Made by a program: the position numbers and the translations under genes. This document shows, one piece after another, positions 1-64,000 of a stretch of DNA of 64,000 nucleotides. This DNA comes from Bryobacterales bacterium F-183 (lineage in GTDB: Bacteria > Acidobacteriota > Terriglobia > Bryobacterales > Bryobacteraceae), in contig AP025252.1 in NCBI GenBank assembly GCA_016865505.2, forward strand, positions 2,480,001 through 2,544,000. Reading direction: 5' to 3'. Numbering within the stretch: position 1 is the stretch's first letter; each line of letters opens with the position of its first letter. A model generated the notes under the pieces. It was not told the origin of the DNA. It made no database searches and saw nothing but the letters and a program-made list of their open reading frames with translations.

Positions 1-75
1 TGGTTGACCGGGACTGGCGGCTGCGCTGTGCTGACAAACACTGGATCGCCAGATCCTGGCATAGAATTGGGGTGC

Positions 76-1968
76 ATGCACAAAGCCCTTCTGATCTCCG
101 CCCTCATCGCGCATGCGGCCCACGCAGCTCCTGAATTTGCGCCTATTGGCTCATTCCTAAGCCGGTACTGCCTTGCCTGCCACACTGGCGCCAAGCCCGC
201 TGCCGGATACGACGTACGCAAACTCACCGAGGCCTCCTTGAATGATCAGCCAAACTTGTGGCGGCGTGCGTTCAATCGTGTTTCCGAGCACGAAATGCCG
301 CCCCGTAACGCGGCCATGCCATCGCTCGAAGCCCGCGAATCATTCACAGCCTATGTGGATCATGCGTTGCGGACGAAGGCCTGTGCGGACGGCATTTCCC
401 CTGCACGCGCTCTATCCCGGCGGTTGAACCGGTCCGAGTACGCAGCCTCGGTTCGCGACCTGCTCAATATCCACATCAACGCCGGGGCCGCGCTACCGGC
501 GGACGGTGCTGGCGGAGAAGGCTTTGATAATGCGGCCGAAACGCTATTCCTGTCCCCCGTCCACGCAGAGAAGTACTTGGAAGCGGCCCGTATCGCACTC
601 GACTATGCCATGGCGGATCCCAAGTCGCGCGAAGTCTTCCTCACCGCCACCCCAAGCGACAAGGTCACCCCTGCCGACGCCGCCCGAAAAATCCTCACGG
701 ACTTTTTGCCACGCGCCTTCCGCCGCCCCATTGAGAAGGACGAACCCACGCGATACATCGCGCTCTTCAACGCGGCCCTGTCGCGTGGCGAGTCTTTCGA
801 TGAGGCCATCTCGTACGCGCTGCAGGCCGTGTTGATCTCGCCGAATTTTCTTTTCCGAGTTGAGCAGCCCAACACCACTGGCAAGCAGCGGCAGGTCCCG
901 CCGTTCGAACTTGTGTCGCGCCTTTCGTACTTTTTATGGGGATCTGCGCCGGATGCGCAGTTGCTGCGCTACGCGAAGGAAGACCGTTTCGCAGACCCCA
1001 ACATCCTTGCCGAGGAAGCGATACGCTTGCTGCGTGCGGAACGCTCCCGCGAGTTTGCCGAAAACTTCGTCGAACAGTGGCTCGCCACTCGCGAACTCGG
1101 TCGCGACATCAAGCCCGACGCCAAGATGTTCCCGGATTACTACGAGTCCGAAGTGGAGTCTGGCATCCGCTATGAACCGATTCTTTTCGTCCACGAGATT
1201 CTAAGCGACAACCATTCGCTCCTGAACCTAATCGATTCGGACTGGACGGTGATGGCGACACGCCTGCAGAAGTACTACAACCTGCCGAAGACGGAGGGTC
1301 TGCGCCAACAGCCTCGGCGAGTGCTGCTGCCGCCAGGTTCACACCGTGGCGGCTTGCTCGGGATGGCCGGGATCCTGGCCGTATCATCGGTTCCTACGCG
1401 AACGAGTCCCGTTCTGCGAGGCAAGTGGATCCTGGAATCTTTTCTGGGGACGCCTCCTCCGCCGCCGGCGCCCAATGTACCGCCGCTCGCTAAAGAAGAT
1501 GCCGCCCGTCCCACCACAGTGCGCGAAAGGCTGACTTTGCATCGTCAGAATCCGAACTGCGCGTCGTGCCACGCGAAGATCGACCCCTGGGGCTTTGCTC
1601 TTGAGAACTACGATTCCGTTGGCCGCTGGCGCGATACCGATGCGGGCAAGCCCATCGACGCTTCCGGCGAACTGCCCGACGGCACCAAGTTCAACGGTCC
1701 TGTTGAGCTAAAGAAAGTGCTGATGGACCGCCGCGATGTGGTGATCCGCAACCTGACTGCGAAGATGCTTGGCTACGCTCTCGGACGATCTCTCACGCTG
1801 GAGGATCATTGCGCTGTGGATGGCATTGTGGCACAAGTGAAGAAGGAGTACTACAGCTCATACGCGTTGATCCGCGGGATTGTCCTGAGTACCCCGTTTC
1901 GTTTCCAAGCGCCGGAACCGGATTCGAAACCCGCTGATATCAAACCCAAGGAGCCCTCTGCCAAATGA
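76..1968 (+). CDS. Secreted cytochrome c / DUF1592-DUF1588-DUF1585 protein
   Basis: About 630 residues. The frame is open upstream to a TTG at 4, but ATG at 76 puts a Sec signal peptide (MHKALLISALIAHAAHA) at the N terminus, so I chose it. CLACH at residues 32-36 is a c-type heme site in a planctomycete-type cytochrome domain. Next come regions typical of DUF1587, DUF1595 and DUF1592, a second CASCH at about 495-499 within DUF1588 (followed by AKIDPWGFALENYD, the family signature) and a C-terminal DUF1585 segment. The 3' end overlaps the DUF1552 gene by 4 bases (ATGA), the usual pairing in Acidobacteriota and Planctomycetota. Family members are exported and thought to act in envelope oxidation or polymer degradation; the reaction is not established. 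The assignment to the family is firm, the role is not. Confidence 0.9.
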   Translation: MHKALLISALIAHAAHAAPEFAPIGSFLSRYCLACHTGAKPAAGYDVRKLTEASLNDQPNLWRRAFNRVSEHEMPPRNAAMPSLEARESFTAYVDHALRTKACADGISPARALSRRLNRSEYAASVRDLLNIHINAGAALPADGAGGEGFDNAAETLFLSPVHAEKYLEAARIALDYAMADPKSREVFLTATPSDKVTPADAARKILTDFLPRAFRRPIEKDEPTRYIALFNAALSRGESFDEAISYALQAVLISPNFLFRVEQPNTTGKQRQVPPFELVSRLSYFLWGSAPDAQLLRYAKEDRFADPNILAEEAIRLLRAERSREFAENFVEQWLATRELGRDIKPDAKMFPDYYESEVESGIRYEPILFVHEILSDNHSLLNLIDSDWTVMATRLQKYYNLPKTEGLRQQPRRVLLPPGSHRGGLLGMAGILAVSSVPTRTSPVLRGKWILESFLGTPPPPPAPNVPPLAKEDAARPTTVRERLTLHRQNPNCASCHAKIDPWGFALENYDSVGRWRDTDAGKPIDASGELPDGTKFNGPVELKKVLMDRRDVVIRNLTAKMLGYALGRSLTLEDHCAVDGIVAQVKKEYYSSYALIRGIVLSTPFRFQAPEPDSKPADIKPKEPSAK

Positions 1969-3296
1969 GCAAGTTTCACGCAATTTCGCGACGCACTCTG
2001 CTACGTGGCGCGGGAGCCGCACTCGGGCTTCCCTGGTTGGAGGCAATGGCCGCCCCCGCACCTAGCGCGGGTGAAAAGGCGATCAAGCGGATGGCGTTCC
2101 TCTATATGCCGAACGGGACCCATCCGGATTTTTGGACACCGGAAGGCGTGGGCCGGAACTTCAAGCTCTCGAAAACGTTGGAGCCCTTGGCCAAGTTCCG
2201 TGACGACCTCACGATTGTGACCAATACGTGGAATGCCGGTTCAAAGACAGGCGACGGCCACTACGTCAAGGTCAGTGGCTTTTTGACGTCCACAACGATC
2301 ACCAAGACGCTCGGCGTCGACGTCAACTGCAACGGCGTGTCCGTCGATCAGGTGGCGGCGCAGCGCACCGCTGGCGCCACACCGCTTGCGTCTCTTGAAC
2401 TGGGCACATCACCGGTCACTACGGGTGTCGACCGGAATGTCGGCTACACGCGTGTCTACGGATCGCACATTGCCTGGGCCGGCCCATCACGCCCGCTCGC
2501 CCGCGAAATCAATCCTCTTTATGTATACGAGCGCTTGTTCCGCGCGACTCGTCCGGTAGGCGAGGGAATTAAGCGCGACACGGATCTGCTCGATACTGTC
2601 CTGGGCGATGCCAATCAGCTTCGCGGCAAGCTGGGCAAGTCCGACCAGTTACGCATGGACGAGTACCTGGAGATTGTTCGCTCACTCGAAGAGCGTTTGA
2701 AGGCGACCAACCTGCCCGGTCGCGCTGCGTGGAAGGCTCGCTATCCGGTCGACTCCGCGCCAAAGCCCGAACCGCAGCCCAAGGATTTTGCGGACTGCAC
2801 GCGCCTGATGATGGACATGATTGCGCTGGCCTTCCGCACGGATACAACGCGCATTGCCACCTTCATGTTTGGCAATGAAGTGACCAATCAGAACTTCTCG
2901 TTCTTGCCTGGGATTTCCAGTGGCCACCACGACATCAGCCACCATCAGAGCGACGCGGAGAAGTTGACGCAGTATCAGCTCATTGGCCAGTGGCACATTG
3001 AACAGTACGCCTATCTGCTGTCAAAGCTTCGCGAGATCAAAGAGGGTGAAACGAACGTACTCGACCAGTCGATGATCCTCTTCGGCGCGGGCATCCGCGA
3101 TGGCGACAAGCACGACCCGCACAACCTTCCAATCGTCGTCGCCGGGCGAGCAGGCGGCCGCCTTGCTGGGGGCCACTTCTCGTATGCAGAGGACACGCCG
3201 TTGTCGAATCTCTACGTATCGATGCTCGACGCTTTTGGGACCCCGGTAGAACGGTTCGCCGACTCTACTGGCAAACTGCCGGGCGTACTGGCATAG
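1965..3296 (+). CDS. DUF1552 domain protein, Tat-exported
   Basis: 443 residues. The ATG overlaps the stop of the DUF1592 gene (ATGA), so the two are translationally coupled. The N terminus has a twin-arginine signal (SRRTLLRGAGAALGLPWLEAMAA), implying export of a folded protein. The body follows DUF1552: an MPNGTHPDFWTP segment near residue 50, a conserved GHHDISHHQ stretch near residue 325 and a C-terminal GxHF region. DUF1552 resembles DUF1501/sulfatase-like folds of the alkaline-phosphatase superfamily, but substrate and reaction are unknown. It is nearly always encoded next to DUF1592 proteins and probably works with that cytochrome. Confidence 0.9.
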   Translation: MSKFHAISRRTLLRGAGAALGLPWLEAMAAPAPSAGEKAIKRMAFLYMPNGTHPDFWTPEGVGRNFKLSKTLEPLAKFRDDLTIVTNTWNAGSKTGDGHYVKVSGFLTSTTITKTLGVDVNCNGVSVDQVAAQRTAGATPLASLELGTSPVTTGVDRNVGYTRVYGSHIAWAGPSRPLAREINPLYVYERLFRATRPVGEGIKRDTDLLDTVLGDANQLRGKLGKSDQLRMDEYLEIVRSLEERLKATNLPGRAAWKARYPVDSAPKPEPQPKDFADCTRLMMDMIALAFRTDTTRIATFMFGNEVTNQNFSFLPGISSGHHDISHHQSDAEKLTQYQLIGQWHIEQYAYLLSKLREIKEGETNVLDQSMILFGAGIRDGDKHDPHNLPIVVAGRAGGRLAGGHFSYAEDTPLSNLYVSMLDAFGTPVERFADSTGKLPGVLA

Positions 3297-3335
3297 ACAA
3301 GGACGAGCCGTCTGCGTCCCTACGTTGTTTTTTGT

Positions 3336-4952
3336 GTGGCCGCATTTGCCGCTGGAGTGACGGCTCCCTTTACCGACGTCACATCGGCGTCCCGAGTGAC
3401 GTTCGCAGCCGAGCCTAGCAAGACTTCGTCCAAATACCTCATGGAAACGATGCTGGGCGGCGTCGCGATGTTCGATGCCGACGGTGACGGTAGGCTGGAT
3501 CTCTTTTTCACCAACGGCGCGGCTCTGCGTGACGGCATGACGTCCAAGGATCGCCCCGTCAAGACGGACCCGCGCTTCTGGAATCGTCTCTACCGCAACG
3601 AAGGCAACGGGAAATTCACCGACATCACCAACAAGGCCGGCGTGCGCGGCGAAGGCTACAGCCAGGGTGTTGCCGTTGGCGATTGCGACAACGACGGCTT
3701 GCCCGACCTGTTGGTCACTGCGTACGGCGGCAACACGCTCTACCGCAATCAGGGGGGCGCGGTGTTTGCAGACATCACAGCCCAGAGCGGCGTACAGGGG
3801 AGTGGCTGGTCAACCAGTGCGGGCTTTATCGACTACGATCGCGACGGCAATCTCGACTTATTCGTGGCGCGCTACCTCGACTGGGACTTCGGTCGCAACA
3901 AGCGCTGTGGCGGTGAAGGCGCAGAGCTTCAGGCATACTGTCATCCCAACGAGTTTCCGCCCGTTACACATTTGCTCTACCGCGGACTTGGCGGTTGCAA
4001 GTTTCAGGACGTCAGTACACGTTCGGGCATTGCGAAGTTCCCAGGAAAAGGCCTGGGCGTGGCGTTTGTTGATATGGACGCCGATGGTTGGCCGGACATC
4101 CTGGTGGCCAACGACAGCTTTCCCCAGCAGGTATTTCGCAATCGTCAGAACGGCACGTTCGAAGAAACGGCGCTGGCTCTCGGTGCAGCCTACGACGAGG
4201 ATGGGCGAGTATTTGCGGGCATGGGGATCGATGCAGCGGACTACGATAACGACGGTCTGCCGGACCTGCTCATCAATGCTCTGGCCAACCAGGGGTACAA
4301 CTTGTTCCGCAATACCAAAGGCCTGCTGGAATCGGTCTCCGCGCCGTCCGGGCTATACGCGGCGAGCAAGATGCATTCCGGTTGGGGCATGAAGTTTGTG
4401 GATTACGACAACGATGGGTGGAAGGACATCTTTGTCGCACAGGGTCATGTGATGGATAACATCGAGCGAACCCAGCCCGGCACTCGCTACCTGGAAACCC
4501 CAATGTTGTTGCGCAACGTGCGCGGCAAGTTCGTGCCGGTCTCGTCCGGCGTTGACGTTCCAATGGCGGCGCGCGGAGCGGCCTTTGGCGACCTGAACAA
4601 CGACGGATCCGTCGACATTGCAATCGCCGCCAACAGTGGTGCGCCTCGAATATTTCTATCCAACCGAAATGAGCACAATCACTGGTTGCTCGTGGATTTG
4701 CAAGGAACGCGGAGCAATCGCGACGGCATCGGCGCCACGGTAAAGATCGAAACGCCGTCCGGCCGCCGGCAGTTTGGCTACGCGACAACCGCCGGCAGTT
4801 ATCTGTCCGCACACGATAAACGCCTGCATTTTGGCCTTGGCGCCGAGCGTGAAGTGAAACTCTTGGAGATCCGCTGGCCCAGCGGAACTGTGCAAACGTG
4901 GCAAGGCATCCCGGCGGATAAAATCTTCACCGCCCGGGAACGAACTAATTAA
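3336..4952 (+). CDS. CRTAC1-family FG-GAP/ASPIC-UnbV protein
   Basis: About 538 residues from the GTG at 3336. Seven or so FG-GAP/VCBS blades carry calcium-loop motifs of the form DxDxDGxxDL (DADGDGRLDL, DCDNDGLPDL, DYDRDGNLDL, DMDADGWPDI, DYDNDGWKDI), predicting a beta-propeller. The last 100 residues are an ASPIC/UnbV domain (NRDGIGATVKI ... GSYLSAHDKRLHFGLG ... EIRWPSGTVQTW). Starting at GTG gives no full signal peptide. An in-frame CTG at 3312, preceded by AAGGACGAG, would add RPYVVFCV and make one, so the true start may be 3312. It lies 39 bases after the DUF1552 gene and 38 before the TonB receptor. Likely an exported calcium-binding surface protein. Confidence 0.88.
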   Translation: MAAFAAGVTAPFTDVTSASRVTFAAEPSKTSSKYLMETMLGGVAMFDADGDGRLDLFFTNGAALRDGMTSKDRPVKTDPRFWNRLYRNEGNGKFTDITNKAGVRGEGYSQGVAVGDCDNDGLPDLLVTAYGGNTLYRNQGGAVFADITAQSGVQGSGWSTSAGFIDYDRDGNLDLFVARYLDWDFGRNKRCGGEGAELQAYCHPNEFPPVTHLLYRGLGGCKFQDVSTRSGIAKFPGKGLGVAFVDMDADGWPDILVANDSFPQQVFRNRQNGTFEETALALGAAYDEDGRVFAGMGIDAADYDNDGLPDLLINALANQGYNLFRNTKGLLESVSAPSGLYAASKMHSGWGMKFVDYDNDGWKDIFVAQGHVMDNIERTQPGTRYLETPMLLRNVRGKFVPVSSGVDVPMAARGAAFGDLNNDGSVDIAIAANSGAPRIFLSNRNEHNHWLLVDLQGTRSNRDGIGATVKIETPSGRRQFGYATTAGSYLSAHDKRLHFGLGAEREVKLLEIRWPSGTVQTWQGIPADKIFTARERTN

Positions 4953-4976
4953 AAAGTACTAGCCTTGCCCATGTGA

Positions 4977-4982
4977 TATAGT
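4977..4982 (+). promoter_or_regulatory. Possible -10 (TATAGT) of a leaderless TonB-receptor transcript
   Basis: TGaTATAGT is an extended -10 with TGN. It lies 8 bases from the ATG at 4991, so transcription would begin at or next to the start codon. No -35 match and no Shine-Dalgarno are visible. The same arrangement recurs at 35904, 47149 and 50110. Confidence 0.35.
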
Positions 4983-4990
4983 CCGCAACC

Positions 4991-7900
4991 ATGGTAGGTC
5001 AAAACCGAATTCGCACCATGGGGCTAGCCGTCATCGCCGCCTGCGCGTTGTTTGCACAGGGCGAGCGAGGCGGTTTTAACGGAACTGTCACAGACAGCAC
5101 AGGCGCTGTACTTCCTGACGCCAATGTCACGGCGTTGGAAATACAAACCAACGTAGAGACAAAAGTTGCGACCAACGAAGCCGGGGTGTACAGATTGCCA
5201 TATCTGCCGCCAGGCGTTTACAAGATCACGGTCTCCAAGCAGGGTTTTCGCCCGAGCGCGGTAGATCAGATTACGCTGCGTGTAGCTCAGACACTGACGG
5301 TCGATGTAAAGCTCGAACTCGGCCAGGTCACCGACTCCGTCTCCATCTCCGACACTCCGCCACTGCTCGAAACTGGCACTGCCGAGCTTGGCCGCTACGT
5401 ATCGGAAAAAGAATTCGACACATGGCCGGTGGCTGTGGGCGACGGACGCCGGCAGATCCAATCCTTTATCTTCCGCTCACTTCCCGGAACAGTCGGCGGT
5501 GAGTTCCGCGGCTCCATCAATGGTGGACAACCGTACTCGCACGAAATTCTGATTGACGGTATGGCGCTTGGCCGCTTCGACCTGCAGGGCGGGTCGAACA
5601 ATGAAATGTCGCCGTCCGCCGAGTCCGTCAGCGAGTTCAAGTTGCAGACCGGTACCATGGGCGCGCAGTACGGTGGTGGCCAGACGGCCGTGGCGAACTT
5701 CGCGCTGAAGACCGGCACCAACAACTTCCACGGTACGGCGTACTATTACACCCAGAACGATGCTCTGCGTGCCAACAGCTTCAACTTCAACGCCATTGGC
5801 CGCGCCCGCAATCCGTTCAAGCTTGCCAACTACGGCGGGTCGCTTGGTGGACCGGTGATGATCCCCAAAATCTACAACGGCCGCAACAAGACCTTTTTCC
5901 ACTTCAACTACGAAGCGACGCGCGTGCGCGACTTTTCGGCTGGCGGCTTCATCACGCTGCCGACGGTGGAGTTCAAGCGCGGCGACTTTTCGCGCCTGCT
6001 CACCGCAGCTGGCACTGGTGACGCCCGTTCGGGCAGTACGGTTGGTACGGATGCCACTGGACGTTCGGTGCAGTTCGGCCAGATCTACGATCCGGCCACG
6101 ACTCGTACGGTAAATGGACAGAACGTGCGCGATCCGTTCCCCGGCAACATCATTCCGACCACGCGTTGGAGCCCGGTGGCCCGCAACATTCTGCAACAGG
6201 CGCCGATCACCGATCCGATCAACGGCAACCTGCTGAACAACATGGTGTCCTTGGGCGCATGCTGCCCGGTGTTCGACGAGAAGATGTACACCATCAAGGG
6301 TGACCACAACTTCAACGAGCGGCACCGCATGTCGCTTTCGTACAACTACAACGACCGCGTGCGCAATAATTCGCCGGGCGGCCGCTGGGGCGCCCCTCCA
6401 GACACGCCGACCAACGTCTACCAGTTGCAGAGCACACCGGGTCAGATTGCGCGATTCAGCGAGGACTGGACAATATCGTCAACAATCCTGAATCACTTCG
6501 CCATCGGCTACAACCGCTTCGGCAACTTCAACGAATCGGTATTTGTGGACCAGGACTGGGCGTCGAAGATTGGCCTCCAGAACACGGCTCCCACTACGTT
6601 CCCGGCCTTGATTTTCAATGGCCAGCCGATCCTCGGCGGCGGTATCGGTGCAGGTGGACGTCTCGGCTCCACCAGCGCGGGCTTTAGCTTCAACGGGTCG
6701 ATGATCATTCAGAACGATTTGACCGTCATCCGCGGCAAGCACAACTTCAAGATGGGCTTTGAGATGCGGAATTACTATTACAACTTCCGCAACAAGAGTG
6801 GCACGGGTACGTTCAACTTCTCGCCGACACAGACCCAACAGCCGGGCTTTGCGACGCAGACCGGACATGCGTTTGCCAGTTTCCTGCTTGGCGCTGTGGA
6901 AAGCACCAACCGCGGTATCGTGGCGGCCAATCCTGCGTATCGCCTGCGTTACCCGGCCTTCTACTTCAGCGACGATTGGAAGGTCAGCCGCAAGCTGACC
7001 TTGAACCTCGGCCTTCGTTGGGAAATCATCGCGCCCTTCCGCGAAAAAGGCGGGCGCATGACGAACATCGATCCTTCGCTGGCCAATAGCGCCGCCGGTG
7101 GACGTCCAGGCGCGCTGGTGTTTGCCGACGATCTTGGCATCACGAGCTTCCAGAAGACCAACTGGAAGCAGATTTCGCCTCGCATCGGCTTTGCCTACGC
7201 GTTTACGCCGAAGTTCGTGTTCCGTGGCGGTTACGGCGTGAACAACATCGCTCCGGTGGCCAACTTCTCGACGCCTTCGACGTTCGGCTACAACGGCAGC
7301 ATCGCCGTCAACAGTTCGAACACCGCCCTGCAGTTTGCACAGGATCCGGTGATGTACCTGCATCAGCCGTACCCGAGCTTTGGCGGCGTATTGCCGAACA
7401 AGGATCAGTCCACCGGTATCGGCCAGGGCTTTACGTACATCTCGCCTGACGGCAATAAGCTCGGCATCGTGCAGAACTTCAACGTCGGCTTCAATATCCA
7501 GTTGCCGCAGGAATCCGTTCTCGAAATCTCCTACATCGGCAATCGCGGCCAACGCTTGAACTCTGGTGGTCTTGACGCATTGAATCAACTGCCCGTCTCG
7601 GCGCTAGCGCTGGGCGACAACCTGATTCAGCCGTTGCGTACCAATCCTCAACTTGGTGCGCTGCCGTATGCGAACTTCAACGGCACGCTCGCGCAGTCGC
7701 TGCGCCGGTTCCCTCAGTTCACGGGCGTCGGACAGTTTCTGCCCAACTTCGGCCGTTCGAGCTATGACTCGCTCCAGGTGATGACCACCCGGCGCATGAC
7801 CAAAGACCTGTCGCTGCTCTTCGCCTACACCTTCTCCAAGGGCATCTCGAACGCGTCCAGCCCGCTTGACGGCATCGGCGCGCAGGATGTCTTCAATCGC

Positions 7901-8509
7901 AGCTTGGAAAAGTCTGTCGTCGACTACAACTTCCCCCACGTCGCCAAGTTCACTTGGATTTACGCTCTGCCGTTTGGTAAAGGCAAGTTGTTCAACATGG
8001 GCGGCGTCGCCGACAAGGTCCTCGGAGGTTGGACGCTCACCGGCGTACACCAGTACCGCTCGGGCGATCCAATCTCGGTCAGCATCTCTGGCTACAACAA
8101 TGCCATCTTTAGCGGCAGCATCCGTCCCGATTGGCTGACAGGCGTCCCGACGGTGATCGACACCGGGGCGGCTGTCCAGACCAACGGTGGCACCCCGTAT
8201 CTCAATCCAGCTGCCTTCGGACGCATTCCAGCGACACCGAACGCGATCTTCACCCGGCTTGGTACCGCGCCCCGAGTTCTACCGAACGTTCGCGGCCCAC
8301 AGTTCTCGAGCGAAGACATCGGCATGATGAAGAGTTTCAACTTCAATGAAACGACGAAGTTCGAAATCCGCATGGATGCCTTCAATGCGTTCAATCGGGC
8401 AGGCCGCGGCGGTTTGAACACCGACGTCAACAGCCCGCTGTTCGGACGGCTGACGGGCCAGCAGTACGGTCCTCGTTCGGTGCAGTTGGCCGCTCGCTTT
8501 GAGTTCTAG
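4991..8509 (+). CDS. Oar-like TonB-dependent receptor
   Basis: 1172 residues. A signal peptide (MGLAVIAACALFAQ from the internal Met at 5018, or extended from 4991) precedes a carboxypeptidase-regulatory/Cna-B-like domain at about 30-105 (GTVTDSTGAVLPDANV ... YLPPGVYKITVSKQGF). A plug-like region follows (about 160-260, EILIDGM ... TAVANFALKTGTNNFHG), then a long outer-membrane barrel ending in the aromatic RFEF. This is the Oar/SusC-like architecture abundant in Acidobacteriota; it imports or secretes an unidentified substrate with TonB. There is no Shine-Dalgarno; TATAGT lies 8 bases before the ATG. A strong terminator follows at 8530-8571. Confidence 0.92.
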   Translation: MVGQNRIRTMGLAVIAACALFAQGERGGFNGTVTDSTGAVLPDANVTALEIQTNVETKVATNEAGVYRLPYLPPGVYKITVSKQGFRPSAVDQITLRVAQTLTVDVKLELGQVTDSVSISDTPPLLETGTAELGRYVSEKEFDTWPVAVGDGRRQIQSFIFRSLPGTVGGEFRGSINGGQPYSHEILIDGMALGRFDLQGGSNNEMSPSAESVSEFKLQTGTMGAQYGGGQTAVANFALKTGTNNFHGTAYYYTQNDALRANSFNFNAIGRARNPFKLANYGGSLGGPVMIPKIYNGRNKTFFHFNYEATRVRDFSAGGFITLPTVEFKRGDFSRLLTAAGTGDARSGSTVGTDATGRSVQFGQIYDPATTRTVNGQNVRDPFPGNIIPTTRWSPVARNILQQAPITDPINGNLLNNMVSLGACCPVFDEKMYTIKGDHNFNERHRMSLSYNYNDRVRNNSPGGRWGAPPDTPTNVYQLQSTPGQIARFSEDWTISSTILNHFAIGYNRFGNFNESVFVDQDWASKIGLQNTAPTTFPALIFNGQPILGGGIGAGGRLGSTSAGFSFNGSMIIQNDLTVIRGKHNFKMGFEMRNYYYNFRNKSGTGTFNFSPTQTQQPGFATQTGHAFASFLLGAVESTNRGIVAANPAYRLRYPAFYFSDDWKVSRKLTLNLGLRWEIIAPFREKGGRMTNIDPSLANSAAGGRPGALVFADDLGITSFQKTNWKQISPRIGFAYAFTPKFVFRGGYGVNNIAPVANFSTPSTFGYNGSIAVNSSNTALQFAQDPVMYLHQPYPSFGGVLPNKDQSTGIGQGFTYISPDGNKLGIVQNFNVGFNIQLPQESVLEISYIGNRGQRLNSGGLDALNQLPVSALALGDNLIQPLRTNPQLGALPYANFNGTLAQSLRRFPQFTGVGQFLPNFGRSSYDSLQVMTTRRMTKDLSLLFAYTFSKGISNASSPLDGIGAQDVFNRSLEKSVVDYNFPHVAKFTWIYALPFGKGKLFNMGGVADKVLGGWTLTGVHQYRSGDPISVSISGYNNAIFSGSIRPDWLTGVPTVIDTGAAVQTNGGTPYLNPAAFGRIPATPNAIFTRLGTAPRVLPNVRGPQFSSEDIGMMKSFNFNETTKFEIRMDAFNAFNRAGRGGLNTDVNSPLFGRLTGQQYGPRSVQLAARFEF

Positions 8510-8529
8510 ATAGCAGACTCGATCCACTG

Positions 8530-8571
8530 CCGGCTCCCCGCTCGCAAGAGTGAGGAGCCGGTTTCCTTTTT
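8530..8571 (+). terminator. Rho-independent terminator after TonB receptor
   Basis: The arms CCGGCTCC (8530-8537) and GGAGCCGG (8554-8561) pair perfectly. An inner CGCTC/GAGTG stem closes a GCAA tetraloop, and a broken T tract (TTTCCTTTTT) follows. It separates the receptor gene from the TPR gene. Confidence 0.85.
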
Positions 8572-8614
8572 GGGGAGGCTTGCAGATCTTCCTCACATTC
8601 TGATTTGATGAAGC

Positions 8615-9412
8615 TTGGTTCGAACACTCATTCCCGCTGCGCTGCTGCTTTCGCTCCAAGCCGCGGAGTGTCCGGCGATCCTGCTGGAAGCACGTGCATT
8701 GCTGGACTCACAGCAGATTCCGGCAGCCCTCGTTGTGGCAGAAAAGTGCCTGGCAACTGAGCCGTTGAACCGTCAGGCGTTGCTGTTGAAGGGCAACCTC
8801 CTTTATCTCTCTGGACGTGATTCGGATGCCATCGCCACGTTGCGCGATCTTGTGCAGCGGGAGCCCACGAACAATGACGCTCGCTACGCCCTGGGACGGA
8901 TCTACTACTTCGGCTCGCGCCCGGAAGCGGCCCTCGAACAATTTCAGGCGATCGTCAACAAAGAGCCCAGGCACTATCGAGCCTGGGACAACCTGGGCCT
9001 TGCCCTTGACGCTACCGGAAAGCCCGAAGACGCAATCAAGGCGCACCTGCGTGCGATCGATCTCGTTGCGAACGAGCACAAAGAATACGATACGGTCTAC
9101 GCCAATCTCGCCGACCTATTGATCAAGCAGAACGAGAATCGCCAGGCGTTTAACTTTGCGGTCGAGGCCGCGCAAAGAAATCCCAGGGTCGCCCGGAACT
9201 ACTTTCTAGCTGGCAAAGCGCTAACCCGTTTGGACCAGTGGGCGAAATCCGAGCGATGGCTGCTCAAGGCGGCCGAACTCGATACCGCAGATCCCGCGCC
9301 TCACTACCTGCTCGCTCAGGTCTATCAACGTGCGGGAGAACAGGCCAAAGCCAGCCTGGAACGCAAGATCTTCAAGGACCTGCAGGACAAGGCTCCGGAC
9401 AAGAAGCGATGA
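8615..9412 (+). CDS. Exported TPR-repeat protein
   Basis: 265 residues from TTG at 8615; an in-frame stop lies just upstream at 8609 and no ATG gives the N terminus, so TTG is the likely start. A hydrophobic leader (RTLIPAALLLSLQAA) precedes a cysteine, which may be a signal peptide. The rest is about five tetratricopeptide units (for example ALLLKGNLLYLSGRDSDAIATL, AWDNLGLALDATGKPEDAI, HYLLAQVYQRAGEQAKA), a helical scaffold for protein-protein contacts. Its stop overlaps the next ATG (ATGA at 9409), so it is coupled to the CRTAC1 gene. The partner is unknown. Confidence 0.82.
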   Translation: MVRTLIPAALLLSLQAAECPAILLEARALLDSQQIPAALVVAEKCLATEPLNRQALLLKGNLLYLSGRDSDAIATLRDLVQREPTNNDARYALGRIYYFGSRPEAALEQFQAIVNKEPRHYRAWDNLGLALDATGKPEDAIKAHLRAIDLVANEHKEYDTVYANLADLLIKQNENRQAFNFAVEAAQRNPRVARNYFLAGKALTRLDQWAKSERWLLKAAELDTADPAPHYLLAQVYQRAGEQAKASLERKIFKDLQDKAPDKKR

Positions 9413-11151
9413 AGATCTTGGCAGTTCTGGTCCTTTGTGCCCTGGCCTCTGTTCCTGCGCAGGACATGGCCTCGGGTAACCGGCGTGCGCAGCCCAGGCG
9501 CCCGCTTCCTGCTGGCAAAGTGCCGCCGGTGTTGGACTTTCGCGACGTCGCGGCCGCATCGGCTGTGAAAGCCGTGAATATCTCTGCCAACCCGCGCAAG
9601 AAGAACTACATCATCGAGGTCACGGGCAATGGCGTGGCTATGGTCGACATCGACCAGGACGGGCTGCTCGATCTGGTGTTCCTCAACGCAGGGGAGTTCG
9701 ATGACTATCCCAAGCCTCGCGCTCAGAACGTTTACCGGAATCTCGGCGGAATGCGATTTGAGGACATAACGTCAAAGTCCGGCATTCCTCCTCTCGAATG
9801 GGCGCAGGGAGTGTGCGCGGGCGATTTCGACGACGATGGCCGTACGGACCTGTTGATTACGCAATGGGGTCACAACACGCTATTGCGAAACACCGGTGGT
9901 GCTTTCACCGATGAGTCTGGATCGCGCTTGCCTCAGTCCAAAGAAAAACGTTGGTCCACCGGTTGCGCTTTTGTGGACTACGATCGCGACGGCGACCTCG
10001 ATCTCGTGGTCGCAAACTACGTCCGGTTTGACCCCAAGAACACCGCGAAGCCTGGAGATAAAAAGCAGTGCGAATGGAAGAGCATGCCTGTCGTTTGCGG
10101 CCCGCGACCCCTTCCCGCAGAATCCATGTCCCTGTTCCGCAATGACCGAGGCAAGTTTGTAGACGTGTCCGAAGCCTCCGGGATTGCCGGTTCCAAGGAC
10201 TACTACGGCTTCACCGTGCTTACCGGGGACTTTGATAACGACGGCTGGACAGACATCTACGTCGCTTGCGATTCCACGCCGAGCCTGATCTTTCGCAATC
10301 TCGGCAATGGCAAATTTGAAGAGCTTGGCGTCGCATCGGGAGCCGCGTTAAACGAAGACGGACGCGAGCAGGCCGGAATGGGTGCGGCCGCAGGGGACTA
10401 CAACAACGACGGCCGCTTGGATATCTTCAAAACCAATTTCACCGACGACACGGTATCCCTCTACCGCAATACCGGTAACTTTACATTCACCGAGGCCACC
10501 GTGCAAGCAGGACTGGCGATACATACGAAGTTCCTCGGCTGGGGCGCTGCGTTTCTCGACATGGACCACGACGGTTGGCGCGACATCTTGTATGTCAACG
10601 GCCATGTGTACCCGGAAGTAGACTCTGCGGGCATCGGCGAGTCGTACCGTCAGTCTCGAGTCTTCTTCTGGAACTTAGCCAATGGCCAGTTCCACGACCT
10701 CTCATCGCAGGCTGGCTCCGGAATAGCCATCGACAAACATGCATCACGAGGCTTGGCCGTCGGTGATCTCGATAACGACGGATCGTTGGAAATCGTCGCC
10801 GTCAACATGCATGAAGGTCCATCCATATTGAAGAACCAGGCTAAGCCGATGGGCAGCTCTGTGTTGGTTGAGGCGTTGACCGCTAGCGGACGTGCTGCCC
10901 TAGGGGCACGAATCAGCCTAACGCCCGCCGGCGGTGGAAAAACACAGATTGACGAGGTCCGAAGTGGCGGATTTCATATCTCGCAAGGGGACTTCCGCGC
11001 GCACTTTGGAACTGGTACAGCAACCGAGGCTACGCTTGAAATCACCTGGCCCGACGGAACAAAACAGGATCTTGGCACTGTGCAAACCAACCGTTGGATC
11101 ACCGTGCGCCAAGGCGAACGGACTGTGCGTTCGCAACCGTTCCGTCGCTAA
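9409..11151 (+). CDS. CRTAC1-family FG-GAP/ASPIC-UnbV protein (second copy)
   Basis: 580 residues. The frame is open from 9238, but ATG at 9409 overlaps the TPR stop (ATGA) and begins a clear signal peptide (MKILAVLVLCALASVPAQ), so it is the start. FG-GAP calcium loops are visible: DIDQDGLLDL, DFDDDGRTDL, DYDRDGDLDL, DFDNDGWTDI, DYNNDGRLDI, DMDHDGWRDI, DLDNDGSLEI. The C terminus is ASPIC/UnbV-like (GARISLTPAGGGKTQ ... HFGTGTATEATLEITWPDG). It closes a TonB-TPR-CRTAC1 set and meets the next gene tail to tail, 21 bases apart. Predicted exported propeller; ligand unknown. Confidence 0.9.
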   Translation: MKILAVLVLCALASVPAQDMASGNRRAQPRRPLPAGKVPPVLDFRDVAAASAVKAVNISANPRKKNYIIEVTGNGVAMVDIDQDGLLDLVFLNAGEFDDYPKPRAQNVYRNLGGMRFEDITSKSGIPPLEWAQGVCAGDFDDDGRTDLLITQWGHNTLLRNTGGAFTDESGSRLPQSKEKRWSTGCAFVDYDRDGDLDLVVANYVRFDPKNTAKPGDKKQCEWKSMPVVCGPRPLPAESMSLFRNDRGKFVDVSEASGIAGSKDYYGFTVLTGDFDNDGWTDIYVACDSTPSLIFRNLGNGKFEELGVASGAALNEDGREQAGMGAAAGDYNNDGRLDIFKTNFTDDTVSLYRNTGNFTFTEATVQAGLAIHTKFLGWGAAFLDMDHDGWRDILYVNGHVYPEVDSAGIGESYRQSRVFFWNLANGQFHDLSSQAGSGIAIDKHASRGLAVGDLDNDGSLEIVAVNMHEGPSILKNQAKPMGSSVLVEALTASGRAALGARISLTPAGGGKTQIDEVRSGGFHISQGDFRAHFGTGTATEATLEITWPDGTKQDLGTVQTNRWITVRQGERTVRSQPFRR

Positions 11152-11172
11152 CGCCGCCGCGGCCCCAGGTCA

Positions 11173-12591
11173 TCACAGACGTGGCATGTCCCGCTCATCC
11201 GTGCGTAACCGTACCGCAGGATCTCCATGTAACAGGTAATTCCGCGCATCATCGCGGACCTTCAACTGCTGTGCAGCCTCCTCGGCCAGTGCGGGATCGT
11301 CCTTCATTCGCAGCAGAGTCTCCGACAACTGTACGCTCAGCGCCGCCCAGCGCACGTTGAACTGATCGGTCGCGCTGCCCAACCGCCGTCCAGCCAGGAT
11401 CCTCTCGATGACATCCCGGAAACTCTGGTCTTCCGAAAGGCCATTCATCCGATAGCTCGAACTCCAGGCGCGGTCAATATGGCCCAGCACCGCCAGTGCG
11501 CCATTCTCCCGTCCCAGCAGGGCTTGCGGCAGACGCGCCATCATCGGTGCCGGCGAAATCTCGACCTTCTCCTGATAGTTGTACGTGTCGTATTGCGGCC
11601 AGCCCAGGCCGTAACATGCGAACACAAAGTGCACCATGCCGTGGATCTTTGCCGTCTTGTCCAAGTCCCAGGCGCCGTAGTAGTTGTCTCCCTTCGGCGG
11701 GGACATCCATGGCTCACACAAGATAGCGCCCTGCGCGATCGCCAACTGCTTGCTGTCGCGAGCCTTCAGCAGACCGTGGCTGCCTGTAAACATCAATGCC
11801 GGTGTGCCGCCATCAATTGTACCGGCGAGTACATCGTACAGCTTTTGCTTCGTGGCCTCCGGACCCACGAACGACTGCAGCTTGAACTTGTCGAACTTTC
11901 CCGGATTGGCCGCCAGCATCGGGTCAATCAGGAAGTCGCAAAGTGCCCTGCCTGCGCCATTGTCCTGTCCCTCAAAGCTCGGCGCAAAGATCACCATCTG
12001 CCGCGATGTCGCCACTTGGTTGGCTGCGTTCTCATAGGCGATTACCGAGTGAGCGTAGCGTTCATACGCTGCCGGAGTGTCCAGCCAAAGCCGTCCTACG
12101 CCCCAGTACAGGTCGAGCTCATACTGGAACTCAAAGGAGACCTCCTCCGGTCCCGCGACGATCATGACGTAGTACGGCACCCCTTTTTCGGGATCCACCA
12201 CGGCCAGGTTGGTGCCTTGCGTTACCAGCCACTGCGAAGCCGTTTGCCCGGCCGCTGGCGGAGGCAGCTCTTTGTACAAACCCCTCGCGACTCCCTCCTC
12301 CCCCACTTGGGCTTTGCGATGTTCGAGTAGCGGCGTTAGGTTCTTGCGGATCTGCGGGTCGACACTCGCGCCAAACATCACGGCCCAGCCGGCCCGTTCC
12401 AGTTTTTCCGCGTTGAACTCGCCGCCCACCATGCCGCGGCTCCCTGGGGTGCCCTTTCCTTCTAGTACATCCATCGGGACGGCCCCGGCCCCCAACTCGG
12501 CTGGAACGCCATCCAGGACAAGGGAACCGGCAAAACTGCCGTCGTCGTACACGCCCAGGGGAAGGAGCATCGGGTTTGCAGATCCTGCCAT
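11173..12591 (-). CDS. Caspase-fold (C25/CHAT-like) putative cysteine protease
   Basis: 472 residues from the ATG at 12591. A longer frame to 12828 would run into the divergent kinase gene, so I rejected it. No signal peptide is seen. A His in GSHG (residue 272) and a Cys in FACYGLG (residue 326), each after a hydrophobic strand, match the His-Cys dyad spacing of C25 gingipain-like and CHAT peptidases. AVLGHIDRAW downstream also fits that group. The first 200 residues have no domain I recognise. It is divergent from the TPR kinase, sharing a 74-base intergenic region, which suggests joint regulation. The fold is a motif-based inference; activity and substrate are unknown. Confidence 0.65.
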   Translation of the reverse strand: MAGSANPMLLPLGVYDDGSFAGSLVLDGVPAELGAGAVPMDVLEGKGTPGSRGMVGGEFNAEKLERAGWAVMFGASVDPQIRKNLTPLLEHRKAQVGEEGVARGLYKELPPPAAGQTASQWLVTQGTNLAVVDPEKGVPYYVMIVAGPEEVSFEFQYELDLYWGVGRLWLDTPAAYERYAHSVIAYENAANQVATSRQMVIFAPSFEGQDNGAGRALCDFLIDPMLAANPGKFDKFKLQSFVGPEATKQKLYDVLAGTIDGGTPALMFTGSHGLLKARDSKQLAIAQGAILCEPWMSPPKGDNYYGAWDLDKTAKIHGMVHFVFACYGLGWPQYDTYNYQEKVEISPAPMMARLPQALLGRENGALAVLGHIDRAWSSSYRMNGLSEDQSFRDVIERILAGRRLGSATDQFNVRWAALSVQLSETLLRMKDDPALAEEAAQQLKVRDDARNYLLHGDPAVRLRTDERDMPRL

Positions 12592-12665
12592 GGTGAGCCA
12601 GTGTACCGTATTACCCCTGTGGGTTATACTTCCCCTCAGTACTCGCGTGGCGGAAAGGAGCACAC
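12592..12665. promoter_or_regulatory. Divergent promoter region, protease/kinase
   Basis: This 74-base spacer lies between two divergent start codons. On the plus strand TATACT (12625-12630) is a good -10 for the kinase, with no convincing -35, and GGAAAGGAG (12652-12660) is its Shine-Dalgarno. On the minus strand TAATAC (12607-12612 complemented) is a weaker -10 candidate. Confidence 0.45.
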
Positions 12666-14867
12666 ATGGATGATTCGACGCTGCCTCTGCCGTCGCAACC
12701 ATTCCATCCTCCTCCCGAACCCGTAGCCGCCACCTGGGGTCCCTTCCGCCTGTTGCAGAAGGTTGGCCAGGGCGGCTTCGGTGAGGTTTACCGGGCCTTC
12801 GACACCAAGCTAGAGCGCGAAGTGGCACTCAAGCTACTGCTGCCTAGCGGACTCTCGCAAGTCGCAGAAGAGGACGCCCTGCTGCGCGAAGCTCGCGCCA
12901 TGGCGCGCGTACGCCACAACAATGTCGTTCCCATCTACGGTGCAGACCGCTACGACGGCCGGGTCGGCTTTTGGAGCGAGTTCATCAAGGGCAAGACACT
13001 GTCGGCCATCATAACCGCCGACGGTCCGCTAGGCCCGCGCGAGGCCGCCCATATCGGTGTTGAGGTCTGCAAGGCAGTGAGCGCTGTGCATGCAGCGGGC
13101 CTGCTGCATCGCGATATCAAGACTCGCAATGTCATGCGCGAATCCGGCGGTCGCATCTTGCTGCTGGATTTCGGGCTCACCCATGACCATACCGAGACGT
13201 TACAAGGGGGCACCGCTCCCTGCATGGCGCCCGAGTTGCTCAAAGGTGCACCCGGTACGGTTGGTACAGACCTTTATGCCGTCGGCATCATGCTCTTCAA
13301 CCTCGTGACGGGCAAGTATCCGGTGCAGGCCGACACGCTCGCCGCTCTCATCGCTGCGCACGAATCGGGCTCACGCCTCACTTTGATGGATCTGCGGCCC
13401 GATCTGCCGCAGTCCTTCGCCGCCGTCGTCGAAACTGCGATCGACCCGGACCCGCAGCGCCGCTTCAAAACGGCCGGCCAGATGATTGCCGCCTTGAGCG
13501 CGAGCACCGATCCGGGCAGCCACTCCGTAGCCTCCGCGCCGCCTGTCACTGCACCGATGCCGCCTCGCTCGGTGCCGACAGCCTGGAAATGGGCCGCCGG
13601 CGTCGCTACCCTTGCCGTATTGGGCGCAGTTGTTGCGATGTCGCCCCTTCGGCGATTCTTCGATCCGGCCCCCGTCACCTCTACCGCATCGCTCAACGCC
13701 GGGGTCGCCGAGGAATATCAGAAGGCGCATGACCTGCTCGAGCACTACTACCGGCCGCAGGCAGTAAGCACCGCCATGGCGATTCTCTCCAAGATCGTTG
13801 AGAAAGAGCCGAACTTTGCGCCCGCCTTCGCCGATCTCGCCCGTGCCAACGCCTTGGAACTGGTGCAGCAAAACGACGAGAAGTACTTCGCTCCCGCGGA
13901 GAAGGCCGCCCGGCGGGCCCTGCAGATCAATCCGGGTCTCGCGTCGCCGTATGTGAGTCTCGGCATTCTTCATACGCGAGCCCGCAAGTACGACCTCGCT
14001 GCGCAGGAGCTGGGAGAAGCTCTGCGGCTCGATCGTTTTCACGCTGGCGCTCACGGCGCGCTCGCCGATCTGATGCGTCATCAGGGCCGCGATGCTGAGG
14101 CGGAGGAGATGCTGCAGAAGGGTGTCAAACTCGCGCCGGACGACTGGGGCATCCTCACAATGCTCGGCGAGCATTATATGGATACCGGCAAGTTGGAGCA
14201 GGCTCTCGAACTCTATCGAAGGGCCGTGGCTTCCGCGCCGGACAATCCGAGGGCACTCAACAATCTCGGTGTCGCGAGCCGCATGGCGAACCGGTTTGAG
14301 GAAGCCGAAACGGCCTTTCGACGTGCCGTCGAACTGGACCCCGGCGCCTATCATCGCTACCGCAACCTCGGGCAATTGATGATGGAAAGCGGCAAGTACG
14401 ACGAGGCCCAGCGCCTGCTGGAGCGCGCCATTGAGCTGCGGCCTAGCCACTATCGCGCCTGGGGATTTCTGGCTGAGGTGTACCGGCTGTCGGGTGCGCC
14501 ACCGGCCAAGGCCGAAGAAGCCTGCCGCAAGGCGATCGCCGCCAGTGAAGAGCAACTCCGCCAACGGCCCAACGATCACTTCCTGCTGGCCGACGTCGGC
14601 TACTATTACGCGGCACTGGGCAATGGGCAAAAGAGCCTGCCGCTGCTCGAACGAGCGGCGCTCTTTGCACCGAACAATCCTGAACTGCTTTACATCGTCG
14701 CGCTCGGCTATGAGACCTTGCATCGTCGCGAGGACGCGCTCAGGACGCTCCGCGCGGCCGTCGCAGCGGGACTTTCCGTTCCGTTGCTCAATCGAGTTCC
14801 CCAATTTACGGCGCTACGCAGCGACCGTCGCTATCGAACGCTAACTGAGTCGAGTCACAACAAGTAA
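12666..14867 (+). CDS. Ser/Thr protein kinase with C-terminal TPR domain
   Basis: 733 residues with a strong Shine-Dalgarno. The kinase domain spans about 25-280: glycine loop GQGGFGEVY (35-42), catalytic Lys56 in VALKLL, HRD at 148-150, DFG at 168-170 and MAPE near 187-190. All residues expected of an active Hanks-type kinase are present. After a proline-rich linker a single transmembrane helix (about 306-326, WKWAAGVATLAVLGAVVAM) places the C-terminal TPR array (about 345-725, nine or more units) outside the cytoplasm. It is divergent from a caspase-fold protease and is followed 11 bases later by a proline-rich microprotein gene. Probably a membrane sensor kinase; targets unknown. Confidence 0.92.
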   Translation: MDDSTLPLPSQPFHPPPEPVAATWGPFRLLQKVGQGGFGEVYRAFDTKLEREVALKLLLPSGLSQVAEEDALLREARAMARVRHNNVVPIYGADRYDGRVGFWSEFIKGKTLSAIITADGPLGPREAAHIGVEVCKAVSAVHAAGLLHRDIKTRNVMRESGGRILLLDFGLTHDHTETLQGGTAPCMAPELLKGAPGTVGTDLYAVGIMLFNLVTGKYPVQADTLAALIAAHESGSRLTLMDLRPDLPQSFAAVVETAIDPDPQRRFKTAGQMIAALSASTDPGSHSVASAPPVTAPMPPRSVPTAWKWAAGVATLAVLGAVVAMSPLRRFFDPAPVTSTASLNAGVAEEYQKAHDLLEHYYRPQAVSTAMAILSKIVEKEPNFAPAFADLARANALELVQQNDEKYFAPAEKAARRALQINPGLASPYVSLGILHTRARKYDLAAQELGEALRLDRFHAGAHGALADLMRHQGRDAEAEEMLQKGVKLAPDDWGILTMLGEHYMDTGKLEQALELYRRAVASAPDNPRALNNLGVASRMANRFEEAETAFRRAVELDPGAYHRYRNLGQLMMESGKYDEAQRLLERAIELRPSHYRAWGFLAEVYRLSGAPPAKAEEACRKAIAASEEQLRQRPNDHFLLADVGYYYAALGNGQKSLPLLERAALFAPNNPELLYIVALGYETLHRREDALRTLRAAVAAGLSVPLLNRVPQFTALRSDRRYRTLTESSHNK

Positions 14868-14878
14868 AGGATGAGCTC

Positions 14879-15076
14879 ATGTACCTATCAATGACCCCTG
14901 CCCCGGTGCCGCCGCCAACCTGGATCTGCGCCGGTAGCAACCCGAACATCGATCACCCGACGGAACCCGCACCGGACATCGAATTGCCGGAAGAGCCGGC
15001 GGACAGTACGCCCGCTCCGTCCTCAGAACCGGCACCTGCGGCGCCATCCCCCGAAGAAACCGCCCCGCAAGTCTAG
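14879..15076 (+). CDS. Proline-rich acidic microprotein
   Basis: 65 residues, 18 of them Pro and 10 Asp/Glu; only one Cys and one Trp (TWICAG, near residue 15). AAAGG (14866-14870) sits 8 bases before the ATG and overlaps the kinase stop, so translation right after the kinase is well supported. The stop overlaps the stop of the opposing caspase gene (CTAG). No known family, no signal peptide and no predicted fold. Repeated PAP/PEEP/SEPAP units suggest a disordered peptide. It could be a kinase substrate (S/T-P sites) or an adaptor; both are inference. It may be lineage-restricted. Confidence 0.6.
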   Translation: MYLSMTPAPVPPPTWICAGSNPNIDHPTEPAPDIELPEEPADSTPAPSSEPAPAAPSPEETAPQV

Positions 15077-17958
15077 CGGCCGGGTAACAGAGGGATCGGC
15101 CGGCTGGCATCGTACACAAAAGCGTCCGTTGTAAAGCGGAATCCAAACGGCTTGCCCAATTCGTTCGCGGCGTACGGTACGGGTGGATGCTGGTCTGGAT
15201 ACTGTTCGTAAGACCAGCCGAGTCCACCCACCAGCAAGCCTCCGCCGCCCTTTACGAATCTGTCGATGAGCGGCACATGCCGTGTGGCAAAGTCCTCTGG
15301 CGGAAACCAGTCGCTCGCGTACCAAAGAACACCTGCACCCTGGAGGTCTTTCTCCAGGGTGTCCGGTGTTGTCATCTCGAACGACCATTGGCGGCGTCGG
15401 ACGAACTTCACCACCTTCTTCATTTCGCTCCAGCGGTGGAAGCTGCCCTCCCAAAACAGAAGGCGCATACCGTTGCCATCGACGTGCGGGCCGGCATCCG
15501 CCGCGAGCCAGCGTAGCGCGTTCTCGGCAAACAGCAAGTTGTCGCTCTTGGGCGTGATCTCACCGTCTATCGGCAGGCCATCGTGCGCGTACACCAGCAC
15601 GCGGCCCGCTCCATAATGACGGGCCACGATGAAGTCGCGAGACTGGGCTGGCTCCTGGTAACATTGCACCTCAGCGGGCAAGCGGCTGATGGGAATCCAC
15701 TGCTGTCCGCTATCGCCTGCGTTTACAGATATACTGCCCGGTTGTCCGTTGGTAAGGTGCAAGTCGAGCGACGCAAAGAGGCTGAGCAGTACGCGTACCT
15801 TCTCGCGCTCGGCGGCTCGTGCCTGATCCTCCCGGCGCTTTACACTTTCTTGGATGAACAGGCGTTCTGCAGCGTTCAACCACGTCTGCGGATGCGCAAG
15901 TTCCTGCTCCGCCACAGGCAAGTACGGGTTGTCGTCCCATAGCAATCCAATATCGCCGGAACGCGCAAAATCGTTCGCCGCGAGGTTCAACTTCGCACCA
16001 AGAATCAACTTGTCCCGGCCGATCTCCTGAACCCATTCCTGCAGCCGCTTCCAGCCGCGCACCAGCATGTCGTGCGCTGGCTCCAGGTAATCCTCCCCTT
16101 TTACGATCAGGCGCGCATCAATCAGCTTCTCCACGACAGCCGCCACTAGCGGCCTCTCCGCGTCTGTGTACTCGAGGTCGGCCATCGCGACACGCTTGCT
16201 CGCCAGATCTGCCTCCACCGATACTAGCCGCAACAGGACCTTGCGCATCATCTGCTGCTCGGCGGGTGGCAGCTCCTTATAGAGTCCATCGGCTCTGGCA
16301 CGCAAGGCTCCGCGTACGCCGCCCAGTTGGTCGTAGTCCTCTTTACGGAGCGCGCGATCGCCTCTCCCGCTTGCACGGTATGCTTCATACAGTTCGTTCA
16401 GCGCAAAGGAAAGCAGCGGCAATGCGCCGGGCGACTGTACAACGTCCGAGATGATCTCCTGCACGAGCGACGCCGGCTCAAACAGCAACACCTCCTGGCT
16501 GGCCGGCATCACGATGGCGTCTTCGAGTTCCTCCAGGCTGAACGGCGGCACGGTACAGCGGCCTGCCATCCAGTCCGTTCTCAGTTTTCCGGAGATCAGT
16601 TGCGTCTCAAAGTCCGATCGTACGGTCGCAATCACTCGATGAATGCTCTGGTCCTGCTCGAGGACCTGGAGCAGCCGCGCCTGGAACTGCTTGCGTTCGT
16701 CCGCATCGGTGCAGCGCGTCATCACCTCTTCGAGCTGATCGACCACCAGCACTGTCCTCTGGCGCCCACCAGGGACCGGCTTCGCTGCGTCACCTAGAGC
16801 TTGCTCCAGTGCTGCCAATGGATGGGCACCCGGACGGATCACCGGCAGAATACGAAATCCATCCCGGCGCAAGCGTGGCAGTAGCCCGGCTTTGATCACC
16901 GAAGACTTGCCCACACCGGTAGGCCCTGTGATCAGCAGGAGCTTATTCGCCCGCCCTTTGTCGTAGAGCTCGCGGACCACCCGATCGCGTCCGTAGAAAA
17001 GCGGTTGGTCGTCTTCCTCAAACGCCGCCAGACCCTTGTACGGACTCTGCCGCGGAGTCGGCGGTAGGTTGAGCCGGTGTCGGGGGTGCAGAAAAACGAA
17101 TTCGCCTTTGTCATGTTTCTTCAGAGGGAAGAACCCAGGGGTCTGCCGCAGTTCCTGTCCGGCCTCGATGGTCTTCGGTTCAATCCGGTCCCGGATGTAG
17201 GCATAGAGCTCAGTGGCGGTGATGACGCCGTCGCCCTCGCGTTCACCCTTGATGTCAGCCTCGCCAGCCAATCCCTCAAACAGCGCCCTCGCAAATGGGG
17301 AGTGCAGCGTCGTCTGGTCGCCAGCCCCACTCACACCCCGATCTCCAATCGCTTTTCCATCGAGTACGTCCAGTGCCTTTTGGTCGTAAGCAGCCGAGGT
17401 GATGACCTGCCAGGCCGGGTCCATGACAAAGCGATCAAACCGCTCCTTATAGATGCGCTTGGGCACAGCGGAGCGAACATCGCGAAACCGGCTAGCCCAT
17501 TGGAAGGCGCCAGAAAAGCAGCAATCCAATACCAGCAACAGATGACGGCAGGGCAGGCTGGTGAGCGCGTCCTGCAGTTCGCTCATCGGAATAAAGGTGG
17601 ACTTGACGTCGTCCGGGTCGCCGTCCAATGGCACCAGATAGCCGGCCGGACCATCATCGCCGTCGGCGGCTATGCCATGCCCGGCAAAGTAAAAGAGGAC
17701 GCGGTCGTTTTCCCCCACTTTCTCTCGAATGATGGTGTGAAGCAGTTCGCGGATCTCAGCACCTGTCGCTTCCACCAGCGGTGGATGCACGTCAAAGTGC
17801 TGCTGCGTTTTGAGGACATCGGCGAGCCGCAAGGCATCGTCGACGGCGGTCTTGAGCCAGGACACATTCTTGTACCGGTTGATGCCGATCACAAAGGCGT
17901 GATGTCGCTCAAACGGCAACTGCGTTCGCGGGTCGTTGATCATTACGTCGTCAGCCAT
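15073..17958 (-). CDS. Caspase (C14)-nSTAND1 ATPase protein with GATase-like C terminus
   Basis: 961 residues from ATG at 17958 (MADDVMIND); the frame is open to 18135, but upstream residues look non-coding. The caspase domain spans about 18-290, with His94 in FAGHG and Cys147 in DCCFSG, the metacaspase-type dyad. The nSTAND1 NTPase begins with SPYKGLAAFEE ... FYGRD (305-325); Walker A GPTGVGKS is at 345-352 and Walker B-like VLVVDQLEE near 403-411. The last 200 residues (GAGRVLVYAHDG ... GGGLLVGGLGWSYEQYP) resemble the GATase-like module of M60/TCAF-type proteins. No membrane segment is seen. Known caspase-STAND proteins sense a signal and activate proteolysis, often in conflict or cell-death systems; here the trigger is unknown. 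Confidence 0.85.
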   Translation of the reverse strand: MADDVMINDPRTQLPFERHHAFVIGINRYKNVSWLKTAVDDALRLADVLKTQQHFDVHPPLVEATGAEIRELLHTIIREKVGENDRVLFYFAGHGIAADGDDGPAGYLVPLDGDPDDVKSTFIPMSELQDALTSLPCRHLLLVLDCCFSGAFQWASRFRDVRSAVPKRIYKERFDRFVMDPAWQVITSAAYDQKALDVLDGKAIGDRGVSGAGDQTTLHSPFARALFEGLAGEADIKGEREGDGVITATELYAYIRDRIEPKTIEAGQELRQTPGFFPLKKHDKGEFVFLHPRHRLNLPPTPRQSPYKGLAAFEEDDQPLFYGRDRVVRELYDKGRANKLLLITGPTGVGKSSVIKAGLLPRLRRDGFRILPVIRPGAHPLAALEQALGDAAKPVPGGRQRTVLVVDQLEEVMTRCTDADERKQFQARLLQVLEQDQSIHRVIATVRSDFETQLISGKLRTDWMAGRCTVPPFSLEELEDAIVMPASQEVLLFEPASLVQEIISDVVQSPGALPLLSFALNELYEAYRASGRGDRALRKEDYDQLGGVRGALRARADGLYKELPPAEQQMMRKVLLRLVSVEADLASKRVAMADLEYTDAERPLVAAVVEKLIDARLIVKGEDYLEPAHDMLVRGWKRLQEWVQEIGRDKLILGAKLNLAANDFARSGDIGLLWDDNPYLPVAEQELAHPQTWLNAAERLFIQESVKRREDQARAAEREKVRVLLSLFASLDLHLTNGQPGSISVNAGDSGQQWIPISRLPAEVQCYQEPAQSRDFIVARHYGAGRVLVYAHDGLPIDGEITPKSDNLLFAENALRWLAADAGPHVDGNGMRLLFWEGSFHRWSEMKKVVKFVRRRQWSFEMTTPDTLEKDLQGAGVLWYASDWFPPEDFATRHVPLIDRFVKGGGGLLVGGLGWSYEQYPDQHPPVPYAANELGKPFGFRFTTDAFVYDASRPIPLLPGR

Positions 17959-18129
17959 AACCGTACTCGGGTACAAATCAGTATGCGCCACGCGCAGGAT
18001 GCCATGCTTTTGGGGTGCGCGCGGAGCGAGGTGCAGAAGTTTCTTACAAATTCTTCCTGTACCGTGTCCCTTATGGTGAACAGCTAACGCTACTGCATTC
18101 ATAAAGCGGCCGCCGTGCCGATTCATGAA
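17959..18129. other. Divergent spacer, caspase/PEP-CTERM-like
   Basis: 171 bases between divergent starts. It is GC-rich with GCGC-containing stretches near 18020-18030. No promoter hexamer pair or ribosome-binding site stands out on either strand. Confidence 0.4.
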
Positions 18130-18717
18130 ATGCATAAAGCTTTATTCACCCTCGCCGTCGCGCTGTCTCTTTCGACTCCGGCTTTGCGAGCCGACCCGGT
18201 AACTTTTGGGATCATTCGGGTGGACTCGGACAGCCCTTCACTCGGTCTGTCTGCGTTTGTCGTCACCAACCTCACGGGGCTGTCCAATTGCGACGCTTTC
18301 TTCAACGTCTGTACCGCTCTGACGATTGACGATGGCTTGTTGCGGATTGACTATGAATCCGGTGGATCCCCAGGCGTGGCCGTCGCGACCCTGCCGGATG
18401 GCTTTGGCCCGGGCGAGACCGATCCTTTCAGCTTTCCGGACTTCAACTTTGACCTTAGTGGCTGGAACGTACAGAGCGTCACCTTTTCCGGAAAGCTGTC
18501 CCCAGCGTCAATCCTCACCTACAGCGGCACTCCGCTCACCTTGCAGCCCCAGTCGTTTTCCATCACCTTTGACCCTGGCGTGACCGCTTACGCCGAACTG
18601 ATAGCTGAGGCCGGACCCCCTGTGGTGAGCATGCCAGAAAACAGTGCGTTTTCCACCGCGACCCTATTTGGTGGAGTTGCCTGGGCAACTATGCTCATTC
18701 GCAAACGACGTCAGTAG
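18130..18717 (+). CDS. Exported protein with PEP-CTERM-like tail
   Basis: 195 residues from ATG 18130; a GTG at 18115 is an alternative. The signal peptide is MHKALFTLAVALSLSTPALRA. The central part is beta-rich and of unknown family (DPVTFGIIRVDSDSPSLGL ... SFSITFDPGVTAYAELIAE). The C terminus has the tripartite layout of PEP-CTERM sorting signals: a short polar motif, a hydrophobic helix (STATLFGGVAWATMLI) and a basic end (RKRRQ). The motif reads MPEN instead of VPEP, which is unusual. Members are anchored or processed by exosortase and linked to exopolysaccharide. No exosortase gene is in the window. It precedes the giant repeat protein by 34 bases. Confidence 0.7.
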   Translation: MHKALFTLAVALSLSTPALRADPVTFGIIRVDSDSPSLGLSAFVVTNLTGLSNCDAFFNVCTALTIDDGLLRIDYESGGSPGVAVATLPDGFGPGETDPFSFPDFNFDLSGWNVQSVTFSGKLSPASILTYSGTPLTLQPQSFSITFDPGVTAYAELIAEAGPPVVSMPENSAFSTATLFGGVAWATMLIRKRRQ

Positions 18718-18751
18718 CAACAAACCCGACTAACGATTGGACCCGACGCCC

Positions 18752-21700
18752 ATGCATACCCGTAGTGTGTCTACGCGATTGTTTTTTGCTCTTGCCATTG
18801 GATTGGCCTTTCTTCCCAAGGTCTTTGGGCAAGTTATCGAATTGTCCCCCGTCACATCCCCTTCGGCAGTTCAGGCGAATCTAACGGATGCCACCATCAC
18901 CGCTCTTCGCGGCATCCCTGCCGGTACGACGGCGGCTCAGTTGGTGGCGCGGATCACACCGCAAAACCCACTGGACGGGGCGGCCATCGATGCTCCTGTC
19001 ACCTTGTTGCAGACCATTGGATCGCGTACAAACCTCCGGTTTCGCGTACCCGCCGGGTTCCTTGTCCAACGGCCTGTCGCCGCTTATGTCGAAATCGTCA
19101 ACGCTAGCGGCGCACCACCAATCTCTACGGGTCTTCGGGCACGAACCGTGATCCTGCCGCCACCATCGATTGAGAGTGTTTGGCAGCCTTCCGCCGTCCG
19201 GGGTACGACCATTGACGTAACAATCAACGGACTGTACACGGCGTTCCCGGCAAACCCCGCCAGCATGACGCTGAACTTTGGAGCAGGCATTACTGCTACT
19301 CCGAAGCTGTGTGCCAGTGGCGCGTCCACCACGCAGGTATGCGCCACGGTGGTGGTCAGCGCAGGTTCTGCAACTGGCCCGAGGAACGTCAGTGTCACCT
19401 ATGGCGCCGTTACAGCAACACTTGCCAACGGCTTTGTCGTGACATCCGCCGCCTCGAACCCGTTAACGGTGAATGGCGGAACCATTCGGCAGGGCGAAAC
19501 CAGGGACATCACCTTCGGCTTTGGCATCGGCACAACCTTGCCGCAGACATTGGCCATGAACTTTGGCAGCCAGGTGTTTGGACCCGCCAATGGCCAACCC
19601 GTTTCCATCACACAAGGTACAGCAACAACAGCAGCTACAGCCGTCATTCGCGTTACGGCATCCGACCTCGCTGCTGTCGGACCTCGCAACATCATGTTCC
19701 TCGCGGGCGGTGACGTCTACACGCTGAACAGCGGACTCACCGTGACCTCGTCGGATGCGTCCATATCGCTCAATACGAATACGTTCACACAAGGTGAGTC
19801 TCGTACGGTTCAGATTGTTGGCCGCAACACGCACTTTGTCCAGAATCTGACCGCCGTCAGTTTTGGAGCCGGTATCACGGTTGGAAGCGTTGACGTGCAG
19901 GACCAAACCCTCTCCGTACAGATCGCTGTATCCCCAACAGCCGCTGCCGGACCTCGCTCCGTCAGTGTGACTACCCAAGGCGAAGCGCCGCTGCCCGTCA
20001 GCGCGGTTGTGGTCGCCGGGTCACCGCGCATCTGCAACGTTACCCCGTCCTACGCGACGCAAGGCACATCCGGAACCCTTACATTGCAGTTCTGCTTTAT
20101 CAACCCTGCAGCTAGTGCAACAGTCACCATTCCAGGTAACGTCACCACCGGCGCGCGTACGGTGTCTGGCGCTAACTTGAGCGTTCCTTTCTCAGTGGCA
20201 AGTACCGCCCCTACAGGTGGCCGCACAGGTGTGGTGAGCTTTGGTGGTGTCAACTATGACTTCCCGTTCACCGTGATTCCCAGCACCGCTGCACTGGTTT
20301 CCGCGTGCCGGGAACCGGGCTGTGAGTCTCCAGTCACGAGCTTCCTGGGCGACTCCTTCACCCTACGAGTCACCGGTAGCAATACGAACTTCGTACAAGG
20401 TACGACGCAAGTTTCTCTAACCCTGCCGCCGGTCGCATCCCTAGCGGTCCGGCGGGTAACCGTGATTCGCGCCACGGAACTCCTGGTGGATGTCCAGACG
20501 CTGAGTTCTGCCGTGCCCGGCTTGTACCGCCTTGACGTCGTGACCGGCGGTGAATCGGTATCGCTGGCGAACGTCGTACGAGTGTCGCCGACGCCGCAAC
20601 TCACCATCACTCCATCTTCGGGACTGCAGGGAACAAGCGTCCCGGTAACCTTCAACATCGACAATGGCGGTATTCTGCCGACGTCCTGCCCAGCCATACA
20701 GGTGCCGATCAGTGGCGTACCGCCGGGAGTGACCTGCCAGGGGTACGTACGATCTAACCCGTCACAGGCAACGGCAACTTTTGTGATCGATCAGTACGCC
20801 GCCGTGGGACCCCGAATCCTACAGGCAGGCGGTTCTCAGGCGACATTCAGCGTCGTCGCCAGTCCTGCTTCACTGATCTCCGTTGTGCCCAACACAGCGC
20901 CCGCCGGTACCTCCGCGACATTGGTGCTGACCGGATCGCAAACACACTGGTGCCAAGGATCGGTCAGCGTATGCCCGTACCCCACTGCATTGACGTTCTT
21001 CTCATCCTCGATCGTCGTGGACTCGCTCACGGTCAACAGTCCCACACAGGCCACCGCGAATGTACGCATACTCTCGACTGCAGTACCGGGCCTGTACTCC
21101 GTACAAATGGCGACCGGAGGCGAAGTTGTCAGTCTCTTCAACGGATTTCGGGTGACTGGACAGGTGGTCGTTCCGCCGTCCCTTACTAGCGCCTCACCTT
21201 CCACCGGTGTGCAAGGCCAGACGCTTGATGTCGTACTGAGCTTTGCAAACCTCGTAACCCCCATCACTGCCGCCACGCCTGTCTCGGCCAACTTCGGGCC
21301 GGGCATCACCACCGTTTCCACCGCGTTCGTTTCCGCCAACTCTTTCCGTGCCACGCTCACGGTCAGTCCGCTGGCAGCAATTGGCCCACGCACGGTGTCC
21401 ACAACCGTCAATGGTGCAGCCATCAGTGGTTCGGCATTTATAGTCAACCGCGGCCCCGCAGCGATCCAGACTCTCAATCCCAGTTCAGCGCGGCAGGGCC
21501 AAAGCAATGTGACCGTGCAGATCACCGGGAACTCGGGTACGCACTTCGCCACCGGCCAAACCACCGCGGACTTTGGACCTGGGATCACTGTCAACTCTCT
21601 TGTGATCCAATCTCCGACGTCGGCGACGGCGCAGATCACCCTCGCGTACAGCGCAACTCTTGGAGCTCGTACAGTCCGGCTTACTACGGGTGGCGAACTA

Positions 21701-24700
21701 GCCGATAGCGTGGGCGTCTTCACCGTGATGGAACGCAATCCGGTGGTGCTATCCGTTTCGCCAGCCCGCGCACGCCAAGGAGAGACGGTTGTAGTTACAG
21801 TGCTCGGCGAAGCGACCAGCTTCGGCAGTACGACAGTGCCCGATTTCGGCCCTGGCATCACAGCAACTCTGCTGACTACTCCCGCGCTGGAGCGTGCCAC
21901 AGTTCGACTCGTGATTTCTCCTACCATCGCCATTGACCAAGGGATCTGCGCAAGGTCCATACGGATGACCACCGGCGCGGAGATTGCGAGCAGTCCGTCG
22001 AGCGCGTTTTGCATCGACGCCGGTAGCGCTGCCATATCGAGCGTCGCCCCTGCCTCAGTTCCCCAGGGCGGTAGCGAGACTGTGACGGTGAACGGTACCA
22101 ACACGAACTTCCAACAGGGCGTAACGACGGTGAACTTCGGGTCTGGCATCACTGTGGGTACAGTTCTTGTCCAATCGCCGGTAGCTCTCACGGCGCAGAT
22201 TGCAGTAGCGCCGAACGCGGCTCCGGGTCTCCGCAGTGTTCGCGCGACCACCTTGGGCGAAGCCGCCAGCGGCAACAATCTCTTCACCGTTGGCGCGGGT
22301 ACGCCGATCCTCACGCAGGCAAGCCCAGCTACCCTGCCGCAAGGGGCCGGACCCACTGTCGTAACACTCACCGGACAATTTACGACGTGGCAGCAAGGCG
22401 TCACCACTGCGACATTCGGCGCAGGAGTTACGGTAGACAGCCTGACGGTGGATAGTCCCACCAGCGCCCGTGCAACAGTTCGCGTCAGCCCCACCACGAA
22501 CATCGGACCCCGGATTGTCACCGCCACTACTGGAGGTCAGATCGTCTCCGCGCCAGTGTTCAGCATCGTCACTGGCCCGGCCGCCATCTCCACCCTCTCT
22601 CGAGTCAGTGCGCTGCAAGGTGAGACGAATGTCGAGATTGAAGTCACCGGCGTCAATACGCACTTTCAGCCCCTGGTAACGAGTGTGGGACTACGGCAAG
22701 TAGTGAGTCCGCTTGCATCCCTTGCACCGTCTTCGGTGGTGATCACCAGCGAGACCAGCTTGAGAGCCACCTTCAGTATTCCTGCCAATCAGGCAGTGGG
22801 CGCCTACACGATCACGGCGACGACGGCGGGTGAAGTAGCCGAACGGTCCGCGGCCTTCAGTGTGAATCCTGGTGTCCCATCGATCAGTTCGCTGAGTCCC
22901 TCTGCCAGCGCTGCGGGGACCCAACTGGCCGTCACCATCAGCGGAACGTTCACCGTATGGCAGCAAGGCGTAACGGCAGTTAGCTTCGGTGCGGGCATCA
23001 CTGTCGACAATGTAGCCGTACAAGGCCCCTCGTCGATCATCGCGAACATCACCATTGCGGCGAACGCGACGGTCGGTCCTCGAACCGTGTCGGTCACCAC
23101 TGGAGGGCAAGTGCTCACGAGTTCCTTCAGTGTTACTCCAGCAGCGATTCTACTTTCACTGAACCCAACCGCGATGCTCCGCGGGCAAACGCGATCCATC
23201 ACGATTACGGGCCAACAAACGCAGTTCGCACAGGGTGTGACGACCGTGGCCTTCAGCGGCACTGGTGTCACCGTCAACTCGGTCACCGTATCGAGCGCCA
23301 CTCAGCTTGTCGCAAATGTCACCGTGGCGCAGGGTGCTGCCGTCGGTCCTCGCACGATCACTGTAACCACAGGTTCCGAAGTACTCACCGGGCTTTCTCT
23401 TCCCATCGCCACAGGCATGAACTCGATCTCGCCCGTCAGCGGATCGCGTGGTCAAACGCTGGAAGTCACCATCAACGGCGCATCGATCACCAGTTTCGTA
23501 CAGGGCCAGTCCCTGCCGGCATTTGGGCCCGGCATCACCGTGAACTCCGTACAGGTGCTTTCGGCCAGTCAACTCACTGCAAACATCACCATTGCCGCCA
23601 ACGCAGAACTCACCGCCCGTGATGTCGTCGTCACCACCGGCCAGGAATTGGTTTCTGGACCTTCGGCAATCGGTGGAATCACGACCTTTACGGTCACCGG
23701 TGCGCCGATGTTCTCGCTTGATCCGACGTCCGCCCAGCAAGGGCAGCAAGGCCTTACCGTCAACATCAACGCACAGAATTTGCCGCTTGCCGCTGGCGAC
23801 ACGTTCATCAGCTTTGGCGCTGGAATCACGGCGGGCGAAGTACCGGTGAACGTGACGAGTCCGCAAACCGGCAGCGTCACAATCAATGTCTCACCCACTG
23901 CGGTTACCGGCCTCCGTCAGGTAACGCTCCGTACGGGTGGGGTGTTCTACACGGTCAACAACTTCAATGTCACGCCGAGCGCCGCGCGGTTGCTCACGGT
24001 TACGCCTGCATCCGCCAATCAAGGAGATGTGGTGGACGTCACGGTCGTCGGGCAGAACACGAACTTTGCACCCACCACCGTGTTCGCGTTTGGGCAGGGA
24101 ATTGCCGCGACCCTGCTTGGCGTCGATAGCGTTACGCAGGTACGGCTTCGGCTTACGATCGATCCCTCCGCGCCAGTGGGTCCAAGAAGTCCCGTGTTCA
24201 CTACTGGCGGCGAGAACGCATCGGGCACCGGCCTGTTTACCGTCACGGCAGGAACGCCAACACTGCTTTCGGTAACGCCAGTCTCCGCACAGCAAGGCGA
24301 GACCGTCGCAGTCACGATCCTTGGCCGCTTCACCAACTTTGACAGCGCCTCCGCGCCGAACTTTGGTCCTGGAGTGACGGTGAACCAGTTTGTGGTGAAT
24401 TCACCGACGAGCATCACGGCCAACGTCACAGTGCTGCCGCGCGCCTTTCCGGGCACGCGCAGCGTCGCAGTATCGGGCGTTTCCACTTCGCTGCCAAACG
24501 CGTTTACCATCGTCGCAGGCCCGGCGGCGGTCTCCAGCCTCAACCCAAATACTCTGCAGCAGAACCGTACCGCTTCCATCACGATCAACGGCGTGAACAC
24601 CCATTTCGCCGATGGGCTCACGGTTGCGAACTTCGGTCCCGGCGTTACCGTCAACTCACTCACGGTCACGTCGCCCATCCTAGCTACAGCGTCCATTACG

Positions 24701-27700
24701 GTGTCGCCGACGGCCGCTGTTGGGTTCCGCAGCATCACCATGACCACGGAGGGTGAAACTGCGTCGATCCTGAACGGGTTCAATGTTCTGCTGGGCGCAG
24801 GTGTGATCGATAGCGTTACGCCCAACACCGCGCCCCAGGGTGCGACAACCTCCGTCACGGTCACGGGATTCTTTCCCGGTTTGGTCGGGCAGACGGTAAC
24901 GGCGTCTTTCTCCGGTCCAAGTGACATCACCGCTTCGGTGTCGTCGGTCACTCTCACGCAAATCACCCTCAGCGTTCAAGTGCTCGGCTATGCCGCAAGG
25001 ACGCCCCGCAACCTGGCGCTGACCAACGGTACCGACCCTGTTTCCAGAGCGAACGCGATCACCATCGTCGCTGGTGCGGCCAGCATTACAGCTATCGCGC
25101 CAACAGCCGGCAAGCAGGATGAGACCGTGGACATCACCGTTACAGGCTCGGGTACGAGCTTTGGCCAGGCACCTTCGGCAACCACAGCGATGCTCATTGG
25201 TGCCTCCGGCGTGAATATCGTTTCCGTCACTCCTCAGACACCACAACAAGCGGTGGTGCGCCTGCAGATTTCGGATACAGCTTCCATCGGTACGTTTCCG
25301 CTCCGGCTGTTCAGTGGCGATGAGATTGCCACCTTTACACCCGGCTTCACGATTCAACCCGGCGCGCCAGTGATCCTCTCGGCCACTCCAGCCAGCGGAC
25401 GCCAAGGCGAAACGGTATCCAACTATGTGATTGCTGGAAAGTTCACGCATTTCACCACCGGCTCCGCGATCAATCTCGGCACCGGCATCACCGCCACCGT
25501 ACAGTCCGCCAGCCCCACTCAGTTGATCGCCCAGCTCTCAATTGCAGCCAACGCCACAGCCGGTGTACGCGATCTCACCGTCACGACTGGGGCCGAGGTG
25601 GTTACGCTACCCGGTGCCTTCACGGTCCAGCCGGGCACTGCGGTTCTCACCACAGTCAGTACGAACATCGCACCCCGCCAAGGTCGAACAGTTGTGTTCA
25701 CGGTGAACGCAAACTTCACCAGTTTCTCCAGTGCCACTCCGCCGACTGTGAATCTGGGGACCGGCGTTACAACCCAAAGTGTGGCCGTCGATAGCGCGAC
25801 CCGCTTGTCCGTTACAGGCCTCATCAGCCCGACTACGACACTGGGACCGCGCAGTGTCACCGTGAATCCGGGTGCGTTGACCCTGAGCGCGGCATATGAA
25901 GTTACAGCAGGAGACGCGAGCATCACCGTGGCTCCCACCACCGTACGCCAGGGCGACAGTAACTTCGAGATTCAGATTGCCGGCGTTAGTACAAACTTCT
26001 CGCAAAGTACGACCGCTCTGTCGCTGTCCGGGGCTGGCCTCAACCTCGGCAACTATACGGTGAACAGCGCGACTTCGATCACGTTAGCCGTAAACAGCGT
26101 CAGCGATACCGCGCCGCTTGGATCACGCACTCTGACCATCACCACAGGTGGCGAGGTCGTTTCCGCGACCCTGGACGTCCTCGCAGGGCTTCCGGTGATC
26201 TCGTCCATCGCGCCCACATCCGGAACCCAGGCGAGTGCCGTGCCCGTCACCATCACAGGCCGATTCACGACATTCACTGCCGGTTCCACGATTGGACTTG
26301 GCGCGGGCATCACAGCGGTGATCAACTCGGCAAGTCCAACGGTGTTGCAAGCGACTCTCACCATTTCCCCGACCGCGGCAAAGACAACCAGGCCCCTGAC
26401 CGTAGATGGCCTCACCTTGGCCAACGCCTTTACGGTTACGCCCAGCCCCGCACGAATCACAAGCGTCACGCCGGCACTCGGTGCCCAGGGTGCGGCATTG
26501 GCCGTGCAAGTAGACGCAGCCGATACAAACTTCGCCAACGGCATCACAACTGCGACCTTTGGCGCCGGCATCACCGTCAACTCTGTGACTGTCGTCAACG
26601 TGACGCGCGCCAACGTGAACATTACAATCGCGGGCAACGCCGCCACTGGTGTACGGACGCCCATTCTCACCACCGGCGGGGAGGAGGCCTCTCTCGTCAA
26701 CGCCTTTGTGGTCAGCGTCGGCCAGCCAGAGATCACCTCCATCACTCCTTCCATCGGAGCGGCGAACAGCACGGTCTCGAACATTCAAGTCACGGGTGTC
26801 AACCTTACTGGCGCTACCTTCAGTCTCGGTGGATCCTTTGTGATCCCACCCGCCGCGCTGGGTACGGCATTACAGGTGGGCGGCGAGGTTCTGGAGGTCA
26901 CAAATCTCACCGCGACGTCCGCAACCTTGCGGATCCGATTTGGACCGTTCGTAGGCATCCATCCATTGATTGCGACAACGGCAGCCGCGTCATCAGCAAC
27001 CGAAGTAACACCAGGAAATCGATTTCAGATCTTTGAGCCTGCCGGTTATCAGATCGCGTCGCCGACCACGGTTGTGAACAGCAGCTACACATCGCTGGAC
27101 CCTGTGAGTTCCTTGACCTACGCCGTCGCTGCGCCAGTCAACGTAGTCAACAGCAGCTACACATCTCTGGACCCCGTCAGTTCGCTGACCTACGCCGTTT
27201 CCGCACCAGTGAATGTTGTGAATAGCAGTTTCACGTCGCTCGATCCCGTCTCGTCGCTGACCTACGCTTTCGCACCGCCGGTCAACGTCGTGAATAGCAG
27301 CTACACGTCGCTGGATCCGGTTACGTCGCTGAACTATGCTGCGTCGCATGCGGTACACGTTCGCAATCTGTCCGCTCCAGTGATCACGGCTGCGCCGGAC
27401 ACACACCCTGAGGACACAGCTACGTCTGCAGCGCGCAACTCAGGTGCGCCGCTCCGCGAAACGGCGTACGCAGGTCAGATGCTGCGCGTTCGGGCGGACA
27501 TTCCCAACGGCGTCCGCATCAACGAAGTTCTCGTGTACGTCAATGGGGCGAAGATGGACGACGTTCTTCTGCCGCCCTACGAGGCAGCAATCACCGTGCC
27601 TTCCGGAGTCGACGAGTTGGAGATCCGCTCCGTGGTTCGCACGGAAGCGGGCGAAATATCCTCCGATCCGTACTGGGTTCGCGTACTGCCGGACCCCGGC

Positions 27701-28360
27701 ACGTCGGACTTGCAAATTCAGGTTCGCGACGGTGATGACAAGCCAGTCGCCGATGCAGACCCAAGCCTAAGGCTCGCTGGGTTCGCTGCGGAGCACTTCC
27801 GCTTCGACCAGCCCATAACGGCTATGCCGGACCTCGCCGCGGATCGCAAACCGGACGCGACAGGCTTTGCGGCGATGCTGTACTTCCTCCCGCTTGGTCA
27901 GGACCCGCTTGGTACAGGTGCCGTTCGCGATACCGTATCGCGCTATCGTGCGTCGCTCAAGGTCTGGGAGCCGGGCGAGTACGAGTTCGCACTGCGTGGT
28001 TCCACCGGGGCACAACTCCGGGTGGGAGGCCGCGAGATTGAAAACGGCGCGGGCCCCGTGTCGTTACCCGCAGGCGAAGTGGAATTGGAAGTCCTCCACT
28101 TCCGCTCAGTGGACGCCTCACCGCAACTACAACTGCTGTGGCGTACGAAGCCGAGCGAGCCGTTCACGGCCATTCGGCCGGAGTACCTTCGGACACCCGC
28201 AGTTGATACCCGCATTGTTCCGCTGGCAGCGTCCGGACTTGAGTTGCGGGCGGCCACGCAAAGTCCCTGGTCTGGCGAGACGCTCGTGTCTGCCGAAGAC
28301 CGCAAACAGATCATCATTCTCCGCGTCAGTGCACGCGGACAAAAGCAGGAAAAGGAGTAA
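18752..28360 (+). CDS. Giant IPT/TIG-like repeat surface protein with PA14 domain
   Basis: 3202 residues from ATG 18752 (signal peptide MHTRSVSTRLFFALAIGLAFLPKVFG). Residues about 136-2750 form some 28 beta-sandwich-like units of about 93 residues. Each has a start like SVTPxSAxQGxT, a middle FGxGITVNS and an end such as VGPRTVTVTTGGE. Two subtypes alternate over much of the array (GxNTxF units and GxFTxF/W units). Then come four near-identical 24-residue repeats (VVNSSYTSLDPVSSLTYA-based, about 2774-2869), an Ig-like region (about 2900-2990) and a PA14-like domain (about 3007-3150). The protein probably extends from the cell as an adhesin or matrix fibre and may bind glycans through PA14. 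It ends TAATG against the next gene. Confidence 0.85.
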   Translation: MHTRSVSTRLFFALAIGLAFLPKVFGQVIELSPVTSPSAVQANLTDATITALRGIPAGTTAAQLVARITPQNPLDGAAIDAPVTLLQTIGSRTNLRFRVPAGFLVQRPVAAYVEIVNASGAPPISTGLRARTVILPPPSIESVWQPSAVRGTTIDVTINGLYTAFPANPASMTLNFGAGITATPKLCASGASTTQVCATVVVSAGSATGPRNVSVTYGAVTATLANGFVVTSAASNPLTVNGGTIRQGETRDITFGFGIGTTLPQTLAMNFGSQVFGPANGQPVSITQGTATTAATAVIRVTASDLAAVGPRNIMFLAGGDVYTLNSGLTVTSSDASISLNTNTFTQGESRTVQIVGRNTHFVQNLTAVSFGAGITVGSVDVQDQTLSVQIAVSPTAAAGPRSVSVTTQGEAPLPVSAVVVAGSPRICNVTPSYATQGTSGTLTLQFCFINPAASATVTIPGNVTTGARTVSGANLSVPFSVASTAPTGGRTGVVSFGGVNYDFPFTVIPSTAALVSACREPGCESPVTSFLGDSFTLRVTGSNTNFVQGTTQVSLTLPPVASLAVRRVTVIRATELLVDVQTLSSAVPGLYRLDVVTGGESVSLANVVRVSPTPQLTITPSSGLQGTSVPVTFNIDNGGILPTSCPAIQVPISGVPPGVTCQGYVRSNPSQATATFVIDQYAAVGPRILQAGGSQATFSVVASPASLISVVPNTAPAGTSATLVLTGSQTHWCQGSVSVCPYPTALTFFSSSIVVDSLTVNSPTQATANVRILSTAVPGLYSVQMATGGEVVSLFNGFRVTGQVVVPPSLTSASPSTGVQGQTLDVVLSFANLVTPITAATPVSANFGPGITTVSTAFVSANSFRATLTVSPLAAIGPRTVSTTVNGAAISGSAFIVNRGPAAIQTLNPSSARQGQSNVTVQITGNSGTHFATGQTTADFGPGITVNSLVIQSPTSATAQITLAYSATLGARTVRLTTGGELADSVGVFTVMERNPVVLSVSPARARQGETVVVTVLGEATSFGSTTVPDFGPGITATLLTTPALERATVRLVISPTIAIDQGICARSIRMTTGAEIASSPSSAFCIDAGSAAISSVAPASVPQGGSETVTVNGTNTNFQQGVTTVNFGSGITVGTVLVQSPVALTAQIAVAPNAAPGLRSVRATTLGEAASGNNLFTVGAGTPILTQASPATLPQGAGPTVVTLTGQFTTWQQGVTTATFGAGVTVDSLTVDSPTSARATVRVSPTTNIGPRIVTATTGGQIVSAPVFSIVTGPAAISTLSRVSALQGETNVEIEVTGVNTHFQPLVTSVGLRQVVSPLASLAPSSVVITSETSLRATFSIPANQAVGAYTITATTAGEVAERSAAFSVNPGVPSISSLSPSASAAGTQLAVTISGTFTVWQQGVTAVSFGAGITVDNVAVQGPSSIIANITIAANATVGPRTVSVTTGGQVLTSSFSVTPAAILLSLNPTAMLRGQTRSITITGQQTQFAQGVTTVAFSGTGVTVNSVTVSSATQLVANVTVAQGAAVGPRTITVTTGSEVLTGLSLPIATGMNSISPVSGSRGQTLEVTINGASITSFVQGQSLPAFGPGITVNSVQVLSASQLTANITIAANAELTARDVVVTTGQELVSGPSAIGGITTFTVTGAPMFSLDPTSAQQGQQGLTVNINAQNLPLAAGDTFISFGAGITAGEVPVNVTSPQTGSVTINVSPTAVTGLRQVTLRTGGVFYTVNNFNVTPSAARLLTVTPASANQGDVVDVTVVGQNTNFAPTTVFAFGQGIAATLLGVDSVTQVRLRLTIDPSAPVGPRSPVFTTGGENASGTGLFTVTAGTPTLLSVTPVSAQQGETVAVTILGRFTNFDSASAPNFGPGVTVNQFVVNSPTSITANVTVLPRAFPGTRSVAVSGVSTSLPNAFTIVAGPAAVSSLNPNTLQQNRTASITINGVNTHFADGLTVANFGPGVTVNSLTVTSPILATASITVSPTAAVGFRSITMTTEGETASILNGFNVLLGAGVIDSVTPNTAPQGATTSVTVTGFFPGLVGQTVTASFSGPSDITASVSSVTLTQITLSVQVLGYAARTPRNLALTNGTDPVSRANAITIVAGAASITAIAPTAGKQDETVDITVTGSGTSFGQAPSATTAMLIGASGVNIVSVTPQTPQQAVVRLQISDTASIGTFPLRLFSGDEIATFTPGFTIQPGAPVILSATPASGRQGETVSNYVIAGKFTHFTTGSAINLGTGITATVQSASPTQLIAQLSIAANATAGVRDLTVTTGAEVVTLPGAFTVQPGTAVLTTVSTNIAPRQGRTVVFTVNANFTSFSSATPPTVNLGTGVTTQSVAVDSATRLSVTGLISPTTTLGPRSVTVNPGALTLSAAYEVTAGDASITVAPTTVRQGDSNFEIQIAGVSTNFSQSTTALSLSGAGLNLGNYTVNSATSITLAVNSVSDTAPLGSRTLTITTGGEVVSATLDVLAGLPVISSIAPTSGTQASAVPVTITGRFTTFTAGSTIGLGAGITAVINSASPTVLQATLTISPTAAKTTRPLTVDGLTLANAFTVTPSPARITSVTPALGAQGAALAVQVDAADTNFANGITTATFGAGITVNSVTVVNVTRANVNITIAGNAATGVRTPILTTGGEEASLVNAFVVSVGQPEITSITPSIGAANSTVSNIQVTGVNLTGATFSLGGSFVIPPAALGTALQVGGEVLEVTNLTATSATLRIRFGPFVGIHPLIATTAAASSATEVTPGNRFQIFEPAGYQIASPTTVVNSSYTSLDPVSSLTYAVAAPVNVVNSSYTSLDPVSSLTYAVSAPVNVVNSSFTSLDPVSSLTYAFAPPVNVVNSSYTSLDPVTSLNYAASHAVHVRNLSAPVITAAPDTHPEDTATSAARNSGAPLRETAYAGQMLRVRADIPNGVRINEVLVYVNGAKMDDVLLPPYEAAITVPSGVDELEIRSVVRTEAGEISSDPYWVRVLPDPGTSDLQIQVRDGDDKPVADADPSLRLAGFAAEHFRFDQPITAMPDLAADRKPDATGFAAMLYFLPLGQDPLGTGAVRDTVSRYRASLKVWEPGEYEFALRGSTGAQLRVGGREIENGAGPVSLPAGEVELEVLHFRSVDASPQLQLLWRTKPSEPFTAIRPEYLRTPAVDTRIVPLAASGLELRAATQSPWSGETLVSAEDRKQIIILRVSARGQKQEKE
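27071..27358 (+). repeat. Four 72-bp tandem repeats inside the giant gene
   Basis: Unit starts at 27071, 27143, 27215 and 27287 are exactly 72 bases apart. Each encodes VVNSS(Y/F)TSLDPV(S/T)SL(T/N)YA plus a six-residue variable linker. Differences are mostly synonymous (GTTGTG, GTAGTC, GTCGTG), with a few substitutions. A partial fifth unit (HVRNLS) follows. Confidence 0.9.
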
Positions 28361-29607
28361 TGAGCAACATGAAAAAGCTAGGATTGCTGGCGATAGTACT
28401 CGCCTTTCCGGCGCTGGCACAGTTTTCCAGCGGGTCCACGGGAGCGGACGGCGCCATCACCATTCCGAATAATGCCGGCGTCGTCATCTTCGATCCGGCG
28501 GCATCGTCGCCCTACTGGTCGGCACCCTTGGATGCAGATGGTGACAACGTGTTTCACTTCACCACTATCACTATCGGAAGCAACAGTCGCTTGGTTCTCC
28601 GCGCGGGAAAACTACGGAACAAGGCGGTGATCTTTCTGGCGCAAGGCAACGTGACTCTCGCTGCCAACGCAACGATTGACGCTTCGGGCGAGGATGGTGT
28701 CCCAATCTCCTCGCCAGTACAGGTATCTCGTCGTCCGGCCGAACCTGGACCAGGCGGTTTCCCCGGCGGCTTAGGAAGCCGAACCGATACCACTCCATCG
28801 ACCCCCGCCTCTGACGGATACGGGCCGGTCACGGGCCGATCGCTCGCGCCAACTACGGGTTGTAGCGGCGTTGCCGGCGCGAACTACCCCCAAACCACAT
28901 ACATGAACATTGCTATGGTCCCACTGGTTGGCGGGGGTGGCGGTGCTGGAGGGTTCTGTTCTACCGCAGGTAGCACGGGCGGTAATGGTGGTGCCGGTGG
29001 AGGTGCGCTGCGTATTGTCAGCAGCACGTCAATTACGGCAGCATACAACGGCACCGTCAACTTTGACGCAAGCGGCGGTGGTCCCAGCGCTGGTAATGCT
29101 GGCGGTGGGCCGGGGGCGGGTGGGATGATTCATCTCATTGCCCCAACGGTGAATGCCGGGCGAGTGCATGCCTACAACCCCCAAGTCGGCTCAACAACTC
29201 CACTTTCGCAGGGCTCCGGAGTGATCCGCATCAACGCGAATAGTGCAAGTTGCCCGGTTTGCTCACCAGCCGCGATCGTTGGAGCCCTCTTCAATCCTCC
29301 CCTCCCGGTATCGATTCCAGAGCTCCGGATTACGCAGGTGAACGGAACCAACGTAAACAATCCGCCGCTAGGACAGCTATCCAGTCCGGACGTCTCCATC
29401 AATACATCTAGCAGCGCTACGGTCAACCTCGCCGCAAAGAACATTCCCCCGGGCACCGTCGTGAACCTGAAGATCAGTTCCGACACCATTCGGGATCAAT
29501 CGTTAACCTGCAACGCTCTCGCCGGTACGTTAGCTAGTTCCACCGCGACGTGCACAGCCACCTTTCCCCTAGGTGCGAACCTCACCATTGCATCGGCCTC
29601 CTGGTAA
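28360..29607 (+). CDS. Glycine-rich exported protein
   Basis: 415 residues. AAAGGAG (28351-28357) precedes the ATG, which overlaps the giant gene stop as TAATG, so the two are co-translated. The signal peptide is MSNMKKLGLLAIVLAFPALAQ. Residues about 40-130 look like beta strands (NATIDASGEDG, RLVLRAGKLRNKAVIFLAQGNVT). Residues about 190-270 are very rich in Gly (GGGGGAGGFC, GGNGGAGGGALRI, GGGPGAGGMIHLIAP). This pattern is known from secreted proteins of Solibacter-like bacteria and myxobacteria with no assigned function. It is likely a partner or matrix component of the giant protein. Confidence 0.75.
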   Translation: MSNMKKLGLLAIVLAFPALAQFSSGSTGADGAITIPNNAGVVIFDPAASSPYWSAPLDADGDNVFHFTTITIGSNSRLVLRAGKLRNKAVIFLAQGNVTLAANATIDASGEDGVPISSPVQVSRRPAEPGPGGFPGGLGSRTDTTPSTPASDGYGPVTGRSLAPTTGCSGVAGANYPQTTYMNIAMVPLVGGGGGAGGFCSTAGSTGGNGGAGGGALRIVSSTSITAAYNGTVNFDASGGGPSAGNAGGGPGAGGMIHLIAPTVNAGRVHAYNPQVGSTTPLSQGSGVIRINANSASCPVCSPAAIVGALFNPPLPVSIPELRITQVNGTNVNNPPLGQLSSPDVSINTSSSATVNLAAKNIPPGTVVNLKISSDTIRDQSLTCNALAGTLASSTATCTATFPLGANLTIASASW

Positions 29608-29615
29608 GCCCCAAC

Positions 29616-29652
29616 AAGCACGCTGCCCCATATCCAGTGAGGCGGCGTGCTT
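29616..29652 (+). terminator. Hairpin, probable terminator after glycine-rich gene
   Basis: The arms AAGCACGCTGCC (29616-29627) and GGCGGCGTGCTT (29641-29652) pair over 12 bp with one T-G wobble, closing a 13-base loop. The T tract after it is poor (TACTTCCCC), so termination may be inefficient. Confidence 0.6.
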
Positions 29653-29837
29653 TACTTCCCCACGGGTGCGAAACGAGAATCCAGTGCTGTACTACACAGT
29701 ACTTGTGCCGATCTACATCGTGCGTAACCCTAGCGCCTGCGGCAGGCAAGTGTTCCGGATCGATGGGGGTTTCTCCTCTCAGATTCCGGTCAGTCGACTG
29801 CCTGTTTGCGTCTCTTTCAGGGGGAGAACTTCAACTC
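29653..29837. other. Spacer before PEP-CTERM gene
   Basis: 185 bases. A small palindrome, GCCTGCGGCAGGC, lies near 29737-29749, and GGGGGAG near 29820 is a Shine-Dalgarno about 11 bases before the ATG at 29838. No clear promoter pair; no riboswitch consensus recognised. Confidence 0.4.
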
Positions 29838-30483
29838 ATGCGTTCGCGCGTTTCACTCGTACTTTTCGGATTACTTTCGTTGGCCGGCACATGCTCGGCG
29901 GACATACTCATGACGCTGACCCCCACCGCAAGGGTCGATTCGGCCACCAATGTCGTTATCACGTACACGCTCAGCGCCGCGGCATCTGCTGGAACCCAGA
30001 ACGTAGGCGAGTTTTCATTTCGTGTGTTTGCGAATCAACTTCCAAACTGGAGTACGTATGCGGTGTCAATCGACAACTTAAACGCAGGTCCTGTCGGTTC
30101 TCCATGGGGCGTGAACCAGCAATTTCTCAGCATCACTAACTCGATTGCAGGAAACGTCGTTTTTTTCGAGAGCGAGATCGTAGCGCCGGCCCCCAGCAGC
30201 CAGGCAATCGATACGACCGGGGGGCGTGGTAGGTTCATTTGAAATAACGTGGCTTCGGCCAGCAGTTGGTCAGTACGACGCTGCAATCGGCACCAACTAT
30301 ATGCAGGGAGCCTACAACGAAGAGGAATTTGGTACGTTCTTTACAGCGTCGGAGGCAGTCGGCTCAGGCGTCTCAACGCTGATTACGGCAAATACGGTGG
30401 TTCCGGAGCCGGCAGAGGCGGCTTTTCTGGTCGTTTCCAGCTCCGGCATACTCCTGTGGCGCAGTCGCCGCAAGCTGCAATAG
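29838..30483 (+). pseudogene. PEP-CTERM protein gene broken by a 1-base frameshift
   Basis: The first frame runs from ATG 29838 (signal peptide MRSRVSLVLFGLLSLAGTCSA) to a stop at 30242. The second frame, ending at 30483, carries a canonical PEP-CTERM tail: VVPEPAEA, hydrophobic segment FLVVSSSGILLW, then RSRRKLQ. The frames meet at a run of six G (30219-30224). Removing one G joins ...IDTTGG to VVGSFEITWLRP and gives a 214-residue exported protein. Either the base is a sequencing error, the gene is dead, or the G tract is a phase-variable switch. The body is beta-rich with no family I recognise. A terminator follows at 30523. Confidence 0.8.
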
Positions 30484-30522
30484 CATTTCAACCCCAAATC
30501 GCATAAGCGTGCACCGCTAAAG

Positions 30523-30544
30523 GCCCTCCGCAAGGAGGGCTTTT
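30523..30544. terminator. Terminator between convergent genes
   Basis: GCCCTCC (30523-30529) pairs perfectly with GGAGGGC (30534-30540) around a GCAA tetraloop, followed by TTTT. It lies between the convergent PEP-CTERM gene and the malectin regulator. The T run favours the plus strand; TAAA on the other side gives a weak reverse tail. Confidence 0.8.
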
Positions 30545-30549
30545 CTGCG

Positions 30550-32130
30550 TTACTTCGACTCGTCAAGTATCTCAATGGCGTTGATCATTGCGTAGTTGGC
30601 CTTCGGTACAAAGTCGAATGCCAGTACGCCGCGGGAGTCCGGCTCCAACCCATGGAAGGTCTCAATCGCAGTCTGATCTTGCGGGTGCCGCCGGATGATG
30701 TCGAAGTCCAGAAGCAATGGCCGGTGGTTGCAGTACACATCGAACACCCGCGAACCCACCCCACCCTTGCCGGGTTGATTCGCCCCCCACCAGTACTCCC
30801 AGAAGTACAACCGTGCCGCGTACTTGCCCTTCGCCACCGGGATCTCATAAGAAAAGTACCCAAAACGCTCACCCTGGAAGTGATCGCCTGCGGGCGCTCC
30901 ATGCGGCCGTGTGATCTGTGTCCCGCCGTGGAAGTAGTGATCGGGCTCCCACAGTACATCGTTCGCATCCCGGTATGCCTGCTGCCGCGCCACCATCCGA
31001 AGTGGCAGCATCTTCCCGGGGATTCCAGGACGGATCAAGATCGCGTTGACGAACGCCTTAGACCCACTCGCGCGGAAGAATTTCAGGTGCAGTTTGCCAT
31101 CGGCGTCCGGATGTATGTCCTTAAACACGCGGGTCCACGCCGTATTCGGATCCAGTGCCTCTACCAGTACATCCAGCGATTCCACGAGCGGCTTGCCATT
31201 CGCGAGGATCGAAAACACGCGATGGCTTTCCACTCCCAGCGGGCGGCCCTCGCCGTACGCCGTCTCTGCAAAGATCAGCGTGAGTTCGTAGGTGCCTTTC
31301 GCCAGCGGTATCTCATAACTAAAGTCACCCTCGCGCATCCCGGCGAAAATGTTCGCGTCCCAACCGCGCGAGCGCACCTCCGCGTTCACCGTGGTCGCCT
31401 CGCCGCCTTTATAGTAAAGATCGCCACTCCACGTCTTGCCGTACCGGTCCACATAGGACCCAGGTGGCCGCCCCGCCAGGATGCGGATCTCTGGCCCCGC
31501 CGGTACAGCAGGCAGCACCACTGGGTCGGCGGCAGTGGCGGTTGTTGACACCGCAACCAGTGGGCTGGTCCCGGAAGTTCCCGACGCCGACAGCTCAGGA
31601 GCACGCCCGCGGTTATTCAGTACGATCCAGGCAAGGCTCAGCACGGCCGCGATGCCGGCGACGGCCATGAGTGCAAAGGGTCGTTTCGCGGCAGGCTTTG
31701 CCGGTTCCCACTGCGTCACCGGAGCGATCTGCGAAAGAGCGGGTGTGGGCTCGCCCGTGGGCACCCGCGCAAACGGGCCATCTTCGGTTTGCGCCAGACG
31801 ATCCCGAAATTGAAATTCCGGTACGTACGATTTTTCAGGAAGGAGAATCCGAACGGGCTCTTCGGGCGTCCTATCGTAGTAGTCCCTGAGCCGCTTCCGC
31901 AGGCGGTGCATCTCGACCCGTACGATGGAATCCTTCTTTGGGTCGAATGTGACAGGCCGCCCCAGCACCTCTGTCGCGAGGTGGAATTCTTTGACGTGGC
32001 CGCCTTCGCCGTCGAACGACTTCTGGCAAAGATACACCAGGATTCGTTCCAAATTCGGCGCGCGGGAAAATTCCCCGGAAGCGAGGATTCGGCTCAACGC
32101 TTCCTTTTCGCGGTAGTGTGCAGTCTCCAT
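30550..32130 (-). CDS. CadC-like membrane regulator with two malectin domains
   Basis: 526 residues from ATG 32130 (METAHYREKEAL). Residues about 20-110 resemble an OmpR-type winged helix: VKEFHLATEVLGR, then a DSIVRVEMHRLRKRLRDYY recognition-helix-like segment and a wing (PVRILLPEKSYVPEF). One transmembrane helix (about 151-171, FALMAVAGIAAVLSLAWIVL) follows. The exported part holds two malectin-like domains (about 214-350 and 358-520), each with FSYEIP(L/V)AKGxY and RVF motifs. Malectin domains bind carbohydrate. The order cytoplasmic DNA-binding, membrane, outer sensor is that of CadC/ToxR regulators. It is divergent from a TonB receptor, a plausible target. The DNA-binding role is inferred from motif similarity. 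Confidence 0.75.
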   Translation of the reverse strand: METAHYREKEALSRILASGEFSRAPNLERILVYLCQKSFDGEGGHVKEFHLATEVLGRPVTFDPKKDSIVRVEMHRLRKRLRDYYDRTPEEPVRILLPEKSYVPEFQFRDRLAQTEDGPFARVPTGEPTPALSQIAPVTQWEPAKPAAKRPFALMAVAGIAAVLSLAWIVLNNRGRAPELSASGTSGTSPLVAVSTTATAADPVVLPAVPAGPEIRILAGRPPGSYVDRYGKTWSGDLYYKGGEATTVNAEVRSRGWDANIFAGMREGDFSYEIPLAKGTYELTLIFAETAYGEGRPLGVESHRVFSILANGKPLVESLDVLVEALDPNTAWTRVFKDIHPDADGKLHLKFFRASGSKAFVNAILIRPGIPGKMLPLRMVARQQAYRDANDVLWEPDHYFHGGTQITRPHGAPAGDHFQGERFGYFSYEIPVAKGKYAARLYFWEYWWGANQPGKGGVGSRVFDVYCNHRPLLLDFDIIRRHPQDQTAIETFHGLEPDSRGVLAFDFVPKANYAMINAIEILDESK

Positions 32131-32168
32131 GGGCACCCGGGAAATGTTACCACAGTCGTTCATTTTCG

Positions 32169-32246
32169 GTAACCCCGCGTTAACATCGTTGAAAACATGG
32201 ACACTTAACCACGCCTCTCTCCGTTGACTCTCTGATAACCCTCACG
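32169..32246. promoter_or_regulatory. Repeated TAACC elements, candidate operators
   Basis: Three direct copies in the 217-base divergent spacer: GTAACCCCGCG (32169), TTAACCACGCC (32205) and ATAACCCTCACG (32235), about 36 and 30 bases apart (near three helical turns). They lie upstream of the likely TonB-receptor promoter. They are candidate sites for the adjacent winged-helix regulator; there is no experimental basis. Confidence 0.25.
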
Positions 32247-32249
32247 TCC

Positions 32250-32279
32250 TTGGGTAGGACCTTCGAACGGTAGTATATT
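32250..32279 (+). promoter_or_regulatory. Candidate sigma-70-type promoter for TonB receptor
   Basis: TTGGGT (32250-32255) and TATATT (32274-32279) are separated by 18 bases, leaving a leader of about 60 bases before the ATG at 32348. GAGGGG at 32331-32336 is the likely Shine-Dalgarno. Confidence 0.4.
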
Positions 32280-32347
32280 TCCACTACGCCAAATGTCGTG
32301 CACCAGCGCGACCATGTTCGAACCAAGTATGAGGGGCTTAAATTAAG

Positions 32348-35300
32348 ATGACAAGACAGAAAACGTGGGTCCTGTCGGTCGCTGTCCTGTTCGCTTTCCT
32401 GATTTCTTCAGGGTCGCTTTTCGCTCAATCGGTCTTCGCTACTTTGACCGGTTCGGTCGTCGACCCGTCCCAGGCGGTTGTGCCCGGAGCAAAGATCGCT
32501 CTAAAGAATGTCGCAAGCGGCGACGTTCGGCGCTCCGTCACCAACCAAGATGGTTACTTTTCTTTCACCTCGGTACCAGTCGGTCCAACGTATGAGGTGA
32601 CCATCGAAGCGCCTGGCTTCACTACCTATAAGGCGACGGAGCTCCTGTTCTCGGGCGCCGAAACCAAGACCTTGAACGTCACGATGAAGGTCGGGACCAC
32701 CACTGACGCGGTGGATGTTGTGAGCGCGGCAGATGCCGTGCCGACGGTGTCCGGCGAAAAGTCCGCGACCCTAACTCGTAAGGAATTAGACAACTACGCG
32801 ATTGTCGGACGCAATGCTGCCGAGTTCATCAAGATTATGCCCGGCTTCTCAATCGCTGGCACAGGCACTGAGAACCGCACCCAGTTCACTGGCGAAACCA
32901 TCGGCATTAACGGCAACGGCGATGGTGGTGCTCAAAGTCCCTTCAATGGTGCATACTCGAACAACGGCTTGCCTTCAGGCAGTCTCGACATCACGGCGGA
33001 CGGCGCCCACGTGTCCGACCCCGGATGCAACTGCGCCACCCCGGTGAATCCAAACTCCGAGTTCATTGAAGAGTTCAAGGTTCTAACCTCGAACTTCTCC
33101 GCAGAAAACTCCAAAGGACCTGCCGTCGTTACGTCCGTCGGTCGTTCCGGTGGAACCAGCTATCACGGCAGTGCGTACCTTTCGGCGCGCCATCACGCCA
33201 TGAACTCCAACGACTGGCTCAACAACAAACTTGGCCTGCCCAAGCCCGGCAACAAGTACTTTTTCCCGGGCGGCACCTTTAGCGGCCCTGTGAAGATTCC
33301 GGGAACGGGCTTCAATAAGAACCGCGACAAGATGTTCTTCTTCGCCGGCTTCGAGAACTTCTTCCAGACGCTCGACACCGGCCTGATTCGCGCCACAGTG
33401 CCGAGCGCTGGTATGCGTACCGGCAACTACACGGCCGCGGAACTTCGCAAGATTGAAGGTTTGGTGAACGGCAACTGGCAGACCGCTTCCGGCGCCGCTG
33501 CCCAGGTTCCCGGCGCGGATTTCGCTCCCGGTGGCATCATTCCTGCGTCGCAGATTGACAAGACCGGTCAGGCTCTGATGAACCTGTTGCCGAGCCCGAA
33601 CGCGGATCCCACCGCGACGGGTGGCTTCAACTACGTCAACCAGATTGTCTTCAATCAGAACAGCCGTCAGTTCTTCACTCGCCTCGACTTCAACATCAGC
33701 GACAACACCAAACTCTTCGTTCGTTACAACTTCCAGAACGAACGCCAGTTGTTCCCCGTCGGCCTCTGGTGGCGCAATGGCAACCAGGTTCCGTACCCCA
33801 CCGAGATCGTCGGCAAGAATCGTTCGGATAGCTACTCCGTCGGCTTGACCAAGGTCTTCAGCCCGACCTTGACCAACGAATTCGTGTTCGGCTACACGTC
33901 CATCAAGTTCCCCAACGTCTTCAATGACCCGGACAAGGTGGACCGCACCAAGCTTGGAATCAACTTCCCCGGCTTGTTCAAAAACAACGTAGCGCAGATC
34001 CCCTCCATCACCGGTTGGGGTGGCGAGTTCGCGACGCTCCTGAATCCTGGCGGTTTCGAAGTGGGCGGCAATCGCGGTCTGTTCGCGGACAAATCCTTGC
34101 CGACCATTTCCAACAACGTCACCAAGGTTTGGGGTACGCATACCACCAAGGTCGGCGGCTTCTGGGAGTTCGTTGTGAATAACCAACCGGCCAATGGCAA
34201 CACCAACGGCATGGGTATCTTCGCCAACTGGGGCGGCAATAGCACGGGTAGCGCCTATGCTGACTTGCTCACCGGTCGCAACGCGCAGTACCAGGAACAG
34301 ACCTTCAATCGCCTGAACAATATCGGAAGCCAAATCTTCGAGTTCTTCGTACAGGACGACTGGAAGGTCAACCGGAAGCTAACGCTGAACCTCGGTCTTC
34401 GTGCCTCGCGCTTTGGCGCATGGTACGACCGTGAAGGCTTCGGCTTCGCGGTGTTTGATCCGGCGCTCTATGCTGCAGGCAAAGGCAGCACAGACTTCAA
34501 TGGCTTCACCTGGAACAAGCGTAACTCCGCATACCGGAACTCTGGTTTTGGCACTCCGTTCAATATTGCTCCGCGCTTCGGCTTTGCTTACGATCTGTTC
34601 GGATCCGGCAAGACGATTCTCCGCGGTGGCTGGGGCCAGTTCTACTACTCCGATTCGCAGTTCACGGTCGGCCTTGATGTTTCGGCTGGTGTGCGAAGCC
34701 TGACCCTGGCCAATACTACGTTCCAGGAAGTCGCAGCCACCCGGGCAACCGGCGATCTGCCCACCCTTGCTGCGGGTGTGAATCCGAACGACAACAAGCG
34801 TCCGGCCGTTCAGAGCTATAGCTTCACCGTTGCCCAGCGCATGCCCGGTTCAAGCATCATCGAAATGGCATATGTCGGCAATCGTGCCTACAACACGCTG
34901 AATCGCGCCGGTGCGGGTCCCATTACCAATGGCATCAACCCCAACGCGGTGCCTGCCGGCGCGCTCTTCCGCTATGCAGCACAGGACAATCTGGAGCAAT
35001 CTCAGATTGACGCAACGCGTCGATTCCAAGGTTATCAGGACCTCGCCATTGCCAATCACAACCTGTACTCGAACTACAATTCGCTGCAGGTCAGCTGGAT
35101 CCGTACCAAGGGCAAGACGAATCTGAACATGAACTACACGCTCGGCAAGAGCATGGGTATCGTGGGTGCCTATGACGAGTTCAACCTCGACAACAACTAC
35201 GGTGCCACTGCCGCGGATCGCCGCCACGTCTTCAACGCAGCCTACTCGATCGAGTTGCCCAACGCCATCAAAGGTGGCGGCAACAAGTTCGCAAAAGGGC

Positions 35301-35839
35301 TAATCAACGGCTGGCAATTCTCTGGCATTACGCAGATCCAAAGCGGTGTGAACCTCACGGCGAATACTGCCGGTTCGTTCAACCTCGATGTCAACGGCAA
35401 CCGCCTTGCCAATGGCCAGACGATCAGTTCGAACACGATCTTCGGTACGCCTTCGATCCAACTCCGCCCGGTGCTCACTTGCGACCCGGCCGGCGACGGT
35501 TCAGGCCAGGTCTTCATCAAGCAAAGCTGCTTCGCTCTGCCCACCCAGCGTGGACAGACGGGCGGTTCGGTGATGCCTCGCGTCTCTGGACCCGCCTTCT
35601 TCAATAGCGATCTCGGTCTGTACAAGAACTTCAACATCAGCGAGTCTAAGAGAGTCCAGTTCCGGTTCAATGCCTACAACTTCCTGAACCACCCGCTCTG
35701 GTCCTTCATTAGCGGCGCGCCCAACACCAAGCTCGTGGCCAACGCAACCACGGGCCGCTTCGACAACTCTGTGTTCGGTATCGCTACCGAAAAGCAGGGT
35801 CGCCGAGTGGTGATGTTGACGATCAAGTACTACTTCTAA
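32348..35839 (+). CDS. Oar-like TonB-dependent receptor (second copy)
   Basis: 1163 residues. The signal peptide (WVLSVAVLFAFLISSGSLFAQ) precedes a carboxypeptidase-regulatory-like domain (about 28-105, GSVVDPSQAVVPGAKIALKNV ... EVTIEAPGF) and a plug-like region (about 130-270, including FNGAYSNNGLPSGSLDITADG and VTSVGRSGGTSYHGSAYLS). A large barrel follows, ending in TIKYYF, the aromatic C terminus recognised by BAM. A CNCATP stretch in the plug region may be a disulfide loop. It is divergent from the malectin regulator and followed by a strong terminator. Substrate unknown; a carbohydrate or glycan is suggested only by the neighbour. Confidence 0.92.
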   Translation: MTRQKTWVLSVAVLFAFLISSGSLFAQSVFATLTGSVVDPSQAVVPGAKIALKNVASGDVRRSVTNQDGYFSFTSVPVGPTYEVTIEAPGFTTYKATELLFSGAETKTLNVTMKVGTTTDAVDVVSAADAVPTVSGEKSATLTRKELDNYAIVGRNAAEFIKIMPGFSIAGTGTENRTQFTGETIGINGNGDGGAQSPFNGAYSNNGLPSGSLDITADGAHVSDPGCNCATPVNPNSEFIEEFKVLTSNFSAENSKGPAVVTSVGRSGGTSYHGSAYLSARHHAMNSNDWLNNKLGLPKPGNKYFFPGGTFSGPVKIPGTGFNKNRDKMFFFAGFENFFQTLDTGLIRATVPSAGMRTGNYTAAELRKIEGLVNGNWQTASGAAAQVPGADFAPGGIIPASQIDKTGQALMNLLPSPNADPTATGGFNYVNQIVFNQNSRQFFTRLDFNISDNTKLFVRYNFQNERQLFPVGLWWRNGNQVPYPTEIVGKNRSDSYSVGLTKVFSPTLTNEFVFGYTSIKFPNVFNDPDKVDRTKLGINFPGLFKNNVAQIPSITGWGGEFATLLNPGGFEVGGNRGLFADKSLPTISNNVTKVWGTHTTKVGGFWEFVVNNQPANGNTNGMGIFANWGGNSTGSAYADLLTGRNAQYQEQTFNRLNNIGSQIFEFFVQDDWKVNRKLTLNLGLRASRFGAWYDREGFGFAVFDPALYAAGKGSTDFNGFTWNKRNSAYRNSGFGTPFNIAPRFGFAYDLFGSGKTILRGGWGQFYYSDSQFTVGLDVSAGVRSLTLANTTFQEVAATRATGDLPTLAAGVNPNDNKRPAVQSYSFTVAQRMPGSSIIEMAYVGNRAYNTLNRAGAGPITNGINPNAVPAGALFRYAAQDNLEQSQIDATRRFQGYQDLAIANHNLYSNYNSLQVSWIRTKGKTNLNMNYTLGKSMGIVGAYDEFNLDNNYGATAADRRHVFNAAYSIELPNAIKGGGNKFAKGLINGWQFSGITQIQSGVNLTANTAGSFNLDVNGNRLANGQTISSNTIFGTPSIQLRPVLTCDPAGDGSGQVFIKQSCFALPTQRGQTGGSVMPRVSGPAFFNSDLGLYKNFNISESKRVQFRFNAYNFLNHPLWSFISGAPNTKLVANATTGRFDNSVFGIATEKQGRRVVMLTIKYYF

Positions 35840-35861
35840 ACTGCTCTTTCACACCTGTCCT

Positions 35862-35892
35862 AAGGAGGCTCCGTTCGCGGGGCCTCCTTTTT
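35862..35892 (+). terminator. Rho-independent terminator after second TonB receptor
   Basis: The outer stem AAGGAGGC (35862-35869) pairs with GCCTCCTT (35882-35889), continues inward (TCCG/CGGG) to a TTCG tetraloop and is followed by a T tract ending at 35892. It isolates the receptor from the downstream six-gene operon. Confidence 0.85.
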
Positions 35893-35903
35893 CTAGCAAC
35901 CGT

Positions 35904-35909
35904 TAGAAT
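35904..35909 (+). promoter_or_regulatory. Possible -10 (TAGAAT) of a leaderless operon transcript
   Basis: CGtTAGAAT lies 6 bases before ATG 35916, directly downstream of a terminator, with no Shine-Dalgarno between. The position predicts a transcript starting at the start codon. Confidence 0.4.
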
Positions 35910-35915
35910 CGAATC

Positions 35916-37025
35916 ATGAAGTGGATCGTCGCGCTCATTCCGGTGTTGTCACTGCTCGCCCAGCAGCAGTTGGACCCGGGATTGAACAAAGCTCTCGAAG
36001 CCCACCGCGCCGGGCGAATGGAAGAAGCTGTCCGCGAGTATCGCGCCTTTCTCAAGCTCAAACCCCAGTCCATCGAAGCCAATGGCAACCTCGGCGCAGC
36101 CCTTGCCGCACAGGGCCATTTCAGCGACGCAATCACAGCTTACCAGTCTGCCCTAAAGCTCGCGCCCAGCAACCCCGGCATCACCTTCAATCTCGCGCTC
36201 GCCTATTACAAATCCGGCGAACTCCCCGCGGCCGCTTCCGAACTCTCCACTCTGCGCGCCATGATCGGCGACGAGCAGCGTGTCATCCTCCTTCTCGCCG
36301 ACACGTGGCTCCAGATGGGCGAGAACAACCGGGTGATTCGCCTGCTCACGCCAATCGCCGACAAGTCGCCCGACGACATGGGCATCGCCTACGTCTTGGG
36401 TACGGCCCTCATGCGCGTCAACAAGGCCTACGAAGGCCAGCGCTATCTCGACCGCATCCTTCGCAACGGTGACTCCGCCGAAGCGCGGCTCCTGATGGGC
36501 ACATCCAAGGTCGCGGCTTCCGATTTTTCTGGCGCCCTCGCGGACTTCCAGAAAGCCGTCCAGCTCAATCCCAAGATTCCAACCCTCCAGGCTGCGTACG
36601 GACAGGCGCTGATGGCTACCGGCGACACAGCGGGCGCAGCCAAAGCCTTTGAAGCGGAACTCGCGGACAACCCCAACGACTTTGTCTCCAATCTCAATCT
36701 CGCCGTGCTGAAAAAGCAGGATCAGCTCTATGCCGAGGCCGCCAAGTTGCTCGACCGTGCGCTGCGCCTGCGGCCCGGCGACCTCGGCGTACGCTATCAG
36801 CAAGCCACAATCCTGCTGGCTGAGAACAAGATCGAGCCCGCGCGGCTCACACTGGAAGCGATCCTCAAAGAAGCCCCCAAGTTCACCGAGGCGCACGTCT
36901 CTCTAGCCACCGTCTACTATCGCCTCAAGCGCAAGGCCGACGGCGATCGCGAACGTGCGATCGTGCAGAAGCTTAACGCGGAAGAGCAGGAAAAGCAGCC
37001 GAGAGGCGAAACGGTGCGGCCATGA
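35916..37025 (+). CDS. Exported TPR-repeat protein
   Basis: 369 residues. The signal peptide (MKWIVALIPVLSLLAQQQ) is followed by about nine TPR units (AHRAGRMEEAVREYRAFLKLKPQ, GNLGAALAAQGHFSDAITAYQ, ITFNLALAYYKSGELPAAASEL, AYGQALMATGDTAGAAKAFEAEL, AHVSLATVYYRLKRKADGDRERA). It is the first gene of a run in which each gene touches or overlaps the next; its stop overlaps the following ATG (ATGA). It likely forms a periplasmic scaffold with the next TPR protein; partner unknown. Confidence 0.87.
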   Translation: MKWIVALIPVLSLLAQQQLDPGLNKALEAHRAGRMEEAVREYRAFLKLKPQSIEANGNLGAALAAQGHFSDAITAYQSALKLAPSNPGITFNLALAYYKSGELPAAASELSTLRAMIGDEQRVILLLADTWLQMGENNRVIRLLTPIADKSPDDMGIAYVLGTALMRVNKAYEGQRYLDRILRNGDSAEARLLMGTSKVAASDFSGALADFQKAVQLNPKIPTLQAAYGQALMATGDTAGAAKAFEAELADNPNDFVSNLNLAVLKKQDQLYAEAAKLLDRALRLRPGDLGVRYQQATILLAENKIEPARLTLEAILKEAPKFTEAHVSLATVYYRLKRKADGDRERAIVQKLNAEEQEKQPRGETVRP

Positions 37026-38104
37026 TCGTCGCGTTCCTCCTGGCCGTTGCTGCCGCCCAAAGCCAACCCGCTCATACCCCGCTGCAGGCCCAAGCCACCC
37101 AAGCCCGCTTGGCCGGACGTTTGGACGAAGCGGTAACTGCCTACAAACGTGCGTTGGTCGCGACACCTGCCTGGTCCGAAGGCTGGTACTTCCTCGGCAC
37201 GATCTACTATGAGAAGGACCGCCCGAAGGATTGTGTGGACGCCTTCGCCCGCTTCACCAAGCTCCAACCCAACGTCTCAGCAGGCCATGCCTTTCTAGGC
37301 CTGTGCCTGTTTCAACTTGGTCAGTACCCTGCATCGCTGGCCGAACTCAATCGCGCCGAACGCATCGGCCTCCCGCAGGAGGACGCACTCACCGACGTCG
37401 CCAGCTACCACGCCGCCATGCTCCACACCAAGGACGGCAACTTCGAAAAAGCCCTGCAAATTCTCAACTTCTTCTCGCGCCGCGAAACCATCGATCCCAA
37501 GATCATCGAACTCACCGGCATCACCGCCCTCCGTCGCGCGATCTTTCCGGCGGACCTGCAGGCTTCCGATCGCGAGCTGATCTACCGTACAGGGCGCGCT
37601 GTCATGACGGGTGGCGCACGGCGCGCCGCCGAAGCTGCGCGCATGTTCGAAGAACTCACCCAGGACTTTCCCACCGAACGCAATCTCCACTTTGTCTACG
37701 GTAGTCTGCTGCTAGGCTCGGATCCCGAAGCCGCGATGCGACAGTTTCAGCAAGAGCTGAAGATTCAGCCCGACCATCTGCCCACACATGTCGTAATGGG
37801 CCTACAGTACCTGTCCCAGGGCCAATTCGAAGCTGCGCGGAGCACGGGCGAGATCGCCATAAAGCTCGCGCCACGTAACTTCACGGCCTACACCGTCCTC
37901 GGTCGCGCTCTCGCTGAAGGTGGACTCGATATACCCGCTGGCATCGCCTCTCTCGAGAAGGCCGTCGAGCTTGAGCCCGGCAGTCCACAAGTTCGCATCG
38001 CTCTGGCCGCAGCATACGCCAAGGCCGGTCGCCGCGACGAAGCAGCCAAGCAACGCGCGGAGTTTCAGCGCCTCAAGAAAGCCCTGGAGGGCGGCGCACC
38101 GTGA
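37022..38104 (+). CDS. Exported TPR-repeat protein (second of pair)
   Basis: 360 residues from ATG 37022, overlapping the previous stop. The leader MIVAFLLAVAAAQSQPA is a short signal peptide. TPR-like units include ARLAGRLDEAVTAYKRALVATPAWSE, YFLGTIYYEKDRPKDCVDAFARF, AFLGLCLFQLGQYPASLAELNRAE and VVMGLQYLSQGQFEAARSTGEIA. A middle section (about 115-190) is less regular. It is probably a paralogue of the preceding TPR protein. Its stop overlaps the GTG of the heptaheme cytochrome gene (GTGA), so production of scaffold and cytochrome is coupled. Confidence 0.85.
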   Translation: MIVAFLLAVAAAQSQPAHTPLQAQATQARLAGRLDEAVTAYKRALVATPAWSEGWYFLGTIYYEKDRPKDCVDAFARFTKLQPNVSAGHAFLGLCLFQLGQYPASLAELNRAERIGLPQEDALTDVASYHAAMLHTKDGNFEKALQILNFFSRRETIDPKIIELTGITALRRAIFPADLQASDRELIYRTGRAVMTGGARRAAEAARMFEELTQDFPTERNLHFVYGSLLLGSDPEAAMRQFQQELKIQPDHLPTHVVMGLQYLSQGQFEAARSTGEIAIKLAPRNFTAYTVLGRALAEGGLDIPAGIASLEKAVELEPGSPQVRIALAAAYAKAGRRDEAAKQRAEFQRLKKALEGGAP

Positions 38105-39090
38105 CGGCCATCCTGGCGCTGCTATCCCTTGCTGCGGACCTTCCCGCGTCCGATCGTCTCTGTGCGACCTGCCACAAGGACATCGTCCAGCGCTATTACG
38201 GCTCGGCGCAAGCACACGGCAGCACCATGGCTCGTGCCCTGTACACCATCGATCAGGCGGCCCCGCTACTCGGACCGAAACCCCTCACCTACAAGCTCGG
38301 CAAGTACTCGTATACGCTAACCGGACCCAAGTACTCGGTGACCGATGGAGCAACCACTCTGGACCTCACACTCGCCTGGGCCTTCGGGCAAGGCGCTGCC
38401 GGACAAACCTACGTCTATCAACATCAGGGCACCTGGTACGAATCGCGTCTCAGCTTCTATAAAGAAACCAAGTCGCTGGACCTCACCATGGGAGCACCGC
38501 CCGGTGAACCCCGCACCCTCATCGAAGCCGCAGGCCGGGAGATGACGGCCAAGGACGTCACCGCTTGCTTTGGCTGCCACACCACCAACTCCATTCAGTC
38601 GGGTAAGGTCGTCTTCGAGAAGCTACAGGCGGGCATCGGCTGCCAGAACTGCCATGAGAACGCCTTGAAGCACGCCCGCACCATGCAGCCGCAGGCATCG
38701 CTGGCCAAATTCACCACAGAAGAACAGTCCGATTTCTGCGGGCGCTGCCACCGTACCTGGGCTGACATCGCATCGGGCGGACCTCGCGGTGTCGGAAACG
38801 TGCGCTTTCAACCCTATCGCATCGCAAACTCCAGATGCTACGACGCGGCCGACCGTCGCATCGCTTGTACCGCCTGCCACGACCCTCACGGTCCACTAGA
38901 GGTCAACGCTAAGGCGTACGACTCAAGTTGCCTCAACTGCCACTCCAAAGACAAGAAAGCCTGCTCCAACAAGCAGGCCGATAACTGTACGTCTTGTCAC
39001 ATGCCCAAGTACGAGATCCCCGGCTCGCACCATCTGTTCACCGATCACCAAATCCGCATTGTGAGGCCAAATGAAAAGTATCCTAACTAG
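38101..39090 (+). CDS. Heptaheme c-type cytochrome
   Basis: 329 residues from GTG 38101 (GTGA overlap). A short hydrophobic leader (TAILALLSLAADLPA) predicts export. Seven CxxCH heme sites are visible: CATCH, CFGCH, CQNCH, CGRCH, CTACH, CLNCH and CTSCH. The first lies near the N terminus, and the others fall in the second half. HCs such as SHHLFTDHQIR supply possible distal ligands. The layout resembles cytochrome c554/NrfB-like multiheme carriers. It likely passes electrons in the periplasm; donor and acceptor are unknown. Its last 20 bases overlap the start of the VWFA gene, an unusually long overlap for this operon. Confidence 0.9.
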   Translation: MTAILALLSLAADLPASDRLCATCHKDIVQRYYGSAQAHGSTMARALYTIDQAAPLLGPKPLTYKLGKYSYTLTGPKYSVTDGATTLDLTLAWAFGQGAAGQTYVYQHQGTWYESRLSFYKETKSLDLTMGAPPGEPRTLIEAAGREMTAKDVTACFGCHTTNSIQSGKVVFEKLQAGIGCQNCHENALKHARTMQPQASLAKFTTEEQSDFCGRCHRTWADIASGGPRGVGNVRFQPYRIANSRCYDAADRRIACTACHDPHGPLEVNAKAYDSSCLNCHSKDKKACSNKQADNCTSCHMPKYEIPGSHHLFTDHQIRIVRPNEKYPN

Positions 39091-41032
39091 CCTGTGTCTG
39101 GCCGCGGGCTTGCTCGCGCAATCGAACGACATCACTCTCAACCTAGTCGTCAAGGACAAAAAGGGGGCCGCGGTCAAAGGTCTCTCCGGCGCGGACTTTG
39201 AAGTGAACGACAACGGCGCCAAAGCCGCCAAGGTAGAGGCCAGACTTGTGGATGGCGGAACCGCCCCGCGCCTGTTCACCCTTGTCTTTGAAGGTCTCGA
39301 TAACGAGCAGCGTCGTCTCGCCAAACAGATCGCATTTGATCTCGTCAAAGAAGGCCAGGGCGAGAATCACTACTTCGCCGTCGTGCTGATTACCAATCAG
39401 CTTTGCCTGCTCCAGCCGTTCACCAACGACCCGAAGCTAGCCCAAAGTGGCATCGAAGCGGCGCTCAGCGGGCAGGCTCCCACGGCCTTTGTGAAGACAC
39501 ACAACGACGTTGTGGCGAAGCTCGAGGGGGCCACCGATCCGCTATCGCGCGTGCAAATGGCGATGCTCAAGAAGCAGGTCGCAATGGATGGCGATCAAGG
39601 CTCCCGCCGCAGCATTACTGTGCTCGATTCGATCTCGACCGGCCTCGCCACACAGCCTGGCCGCAAACCGATTGTTTATTTCAGCAACGGCCTGATCGTA
39701 CCCACGTTTCTGGATGTCCCTTTTGAAGCCTTGCAGGCGCGTGCCAATCGCGGAGGCGTCTCTTTCTACGGGATTGACTGCAAAGGTGTAGGAGGCATCG
39801 GTGCCGGTGGCGGCGGTTCGCGAGCCGTCGAATCTACCAGCGGAGAGTCCCGCGGCTTCGGTTTGGGCGGCTCACAAACCGGAGGTGCCAACGCTGGTGG
39901 CGATGCTCCAGCGGACTTCTTCGGTATCGACCAAGCGGTGGAAGGCCTGCGCAGCAACAGGCAAGCAAATCTGCGAGTACTGTCCGAAACCACTGGCGGA
40001 CTTCTCATTGCCGACAGCAATAATCCGAAACCGCTGCTACGCCAACTCGTCGACGACACCGTCACCTATTACGAACTCACCTACGATCCCGGCATCGACA
40101 AGTTCGATGGATCCCTCCGTCGCACCACTGTCAAAACTTCTGCAAAAGACGCCAGGATTCGCGATCGCGACGGCTATTACGCCCTGAAGCTCGATCAGCA
40201 GGACCTCCTCCCGTACGAGGTCACAATGCTCGACATCCTATCGGCCACACCGTTGCCACGCGACGTGGAGTTCCGCTCCGGCACCTGGAAGGTCAAGCCA
40301 GGCGTACTTTCCACAGTTGCTGTAGAGGTCCCTCTCGGCGGCCTCACCTTCAAAGAAAGTGCCGAAAAACAGCTGTATTTTGGACGCATTCTTATGCTCC
40401 TGCAAGTGAAAGATCCGGCAACAGGCAAGATTCTGCAACGCTTCTCTCGCGACCTTCCGTTGCAGGGCAAGCTGGATCAGCTTGCCGCCCTCAAGACCTC
40501 GAACTTCAACTTCCGTGAACAGGTCGCCGTACCGCCCGGGCGCTACATCGTGGAAGCAGTGATTGCAGACCAACTCTCAGGCAAGGCAGGCGCACGCAAG
40601 ACGTCGCTTCTCGCCAACGCCCCCGCCGGCAAGCTGGCACTCAGCAGCATCGCTGTTGTTCGTAACTTCCAGCCCAACACCAAGGATCTCTCCCCCGACG
40701 ACCCCTACCAGTTCCAGGGTGGCCGGATTACGCCCACGCTCAACACAACTCTCAAGGCGGTTAAAGGCGCAGCCATGGCGTTGTTCTTCACTGTGTACCC
40801 GGATCCTGCGGCAGCGGAGGCGCCACAGGCAGTCGTGCAGTACATCAAGGACGGGGCCGTCGCCGGCAGTGCAAACCTACAACTCCCCGCCGCTGTGAAT
40901 GGACGAATCCCTTACGTGCTCTCATCCCCTCTGGACGCCATGCCACCGGGAATGTATGAAGTGAAAATAACCGTGAAACAAGGCGCCGCTGCACCCGTGC
41001 AGGAATCTATATTCCTAACCATCGAACCCTAA
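39071..41032 (+). CDS. VWFA-related protein (acidobacterial TIGR03436 type)
   Basis: 653 residues. Signal peptide MKSILTSLCLAAGLLAQ; an N-terminal beta domain with the typical VKDKKGAAVKGLSGADFEVNDNG; then a VWFA-like Rossmann region (about 75-335: LFTLVFEGLDNEQRRLAKQIAFD ... RKPIVYFSNGL ... SFYGIDCKGV). The usual MIDAS DxSxS is replaced by VFEGLDN, so metal binding is doubtful. A Gly/Ser-rich insert lies near residues 240-275. The C-terminal 280 residues are beta-rich. It ends TAATG against its paralogue. These proteins are widespread secreted proteins of Acidobacteriota without an assigned job. Confidence 0.88.
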   Translation: MKSILTSLCLAAGLLAQSNDITLNLVVKDKKGAAVKGLSGADFEVNDNGAKAAKVEARLVDGGTAPRLFTLVFEGLDNEQRRLAKQIAFDLVKEGQGENHYFAVVLITNQLCLLQPFTNDPKLAQSGIEAALSGQAPTAFVKTHNDVVAKLEGATDPLSRVQMAMLKKQVAMDGDQGSRRSITVLDSISTGLATQPGRKPIVYFSNGLIVPTFLDVPFEALQARANRGGVSFYGIDCKGVGGIGAGGGGSRAVESTSGESRGFGLGGSQTGGANAGGDAPADFFGIDQAVEGLRSNRQANLRVLSETTGGLLIADSNNPKPLLRQLVDDTVTYYELTYDPGIDKFDGSLRRTTVKTSAKDARIRDRDGYYALKLDQQDLLPYEVTMLDILSATPLPRDVEFRSGTWKVKPGVLSTVAVEVPLGGLTFKESAEKQLYFGRILMLLQVKDPATGKILQRFSRDLPLQGKLDQLAALKTSNFNFREQVAVPPGRYIVEAVIADQLSGKAGARKTSLLANAPAGKLALSSIAVVRNFQPNTKDLSPDDPYQFQGGRITPTLNTTLKAVKGAAMALFFTVYPDPAAAEAPQAVVQYIKDGAVAGSANLQLPAAVNGRIPYVLSSPLDAMPPGMYEVKITVKQGAAAPVQESIFLTIEP

Positions 41033-43101
41033 TGCTGTTCACCGCACTGCTCGCCATTGGTCTCACCGCGCAAGAGTCCGCCATCATTAGGTCCTCCACC
41101 AATGAAGTTGTGGTGGACGTTGTAGTGCGCGACAAGAAGGGCAAGCTCGTCAAGGGCCTAACCGCCGCGGACTTCCAGGTACTAGAGGACGGTGCTCAGC
41201 AAGCCATCACTTCGGTTCGCGAAAACTCCGGTACGCTCGTGGCCGGTAGCGACAACGCCGCAAACCCTGCAAGACTTGCAGATGCCACACGTCCCGTACG
41301 CTTGTTCTCTCTGGTCTTTGATCGTCTGGGTATTGACAGCCGCCGCCTCGCTCGCCAAGCGGCCTATGACTTCATCAAAGAGGACCTCGCACAGGACGTC
41401 TACGTCGGCGTCTTCTACACAGACCAGCGCCTGAACGTCCTGCAGACGTACACCAAAGATCGGGCCAAACTGCGCGCGGCCATCGACCGTGCGGTCGGCT
41501 CCAACGCGATGACCGACTACGCCAATGCCAACAGCTCGCTACAGTCCGCTGCGGGAGCAACGGTCGCTGGTGCGGGCGCCTCCGAAGCCGCAGCCAACAG
41601 CAACGGAGCGACTGTCGACGGCGCGGGCATGGCCGCCGAGTCGATGAATCGCATGATCAACGACATGCTGGAGTTCGCGGAAACCGGCAATCGTGAACAG
41701 CAGGGCCGCTTCTCGATCTTTGGTCTTTGGGCCATCGTCAAAGAACAGTTCCGCCTTCCTGGCCGCAAGTCCGTGTTCTACTTCTCCGAAGGCTTACAAC
41801 TCCCCAATGCGGTGCTCCAACAGTTCCAAGGCATGATCTCCGCTGCCAATCGCGCCAACGTTACGATCTATGCCGTCGATGCCCGCGGACTCTCCATCAC
41901 TGGCGACAACGCCATGGGCAACGACATGATGAACCGCAGTCTGCGTGTCAGCCAGGGGCAGTACCGTGGCTCCGGCGGCGGTGCGGTGACCCGTGAGGAT
42001 GCCACTCAGTTTGATCGTGCGCTCGACGCCATCCGCGCCAATCCGCAAGTCGCGCTGCAGGAACTCTCCGAATCCACCGGCGGCTTTCTCATCGCAAACA
42101 TGAATGACTTTCGCAAGCCCGTACAGCGCGTAGTAGAAGAGATGGGGTCGTACTACGAGATCATCTATCGCCCCACCAATATGAATCTCGACGGCAGCTT
42201 TCGAGTCATCGATGTCAAGCTGCCCAATCGCGGCGACGTCAAGATTCAGGCTCGCAACGGCTATTTCGCCCTACCCTCGTTGAGCGGCAAGCCGGTCTCG
42301 CCCTTCGAGGTCCCATTGCTAAACGCCCTGCAAGCCAAGCCCCCGCGCCGCGACGTCGACTTTCGAGCCACTGTAACGCCATTCCGCCCGGGCCACGCCG
42401 TTATCGTTTTCGACATGCCAATGAAGGACCTCGCCTTCACTCCGAACACCGACAACACGGCCTACCGTTCGCACTTCTCGTTCCTCGCTCTCATAAAGGA
42501 TGAACAAGGGCAAGTGGTGGACAAGATCAGTCGCGATCTACCGGTGGACGAACCCTCAGCCAAGCTCGAAGGCTTTAAGCAAGGCCGCGCAATCTTCACC
42601 AAACCCGTCAAGCTCCCGGCCGGGCGCTATACCTTGGAATCTGCCGCATCGGACATCGAAGGTGGCAAAATCGCCGCCAGACGTGTCTCGGTTGTTGTGC
42701 CACCGCGTGGCCCCTTCGCCCTCAGTGGTCTCACCGTTATTCGTCGTGTCGACAAAGCGCCTGCGCAGCCAGATGCCGACGACCCCTTTGTGGTCATGCA
42801 AAATCGCATCATCCCCACCTTGAGCGACAAGATCCCCAACAAGGCACTCTCGTTGTACTTTGTCGTGTACCCCATGCCTGACGCATCCGACAAACCGTCC
42901 GCGTTGATGGAGTTCTACAAAGACGATATAAAACTCGGTGAAGGACCTGTGGATCTCCCCCCGGCGCTACCCGATGGCCGCATCCCATACATCGCCAATA
43001 TCCCGGCTGACAAGTTCCAGCCCGGCCTCTACGAGATCCGTGTGATCGCGCGGCAAGGCGCCGCGACGGACCGTCAAAGCATCTTCGTTACGATGGAATA
43101 A
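41032..43101 (+). CDS. VWFA-related protein (TIGR03436 type), paralogue
   Basis: 689 residues from ATG 41032, which overlaps the preceding stop (TAATG). Leader [14 protein letters not shown]; then [24 protein letters not shown], closely parallel to the preceding protein; VWFA-like core ([24 protein letters not shown] ... [15 protein letters not shown] ... [11 protein letters not shown]) with a degenerate MIDAS. An Ala/Ser/Gly-rich insert near 160-205 interrupts the core. The C terminus repeats the layout of the first copy ([26 protein letters not shown], then beta sandwich). The pair may form a heterodimer or stacked complex (inference). It is followed one base later by the CRTAC1 gene. Confidence 0.88.
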
Positions 43102-43102
43102 C

Positions 43103-44797
43103 ATGGCGCTAAACAGACGTCAGCTACTGCGCGCAGCGGCCGGTGCTTTTGGCTTGAGCCCCTTGCAATCGCAGCCCAGATCGCCACTGTTTGTCGAGAT
43201 CCCCGCCTCTCAAAGTGGCATCACTTGGGTACACGAAAACGCCATGTCGCCCGAGCGCTTCCTGCCGGAGACCCTACCTCCGGGTTGTGCGTTTCTCGAC
43301 TACGACAACGATGGCTGGGTCGACATTTTCCTGGTCAATACCGGACCTTGTGACTTCTACAAGCCCAAGCAGCCGCTCCGCCACGCGCTCTATCGCAACA
43401 ATCGCGACGGTACGTTCACTGACGTCACTGATAAGGCTGGTATCCCCTTGTCGAACGCGTTTGGCCAGGGCGTAGCTTGCGGCGATTTCGACAACGACGG
43501 CTACCCCGACATCTTCATCACCGCCTACGGACGCCCTACGTTGCTGCAGAACAACCGCAACGGTACCTTCACCGACATCACGGTGAAGTCGGGCTTGGCC
43601 GGCATGGCCAGCGGCTGGACCACCAGCGCCGTTTGGGTTGATTTCGACAACGACGGTAAGCTCGACCTGTTTGTCTGCAACTTCGTACAGTACGGCAGCA
43701 AAGATCGCTTCTCATGCGGTGACAACAAGCTGGGGCGCAAGTACTATTGCATCCCCCGCGTCTTCAAGCCCAGCGCCAGCTATCTCTATCGCAACAATGG
43801 CGACGGTACCTTTAAGCTCGTCAGCGGCGGCACGGATATCGAAAAGGCTCTCGGCAAGGGTCTGGGCGTGGTCGCAACAGACATCAATAATGACGGGCTA
43901 ATGGATCTCTTCCAGGCCAACGACACCGTGCAGAACTTCCTCTTCGTCAATCGCGGCAACAACAAGTGGGAAGAGATCGGCTTGGCGGCGGAAGTTGCAT
44001 TCAGCGCAAGCGGCCAAGCCCGTAGCGGCATGGGCGTCGACGCGTTTGACATTGATGGAGACGGCTATCAGGACCTTTTCGTCGCCAACGTTGACCAAGA
44101 GATGTTCTCGCTCTATCAGAATCGCAAGGACGAGAGCTTTCAGGACACAGCCCATCGTCACTCGGTGGCGCAGAGTACCCGTCTGCTTTCCGGATGGGGT
44201 CTGAAGTTCTTCGACTACGATAACGACGGCCTGGTCGACGCGATCCTCTCCAACGGCCACCCGGACGACATGATCGAGCAGTACTCGCAGCAGGTGAAGT
44301 ACAAAGAACCACTGCTGCTGTTCCATCACGATGGCAAGAACCTGCGGAATGTAAGTGTAGAAGAAGCAGGTCCAGTCTTCGCAAAGAGCTTTCCCGCACG
44401 GGGACTCGCCGTCGGCGACATCAATAACGACGGCCGCTTGGATGTCCTGGTCGCGAACAATGGCGAAGCCCCGCTGCTACTCGAAAATCGCGCGGGGCAG
44501 GGCAACAACTGGATCGGCCTGCGGCTGGAAGGCAAGACCTGTAATCGGGACGCGGTTGGCGCACGCATCGCCTGGCAGGTCAACGGAACGAAAAAGCTCA
44601 CCCGCCTCAAGAACAACGGTGGCAGCTATCTGTCCAGTCACGACATGCGCGAGATTCTCGGCCTCGGCCCACAAGGCAAACTCGACTGGGTGGAGATCCG
44701 CTGGCCGAAGCCAAGCACCCGCGTCGAACGCTTCACTGGTCTCGAAGTAAACCGCTACCACACGATTGTGGAAGGCACCGGCAGGCCGCTAGGCTAG
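43103..44797 (+). CDS. CRTAC1-family FG-GAP/ASPIC-UnbV protein, Tat-exported (third copy)
   Basis: 564 residues. Unlike the other two copies, its leader is twin-arginine ([20 protein letters not shown]), so it is exported folded, perhaps with bound metal. FG-GAP loops: [75 protein letters not shown]/UnbV end: [16 protein letters not shown] ... [16 protein letters not shown] ... [22 protein letters not shown] segment near 205-220 may form a disulfide. It is last in the operon that begins at 35916; the next gene is convergent. Confidence 0.9.
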
Positions 44798-44821
44798 CTC
44801 TTGCAGTGTCCGGGGGCGCGG

Positions 44822-47029
44822 TTACTTGATCAGTCTCAGCCAGCGCCCGCTGTATCCCTCAAGAGCAATCGGCGCGCCCAGAGCCAACGTCTCTCCGCTG
44901 ACCGGATCGATTGCGGACTTGTACTTCATCCCTCCCGCATTGAGCCGGACCTGCTTCGGCTCGCCATCATTGATGAAGAAATAGTGGTCCGCCGCAGGTG
45001 CAGCCAAGCGATACACAGCGGCCCCTGCGCATGAGTATGGCGACTGCAACCCGCCTAATGTGTATTGCCGCAGTAGGAACTCCAACTGTGTCTTGCCAGG
45101 TGCGAACACGGCGTAGGAAGCATCCCACCCCAGAATCACCGCCGTACCCTTGCCGAGCTTCACCTCGGTCACCGCAGGCTCGCCAGTTTGAAAGCGCGCC
45201 TTCACCTCAGCGCGCGTCGGCTGCAGCGTATAGACAAACCCGTTCAGCTTCTGCCCGGCCAACACGCGAACGACATTGCTGGAGTACTGGCTGTCGCTGA
45301 TCTCCGCGCCGAATAGTGTTTCAAATGCCGTACCCTTCGCCGTCCCCAACACAAGACCATGCTCGTCGTACAGCGCGCCGGGCGCATCCATCACCACGCG
45401 GCCTCCATTGCGTACATACTCTGTCAGCCGTTCCAGTAACGCATTCGAAATGGAGATCTGCCCGGGCAAATAGATCACCTTGTAACGTGGCGCCAGGCCC
45501 GCCTCAATATCAGCTGGCGTAACATGCTCCCAAGGCACATTGCCATCAACCAAAGCCCTGCTGATGCCTACACGCGCCTGCATTGGATAATGACGGAAAT
45601 GATCGCGGCCTCGCAGCGATATAGCCGCCCAGATCGCATCGCTATGCCAGTTGTACAACACCCCAACCTGCGGCTCCTTGCGCGCTTCCCAAAGCTCATC
45701 TCGCAACGTTTCGGCTGCCTGCGCGATCTGCCCAGCCCGCACGGCGCGCTCCGTTGGCTTCCAATTCCGGTCCAACAGAGCATACTCACCACCTTCCCAT
45801 CCGGCTCTCCGATAGTTCCAGGTCCACACACCGGCACCCTTAAAGCCTCCAGCCAGATACGACAAAAACAACTGCGTCATCGTACCCGCCGTGGCGGAAA
45901 ACCCCGGCGTCGTGGAACTCTGCGCGTAATCCCACCCCTTCGCGCCAGTCAACTGCTGCGGCCCGCCCGTGGACTCCCACGCCCCTGTCCATCCGCCTTT
46001 GAAAAGGTCGGCGGCAAAGCTCACCTGCATGTAGATCGGCAGTGCGACCTCGTAGTTCACCTCGCCGTAGTGCCACGCAAAGTGAATCGAAGGAAAGAAG
46101 CTGCCGGTCTTCGTCTGTGTATTCGCCAGCCACTCCATGTTGGTCGCGCGCCACGCAAAGGGAAGGAAAAGACCCATCTCGCCGCCCGTACGCGTGGGCG
46201 CATTCGGATTTGCTTGATGCGCCGCAGATGCTACCGCAGCGATCTCCCGCGCATGATACTCAGCCTTGTACCGCAGCACATCGCGAACTCTGCCGTACTC
46301 GCCACCGTACCCGCGCAGTGTGTTTGGCTGTGACGCAATCGCCGCCACACCTTGGTCAACATCCTCCCAAGTCTGAAACGGTTTAGCGTCAATCCCGACT
46401 TCATACTGATTCCAGGCATCCGCCAGTTCGCGTACGCTCTTGTAGTTCTCGCGAAGCCAACGCCGAAAGTGCGGTACATCCTCGTTGCGCAACATCGGAT
46501 CTGGCGTGAACTGAAAGCCTTTCAGCTCTGGTACCCCAGCACCTTCCAGATAGGGACGGCCACTATCGAGCGCAATTCCGCGCCGCAACACTTCCTTCTG
46601 GTACGCCAGCATCCGCGGATCTTTCCGGATCTGCTGTTTGGTCGCGTTCTCCGGGATGCCCAAACGCCGCAGCAACTCGGGCGTAATCTGCTCCCAACCG
46701 CCTTCGCCATACCAGAAAGGAATGATGCCCTCCTCCAGTGCGACCTCCAGCACTTTCGCCTGCGGCCATTCCGGCGTTTCCTGCGTCTGCTTCAGGTTAT
46801 GGAAGCCAAGCTTCTTCATCAGTCGGAAGTGCTCACGCATCTCCTGCTCCGTCATGCCCTTCCACGGCAGAAACACCACGCCAAAAGGCATCGGAGCCAA
46901 ATCGCGTATTTTCCGCTGCATCGGCGAATCATGCAGCCTGTCGTATAAATCGTGCAGAAAGGGATCGTTCTTCTGCGCCGCGGCGATGCCCAGGGCAAGC
47001 AACGCCGCACCCCAAATGCGTGTCTTCAT
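44822..47029 (-). CDS. GH42-like glycoside hydrolase, exported
   Basis: 735 residues from ATG 47029 (signal peptide MKTRIWGAALLALGIAAAQ); a longer frame to 47173 has no leader and reaches the kinase start. The N-terminal barrel follows the GH42/GH-A pattern: GVVFLPWKGMTEQEMREHF ... MKKLGFHNLK ... EEGIIPFWYGEGGWE, then FRRWLRENYKSVRELADAWN. Glu352 in GAWESTGG is a good candidate nucleophile. A GATase-like trimerisation region follows (about 430-590: VIYLPGQISISNALLERLTEYV, GGRVVMDAPG), with a small beta C terminus. GH42 enzymes are beta-galactosidases, but activity here could be on another beta-glycoside. It is convergent with the CRTAC1 operon. Confidence 0.75.
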   Translation of the reverse strand: MKTRIWGAALLALGIAAAQKNDPFLHDLYDRLHDSPMQRKIRDLAPMPFGVVFLPWKGMTEQEMREHFRLMKKLGFHNLKQTQETPEWPQAKVLEVALEEGIIPFWYGEGGWEQITPELLRRLGIPENATKQQIRKDPRMLAYQKEVLRRGIALDSGRPYLEGAGVPELKGFQFTPDPMLRNEDVPHFRRWLRENYKSVRELADAWNQYEVGIDAKPFQTWEDVDQGVAAIASQPNTLRGYGGEYGRVRDVLRYKAEYHAREIAAVASAAHQANPNAPTRTGGEMGLFLPFAWRATNMEWLANTQTKTGSFFPSIHFAWHYGEVNYEVALPIYMQVSFAADLFKGGWTGAWESTGGPQQLTGAKGWDYAQSSTTPGFSATAGTMTQLFLSYLAGGFKGAGVWTWNYRRAGWEGGEYALLDRNWKPTERAVRAGQIAQAAETLRDELWEARKEPQVGVLYNWHSDAIWAAISLRGRDHFRHYPMQARVGISRALVDGNVPWEHVTPADIEAGLAPRYKVIYLPGQISISNALLERLTEYVRNGGRVVMDAPGALYDEHGLVLGTAKGTAFETLFGAEISDSQYSSNVVRVLAGQKLNGFVYTLQPTRAEVKARFQTGEPAVTEVKLGKGTAVILGWDASYAVFAPGKTQLEFLLRQYTLGGLQSPYSCAGAAVYRLAAPAADHYFFINDGEPKQVRLNAGGMKYKSAIDPVSGETLALGAPIALEGYSGRWLRLIK

Positions 47030-47148
47030 GCGCTCAAGGACTTTAGAATACGACGAAGCCGCATACTTGCGGCACGCTGCCTGCTTCGTCCAATACCTGC
47101 CTCCCCGCGCCCTCCTCGCAGGACCGGTATTGTGCACTAAAACACAGC

Positions 47149-47154
47149 TAGAAT
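47149..47154 (+). promoter_or_regulatory. Possible -10 (TAGAAT) of a leaderless kinase transcript
   Basis: AGcTAGAAT lies 6 bases before ATG 47161, with no Shine-Dalgarno and no good -35. It is the same arrangement as at 4977, 35904 and 50110. The 131-base spacer 47030-47160 also serves the divergent GH42 gene, for which no promoter is clear. Confidence 0.35.
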
Positions 47155-47160
47155 GTTCCA

Positions 47161-50094
47161 ATGGCGTCACCAAGCAATTGGACGAAGCTGCAGGACATCT
47201 TCCACCAGGCGCTTGCCATTCCCCCGGATTCGCGTTCGACCTTTCTGGCAGAAGCCTGCAACGGAGACGATGCTCTCCGGCAGCAACTGGAAGGATTGCT
47301 CCAATCCGCCGGCAGCGGCGATAGCGACTTCTACCAGACCGCCGTGGGACAAGCTGCCGAAAGTGTGTTTGCCAAAGACCAGGCCGTACCTGGCGACCGG
47401 CTTGGACCCTACCAACTGATTCGTCCTCTTGGCCAAGGCGGCATGGGGTCTGTATTCTTAGCCGCTCGTGCCGACGGTGCGTTTGAGAAAGAAGTCGCCA
47501 TCAAACTCGTACGCGCAGGCTTCGATTCGCCCGCCGCTCGCGAACGTTTCCGCACCGAACGCCAGATCCTGGCCGCGCTCGACCATCCCAACATCGCCCG
47601 CCTGCTCGACGGTGGTGAAGGCTCCCGCGGCGAACCCTACGTCGTCATGGAGTACATCGAAGGCGTGCCTCTCGATGTCTACTGCAAGCAGAACACGCTT
47701 GGTGTCGCCGAGCGCGTGGACCTCTTCCGCCGCATCTGTTCTGCCGTTTCCTACGCGCACCGCCGCCTCGTCGTCCATCGCGACATCAAGCCTGCCAACA
47801 TCCTCATTGGGGCCGACGGTGTACCCAAGTTGGTCGACTTTGGCATAGCCAAGCTACTCGACACGGCTGACCCCGCCGCATCTCTCACGCGCGCCGGCGA
47901 ACGCGCCATGACGCTCGACTACGCCAGCCCCGAACAGATCCTTGGTCAGCCCATCACCACAGCCAGCGACATATATTCGCTCGGCGTCGTGCTCTACGAA
48001 CTCCTCACCGGCAAACCGCCGTATCGTCTGCATGGTGCCCGCCCGTCAGAAGTCGAACGCACAATCTGCGTGGACGATCCCGTACGTCCCAGCACCAGCG
48101 TCGCCCGTGCAGGTGCCGAGGTGCCGGACGCCAATAGGCTCGCGCGCCGCCTTCGTGGCGATCTCGACAACATCATTCTCAAAGCGATGCGCAAGGAGCC
48201 GGACCGCCGCTACGCCTCCGTCGACGAACTCGCCGAGGACCTGCGCCGCCACCGCGAGGGCTATCCTGTTCTCGCCCAGCCGGACACCTGGCAGTATCGT
48301 GCAGGCAAGTTCCTGTCCCGCAATCGCGCTGCCGTGGGCATCGGTGTGGCGGTTGCCGCCAGCTTAGCCTTCGCCTTTGTAGCCGTCATTCGCGAACGAA
48401 ACACCGCTCAAGCGGAACGCGCCAAAGCAGAGCAGGTCTCCAAGTTCCTGGTCGAATCGTTTCGGGTTGTCGATCCCTCGGAAAGCCGTGGCCGTACCCT
48501 CACTGCGCGAGAAGTGCTCCAGCAAGGCGCCGAGCGCGTCGATCGTGAGCTCCAATCCCAACCAGGCATGCGCGCGACGATCCTTCGCACCATCAGCGAG
48601 GTCTACGCCAGCATCGGTTTGTATCCAGACTCCCAAAATCTCGTGGAACGAGCCATCCAAGCCAGAGCCGCCGCCGGGGAAAGCGAAAGTCCAGAGGCGG
48701 TCGAGGATGAGATCCAGCTTGGACGTATCCTGCTTACCCGGGGGAATGCGAAGAATTCAATCGCACAGTACAAAAAGGCGCTTGCCAAGCCGGATGCAAA
48801 AGCGCCAGAGCGCCGGTCGAGGCTGCTCTACCACATGGGCATGGCGAACGCCGATGCGGGTGCGTGGGAAGAGTCGAAGAGTGCCTATGAACAATCTCTT
48901 GCGCTGCGACGGCAACTGGGAGACCAGGCGTTGGTGGCCCAGACTCTCTTCGGTATGGCAGACTTGCAATTCCGTCGTAGCGACTACACTGGCACCCTCA
49001 ATTTGGGCACGCAAGCGTATGAGATTCGGCGGCAACTTTTCCAGGGGAATCACCCTGCCGTAGCCGAAAGCCTGCAGCAAATGGCCATGGCACAAGATGC
49101 ACTGGGTAAGCTCGAAGAGGGCCTCCGCCTCGGTCAGGAAGCGCTAAAAATGCGCCGTGCGATCTTCGGCGAAAATCACGCTGTAGTCGCCATGAACCTC
49201 AACGATATGGCCAGCTTCTATCTGCATGCGAAACGCTTTCAGGAATCGATTGACGCGCATCTGCAAAGCATCGCCATTTACAAAAAGGTCTTCGGTGAGA
49301 AGCATCCCCTCATCGCAACCGCCCTGGACAACCTGGGTGCTACCTACTACGAAATGCGTGAGACCAAGCTGGAAGAGCAAGTGAAGTCGCAGGCGATGGA
49401 AATGCGCCGCGAGCTGTTTGGCGAGGGTTCTATGGAGCACACTGCAAGCCTCAGCTCGTGGGCCGTTATGCTGTTCTCCCGAAGTCGCTTCAATGAGGCT
49501 CTCTCCTATGCAACCCGGACTTTGGAACTTCGGCGTAAGTTCCACGGGCCGGATGCGCACACGGTGGGCGTGGCTGCGATCAACTTGGCGTCGACCTACG
49601 AACGCATGGGAAGATCCGCTGATGCAATCCCTTTTCTGCAAGAGGCACTCGGGATTTTTCGTAAGAGACTCGGTGATAAACACCCTACTACGGCGCGAAC
49701 GATGGCTTTGCTCGGAACCTGCTATTCGAATCTTGGCAACCGGACAAAGGCCGAGGAATGGTACCGGCAATCCATCACGTCATACGGCAATGAAACCCCT
49801 TCCTTCTCTTGGACATCATTTGTTGGTCTTGGGGAACTGCTTCTGGCCAAGGGCGACCTCGCTGCAGCTGAACCTTTGCTGGAAAAAGCTCACGAAATCG
49901 CCAAAAAGAACCCCAAGCAGGTGGGGTTTGGTAGGGGCCTCGCAGATTCTGCGTTGGGCCGTCTAAAGCTGAGGAAGGGACAGAAACAAGAGGGACTTGC
50001 ATTGATCCTGGCGGCCCGTCCCGACCTGGAAAGAGCTAAGGGGGCTCCGCGATGTGCAACTGAACTCGCGCTGAACCGCAAGGCCGCTCCTTAG
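47161..50094 (+). CDS. Ser/Thr protein kinase with kinesin-light-chain-like TPR array
   Basis: 977 residues. A short N-terminal helical domain (WTKLQDIFHQALAIPPDSR ... LLQSAG) typical of acidobacterial kinases precedes the kinase domain (about 83-350). The kinase domain has glycine loop GQGGMGSVF (91-99), Lys115, HRD at 206-208 and DFG at 226-228, all intact. A transmembrane helix at about 389-410 (AAVGIGVAVAASLAFAFVAVI) separates it from an exported TPR array of about 12 units (ALRRQLGDQALVAQTLFGMA, NEALSYATRTLELRRKFHG, ADAIPFLQEALGIFRKRLGDKHPTTARTM). It is followed 28 bases later by an ECF sigma factor gene. The pairing suggests the kinase controls that sigma factor; the sensed signal is unknown. 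Confidence 0.92.
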   Translation: MASPSNWTKLQDIFHQALAIPPDSRSTFLAEACNGDDALRQQLEGLLQSAGSGDSDFYQTAVGQAAESVFAKDQAVPGDRLGPYQLIRPLGQGGMGSVFLAARADGAFEKEVAIKLVRAGFDSPAARERFRTERQILAALDHPNIARLLDGGEGSRGEPYVVMEYIEGVPLDVYCKQNTLGVAERVDLFRRICSAVSYAHRRLVVHRDIKPANILIGADGVPKLVDFGIAKLLDTADPAASLTRAGERAMTLDYASPEQILGQPITTASDIYSLGVVLYELLTGKPPYRLHGARPSEVERTICVDDPVRPSTSVARAGAEVPDANRLARRLRGDLDNIILKAMRKEPDRRYASVDELAEDLRRHREGYPVLAQPDTWQYRAGKFLSRNRAAVGIGVAVAASLAFAFVAVIRERNTAQAERAKAEQVSKFLVESFRVVDPSESRGRTLTAREVLQQGAERVDRELQSQPGMRATILRTISEVYASIGLYPDSQNLVERAIQARAAAGESESPEAVEDEIQLGRILLTRGNAKNSIAQYKKALAKPDAKAPERRSRLLYHMGMANADAGAWEESKSAYEQSLALRRQLGDQALVAQTLFGMADLQFRRSDYTGTLNLGTQAYEIRRQLFQGNHPAVAESLQQMAMAQDALGKLEEGLRLGQEALKMRRAIFGENHAVVAMNLNDMASFYLHAKRFQESIDAHLQSIAIYKKVFGEKHPLIATALDNLGATYYEMRETKLEEQVKSQAMEMRRELFGEGSMEHTASLSSWAVMLFSRSRFNEALSYATRTLELRRKFHGPDAHTVGVAAINLASTYERMGRSADAIPFLQEALGIFRKRLGDKHPTTARTMALLGTCYSNLGNRTKAEEWYRQSITSYGNETPSFSWTSFVGLGELLLAKGDLAAAEPLLEKAHEIAKKNPKQVGFGRGLADSALGRLKLRKGQKQEGLALILAARPDLERAKGAPRCATELALNRKAAP

Positions 50095-50109
50095 CCTCCG
50101 CCCAATCGC

Positions 50110-50115
50110 TATACT
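50110..50115 (+). promoter_or_regulatory. Possible -10 (TATACT) of a leaderless sigma-factor transcript
   Basis: CGcTATACT lies 7 bases before ATG 50123, with no Shine-Dalgarno. The match to the -10 consensus is 5 of 6. The gene may therefore be transcribed independently of the kinase as well as with it. Confidence 0.4.
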
Positions 50116-50122
50116 TCCACAG

Positions 50123-50704
50123 ATGGAACCTGACTCCAGCAGTTCCGACCCAACTGGTACAGTCACCAAGCTGATCCGCGCCAGCTCCCTTGGCGACTCC
50201 GACGCACGTGAACGTCTGATCGCCGAAATCTACGCGGACCTCCATCGCATCGCCGCACGCATGATGTCTCGCGAACGCGCTGGCCACACCCTTCAAGCCA
50301 CAGCCCTGGTCAACGAAGTCTTGTTGAAGTTCTTAATCAAAGACGATCCCTTCGCCGCGGAAAACAAAAAACAGTTGATGTCCATTGCCGCCATCTCCAT
50401 GCGTCACATGCTCGTGGACCACGCCCGCGCCAAAGGCCGTGCCAAGCGTGGCGGACCCGCAGAGCAGATCCCAATCCAGACCGAACTCGACGGCGTTGCC
50501 CCGTCCAGCGAGAAACTGCTGCTCATCAACGACGCGCTACGCCGCCTCGAACAAAAAGGCGAACGTCACGCGCGCGTAGCTGAACTCCGCATTTTTGGCG
50601 GCTTCACCACAGAAGAAATCGCGGAAGTCCTCAATGTTGCTACGCGTACCGTAGAGCGGGATTGGCTCTTCGCCCGCGCCTGGCTACAGAACGAACTCAA
50701 GTAA
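50123..50704 (+). CDS. ECF sigma factor, TIGR02999 type
   Basis: 193 residues. Region 2 is visible in IYADLHRIAARMMSRERAGHTLQATALVNEVLLKF, whose GHTLQxTALVxE motif marks the TIGR02999 sigma family expanded in Acidobacteriota. RHMLVDHARAKGRAKRGG continues region 2/3. Region 4 (about 140-190, HARVAELRIFGGFTTEEIAEVLNVATRTVERDW) contains a helix-turn-helix. It lies directly after a TPR kinase and before a PI-PLC-like gene; no anti-sigma factor is adjacent. It probably directs RNA polymerase to an unknown regulon and may be phosphorylated by the kinase (inference from neighbouring). Confidence 0.9.
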   Translation: MEPDSSSSDPTGTVTKLIRASSLGDSDARERLIAEIYADLHRIAARMMSRERAGHTLQATALVNEVLLKFLIKDDPFAAENKKQLMSIAAISMRHMLVDHARAKGRAKRGGPAEQIPIQTELDGVAPSSEKLLLINDALRRLEQKGERHARVAELRIFGGFTTEEIAEVLNVATRTVERDWLFARAWLQNELK

Positions 50705-50802
50705 CGCCGAAAAAACGTCTGCCCATGTCGGGGCACGCCATCTTTCGTCGCTCTTCTCTCAGCCGGTGATCGACACACGGCAGCCAAAGAGAGGGTACGA
50801 AA

Positions 50803-52758
50803 GTGAAACGATTTGATTTGTTTGCATCGGCGGCCGTTGCGCTCGCCTTTTTTGCTACGCCTGACACAGCGATGGCCCAACCCACCATGGTCCGCGGGAA
50901 CTTTAGCGTGCTGTGGGACTCCTGTGGCGGCGAAGATCAACCCGCCTGTACGCCAGCGTCGCCCGCCTATCGCGTTTTGCGAACCCCCGGCGTTGCCGCC
51001 AAGTGCGACTTTACCTTAGATGCCGTCCTGGAAGGCGCCACCTGGATATGTCGCGACAAAGGTCGCCGCCAATCCGTACCAGATCAGGCCTCTTCGCAAA
51101 CCAAGTACCCCATTGCCTACAACACCTTTGTTCAGCAGGCCGACCAATACAACCGAATCTCGGCCGACCTTCCACTCAACTACGTCCCCATTATTGGAAC
51201 CCACAATTCCTATAGCAACGTCCACGATGGCGGCAACAACGCCCTCAATGTAGACCAGATGCTGACCATAACCGACCAACTGCAGATGGGAGCCCGTCAC
51301 ATCCGTCTGGACCCGGTGGCCAGGAATGATAACGACACCCCGATCCTCTGCCACATTTCTCCAACTTCCGAAGGCACAAAGAAGCTGCTTGCAGCGTTTA
51401 ACCTCCCATCCGAGCCGCGTGATTTCTGTGCACTGAGCGTCGACGGCAAGCCTCTTTCTTACCAACGTCCATTCTTCTACGCAGTCCGCGAACTTAAAAA
51501 GTGGCTCCAGAAGCATCCCGGTGAAGTTGTGATCCTGCGCATGAACATCATCCCGTTCGCTGCGGTCAACAAGGGCGACCTAGCCGATGTCATCGAGCAT
51601 GAGCTTGGCGACATGTTGGTAAAGGATCCCAAAAACGGAACGATCCCCACGTTGCGCCAGATTCGCTCGATGAAGAAGCAGGTGCTCGTGATGACTAGCG
51701 GCAACTACTCCGGTGGTTCCGACTACGTCTTTGTGCCCGCGCTCAATCCTTACTGGACCAACAGCACCTCCAACCCGATGTACCCGTACTGTATGTCGTC
51801 CATGGCTCATCCGGTAGGCCTGCCGCGTCAAATGAAAGAAGGCGGCCTCGCCATCTGGCCGGAAGTCGGGGAAGACCGTAGTGTCTCGATGATCTTCGAA
51901 AGCGCCGAAAATCGCGGCATGCTCGGCATTGCCGAAACGGAAACAGCGGTCTACTGCGGCTACACGTTGATCGGCTTCGACTTCTTCCACTCCATGCAGT
52001 ATGGCTCCAAGGGACCTCTTCCTTTTGGTGGCCAATACGACTTTAGCGGTCCCTCACCCGATCCCCGTCCGCAAGCCGCTATCTGGAGCTGGAACGCAAG
52101 CGAAACCCTACGCGACCAGCGCCCGGCCGTGCTCGCCAAGCCCGCTCAGCAACTGCCGAACTTGCCTCTGTACCTCACGGACTATCGCACCTACCGTTGG
52201 CAGTCCTCCGACGAAACTCAGGCATTCCCCTTCGCCTGTGCCGGACCTGCTTCCGCCGACAACCCGCGTGCGTACGAATGGCGCATCACGCCGACTGCGG
52301 CAGGCTTTTCGTCTGGCGAAACCGAATGCCAAAAGCTGGGCACACACTTCCACTTCTGGCGTCCGATGTCATCCATCGAAAATCAGCGCCTGATCGACGT
52401 CCTGAAGCGTGAAGCCTCGGTCAACAAGGTTTGGCTCAATCACTACACCGGCCGCACAACTGCCTCGCCCAGCGTCGTGAATTTGACCCAGCCCGCCGGC
52501 GGTTCAAGCTGCGCCAGTATCGTGATGTCCAGCGGACTCGGTGGGGTTTACCGGTTCTGGTTCGTACCCTCCGGCAACAGCCCTCAGTTCCTCACGGTCA
52601 CTTCTTCAGACTCATCGCCCATCGTGACAGTGGCCACGGTGCCCACGCTGGGTGAACGCCTCCCGCCTGGTGTGTATTCAGGCACTCTCAATATCGAAGA
52701 ACGCGCCGGAGATCAGATCAACAAAACCACGGTGCTAGTGACGTTGCGGGTTAACTAA
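50803..52758 (+). CDS. Exported PI-PLC X-domain-like phosphodiesterase
   Basis: 651 residues from GTG 50803, with AGAGAGGG (50789-50796) as Shine-Dalgarno. Signal peptide MKRFDLFASAAVALAFFATPDTAMAQ. The catalytic barrel begins at IIGTHNSYSN (His134); ARHIRLDP and CHISPT (His184) follow, the pattern of PI-PLC-like enzymes. The barrel runs to about residue 470. The C-terminal 100 residues are a BACON/Ig-like beta domain (SSCASIVMSSGLGGVYRFW ... PPGVYSGTLNIEERA). N-terminal Cys pairs may form disulfides. Bacterial members cleave glycerophosphodiester or inositol lipids; the substrate is not evident. It is followed by a strong terminator. Confidence 0.82.
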   Translation: MKRFDLFASAAVALAFFATPDTAMAQPTMVRGNFSVLWDSCGGEDQPACTPASPAYRVLRTPGVAAKCDFTLDAVLEGATWICRDKGRRQSVPDQASSQTKYPIAYNTFVQQADQYNRISADLPLNYVPIIGTHNSYSNVHDGGNNALNVDQMLTITDQLQMGARHIRLDPVARNDNDTPILCHISPTSEGTKKLLAAFNLPSEPRDFCALSVDGKPLSYQRPFFYAVRELKKWLQKHPGEVVILRMNIIPFAAVNKGDLADVIEHELGDMLVKDPKNGTIPTLRQIRSMKKQVLVMTSGNYSGGSDYVFVPALNPYWTNSTSNPMYPYCMSSMAHPVGLPRQMKEGGLAIWPEVGEDRSVSMIFESAENRGMLGIAETETAVYCGYTLIGFDFFHSMQYGSKGPLPFGGQYDFSGPSPDPRPQAAIWSWNASETLRDQRPAVLAKPAQQLPNLPLYLTDYRTYRWQSSDETQAFPFACAGPASADNPRAYEWRITPTAAGFSSGETECQKLGTHFHFWRPMSSIENQRLIDVLKREASVNKVWLNHYTGRTTASPSVVNLTQPAGGSSCASIVMSSGLGGVYRFWFVPSGNSPQFLTVTSSDSSPIVTVATVPTLGERLPPGVYSGTLNIEERAGDQINKTTVLVTLRVN

Positions 52759-52804
52759 GTCCCAACCTCCGCTACACGTCCACCCCAAATGTCCATCCAG
52801 GGCG

Positions 52805-52850
52805 GGGCCTTGGCCAGCGTAACCAGCGCTTGGTCAAGGCCCATTTTTTT
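52805..52850 (+). terminator. Rho-independent terminator after PI-PLC-like gene
   Basis: GGGCCTTGGCCA (52805-52816) pairs with TGGTCAAGGCCC (52831-52842), with one G-T wobble and a GCG/CGC extension toward the loop. Seven T (52844-52850) follow. It stops transcription before the convergent DUF1501 gene. Confidence 0.88.
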
Positions 52851-52855
52851 AGGCT

Positions 52856-54307
52856 TTACGCGATGATCTCTTTGATTGGCGTTCCGTAATCGATCTCAAT
52901 CCGCTTGCGCCCCGGTATGTCCAGTCGCTTCGGATCCAAACCCAACTGATGCAGTACCGTCGCGTGGATATCGGTGACATAGTGTCGATGCTCCACCGCA
53001 TGGAACCCGATCTCATCGGTAGCGCCGTGTACCTCGCCCGCCTTGATCCCGCCGCCTGCCATCCAGACGGAAAACCCAAACGGGTGATGATCTCGCCCAT
53101 TCGATTGCTCGGCCCCTGGCGTACGCCCAAACTCGGTCGCCCAAACCACCAGCGTCTCGTCCAGCAACCCGCGCTGCTTCAAATCCTGTAATAAACCTGC
53201 GACAGGCTTGTCTGTCTGCGCAGCAAGATCCGTATGGTTCTTCTTCAGGTCCTTATGGGCATCCCACGCATTGCCAGACCCTCCGTGGTACACCTGCACA
53301 AACCGCACCCCACGTTCCGATAACCGCCGCGCCGCCAGGCACACTTCGCCAAATGGCTTCGTTACCTCTTGATCAATCCCGTACAGCTTTTTAACGCCCT
53401 CGCTCTCGGGCTTATAGTCAATCGCTTCTGGCGCCGCCATCTGCATGCGGTACGCCAACTCGTAAGACTTGATCCGCGCCTTCAACGCCGGATCCGACGG
53501 ATACTCCACACCGGACATCCCGTTCAGCTTGTTCAAAAACTCAAACTCGCGCTGCTGCTCTTCGCGATAGACGCCACTTCCAGGGCTCGCAAACGGCAGC
53601 GGATTCTTCGGGTCCACTTCCAGCCGTACGCCGGCATGCTCCGGCCCCAAGTACCCCGACCCATGCGTACCCACGCCGCCGCAGCAATCTCCCGGAGGCT
53701 GCCCCAACACGACAAACGCCGGCAGATTCTCGTTGAGCGATCCCAGCCCGTAATGCGCCCAGGACCCCAACGTCGGCAAATACCCATCAAAGATGTGCCG
53801 TCCGGTGTGGAACTGTAGAATCGCGCCGTGGTCATTATCCGTGGTCCACACAGACCGTATGAGCGACACCTCATGCATCATGTCACCCATATTCGGAAAC
53901 CAGTCGCTCACTTCAACGCCGTTCTTGCCCCGCTTCCGGAACCCCGTCTGCATTGGGTACAGTGTCATCTTGATCTGGTGCTGCCCCGGCACAAACGCCT
54001 TTAGATTCTCTTTGACGAAGGCGTTCGACAGAACATCCTTCATCGGAGTCTCAGACAACTGCTTGCCGGCGTACTTGTTCAAGTCGGGCTTCGGATCAAA
54101 CGATTCCACATGGCTCACGCCGCCCAGCATAAACAGCCAGATCACGCGCTTCGCCTTGGGTGCAAAGTGCGGTTCTTTGCCCAGCGCATTGCGCCGCAAT
54201 AGCGTACCCAGGGCAAGCCCGGTCAACCCCATCGACGTATCCGCTAAAAAGTGTCTGCGTGTGCGATGGCTCGAACAAAGGCCGGTTTTCGACATCTTCT
54301 CCCTCAT
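52856..54307 (-). CDS. DUF1501 protein, Tat-exported
   Basis: 483 residues from ATG 54307, which overlaps the PSD1 stop (ATGA); ATG 54295 is an alternative. The twin-arginine leader is TRRHFLADTSMGLTGLALGTLL. The DUF1501 body has MLGGVSHVESFDPKPDL, a W-T-TDNDHGAI segment, HGSGYLGPEHAG, VQVYHGGSGNAWDAHKDL, ATEFGRTPGAEQSNGRDHHPFGFSVW and a C-terminal HATVLHQLGLD. The fold is sulfatase/alkaline-phosphatase-like, but metal and substrate residues cannot be assigned here. It is always found with PSD1-type proteins, and this bicistron is the common order. Function unknown. Confidence 0.92.
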   Translation of the reverse strand: MREKMSKTGLCSSHRTRRHFLADTSMGLTGLALGTLLRRNALGKEPHFAPKAKRVIWLFMLGGVSHVESFDPKPDLNKYAGKQLSETPMKDVLSNAFVKENLKAFVPGQHQIKMTLYPMQTGFRKRGKNGVEVSDWFPNMGDMMHEVSLIRSVWTTDNDHGAILQFHTGRHIFDGYLPTLGSWAHYGLGSLNENLPAFVVLGQPPGDCCGGVGTHGSGYLGPEHAGVRLEVDPKNPLPFASPGSGVYREEQQREFEFLNKLNGMSGVEYPSDPALKARIKSYELAYRMQMAAPEAIDYKPESEGVKKLYGIDQEVTKPFGEVCLAARRLSERGVRFVQVYHGGSGNAWDAHKDLKKNHTDLAAQTDKPVAGLLQDLKQRGLLDETLVVWATEFGRTPGAEQSNGRDHHPFGFSVWMAGGGIKAGEVHGATDEIGFHAVEHRHYVTDIHATVLHQLGLDPKRLDIPGRKRIEIDYGTPIKEIIA

Positions 54308-56898
54308 CGAATCGTCACAAAGTCGTTATGATTCAGCAGTACGTGCACCAGGCTCTCCCGCGCGCGCTGCTGCGGATCCTTCGAAGGCGGGACGCTAGCC
54401 TCAGGCCCATTCGCGATCACCGTGAGCTTCGCCGGATCACGATACAACTCGGCTTGGCTCGCCAGATACTCCACCGAAGCGGCCAATTCCTGCGGACTCG
54501 CCGCGCGACCCAAAATCCGCGCAAACGCCTGCTCTGCGAACTTCTTAGCATCTGGCGCCTGAAGCTGCCCCGCCACCGTACGCGCGACCGTAAAGCTTAA
54601 AGGACCATTCGACAGCGCTAGCGCCTGCTGCGGCACAATGCTTACGCTCCGCTCGAAGCACTCAATCGGACTCGCCACATCAAACGCCTGTGCGATGTCC
54701 ATCTGCAGGTCCGGCGCCGTGCGGAAGTAAATCGTACGTCGGAACACGCTGTCGCCCTTCTTCTCATCGATGTCCGCGCCGCCCATCGTACGGTCCAGCT
54801 TGCCCGCAATCGCCAGCATGCTATCGCGTACCACTTCTGCTTCCATACGCTTCGGATTCATGTGGCCCAAATACACGTTGTCGGGATCGACGCTCGCATC
54901 CACCGCCGTACTCGACATCTTGTACGTATCGGATGTCACCATCAACCGGTGCATTGCCTTCATGTCCCAGCCGCGATCCATAAACTCCACCGCCAGCCAG
55001 TCCAACAACTGGGGATGCGACGGCGCCTTGCCACTGCGTCCAAAGTTGAACACCGTCGACACCAGCGGCTTCCCAAAATGCCGCCCCCACATATCGTTGA
55101 TTGCCACCCGCGCTGTCAGCGGATTCTCGCGCGACGCGATCCACTTCGCCAATGCCAGCCGCCGTCCCGTACTCGACGTCGGATACTTCGGCCCAATTGG
55201 CGTGTACCCCTCAGCAGGTTCCTTCAACAACTTCGCCGCTTCTTCCAGCTTCGCCGTAGGCTTGCCCAACTTCTTCTCGTCGCCAGCCGCCAGGTCGAAT
55301 TCATGCCGCGCCAGGATCATCGCGGCATCGGCATGCAACCGATTCGCTTCTTTTTCCAGTTTCCGCGCCGTCGCCGCCAGATCCTCGACATTCGCTGGCA
55401 CCGGAGTCTGGCTTGCTGCCAGATCCGCCTGTATCCTCGCCTCAAGCGCCGGCAGATCAGCTTTCGCCGCCTCCACGCGACGTTCCGCAGCACGAATCAC
55501 CGCATCAGGTTCCGGCTTCGCCTTCGCTTTCTCAAGCTCCGCTTGTGCCTTCTCGATCTTCGCCTTCGCCTCAGCAATCAGATCCCCAGGCACAAACGCT
55601 CGGGTATCTGGAAACGAATCCGCCAGCGGCAACGGCACCGGCTTGATGTTCAAATCCACCTTGCCAAACAGCTTCGGTACCGCTGGCTGCAACTGGATCG
55701 ATTCATCCGGCGTCGCCTCATTGCCACGGATAAAGCGGTACGTCGGTCGCGACCCATCGGCATCGTACACTCGCGGCAATCCATCCTTCAGAATGTCCGC
55801 CTGCCCCGGTACGCGATCCGTCCGCACCTCATGAGGCTCAAAAAACGCCCGAAAACGGTAATAATCGGCCTGCGGAATCGGATCGTACTTATGGTTATGG
55901 CACCGCGCGCACTTCAGCGTCAGCCCCATAAAGCTCGCCGACGTGTACTCCACAACATCGCTCAGCCACACATTGCGATTGAACAAATACCAGCTACGCG
56001 CCAGATATCCAGTCGCACGCGCCACGGCCGGATCTCCCGGCGCCAACTCATCCCCAGCCACCATCTCTTGGATCATTCGATCGTACGGCTTGTTCGCATT
56101 GAGCGACTCAACCGTCCAATCGCGCCACCGCCAGATGTGCCGCTGCGAATACCGTACCTGCGCACTCTGCCGGTACCCATACCAGTCGGAATAACGCCAG
56201 ATGTCCAGCCAATGCCGTCCCCAACGCTCGCCATACGCAGGGCTAGCCAACAGTCGATCCACCAATTTGTCGTAAGCCTTCGGATCCGCATCACTCACAA
56301 ATACGGCGACCTCTTCCGGCGTCGGTGGCAACCCAATCAAATCCAGATACACACGCCGTATCAGCGTCGTCTTGCTCGCCGGACCCGCAGCCTTCACGCC
56401 ATGCTTGCCACGCTCCGCATCCACGAACGCATCAATCGGATTCGCGAACCGGCCCGCCGGTACCACCGGACGCACCGGATTCCGGAACGCCCAATGCTTC
56501 TGGACCTCCGCCAGATCCACGCCATCTGGATCCTTCGCCGGTGGACCAAACTCCGCACCATCGCGGATCCAATCGGCAATCTTCGCGACATCCGCCTCAG
56601 CCAGCTTCTTGCCGTTGAAAGGCATCGTGGGCTTCGAAATATGCGCCACAACCTTGTACAACTGCGATTGCTCAGGCTTGCCCGGCAACACCACAGGCCC
56701 ATGTTCACTGCCCTTCAACATCGCCGCGCGCGACGACAAGTCGAGTCCGCCTTGCGACGAAGCAGCATTATGGCAAGGCAGGCAACTCTTCTGAAAGAGC
56801 GGCTGAATGTGGGACGTATACAGGTCGGCCGGCGTCTGGGCCGGACTTACGAGGGCGGCCGCGAAGCCAAAGGCAGCAACCCAAAATGGGCTTCGCAT
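54304..56898 (-). CDS. PSD1/cytochrome c-DUF1549-DUF1553 protein
   Basis: 864 residues. Signal peptide MRSPFWVAAFGFAAALVSPAQ; planctomycete-type cytochrome c domain (about 25-115) with CLPCH; DUF1549 (about 130-330, RRVYLDLIGLPPTPEEV ... RWGRHWLDIWRYSDWYG ... CARCHNHKYDPI, a second CxxCH); a coiled coil rich in Ala/Glu/Lys (about 430-500, AKAKIEKAQAELEKAKAKPEPD); and DUF1553 (about 570-855, NPLTARVAINDMWGRHFGKPLV). It is upstream of and coupled to the DUF1501 gene. These pairs occur in polymer-degrading bacteria and may form a redox complex at the envelope; the chemistry is not known. Confidence 0.92.
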   Translation of the reverse strand: MRSPFWVAAFGFAAALVSPAQTPADLYTSHIQPLFQKSCLPCHNAASSQGGLDLSSRAAMLKGSEHGPVVLPGKPEQSQLYKVVAHISKPTMPFNGKKLAEADVAKIADWIRDGAEFGPPAKDPDGVDLAEVQKHWAFRNPVRPVVPAGRFANPIDAFVDAERGKHGVKAAGPASKTTLIRRVYLDLIGLPPTPEEVAVFVSDADPKAYDKLVDRLLASPAYGERWGRHWLDIWRYSDWYGYRQSAQVRYSQRHIWRWRDWTVESLNANKPYDRMIQEMVAGDELAPGDPAVARATGYLARSWYLFNRNVWLSDVVEYTSASFMGLTLKCARCHNHKYDPIPQADYYRFRAFFEPHEVRTDRVPGQADILKDGLPRVYDADGSRPTYRFIRGNEATPDESIQLQPAVPKLFGKVDLNIKPVPLPLADSFPDTRAFVPGDLIAEAKAKIEKAQAELEKAKAKPEPDAVIRAAERRVEAAKADLPALEARIQADLAASQTPVPANVEDLAATARKLEKEANRLHADAAMILARHEFDLAAGDEKKLGKPTAKLEEAAKLLKEPAEGYTPIGPKYPTSSTGRRLALAKWIASRENPLTARVAINDMWGRHFGKPLVSTVFNFGRSGKAPSHPQLLDWLAVEFMDRGWDMKAMHRLMVTSDTYKMSSTAVDASVDPDNVYLGHMNPKRMEAEVVRDSMLAIAGKLDRTMGGADIDEKKGDSVFRRTIYFRTAPDLQMDIAQAFDVASPIECFERSVSIVPQQALALSNGPLSFTVARTVAGQLQAPDAKKFAEQAFARILGRAASPQELAASVEYLASQAELYRDPAKLTVIANGPEASVPPSKDPQQRARESLVHVLLNHNDFVTIR

Positions 56899-57021
56899 GG
56901 ATCTTTACACCATAGCGTATACCAACCCGCCGTCGAGTACGCCCCCACTGTCCAGGCACCTGAACACCGAGATTGAAATTTCAAGCCGCCTCCCGTAGTC
57001 TAGGAACCTAGGTCCAGCCGC
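56899..57021. promoter_or_regulatory. Divergent spacer, PSD1/deacylase
   Basis: 123 bases. On the minus strand TATGGT lies 10 bases before the PSD1 ATG and is a weak -10. On the plus strand AGGAACCTAGG (57002-57012) may act as ribosome-binding site for the TTG at 57022. No convincing operator. Confidence 0.35.
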
Positions 57022-58056
57022 TTGATAGAGGTCATCCACAACTTCGCCGACATCGACTTCGCCCGGGGCGGCAAGCACCATTACCAACTCGCGTTCCATT
57101 GCGACGGAACCTGGGGCTACTCGCTCGTACCACTCACCGTCATCAACGGACTCCGCGGCCCCAATCCCAATGGTGTCCTCTGCTTCGGCGGTACGCACGG
57201 CAATGAGTACGAAGGTCAGGTCGGCCTCAAGCGTCTCTGCACCGACCTCAACCCCGAAGAGATGTCCGGTCGCGTCATCCTGATGCCGCAACTCAGCACC
57301 AGCGCTTGCATCGCCAACACGCGTACATCGCCTCTCGATGGCGTGAACATGAACCGCGCCTTCCCCGGCAACCCGCGCGGCACCATCTCGTACCGCATCT
57401 CGAACTTCGTCAAAACTGTACTCTTTCCGCAAGCGCGCATCGTCATCGACATTCACTCAGGCGGTATGGAAGGCGCATTCCCGCACTGCATGTCGTTCCA
57501 TCCCATCCCAGACCCCAGGCAGTGCGCTGAAACCGCCCAACTCGCCCAGATCTTCGACACCCCTTTCGTCCTCATTTACTCAAGCGCCATGGCCTCGGGC
57601 CTCCTCACCGATGAAGCCGAATTGGAAGGCAAAGTCACCCTAGGCAGCGAACTCGGTGCCGGCGCTTCGCTCGACCGTACCGGCGTTCGCTACGCCTACG
57701 AAGGCGTCCGCAATGCGCTCCGGCACTACGGCCTTCTCGAAGGCAGCGTCCAAAAGCTACGTCCCGAATCCGACGGCCCGCCCCGCCTGATCGAAGCCGC
57801 TCAGCTCGACTGCTACATCCCCGCGCCAGCCGACGGCATCTGGGAACCGGTGATCGCACCCGGCACACAAGTGCAAAAAGGCCAGTTGCTAGGCCGCCTG
57901 CACGACTTCTTCGATCACTCCTCGCCCGCCCGCGACATCCTCTCTCCGCGCGACGGCTGGATCGCGATGCTGCATCTGTCAGCCCGTCCCACCAAGGGCC
58001 AAACCCTCTTCGTCGTTGCGCAAGAACAACCCTGGAGCGAGGTTCTGGGCGCTTGA
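57022..58056 (+). CDS. AstE/AspA-like zinc deacylase
   Basis: 344 residues from TTG 57022; the frame stops at 57001 and no ATG fits, so TTG is the start. The succinylglutamate desuccinylase/aspartoacylase (M14-like) fold is clear: GGTHGNEYEG gives zinc ligands His59 and Glu62, NMNRAFPG (109-116) binds substrate and DIHSGG supplies His145. A C-terminal barrel (about 255-344) ends the protein. It is cytosolic. Its stop overlaps the TTG of the enolase-family gene (TTGA), and an MFS carrier follows, so it probably deacylates an amide or ester of an imported acid. Exact substrate unknown. Confidence 0.87.
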   Translation: MIEVIHNFADIDFARGGKHHYQLAFHCDGTWGYSLVPLTVINGLRGPNPNGVLCFGGTHGNEYEGQVGLKRLCTDLNPEEMSGRVILMPQLSTSACIANTRTSPLDGVNMNRAFPGNPRGTISYRISNFVKTVLFPQARIVIDIHSGGMEGAFPHCMSFHPIPDPRQCAETAQLAQIFDTPFVLIYSSAMASGLLTDEAELEGKVTLGSELGAGASLDRTGVRYAYEGVRNALRHYGLLEGSVQKLRPESDGPPRLIEAAQLDCYIPAPADGIWEPVIAPGTQVQKGQLLGRLHDFFDHSSPARDILSPRDGWIAMLHLSARPTKGQTLFVVAQEQPWSEVLGA

Positions 58057-59207
58057 AGATCACCGACGTCGAGTTCATGGTCCTCAAGTCTGAGGGCCTC
58101 TACAACAAGCCGGAAGGCGCAGAAGAGCCGCTCGGCCCAACCTACATGGGCCTCGTCAAAGTCACCACGGACGCCGGCCTCGTAGGCTACTCCGACGTCG
58201 AGACCTCTGCCCCCGTGGCCAAGGCCTGTGTGGACGCCCCCAAGTGGAGCAAAGACCCTGGCATGGAGTTCATGGACGGCCTTCGTTCGCTCCTCATCGG
58301 CGAGAACCCGCTCGAAGTCGAACGACTCTGGTACCGCATGTACCGTGGCTCCATCTACTACGGCCGCCGCGGAGCAGCCCTGCAAACCATCTCCGCCATC
58401 GACATCGCACTTTGGGACATCTGCGGCAAGTTCTACCAGCAGCCCATTCACATCCTCCTCGGCGGCAAATGGCGCGAAAAGGTCAAAGCCTACGGCAGCA
58501 CCCTGTTCCGTCCCACACCGCAAGCCATGCGCGACGCCGCAAAAGCCTACCTCGATCAAGGCTTTCAAGCCGTCAAGTTCGGCTGGGGTGATTTCGGCAA
58601 AGACCACCGCATGGACGTCCGCCTCGTCGAAGCCGCGCGCGAGGCTCTGGGCGACCGCAACGACCTCATGGTCGACACCGGCTGGTTCGTCGAGCGTACC
58701 GCCAAAGAGGCGATCCAGGTCGTCAGATCCATCGAACAGTTCGCGCCGTACTTCGTCGAAGAACTTCTGCATCCAGAAGACTACGATGGCTACCGCCAAG
58801 TCGCCGAATCCACGCATCTCCGCATCGCTTGCGGCGAACAGGAAGCAACGGACTGGGGCTTTCAGATGCTCATCGAACGCGGCGGCATCGACGTCCTCCA
58901 GCCCGACCTCTCGCGCTGCGGTGGGCTCACCATCGGCCGCAAGATCGTACACATGGCCGAACGCGCCAACCGCTTGGTGATCCCACACTCTTGGTCCAGT
59001 GACCTTCTCACCGCGGCCTCGCTACACCTGCTCGCCTTCCAGCGCAGAGCCGAGTTCGTGGAGTTCAACACATCGCAAGGTCCGCTCAGCCGCCTCCTCG
59101 TGCGCGACCCACTGACCTTGCAGGACGGCTTCCTTGCAGTACCCACGGGGCCCGGTTTAGGAGTGGAGGTAAATCATGACGTGGTGGACCAATACCGTGT
59201 TGCCTAA
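58053..59207 (+). CDS. Enolase-superfamily acid-sugar dehydratase, rhamnonate-type
   Basis: 384 residues from TTG 58053 (MKITDVEFMVLKSEG). N-terminal lid and TIM barrel are of mandelate-racemase/muconate-lactonising type. Lys175 (AVKFGWG), metal ligands Asp208 (VDTGW), Glu236 (VEELLHPED) and Glu262 (GEQEA), and His312 (IPHSWSSD) match the L-rhamnonate-dehydratase subgroup, where that His is the catalytic acid/base. The probable reaction is dehydration of a six-carbon aldonate to a 2-keto-3-deoxy acid; rhamnonate itself is not proven. It is translationally coupled to the deacylase and lies 6 bases before the MFS gene. Confidence 0.82.
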   Translation: MKITDVEFMVLKSEGLYNKPEGAEEPLGPTYMGLVKVTTDAGLVGYSDVETSAPVAKACVDAPKWSKDPGMEFMDGLRSLLIGENPLEVERLWYRMYRGSIYYGRRGAALQTISAIDIALWDICGKFYQQPIHILLGGKWREKVKAYGSTLFRPTPQAMRDAAKAYLDQGFQAVKFGWGDFGKDHRMDVRLVEAAREALGDRNDLMVDTGWFVERTAKEAIQVVRSIEQFAPYFVEELLHPEDYDGYRQVAESTHLRIACGEQEATDWGFQMLIERGGIDVLQPDLSRCGGLTIGRKIVHMAERANRLVIPHSWSSDLLTAASLHLLAFQRRAEFVEFNTSQGPLSRLLVRDPLTLQDGFLAVPTGPGLGVEVNHDVVDQYRVA

Positions 59208-59213
59208 TCCCAA

Positions 59214-60437
59214 ATGATCCGCCCCGAGTGGAGCCTCATCGCGTTCCTCTGGATGGCCTACGTCCTCAACCATGCCGACCGGCAGGTGGTGTACACGCTC
59301 CTGCCATCACTTCAAAAGGAGTTCGCCTACAGCGACCAAACCCTCGGCCTGATCGGAGCCCTCTTCCTCTGGGTCTACGGCCTCTCCTCGCCCATCGCAG
59401 GTATCCTTGGCGATCGCTTCTCGCGAGTCAAGCTTGTAGTCGGCAGCCTCATCATCTGGAGTACTTTCACCGTACTCTCTGGCCTTGCACCCAACGGTAC
59501 AGCGCTGCTCGCCTGCCGAGCACTCCTTGGTGTATCCGAGTCCTTTTTCATGCCCGCTGCTTTCGCATTAATGGCCAACGCCCATGGCCCCGAAACGCGC
59601 TCCCGCGCCATCGCGATCTTCGCCAGCAGCCAAATGGTCGGCGTCGCGCTTGGAGGCTCACTCAGCGGCTGGATTGCCGAACTCTTCCACTGGCGTGCTG
59701 CTTTTCTAGCACTCGGCGCCATCGGCATTCTCTTCGCTCTGCCGCTGTGGCTCTTCCTCCGCACCGTGCCTCCGCATTTCACCGCGATGGACACCGCCAA
59801 TCCAGCGTCCTTCCGCAGCTTCGGAGCACTTTTCAAGATCCCGTCCATTCGAGTCGTGATGGTATTTGTCGGCATCGCCACCTTCGGCCTCTTCCTCGTC
59901 TACACCTGGCTCCCCACCTTCCTTTACGACCGCTTCGGCATCGGTCTCGCCCGAGCCGGCTTTGAAGCCAGCGTCTATCCACAAATCGGTACCGCTCTGG
60001 GACTCCTCACCGGCGGCTTCCTCGCCGACAAGATCTACCTGCGCAACAAAGCCGCACGATTCTGGATCATCCTCATCGCCTTCCTCGGCTGCGCCCCCTG
60101 CATGTACCTGATCGGTATCGGACCAACACTCGGCGCCACCCGCATCGCCGCCATGTGCTTCGGCTTCTTCGCCGGCTTCATCGCAGGCAATCAGGCGCCC
60201 AGCGCCTTCGATGTCGTACCGGCAAGCCAACGCGCCACCGCCGTCGGCGTCCTCAATGTCGCAGGTGCCGGAGTCTCAGGCTTCGCGCCGTACCTCGGTG
60301 GCCTCGCCCGCCGCACCATCGGCATCGGCAACCTCATGGGCTACGCCGCAGCCATGTACCTCGCCTGCAGCACGCTCATCTTTTACGCCATCGTCCGCTA
60401 CTTCGACCGCGACCACGAAGCCGCGCGCCGTTCGTAA
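59214..60437 (+). CDS. MFS transporter, probable organic acid/sugar-acid carrier
   Basis: 407 residues with 12 predicted membrane helices in two halves. The loop-2 signature GILGDRFSRVKLV is visible near residue 62-74. NHADRQVVY in helix 1 and RALLGVSESFFMPAA in helix 4 are typical of the ACS/hexuronate-type subfamily. The stretch AAFALMANAHGPETRSRAI is also typical. It is 6 bases after the enolase gene, the last member of the operon, and probably imports its substrate. The exact ligand cannot be read from sequence. Confidence 0.88.
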   Translation: MIRPEWSLIAFLWMAYVLNHADRQVVYTLLPSLQKEFAYSDQTLGLIGALFLWVYGLSSPIAGILGDRFSRVKLVVGSLIIWSTFTVLSGLAPNGTALLACRALLGVSESFFMPAAFALMANAHGPETRSRAIAIFASSQMVGVALGGSLSGWIAELFHWRAAFLALGAIGILFALPLWLFLRTVPPHFTAMDTANPASFRSFGALFKIPSIRVVMVFVGIATFGLFLVYTWLPTFLYDRFGIGLARAGFEASVYPQIGTALGLLTGGFLADKIYLRNKAARFWIILIAFLGCAPCMYLIGIGPTLGATRIAAMCFGFFAGFIAGNQAPSAFDVVPASQRATAVGVLNVAGAGVSGFAPYLGGLARRTIGIGNLMGYAAAMYLACSTLIFYAIVRYFDRDHEAARRS

Positions 60438-60499
60438 CGAACAAAATTTTTTGCACTGCTGCTGGTCCCGTTTGTCGGACTTCTGCACGAACAGGGAAC

Positions 60500-63400
60500 A
60501 TGAGATTGTTTTTTCTCTGCCAGGCGGCAGCGGCGAGTGCGTTGTTGTACGCCAATACCGCACCCGCGCCCCAGTACTTTGAGCCCAATCAGGGCCAGTT
60601 TGCACCAGATATCCGTTATGTAGCCCGGCACGGGCGCCATACGCTTTTGGTCGGCCACAAAGGCACAGTCAGTCTCTTGGATGGCAAAACACGCGTACGA
60701 ATGACCCTGGCTGGTACCAATGGTGCCAGTATGGTGAAGGGTTTGGATACGGTACCAGGTGTCTCAAATTACCTCAGCGACGCCACCTCGGTCACCAGCG
60801 TTCCGCACTTTGCCAGGGTCCTTCTGCGCGACGTCTACCCGTCCACCGATCTTTTGTTTTACTTCGATGCCAAAGGCCAGTTGGAGTACGACTTTGTCGT
60901 TCGCCCAGGTGCCGGCGTCCAGTCCATCCGTATGCAGTTTGAAGGCGCCACGCCAAAAGTTCAGGCAGACGGCTCTCTCGCCTTTCATACGCCCCAAGGC
61001 CTCCTCCGTCAGCTAGCCCCGCGCGTCTATCAGCGCGATGCCCAAGGCCGCCAGATCGCCGTTACCGCGAACTACAAGGCCTCTGGCGCCACTGTGGGAT
61101 TTGAAGTCGCCAACTACGACCGCACCAAGGACCTCGTCATCGATCCACCCATCACGTACCTCACATACATGGGCGGCACCGGACGCGACGCCATCGGCGG
61201 CGTACTCACCGACGGCACCGGCAGCATGTACCTGTATGGCCAAGGCACCTCCGGCCTTCCACAGGTCAATGCCTTCTCCTCAACCGCCGGTACTTTCGTC
61301 AGTAAGTTCAACGCCTCAGGACAACTCGTCTTCTCCACGTACCTGGGCTTCTCCGTCGCACCCGCAGCCGGTGCCGTCGACACATCAGGCCAAGTGTTCA
61401 TCGCCTTTGAACGCGACGGTACAGGTGCCTCGCGCATCGTCAAGCTCAACGCCCAAGGCTCCGGCTTGCTCTACAACACCACTGGCACCGGCGCCACCGA
61501 CCTCATACCAAGAAGCGCCGCGACGGACTCCTCGGGCAACAACTACTTCTGCGGTTCGATTCCCGCCGGTACCACAGGCGCGCTTCCCACCACATCCGGT
61601 TCGCTCCATCCCACAAAGCCCTCAGGCGACGGACTCGGCTTTCTGATGAAGCTCACCTCGGCCGGCCAAGTCTCTTACGCTACTTATTTGCCGCTGCAAT
61701 GCGCCTTCGTTGCGGTTGACAGCAGCGGCAATGCCTTCGTCAACGGCGGTGTGGGACTTCCATTTACCACCTGGACCACCACCGCAACCTTTGGAACCCA
61801 ACCCCTCAACCAGACCCAGTTCGCCGAGGTCGTCGCCAAGATCAATCCCACCGGCAGCACCCTCATCTACGCCTCGCACTTCCGCTCGATGAACGCTCGC
61901 GGTCTCGCTGTGGACCCCCTCAGCGACGCTGTCTACGTCGCTGGCAACGCATCTGGCGCCGTTGGACTCGTCAATCCACTTCGCTCCACTCTCGCCAATA
62001 CCGAGGTGTACATCGCCAAGCTGAACGGCAGCGGTACCAGCCTCATTTGGGGAACCCTTGCGGGCGGCAACAATCGCGACGACGTGTCAGGCATCGCCGT
62101 GGATCCCTCCTCGGGCACCGTAGCCTTCGTCGCCGACACGCTCTCCACCGACATTGCAGCCGTTAACGCCGTACAGAGCACCTCCCAACGTACTTCCGGT
62201 TGTTTCACCGGCTTGGTCGGCCAGATCAACTCCGCAGGCACTCAGTTGCTATTCCAGTCCTACTACGGCGGCGCCGCTTGCGTACGTACCGACATCACCG
62301 GCTACGGCAAAGGCTACATCGCGGCGGACAACGGCGCCTTCTACATCGGTGGCGAAGTCCAGTCGGCTTCTTCCCCCGCCCTCACCACCGTCAACGGCGT
62401 GCAAACCACGTACGGCGGCGGCACTGCAGACACCTTTGCCGCAAAGTTCGGTACCACGACCCCGCCAACCTGTTCGTACTCGCTGGGCTCAACGTCCACC
62501 ACCGTCGCCGCCGCGGGAGGCAACATCTCCGTATCGGTCACCACCCAGGCCGGATGCACCTTCTCGGCGTCCACCTCCAGCAACTTCATTACGATCTCGA
62601 GCGGCTCTCCCGGCTCAGGATCTGGCAACGTAGGCCTCAGCATCGCCGCCAACTCCGGCGCCGCCCGCTCTGGTGCCGTACTCATCGCCGGCCAGACCTT
62701 CACCGTCAATCAGTCTGCCGTCGCCGCGCCTGTGCTCAGCACCGTCTCGCCCAACCCGTCTACGGCCGGCACCCTGACCTATACGCTCACCGGCACCGGC
62801 TTTGACCCGAGCAGCGCACGTGTGGAAATCAACGGCTCCACAATCATCGACAATGCCTCGCTTACGTCCAAGTCAGCCACCCAACTGGTCTTCCAGGCAA
62901 CCTTGATCGCCGGCACCAACACGTTCCTGGTTCGCAACGTAACCTCGGGTCTAACCAGTAACTCGGTGAACGTCACTACTCTCACTCCGACCATCGTCAC
63001 TGGTTCGCATTTCATCCCCATCGCGCCGTGCCGCGCTGCCGACACGCGAGTCTCGCCCGGTACGCCGATTCCCGGTGGCACCTTCCGCAACTTTACCTTT
63101 GGAGCCTGTGCGATTCCCTCCAACGCCACTGCCGTTGCCCTCAACGTCACGCTGGTACCCGGCGGACCTTTCGGCTTCCTCTCCATCTGGCCTGCCGGAC
63201 AACAGCAGCCGGTTGTCTCCACCATGAACTCGCTCGACGGTCGCATCAAAGCCAACGCAGCCATCGTAGGCGTAGGTGCCGGACAAGCCGTATCCGTCTT
63301 CGCCACCGATGCCGCACACGTCATCCTCGACGTCAACGGTTACTTTGTACCCGCGGGCACTCCGGGTGCGCTCGCGTTCTATCCCGTAACGCCCTGCCGC

Positions 63401-64000
63401 CTGCTCGACACTCGCGGAGCTGGCCAAGGCGGCGTCATCCCAGGGCAGGGAACGCGCCGCATCGATGGCAGCACCAGCACCAACTGTCTGCCCGCCGCTG
63501 CACAAGCCTATTCGCTCAACGTTACGACGCTCCCCACCGGCACCCTTGGCTTCCTCACACTCTTCCCCGATGACGGTTCCCCGCGGCCTACTGTATCCAC
63601 ACTCAATAACCTCACCGGCACCATCGTCGCCAACTCTGCAATTCTGCGTGCCGGCAACGGCGGAGCCTTCAACGCCTTCGTGACCGACCAGACGCACCTG
63701 CTCGCGGATCTCAACGGCTACTTCGCGGCGCCCGGACAACCCGGTGCTCTCGCGTTCTTCCCCGTGCAACCCTGCCGCATCTTCGACACACGCCTATCGG
63801 CCGGACCCTTCGGCGGCCCAATCATGGCCGCGGATCAGACACGTAACTTCACCGTACCCTCGAGTAGTTGCAACGTCCCGTCCACGGCGCAAGCCTACGT
63901 CACCAACTCCACTGTGATTCCCAACGGATTCTTCGGATTCTTAACGCTATTCGCAGCCGGACAGAGCCGCCCGACCGTCTCCACGTTGAACGCTATCGAC
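60500..64000 (+). CDS. Large exported surface protein, 3' end outside the window
   Basis: At least 1167 residues in one open frame from ATG 60500, still open at the window edge. Signal peptide MRLFFLCQAAAASALLYA. N-terminal DUF7948-like domain (PQYFEPNQGQFAPDIRYVAR ...), SBBP-type beta-propeller repeats to about residue 640 (LTYMGGTGRDAIGGV, VSGIAVDPSSG), a BACON-like domain (about 657-740), a TIG/IPT-like domain (about 745-830), then repeats starting at residues 838, 960 and 1086 that open with F(I/Y/F)P(I/V)xPCRxxDTR. The last type is about 122-126 residues long. Probably an adhesin or glycan-binding protein; no promoter was found in the 62-base spacer. Confidence 0.85.
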   Translation, partial: MRLFFLCQAAAASALLYANTAPAPQYFEPNQGQFAPDIRYVARHGRHTLLVGHKGTVSLLDGKTRVRMTLAGTNGASMVKGLDTVPGVSNYLSDATSVTSVPHFARVLLRDVYPSTDLLFYFDAKGQLEYDFVVRPGAGVQSIRMQFEGATPKVQADGSLAFHTPQGLLRQLAPRVYQRDAQGRQIAVTANYKASGATVGFEVANYDRTKDLVIDPPITYLTYMGGTGRDAIGGVLTDGTGSMYLYGQGTSGLPQVNAFSSTAGTFVSKFNASGQLVFSTYLGFSVAPAAGAVDTSGQVFIAFERDGTGASRIVKLNAQGSGLLYNTTGTGATDLIPRSAATDSSGNNYFCGSIPAGTTGALPTTSGSLHPTKPSGDGLGFLMKLTSAGQVSYATYLPLQCAFVAVDSSGNAFVNGGVGLPFTTWTTTATFGTQPLNQTQFAEVVAKINPTGSTLIYASHFRSMNARGLAVDPLSDAVYVAGNASGAVGLVNPLRSTLANTEVYIAKLNGSGTSLIWGTLAGGNNRDDVSGIAVDPSSGTVAFVADTLSTDIAAVNAVQSTSQRTSGCFTGLVGQINSAGTQLLFQSYYGGAACVRTDITGYGKGYIAADNGAFYIGGEVQSASSPALTTVNGVQTTYGGGTADTFAAKFGTTTPPTCSYSLGSTSTTVAAAGGNISVSVTTQAGCTFSASTSSNFITISSGSPGSGSGNVGLSIAANSGAARSGAVLIAGQTFTVNQSAVAAPVLSTVSPNPSTAGTLTYTLTGTGFDPSSARVEINGSTIIDNASLTSKSATQLVFQATLIAGTNTFLVRNVTSGLTSNSVNVTTLTPTIVTGSHFIPIAPCRAADTRVSPGTPIPGGTFRNFTFGACAIPSNATAVALNVTLVPGGPFGFLSIWPAGQQQPVVSTMNSLDGRIKANAAIVGVGAGQAVSVFATDAAHVILDVNGYFVPAGTPGALAFYPVTPCRLLDTRGAGQGGVIPGQGTRRIDGSTSTNCLPAAAQAYSLNVTTLPTGTLGFLTLFPDDGSPRPTVSTLNNLTGTIVANSAILRAGNGGAFNAFVTDQTHLLADLNGYFAAPGQPGALAFFPVQPCRIFDTRLSAGPFGGPIMAADQTRNFTVPSSSCNVPSTAQAYVTNSTVIPNGFFGFLTLFAAGQSRPTVSTLNAID

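Follow-up and report, generated by a model that had tools for sequence, protein, structure and literature searches.

Does the acidobacterial locus under study, in which a cysteine protease, a protein kinase, a small proline-rich protein and a caspase-NTPase fusion lie side by side, encode a phospho-controlled proteolytic switch, as the initial annotation had suggested, and which of its genes belong together? The window, i.e., the whole stretch of 64,000 nucleotides that was analysed (C1:2480001-2544000 of the 6.28 Mb genome of a soil-type bacterium), carries the C25 (gingipain-type) cysteine protease P0001 (472 residues) on the minus strand at 11173..12591. A divergent gap of 74 bp between the two start codons (12592..12665) separates it from the Hanks-type, receptor-like Ser/Thr kinase P0002 with TPR repeats (733 residues) on the plus strand at 12666..14867, followed on the same strand by the Pro/acidic microprotein P0003 (65 residues, 14879..15076). 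The caspase (C14)-nSTAND1-C-terminal domain protein P0004 is encoded on the minus strand at 15073..17958, and its stop codon overlaps that of the microprotein tail to tail by 4 nt (15073-15076). All four open reading frames are present in the ORF list and the sequence as first described, and the residue numbering given for the putative active sites is correct, namely His272 and Cys326 of the protease counted from the start at 12591, and His94 and Cys147 of the caspase from the start at 17958. A repetitive ORF of 3207 residues (18737-28360), which looks like a large surface protein, adjoins the island.

P0001 matches the Pfam family Peptidase_C25 (PF01364) with an E-value of 1.7e-6 and 28 bits (cut-off 23). 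C25 is the sole Pfam family listed for it at E <= 0.1, with no match to the CHAT family (PF12770), and some of its relatives (L033 and L084; L numbers denote our loci) fall below the C25 cut-off. The natural start at 12591 agrees with the homologues, and no signal peptide was seen by eye. The AlphaFold model, computed from an alignment of 10 sequences, reached a pLDDT of 76.9 and a pTM of 0.85. The predicted structure matches the gingipain fold over about 320 residues, with a Z-score of 25.8 to RgpB (r.m.s.d. of 3.8 for 319 residues) and 25.4 to Kgp, and scores up to 17.2 against separases and up to 16.4 against TPR-CHAT. Of the earlier designation "C25/CHAT-like", the C25 part is thus retained, but the CHAT part is not, because the gingipains outscore TPR-CHAT. 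We rejected P0001 as a CHAT protease, C25 in Pfam and the gingipains in structure (Z 25-26) being the better matches. A profile made from the alignment A1 did not reach the gingipains among the PDB sequences.

The catalytic dyad is well preserved. His272 and Cys326 are invariant in all ten rows of A1, and among 101 non-redundant protease rows, from which rows with identical cores had been removed, the histidine is found in 100 and the cysteine in 97, in agreement with the His/Cys pair as first described. Some loci were obtained twice via different collections, e.g., L028 and L056. The four copies lacking the cysteine are two tandem copies in L061 and those in L192 and L195, the latter also without the histidine; three of them form long branches, L192 being the exception. 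These copies, which in L061 adjoin intact ones, are possibly pseudo-enzymes. Named homologues come from at least eight phyla (Acidobacteriota, Pseudomonadota, Chloroflexota, Cyanobacteriota, Planctomycetota, Gemmatimonadota, Nitrospirota, and Myxococcota), with 158 stretches encoding a relative, 80 of which were kept. Within the taxonomic family of the window, 31 of 237 genomes encode the protease. Five of 72,556 plasmid records contain a relative, three of these already annotated as "C25 family cysteine peptidase". No relative was detected at E <= 1e-5 in 50,697 phage records.

As for the kinase, P0002 matches the Pfam kinase family at 1.9e-39 and contains TPRs; the kinase domain spans approximately residues 28-268 and the TPR repeats approximately residues 465-640. 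The motif alignment identified the GxGxxG, Lys, HRD, DFG and APE elements, confirming the active-looking kinase of the initial annotation. The hydropathy profile revealed a hydrophobic segment at residues 310-328, preceding the TPRs, which is likely to span the membrane as judged from its sequence. The kinases of L029 and L028 have a low anchor score.

We located 39 distinct places of the protease within the taxonomic family, 36 of which were mapped (G475:C764, G128:C437 and the G124 remnant were left out). The kinase is the next gene to the protease in 15 of these 36 loci (the window, L028, L029, L037, L164, L166, L172, L173, L176, L177, L178, L179, L182, L184, and L185), where "next gene" disregards the microprotein and mechanical ORFs, and the other 21 have no adjacent kinase. 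The kinase of L037 is fragmented, and L177 shows the TPR end only. Two further kinases lie at a distance, one 4.7 kb from the protease within the same gene run (L036) and one approximately 7 kb away on the opposite strand (L180). Given the 43 kinases that the window genome encodes, and supposing a total of 5,300 genes, a binomial test for 14 of 36 adjacencies (without L177) gives a p value of 2e-16, which is optimistic owing to shared ancestry. Kinase and protease are co-directional in 14 of the 15 adjacent loci, the divergent window being the exception. The divergent promoter that the two window genes were supposed to share was not supported: a scan of the 74-bp gap found 0 sigma-70-like sites, and the arrangement is absent from the 14 other loci.

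A phylogenetic tree of 40 kinase domains placed P0002 in a 10-row clade of system kinases only (support 100/100); 20 of the 42 other kinases encoded by the window genome were included, and all of them lie outside this clade. A second clade contains five further system kinases, and five of the 20 (L087, L100, L119, L127, and L194) group among ordinary kinases. The window protease belongs to a clade of eight in the tree of the proteases (support 98), seven of them kinase-linked; kinase-linked rows are also scattered elsewhere in this tree (4 changes). Searching with P0002 itself identified 22 P0002-like kinases at E <= 1e-90. Eleven of them reside in a protease locus, including L180 at 7 kb, and for the other eleven, the sequence retrieved around the kinase, which is short in some cases, shows no C25 protease.

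The start codon of the microprotein P0003 is located 11 nt past the kinase stop codon, with AGGA upstream, and the protein appears disordered by eye. Its core, AGSNPNIDHPTEPAPD, is common to kinase-linked microproteins in other genomes (L028, L166, and L029). Shuffle tests of P0003 against the microproteins of L166, L028 and L029 resulted in p values of 0.0005, 0.0030 and 0.0025, respectively, the pair with L166 having a z of 7.0 in composition shuffles. In a frame test, the ORF-to-ORF comparison scored 101, against 55 or less in the other eight frame pairs. P0003 itself was not detected in the 149 other genomes searched. A small ORF of approximately 35-240 residues follows 21 of the 22 P0002-like kinases, the exception being L239, and is kept at 10 of the 11 kinases without a protease; the microprotein therefore belongs first to the kinase. 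When 20 of the 21 microproteins (L182 was left out) were compared in 190 pairs using composition shuffles, 13 had a relative from another kinase locus at z >= 6, and those of L028, L029, L184, L185, L233, L235 and L236 had no partner at this threshold.

Several of these small proteins are built from repeats: DDKPSFS in L164 and L172, TKPSFSDG in L230, a FPIDP-type in L037 and L176-L179, and SLSLPVELPGG in L182 (239 residues). Less repetitive forms of 71-152 residues occur in L036, L110, L173, L184 and L240. Two pairs of microproteins are under purifying selection, with a dN/dS of 0.25 for the pair of L176 and L179 (excess of synonymous over nonsynonymous changes, p 6e-6) and 0.18 for the pair of L176 and L177 (p 9e-8); synonymous sites are saturated for the pair of L177 and L179. 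The existence of a proline-rich microprotein gene, claimed initially for the window, is hence borne out by homologues and by selection in related loci. We discarded ORF length as its basis, as p is 0.26 in the window and ranges over 0.05-0.52 per locus, with a combined value of 0.015 over 14 loci. An ORF of at least 43 residues follows 13 of 14 system kinases and four of 18 other kinases (Fisher p 8e-5). The threshold of 43 residues was itself chosen on these data, and the sequence available behind the control kinases was shorter (154-439 nt); with a 36-residue cut, the control count is six of 18.

The surroundings of the protease in other genomes were counted within 6.5 kb of the 101 non-redundant rows, and all counts are lower bounds because many contigs are short. 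CHAT proteins are found near at least 61 of the 101 rows, nSTAND1 near at least 43, alpha/beta-hydrolase-like proteins near at least 39 (a label given by one sub-threshold Pfam match, E 0.017), SIR2 near at least 30, kinases near at least 20 and gasdermins near at least 10. Three main types of locus occur: CHAT-NTPase-HEAT with the hydrolase-like protein and the protease (type I); CHAT-SIR2 with nSTAND1, the hydrolase-like protein and the protease, e.g., in Cupriavidus, Pseudomonas, Citrobacter and Buttiauxella (type II); and kinase, microprotein and protease, to which CHAT-SIR2, nSTAND1 and gasdermin may be added (type III). The compact four-gene set of CHAT-SIR2, nSTAND1, hydrolase-like protein and C25 protease was also seen as such (L084, L098, L081, L102, L071, L076, and L080). 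Its hosts are Citrobacter, Buttiauxella, Pseudomonas, Burkholderiaceae and Ramlibacter, and it looks like a transferable defence operon.

The protease neighbours in L058 (267 residues) and L030 (265 residues) are bacterial gasdermins: they match the PADLOC gasdermin model at E-values of 5.5e-58 and 1.5e-69, respectively, both are above the NCBIfam cut-off, and the former matches PDB entry 7n51 at 1.9e-38. A gasdermin is present in seven of the 36 family protease loci. In both L164 and L172, the kinase comes first, followed by the repeat microprotein, the C25 protease, the gasdermin, CHAT-SIR2 and nSTAND1; this run also includes a protein of approximately 350 residues. In L230 (2038-5361), a P0002-like kinase, an 88-residue microprotein with TKPSFSDG repeats and a gasdermin are consecutive, with no protease between them, and L240 has two caspase-domain genes divergent from its P0002-like kinase (34% identity). 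The proposed association with conflict and cell-death systems was upheld by the nSTAND1, CHAT-SIR2 and gasdermin genes in the neighbourhoods of the relatives. A linked gasdermin was rejected as the effector of the window locus, as the NCBIfam model had no match in the window genome at E <= 10.

P0004 contains a C14 caspase domain (Pfam 1.8e-16) with His94 and Cys147 and an nSTAND1 domain (3.3e-95) with the Walker A motif GPTGVGKS and the Walker B motif LVVDQLEE. Two genes of the window genome exceed the nSTAND1 cut-off, and P0004 is the only strong match. Using the C-terminal part as the query against 347 genomes, 346 of them other than the window genome, we obtained full-length relatives in two genomes of one genus, and a match limited to 62 residues in a third genome. 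Both full-length relatives (L201:7195-12911 and L202:5035-12382) are from another acidobacterial family, retain the His, the Cys and the Walker A motif, and have a C-terminal domain conserved with P0004. Each of them has a convergent kinase gene of another type (propeller), and no C25 protease lies within the approximately 20 kb fetched around them. The C-terminal domain of P0004 was modelled poorly (pLDDT 57.9); Foldseek gave no match at E <= 0.001, Pfam none, and the PDB sequences nothing credible. It may resemble TCAF/ThuA-type domains.

The co-occurrence of kinase, microprotein and protease is far in excess of chance, and together the three are a real, conserved unit. The four-family co-occurrence originally put forward therefore stands for these three, but all four genes together were found in no other locus among those searched. 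Membership of P0004 is plausible because it is the sole strong nSTAND1 protein here and nSTAND1 recurs near the protease elsewhere.

Because relatives of the gene set adjoin known cell-suicide genes, the locus probably represents a bacterial switch for self-destruction or defence in a form not yet described. The observed gene content, conservation, co-occurrence and intact catalytic motifs, together with the predicted fold of the protease, lead us to lean modestly towards a module for cell death or defence that acts by regulated proteolysis and in which the kinase-microprotein pair controls the protease. This preference is based on the kinase-protease adjacency, the kinase and protease clades, the conservation and selection of the microprotein, and the gasdermin and nSTAND1 neighbours. 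The kinase, with a cytosolic kinase domain, a likely membrane anchor and a TPR sensor, would form a signalling pair with the microprotein, and this pair would control a cytosolic protease of the gingipain fold. Most likely, the kinase would phosphorylate or release the microprotein, freeing or recruiting the protease. We infer an action of the kinase on the microprotein from their near-constant pairing, the disorder seen by eye, and the Ser/Thr and acidic repeats in several lineages; for gating or recruitment of the protease by the microprotein, the evidence is gene order. In some homologous loci, the bacterial gasdermin would be the probable target of the protease, and CHAT-SIR2 and nSTAND1-WD40 proteins would serve as additional sensors and effectors. 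In the window, the caspase-nSTAND1 fusion may fill the role of nSTAND1 as a second sensor, and, since no gasdermin was detected, the executioner of a presumed death outcome may be the caspase or an unlinked substrate. The phospho-controlled switch of the initial annotation fits this anatomy of the locus. A more specific version, doubtful in our view and drawn by analogy, is a securin-like switch: the receptor kinase would phosphorylate a fast-evolving, multivalent, disordered microprotein that restrains the separase/gingipain-fold protease, whose release would fire the gasdermin in relatives or the caspase-NTPase in the window. Bacterial cell death would then be reached via a protease pathway gated by phosphorylation.

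Several observations count against such a module, and other readings draw on them. No gasdermin was detected in the window genome, no second four-gene locus was found, 21 of 36 protease loci lack an adjacent kinase, five system kinases are placed among ordinary ones, and the window is divergent, unlike the other 14 loci; moreover, a hydrophobic segment that really anchors the kinase would leave the TPR part pointing away from the cytosolic microprotein. The kinase-microprotein pair may also work without the protease, given the eleven P0002-like kinases with none in their stretch. It is accordingly conceivable, if unlikely, that the pair is an independent signalling unit (e.g., for the envelope or growth) lying loosely beside defence genes, the protease and the caspase-nSTAND1 protein being separate defence genes in the same island. 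The retention of the small ORF at 10 of those eleven kinases and the different strands of the window genes would suit this arrangement, but it fits poorly with a kinase next to the protease in 15 of 36 loci, which holds for two kinase clades, and with the pair that directly adjoins a gasdermin in L230.

Tandem repeats suggest another role for the microprotein, which instead of acting as a gate might be cleaved by the protease as a repeat-containing substrate or decoy, or might be the precursor of a modified peptide. Several of the repeats have Lys or Arg near their end (L176 and L177), DDKPSFS recurs in L164 and L172, and the repeats are preceded by a short N-terminal part in which L176, L177 and L179 resemble one another. 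We nevertheless consider this improbable, as the microprotein tracks the kinase and not the protease, even where no protease is nearby, and the selected neighbours scanned included no peptide-modifying enzyme. Chance co-location of four unrelated genes in one acidobacterial region is highly improbable. Kinases are common (43 in the genome), the orientations are divergent and convergent, and the four-gene locus is unmatched elsewhere, but the adjacency statistics, the dedicated kinase clade, the microprotein homology and the nSTAND1 association speak against it. For kinase, microprotein and protease, chance is largely refuted by these data; for the caspase-nSTAND1 gene, it is still possible.

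If the regulated module is correct, it would join bacterial receptor kinases, which are best known for controlling growth and the envelope, to caspase-clan death proteases. Cytosolic gingipain-type proteases, seen here in at least eight phyla, would moreover take their place among the proteases of conflict systems. The activation of bacterial gasdermins and of their proteases is described as a major open question in the excerpted text of PMC9612521, and a kinase-microprotein pair that is conserved and coupled to proteases of this kind would offer a concrete input, namely phosphorylation.

How does the locus compare with known systems? The gingipains RgpB and Kgp share with P0001 the fold over about 320 residues, the Pfam C25 match and the His/Cys dyad, but P0001 has approximately 11-14% identity in the aligned part, no signal peptide by eye and a cytosolic-type gene context. 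Securin is the disordered, phosphorylated gate of separase. Separase-securin and the TPR-CHAT of Craspase are related to P0001 in their protease fold, with Z-scores of up to 17.2 and 16.4, respectively, a likeness that we use as an analogy. Bacterial gasdermin systems combine a caspase-like or other protease with bGSDM (Johnson et al., 2022, via the excerpts of PMC9612521). They resemble our loci in the caspase-clan protease beside bGSDM in some relatives, the STAND-type partner and the death-type logic, but the window genome has no detected gasdermin, the protease is C25-type, and a receptor kinase and a microprotein are added; the word "kinase" does not occur in PMC9612521. The CARD-NLR gasdermin systems, as excerpted from PMC13236601 (citing Wein et al., 2025), likewise combine a STAND/NLR-like ATPase with a protease, and their death effector varies or may be absent, but the window locus has a kinase and a microprotein, and CARD was not listed in general Pfam scans of the window proteins. 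In the immune operons of PMC13373217, a kinase acts via a transcriptional repressor according to the abstract, a logic unlike that of the proposed module.

In the excerpts of PMC8195603, PMC10907252, PMC13236601, PMC9612521, PMC12881547 and PMC7159879, caspases, STAND, CHAT, kinases and gasdermins appear as parts of conflict or death systems, and the same excerpts hold no description of a C25 protease with a kinase and a microprotein. Among the matches listed in the CC-licensed literature, a scope outside which Johnson 2022 and Wein 2025 fall, no paper on a kinase-microprotein-C25 module was found, so that the three-gene unit is undescribed as far as our searches go. The terms "C25" and "gingipain" are absent from the texts of Kaur et al. 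(2020) and Kaur et al. (2021). These authors treat the conflict systems of multicellular prokaryotes, whose listed components include caspase, STAND-type NTPases and Ser/Thr kinases (Kaur et al., 2020, 2021; excerpts of PMC8195603). These excerpts describe no microprotein pair, but the window locus has all three components in common with these systems, and the three-gene unit belongs within the known class of proteolytic conflict systems.
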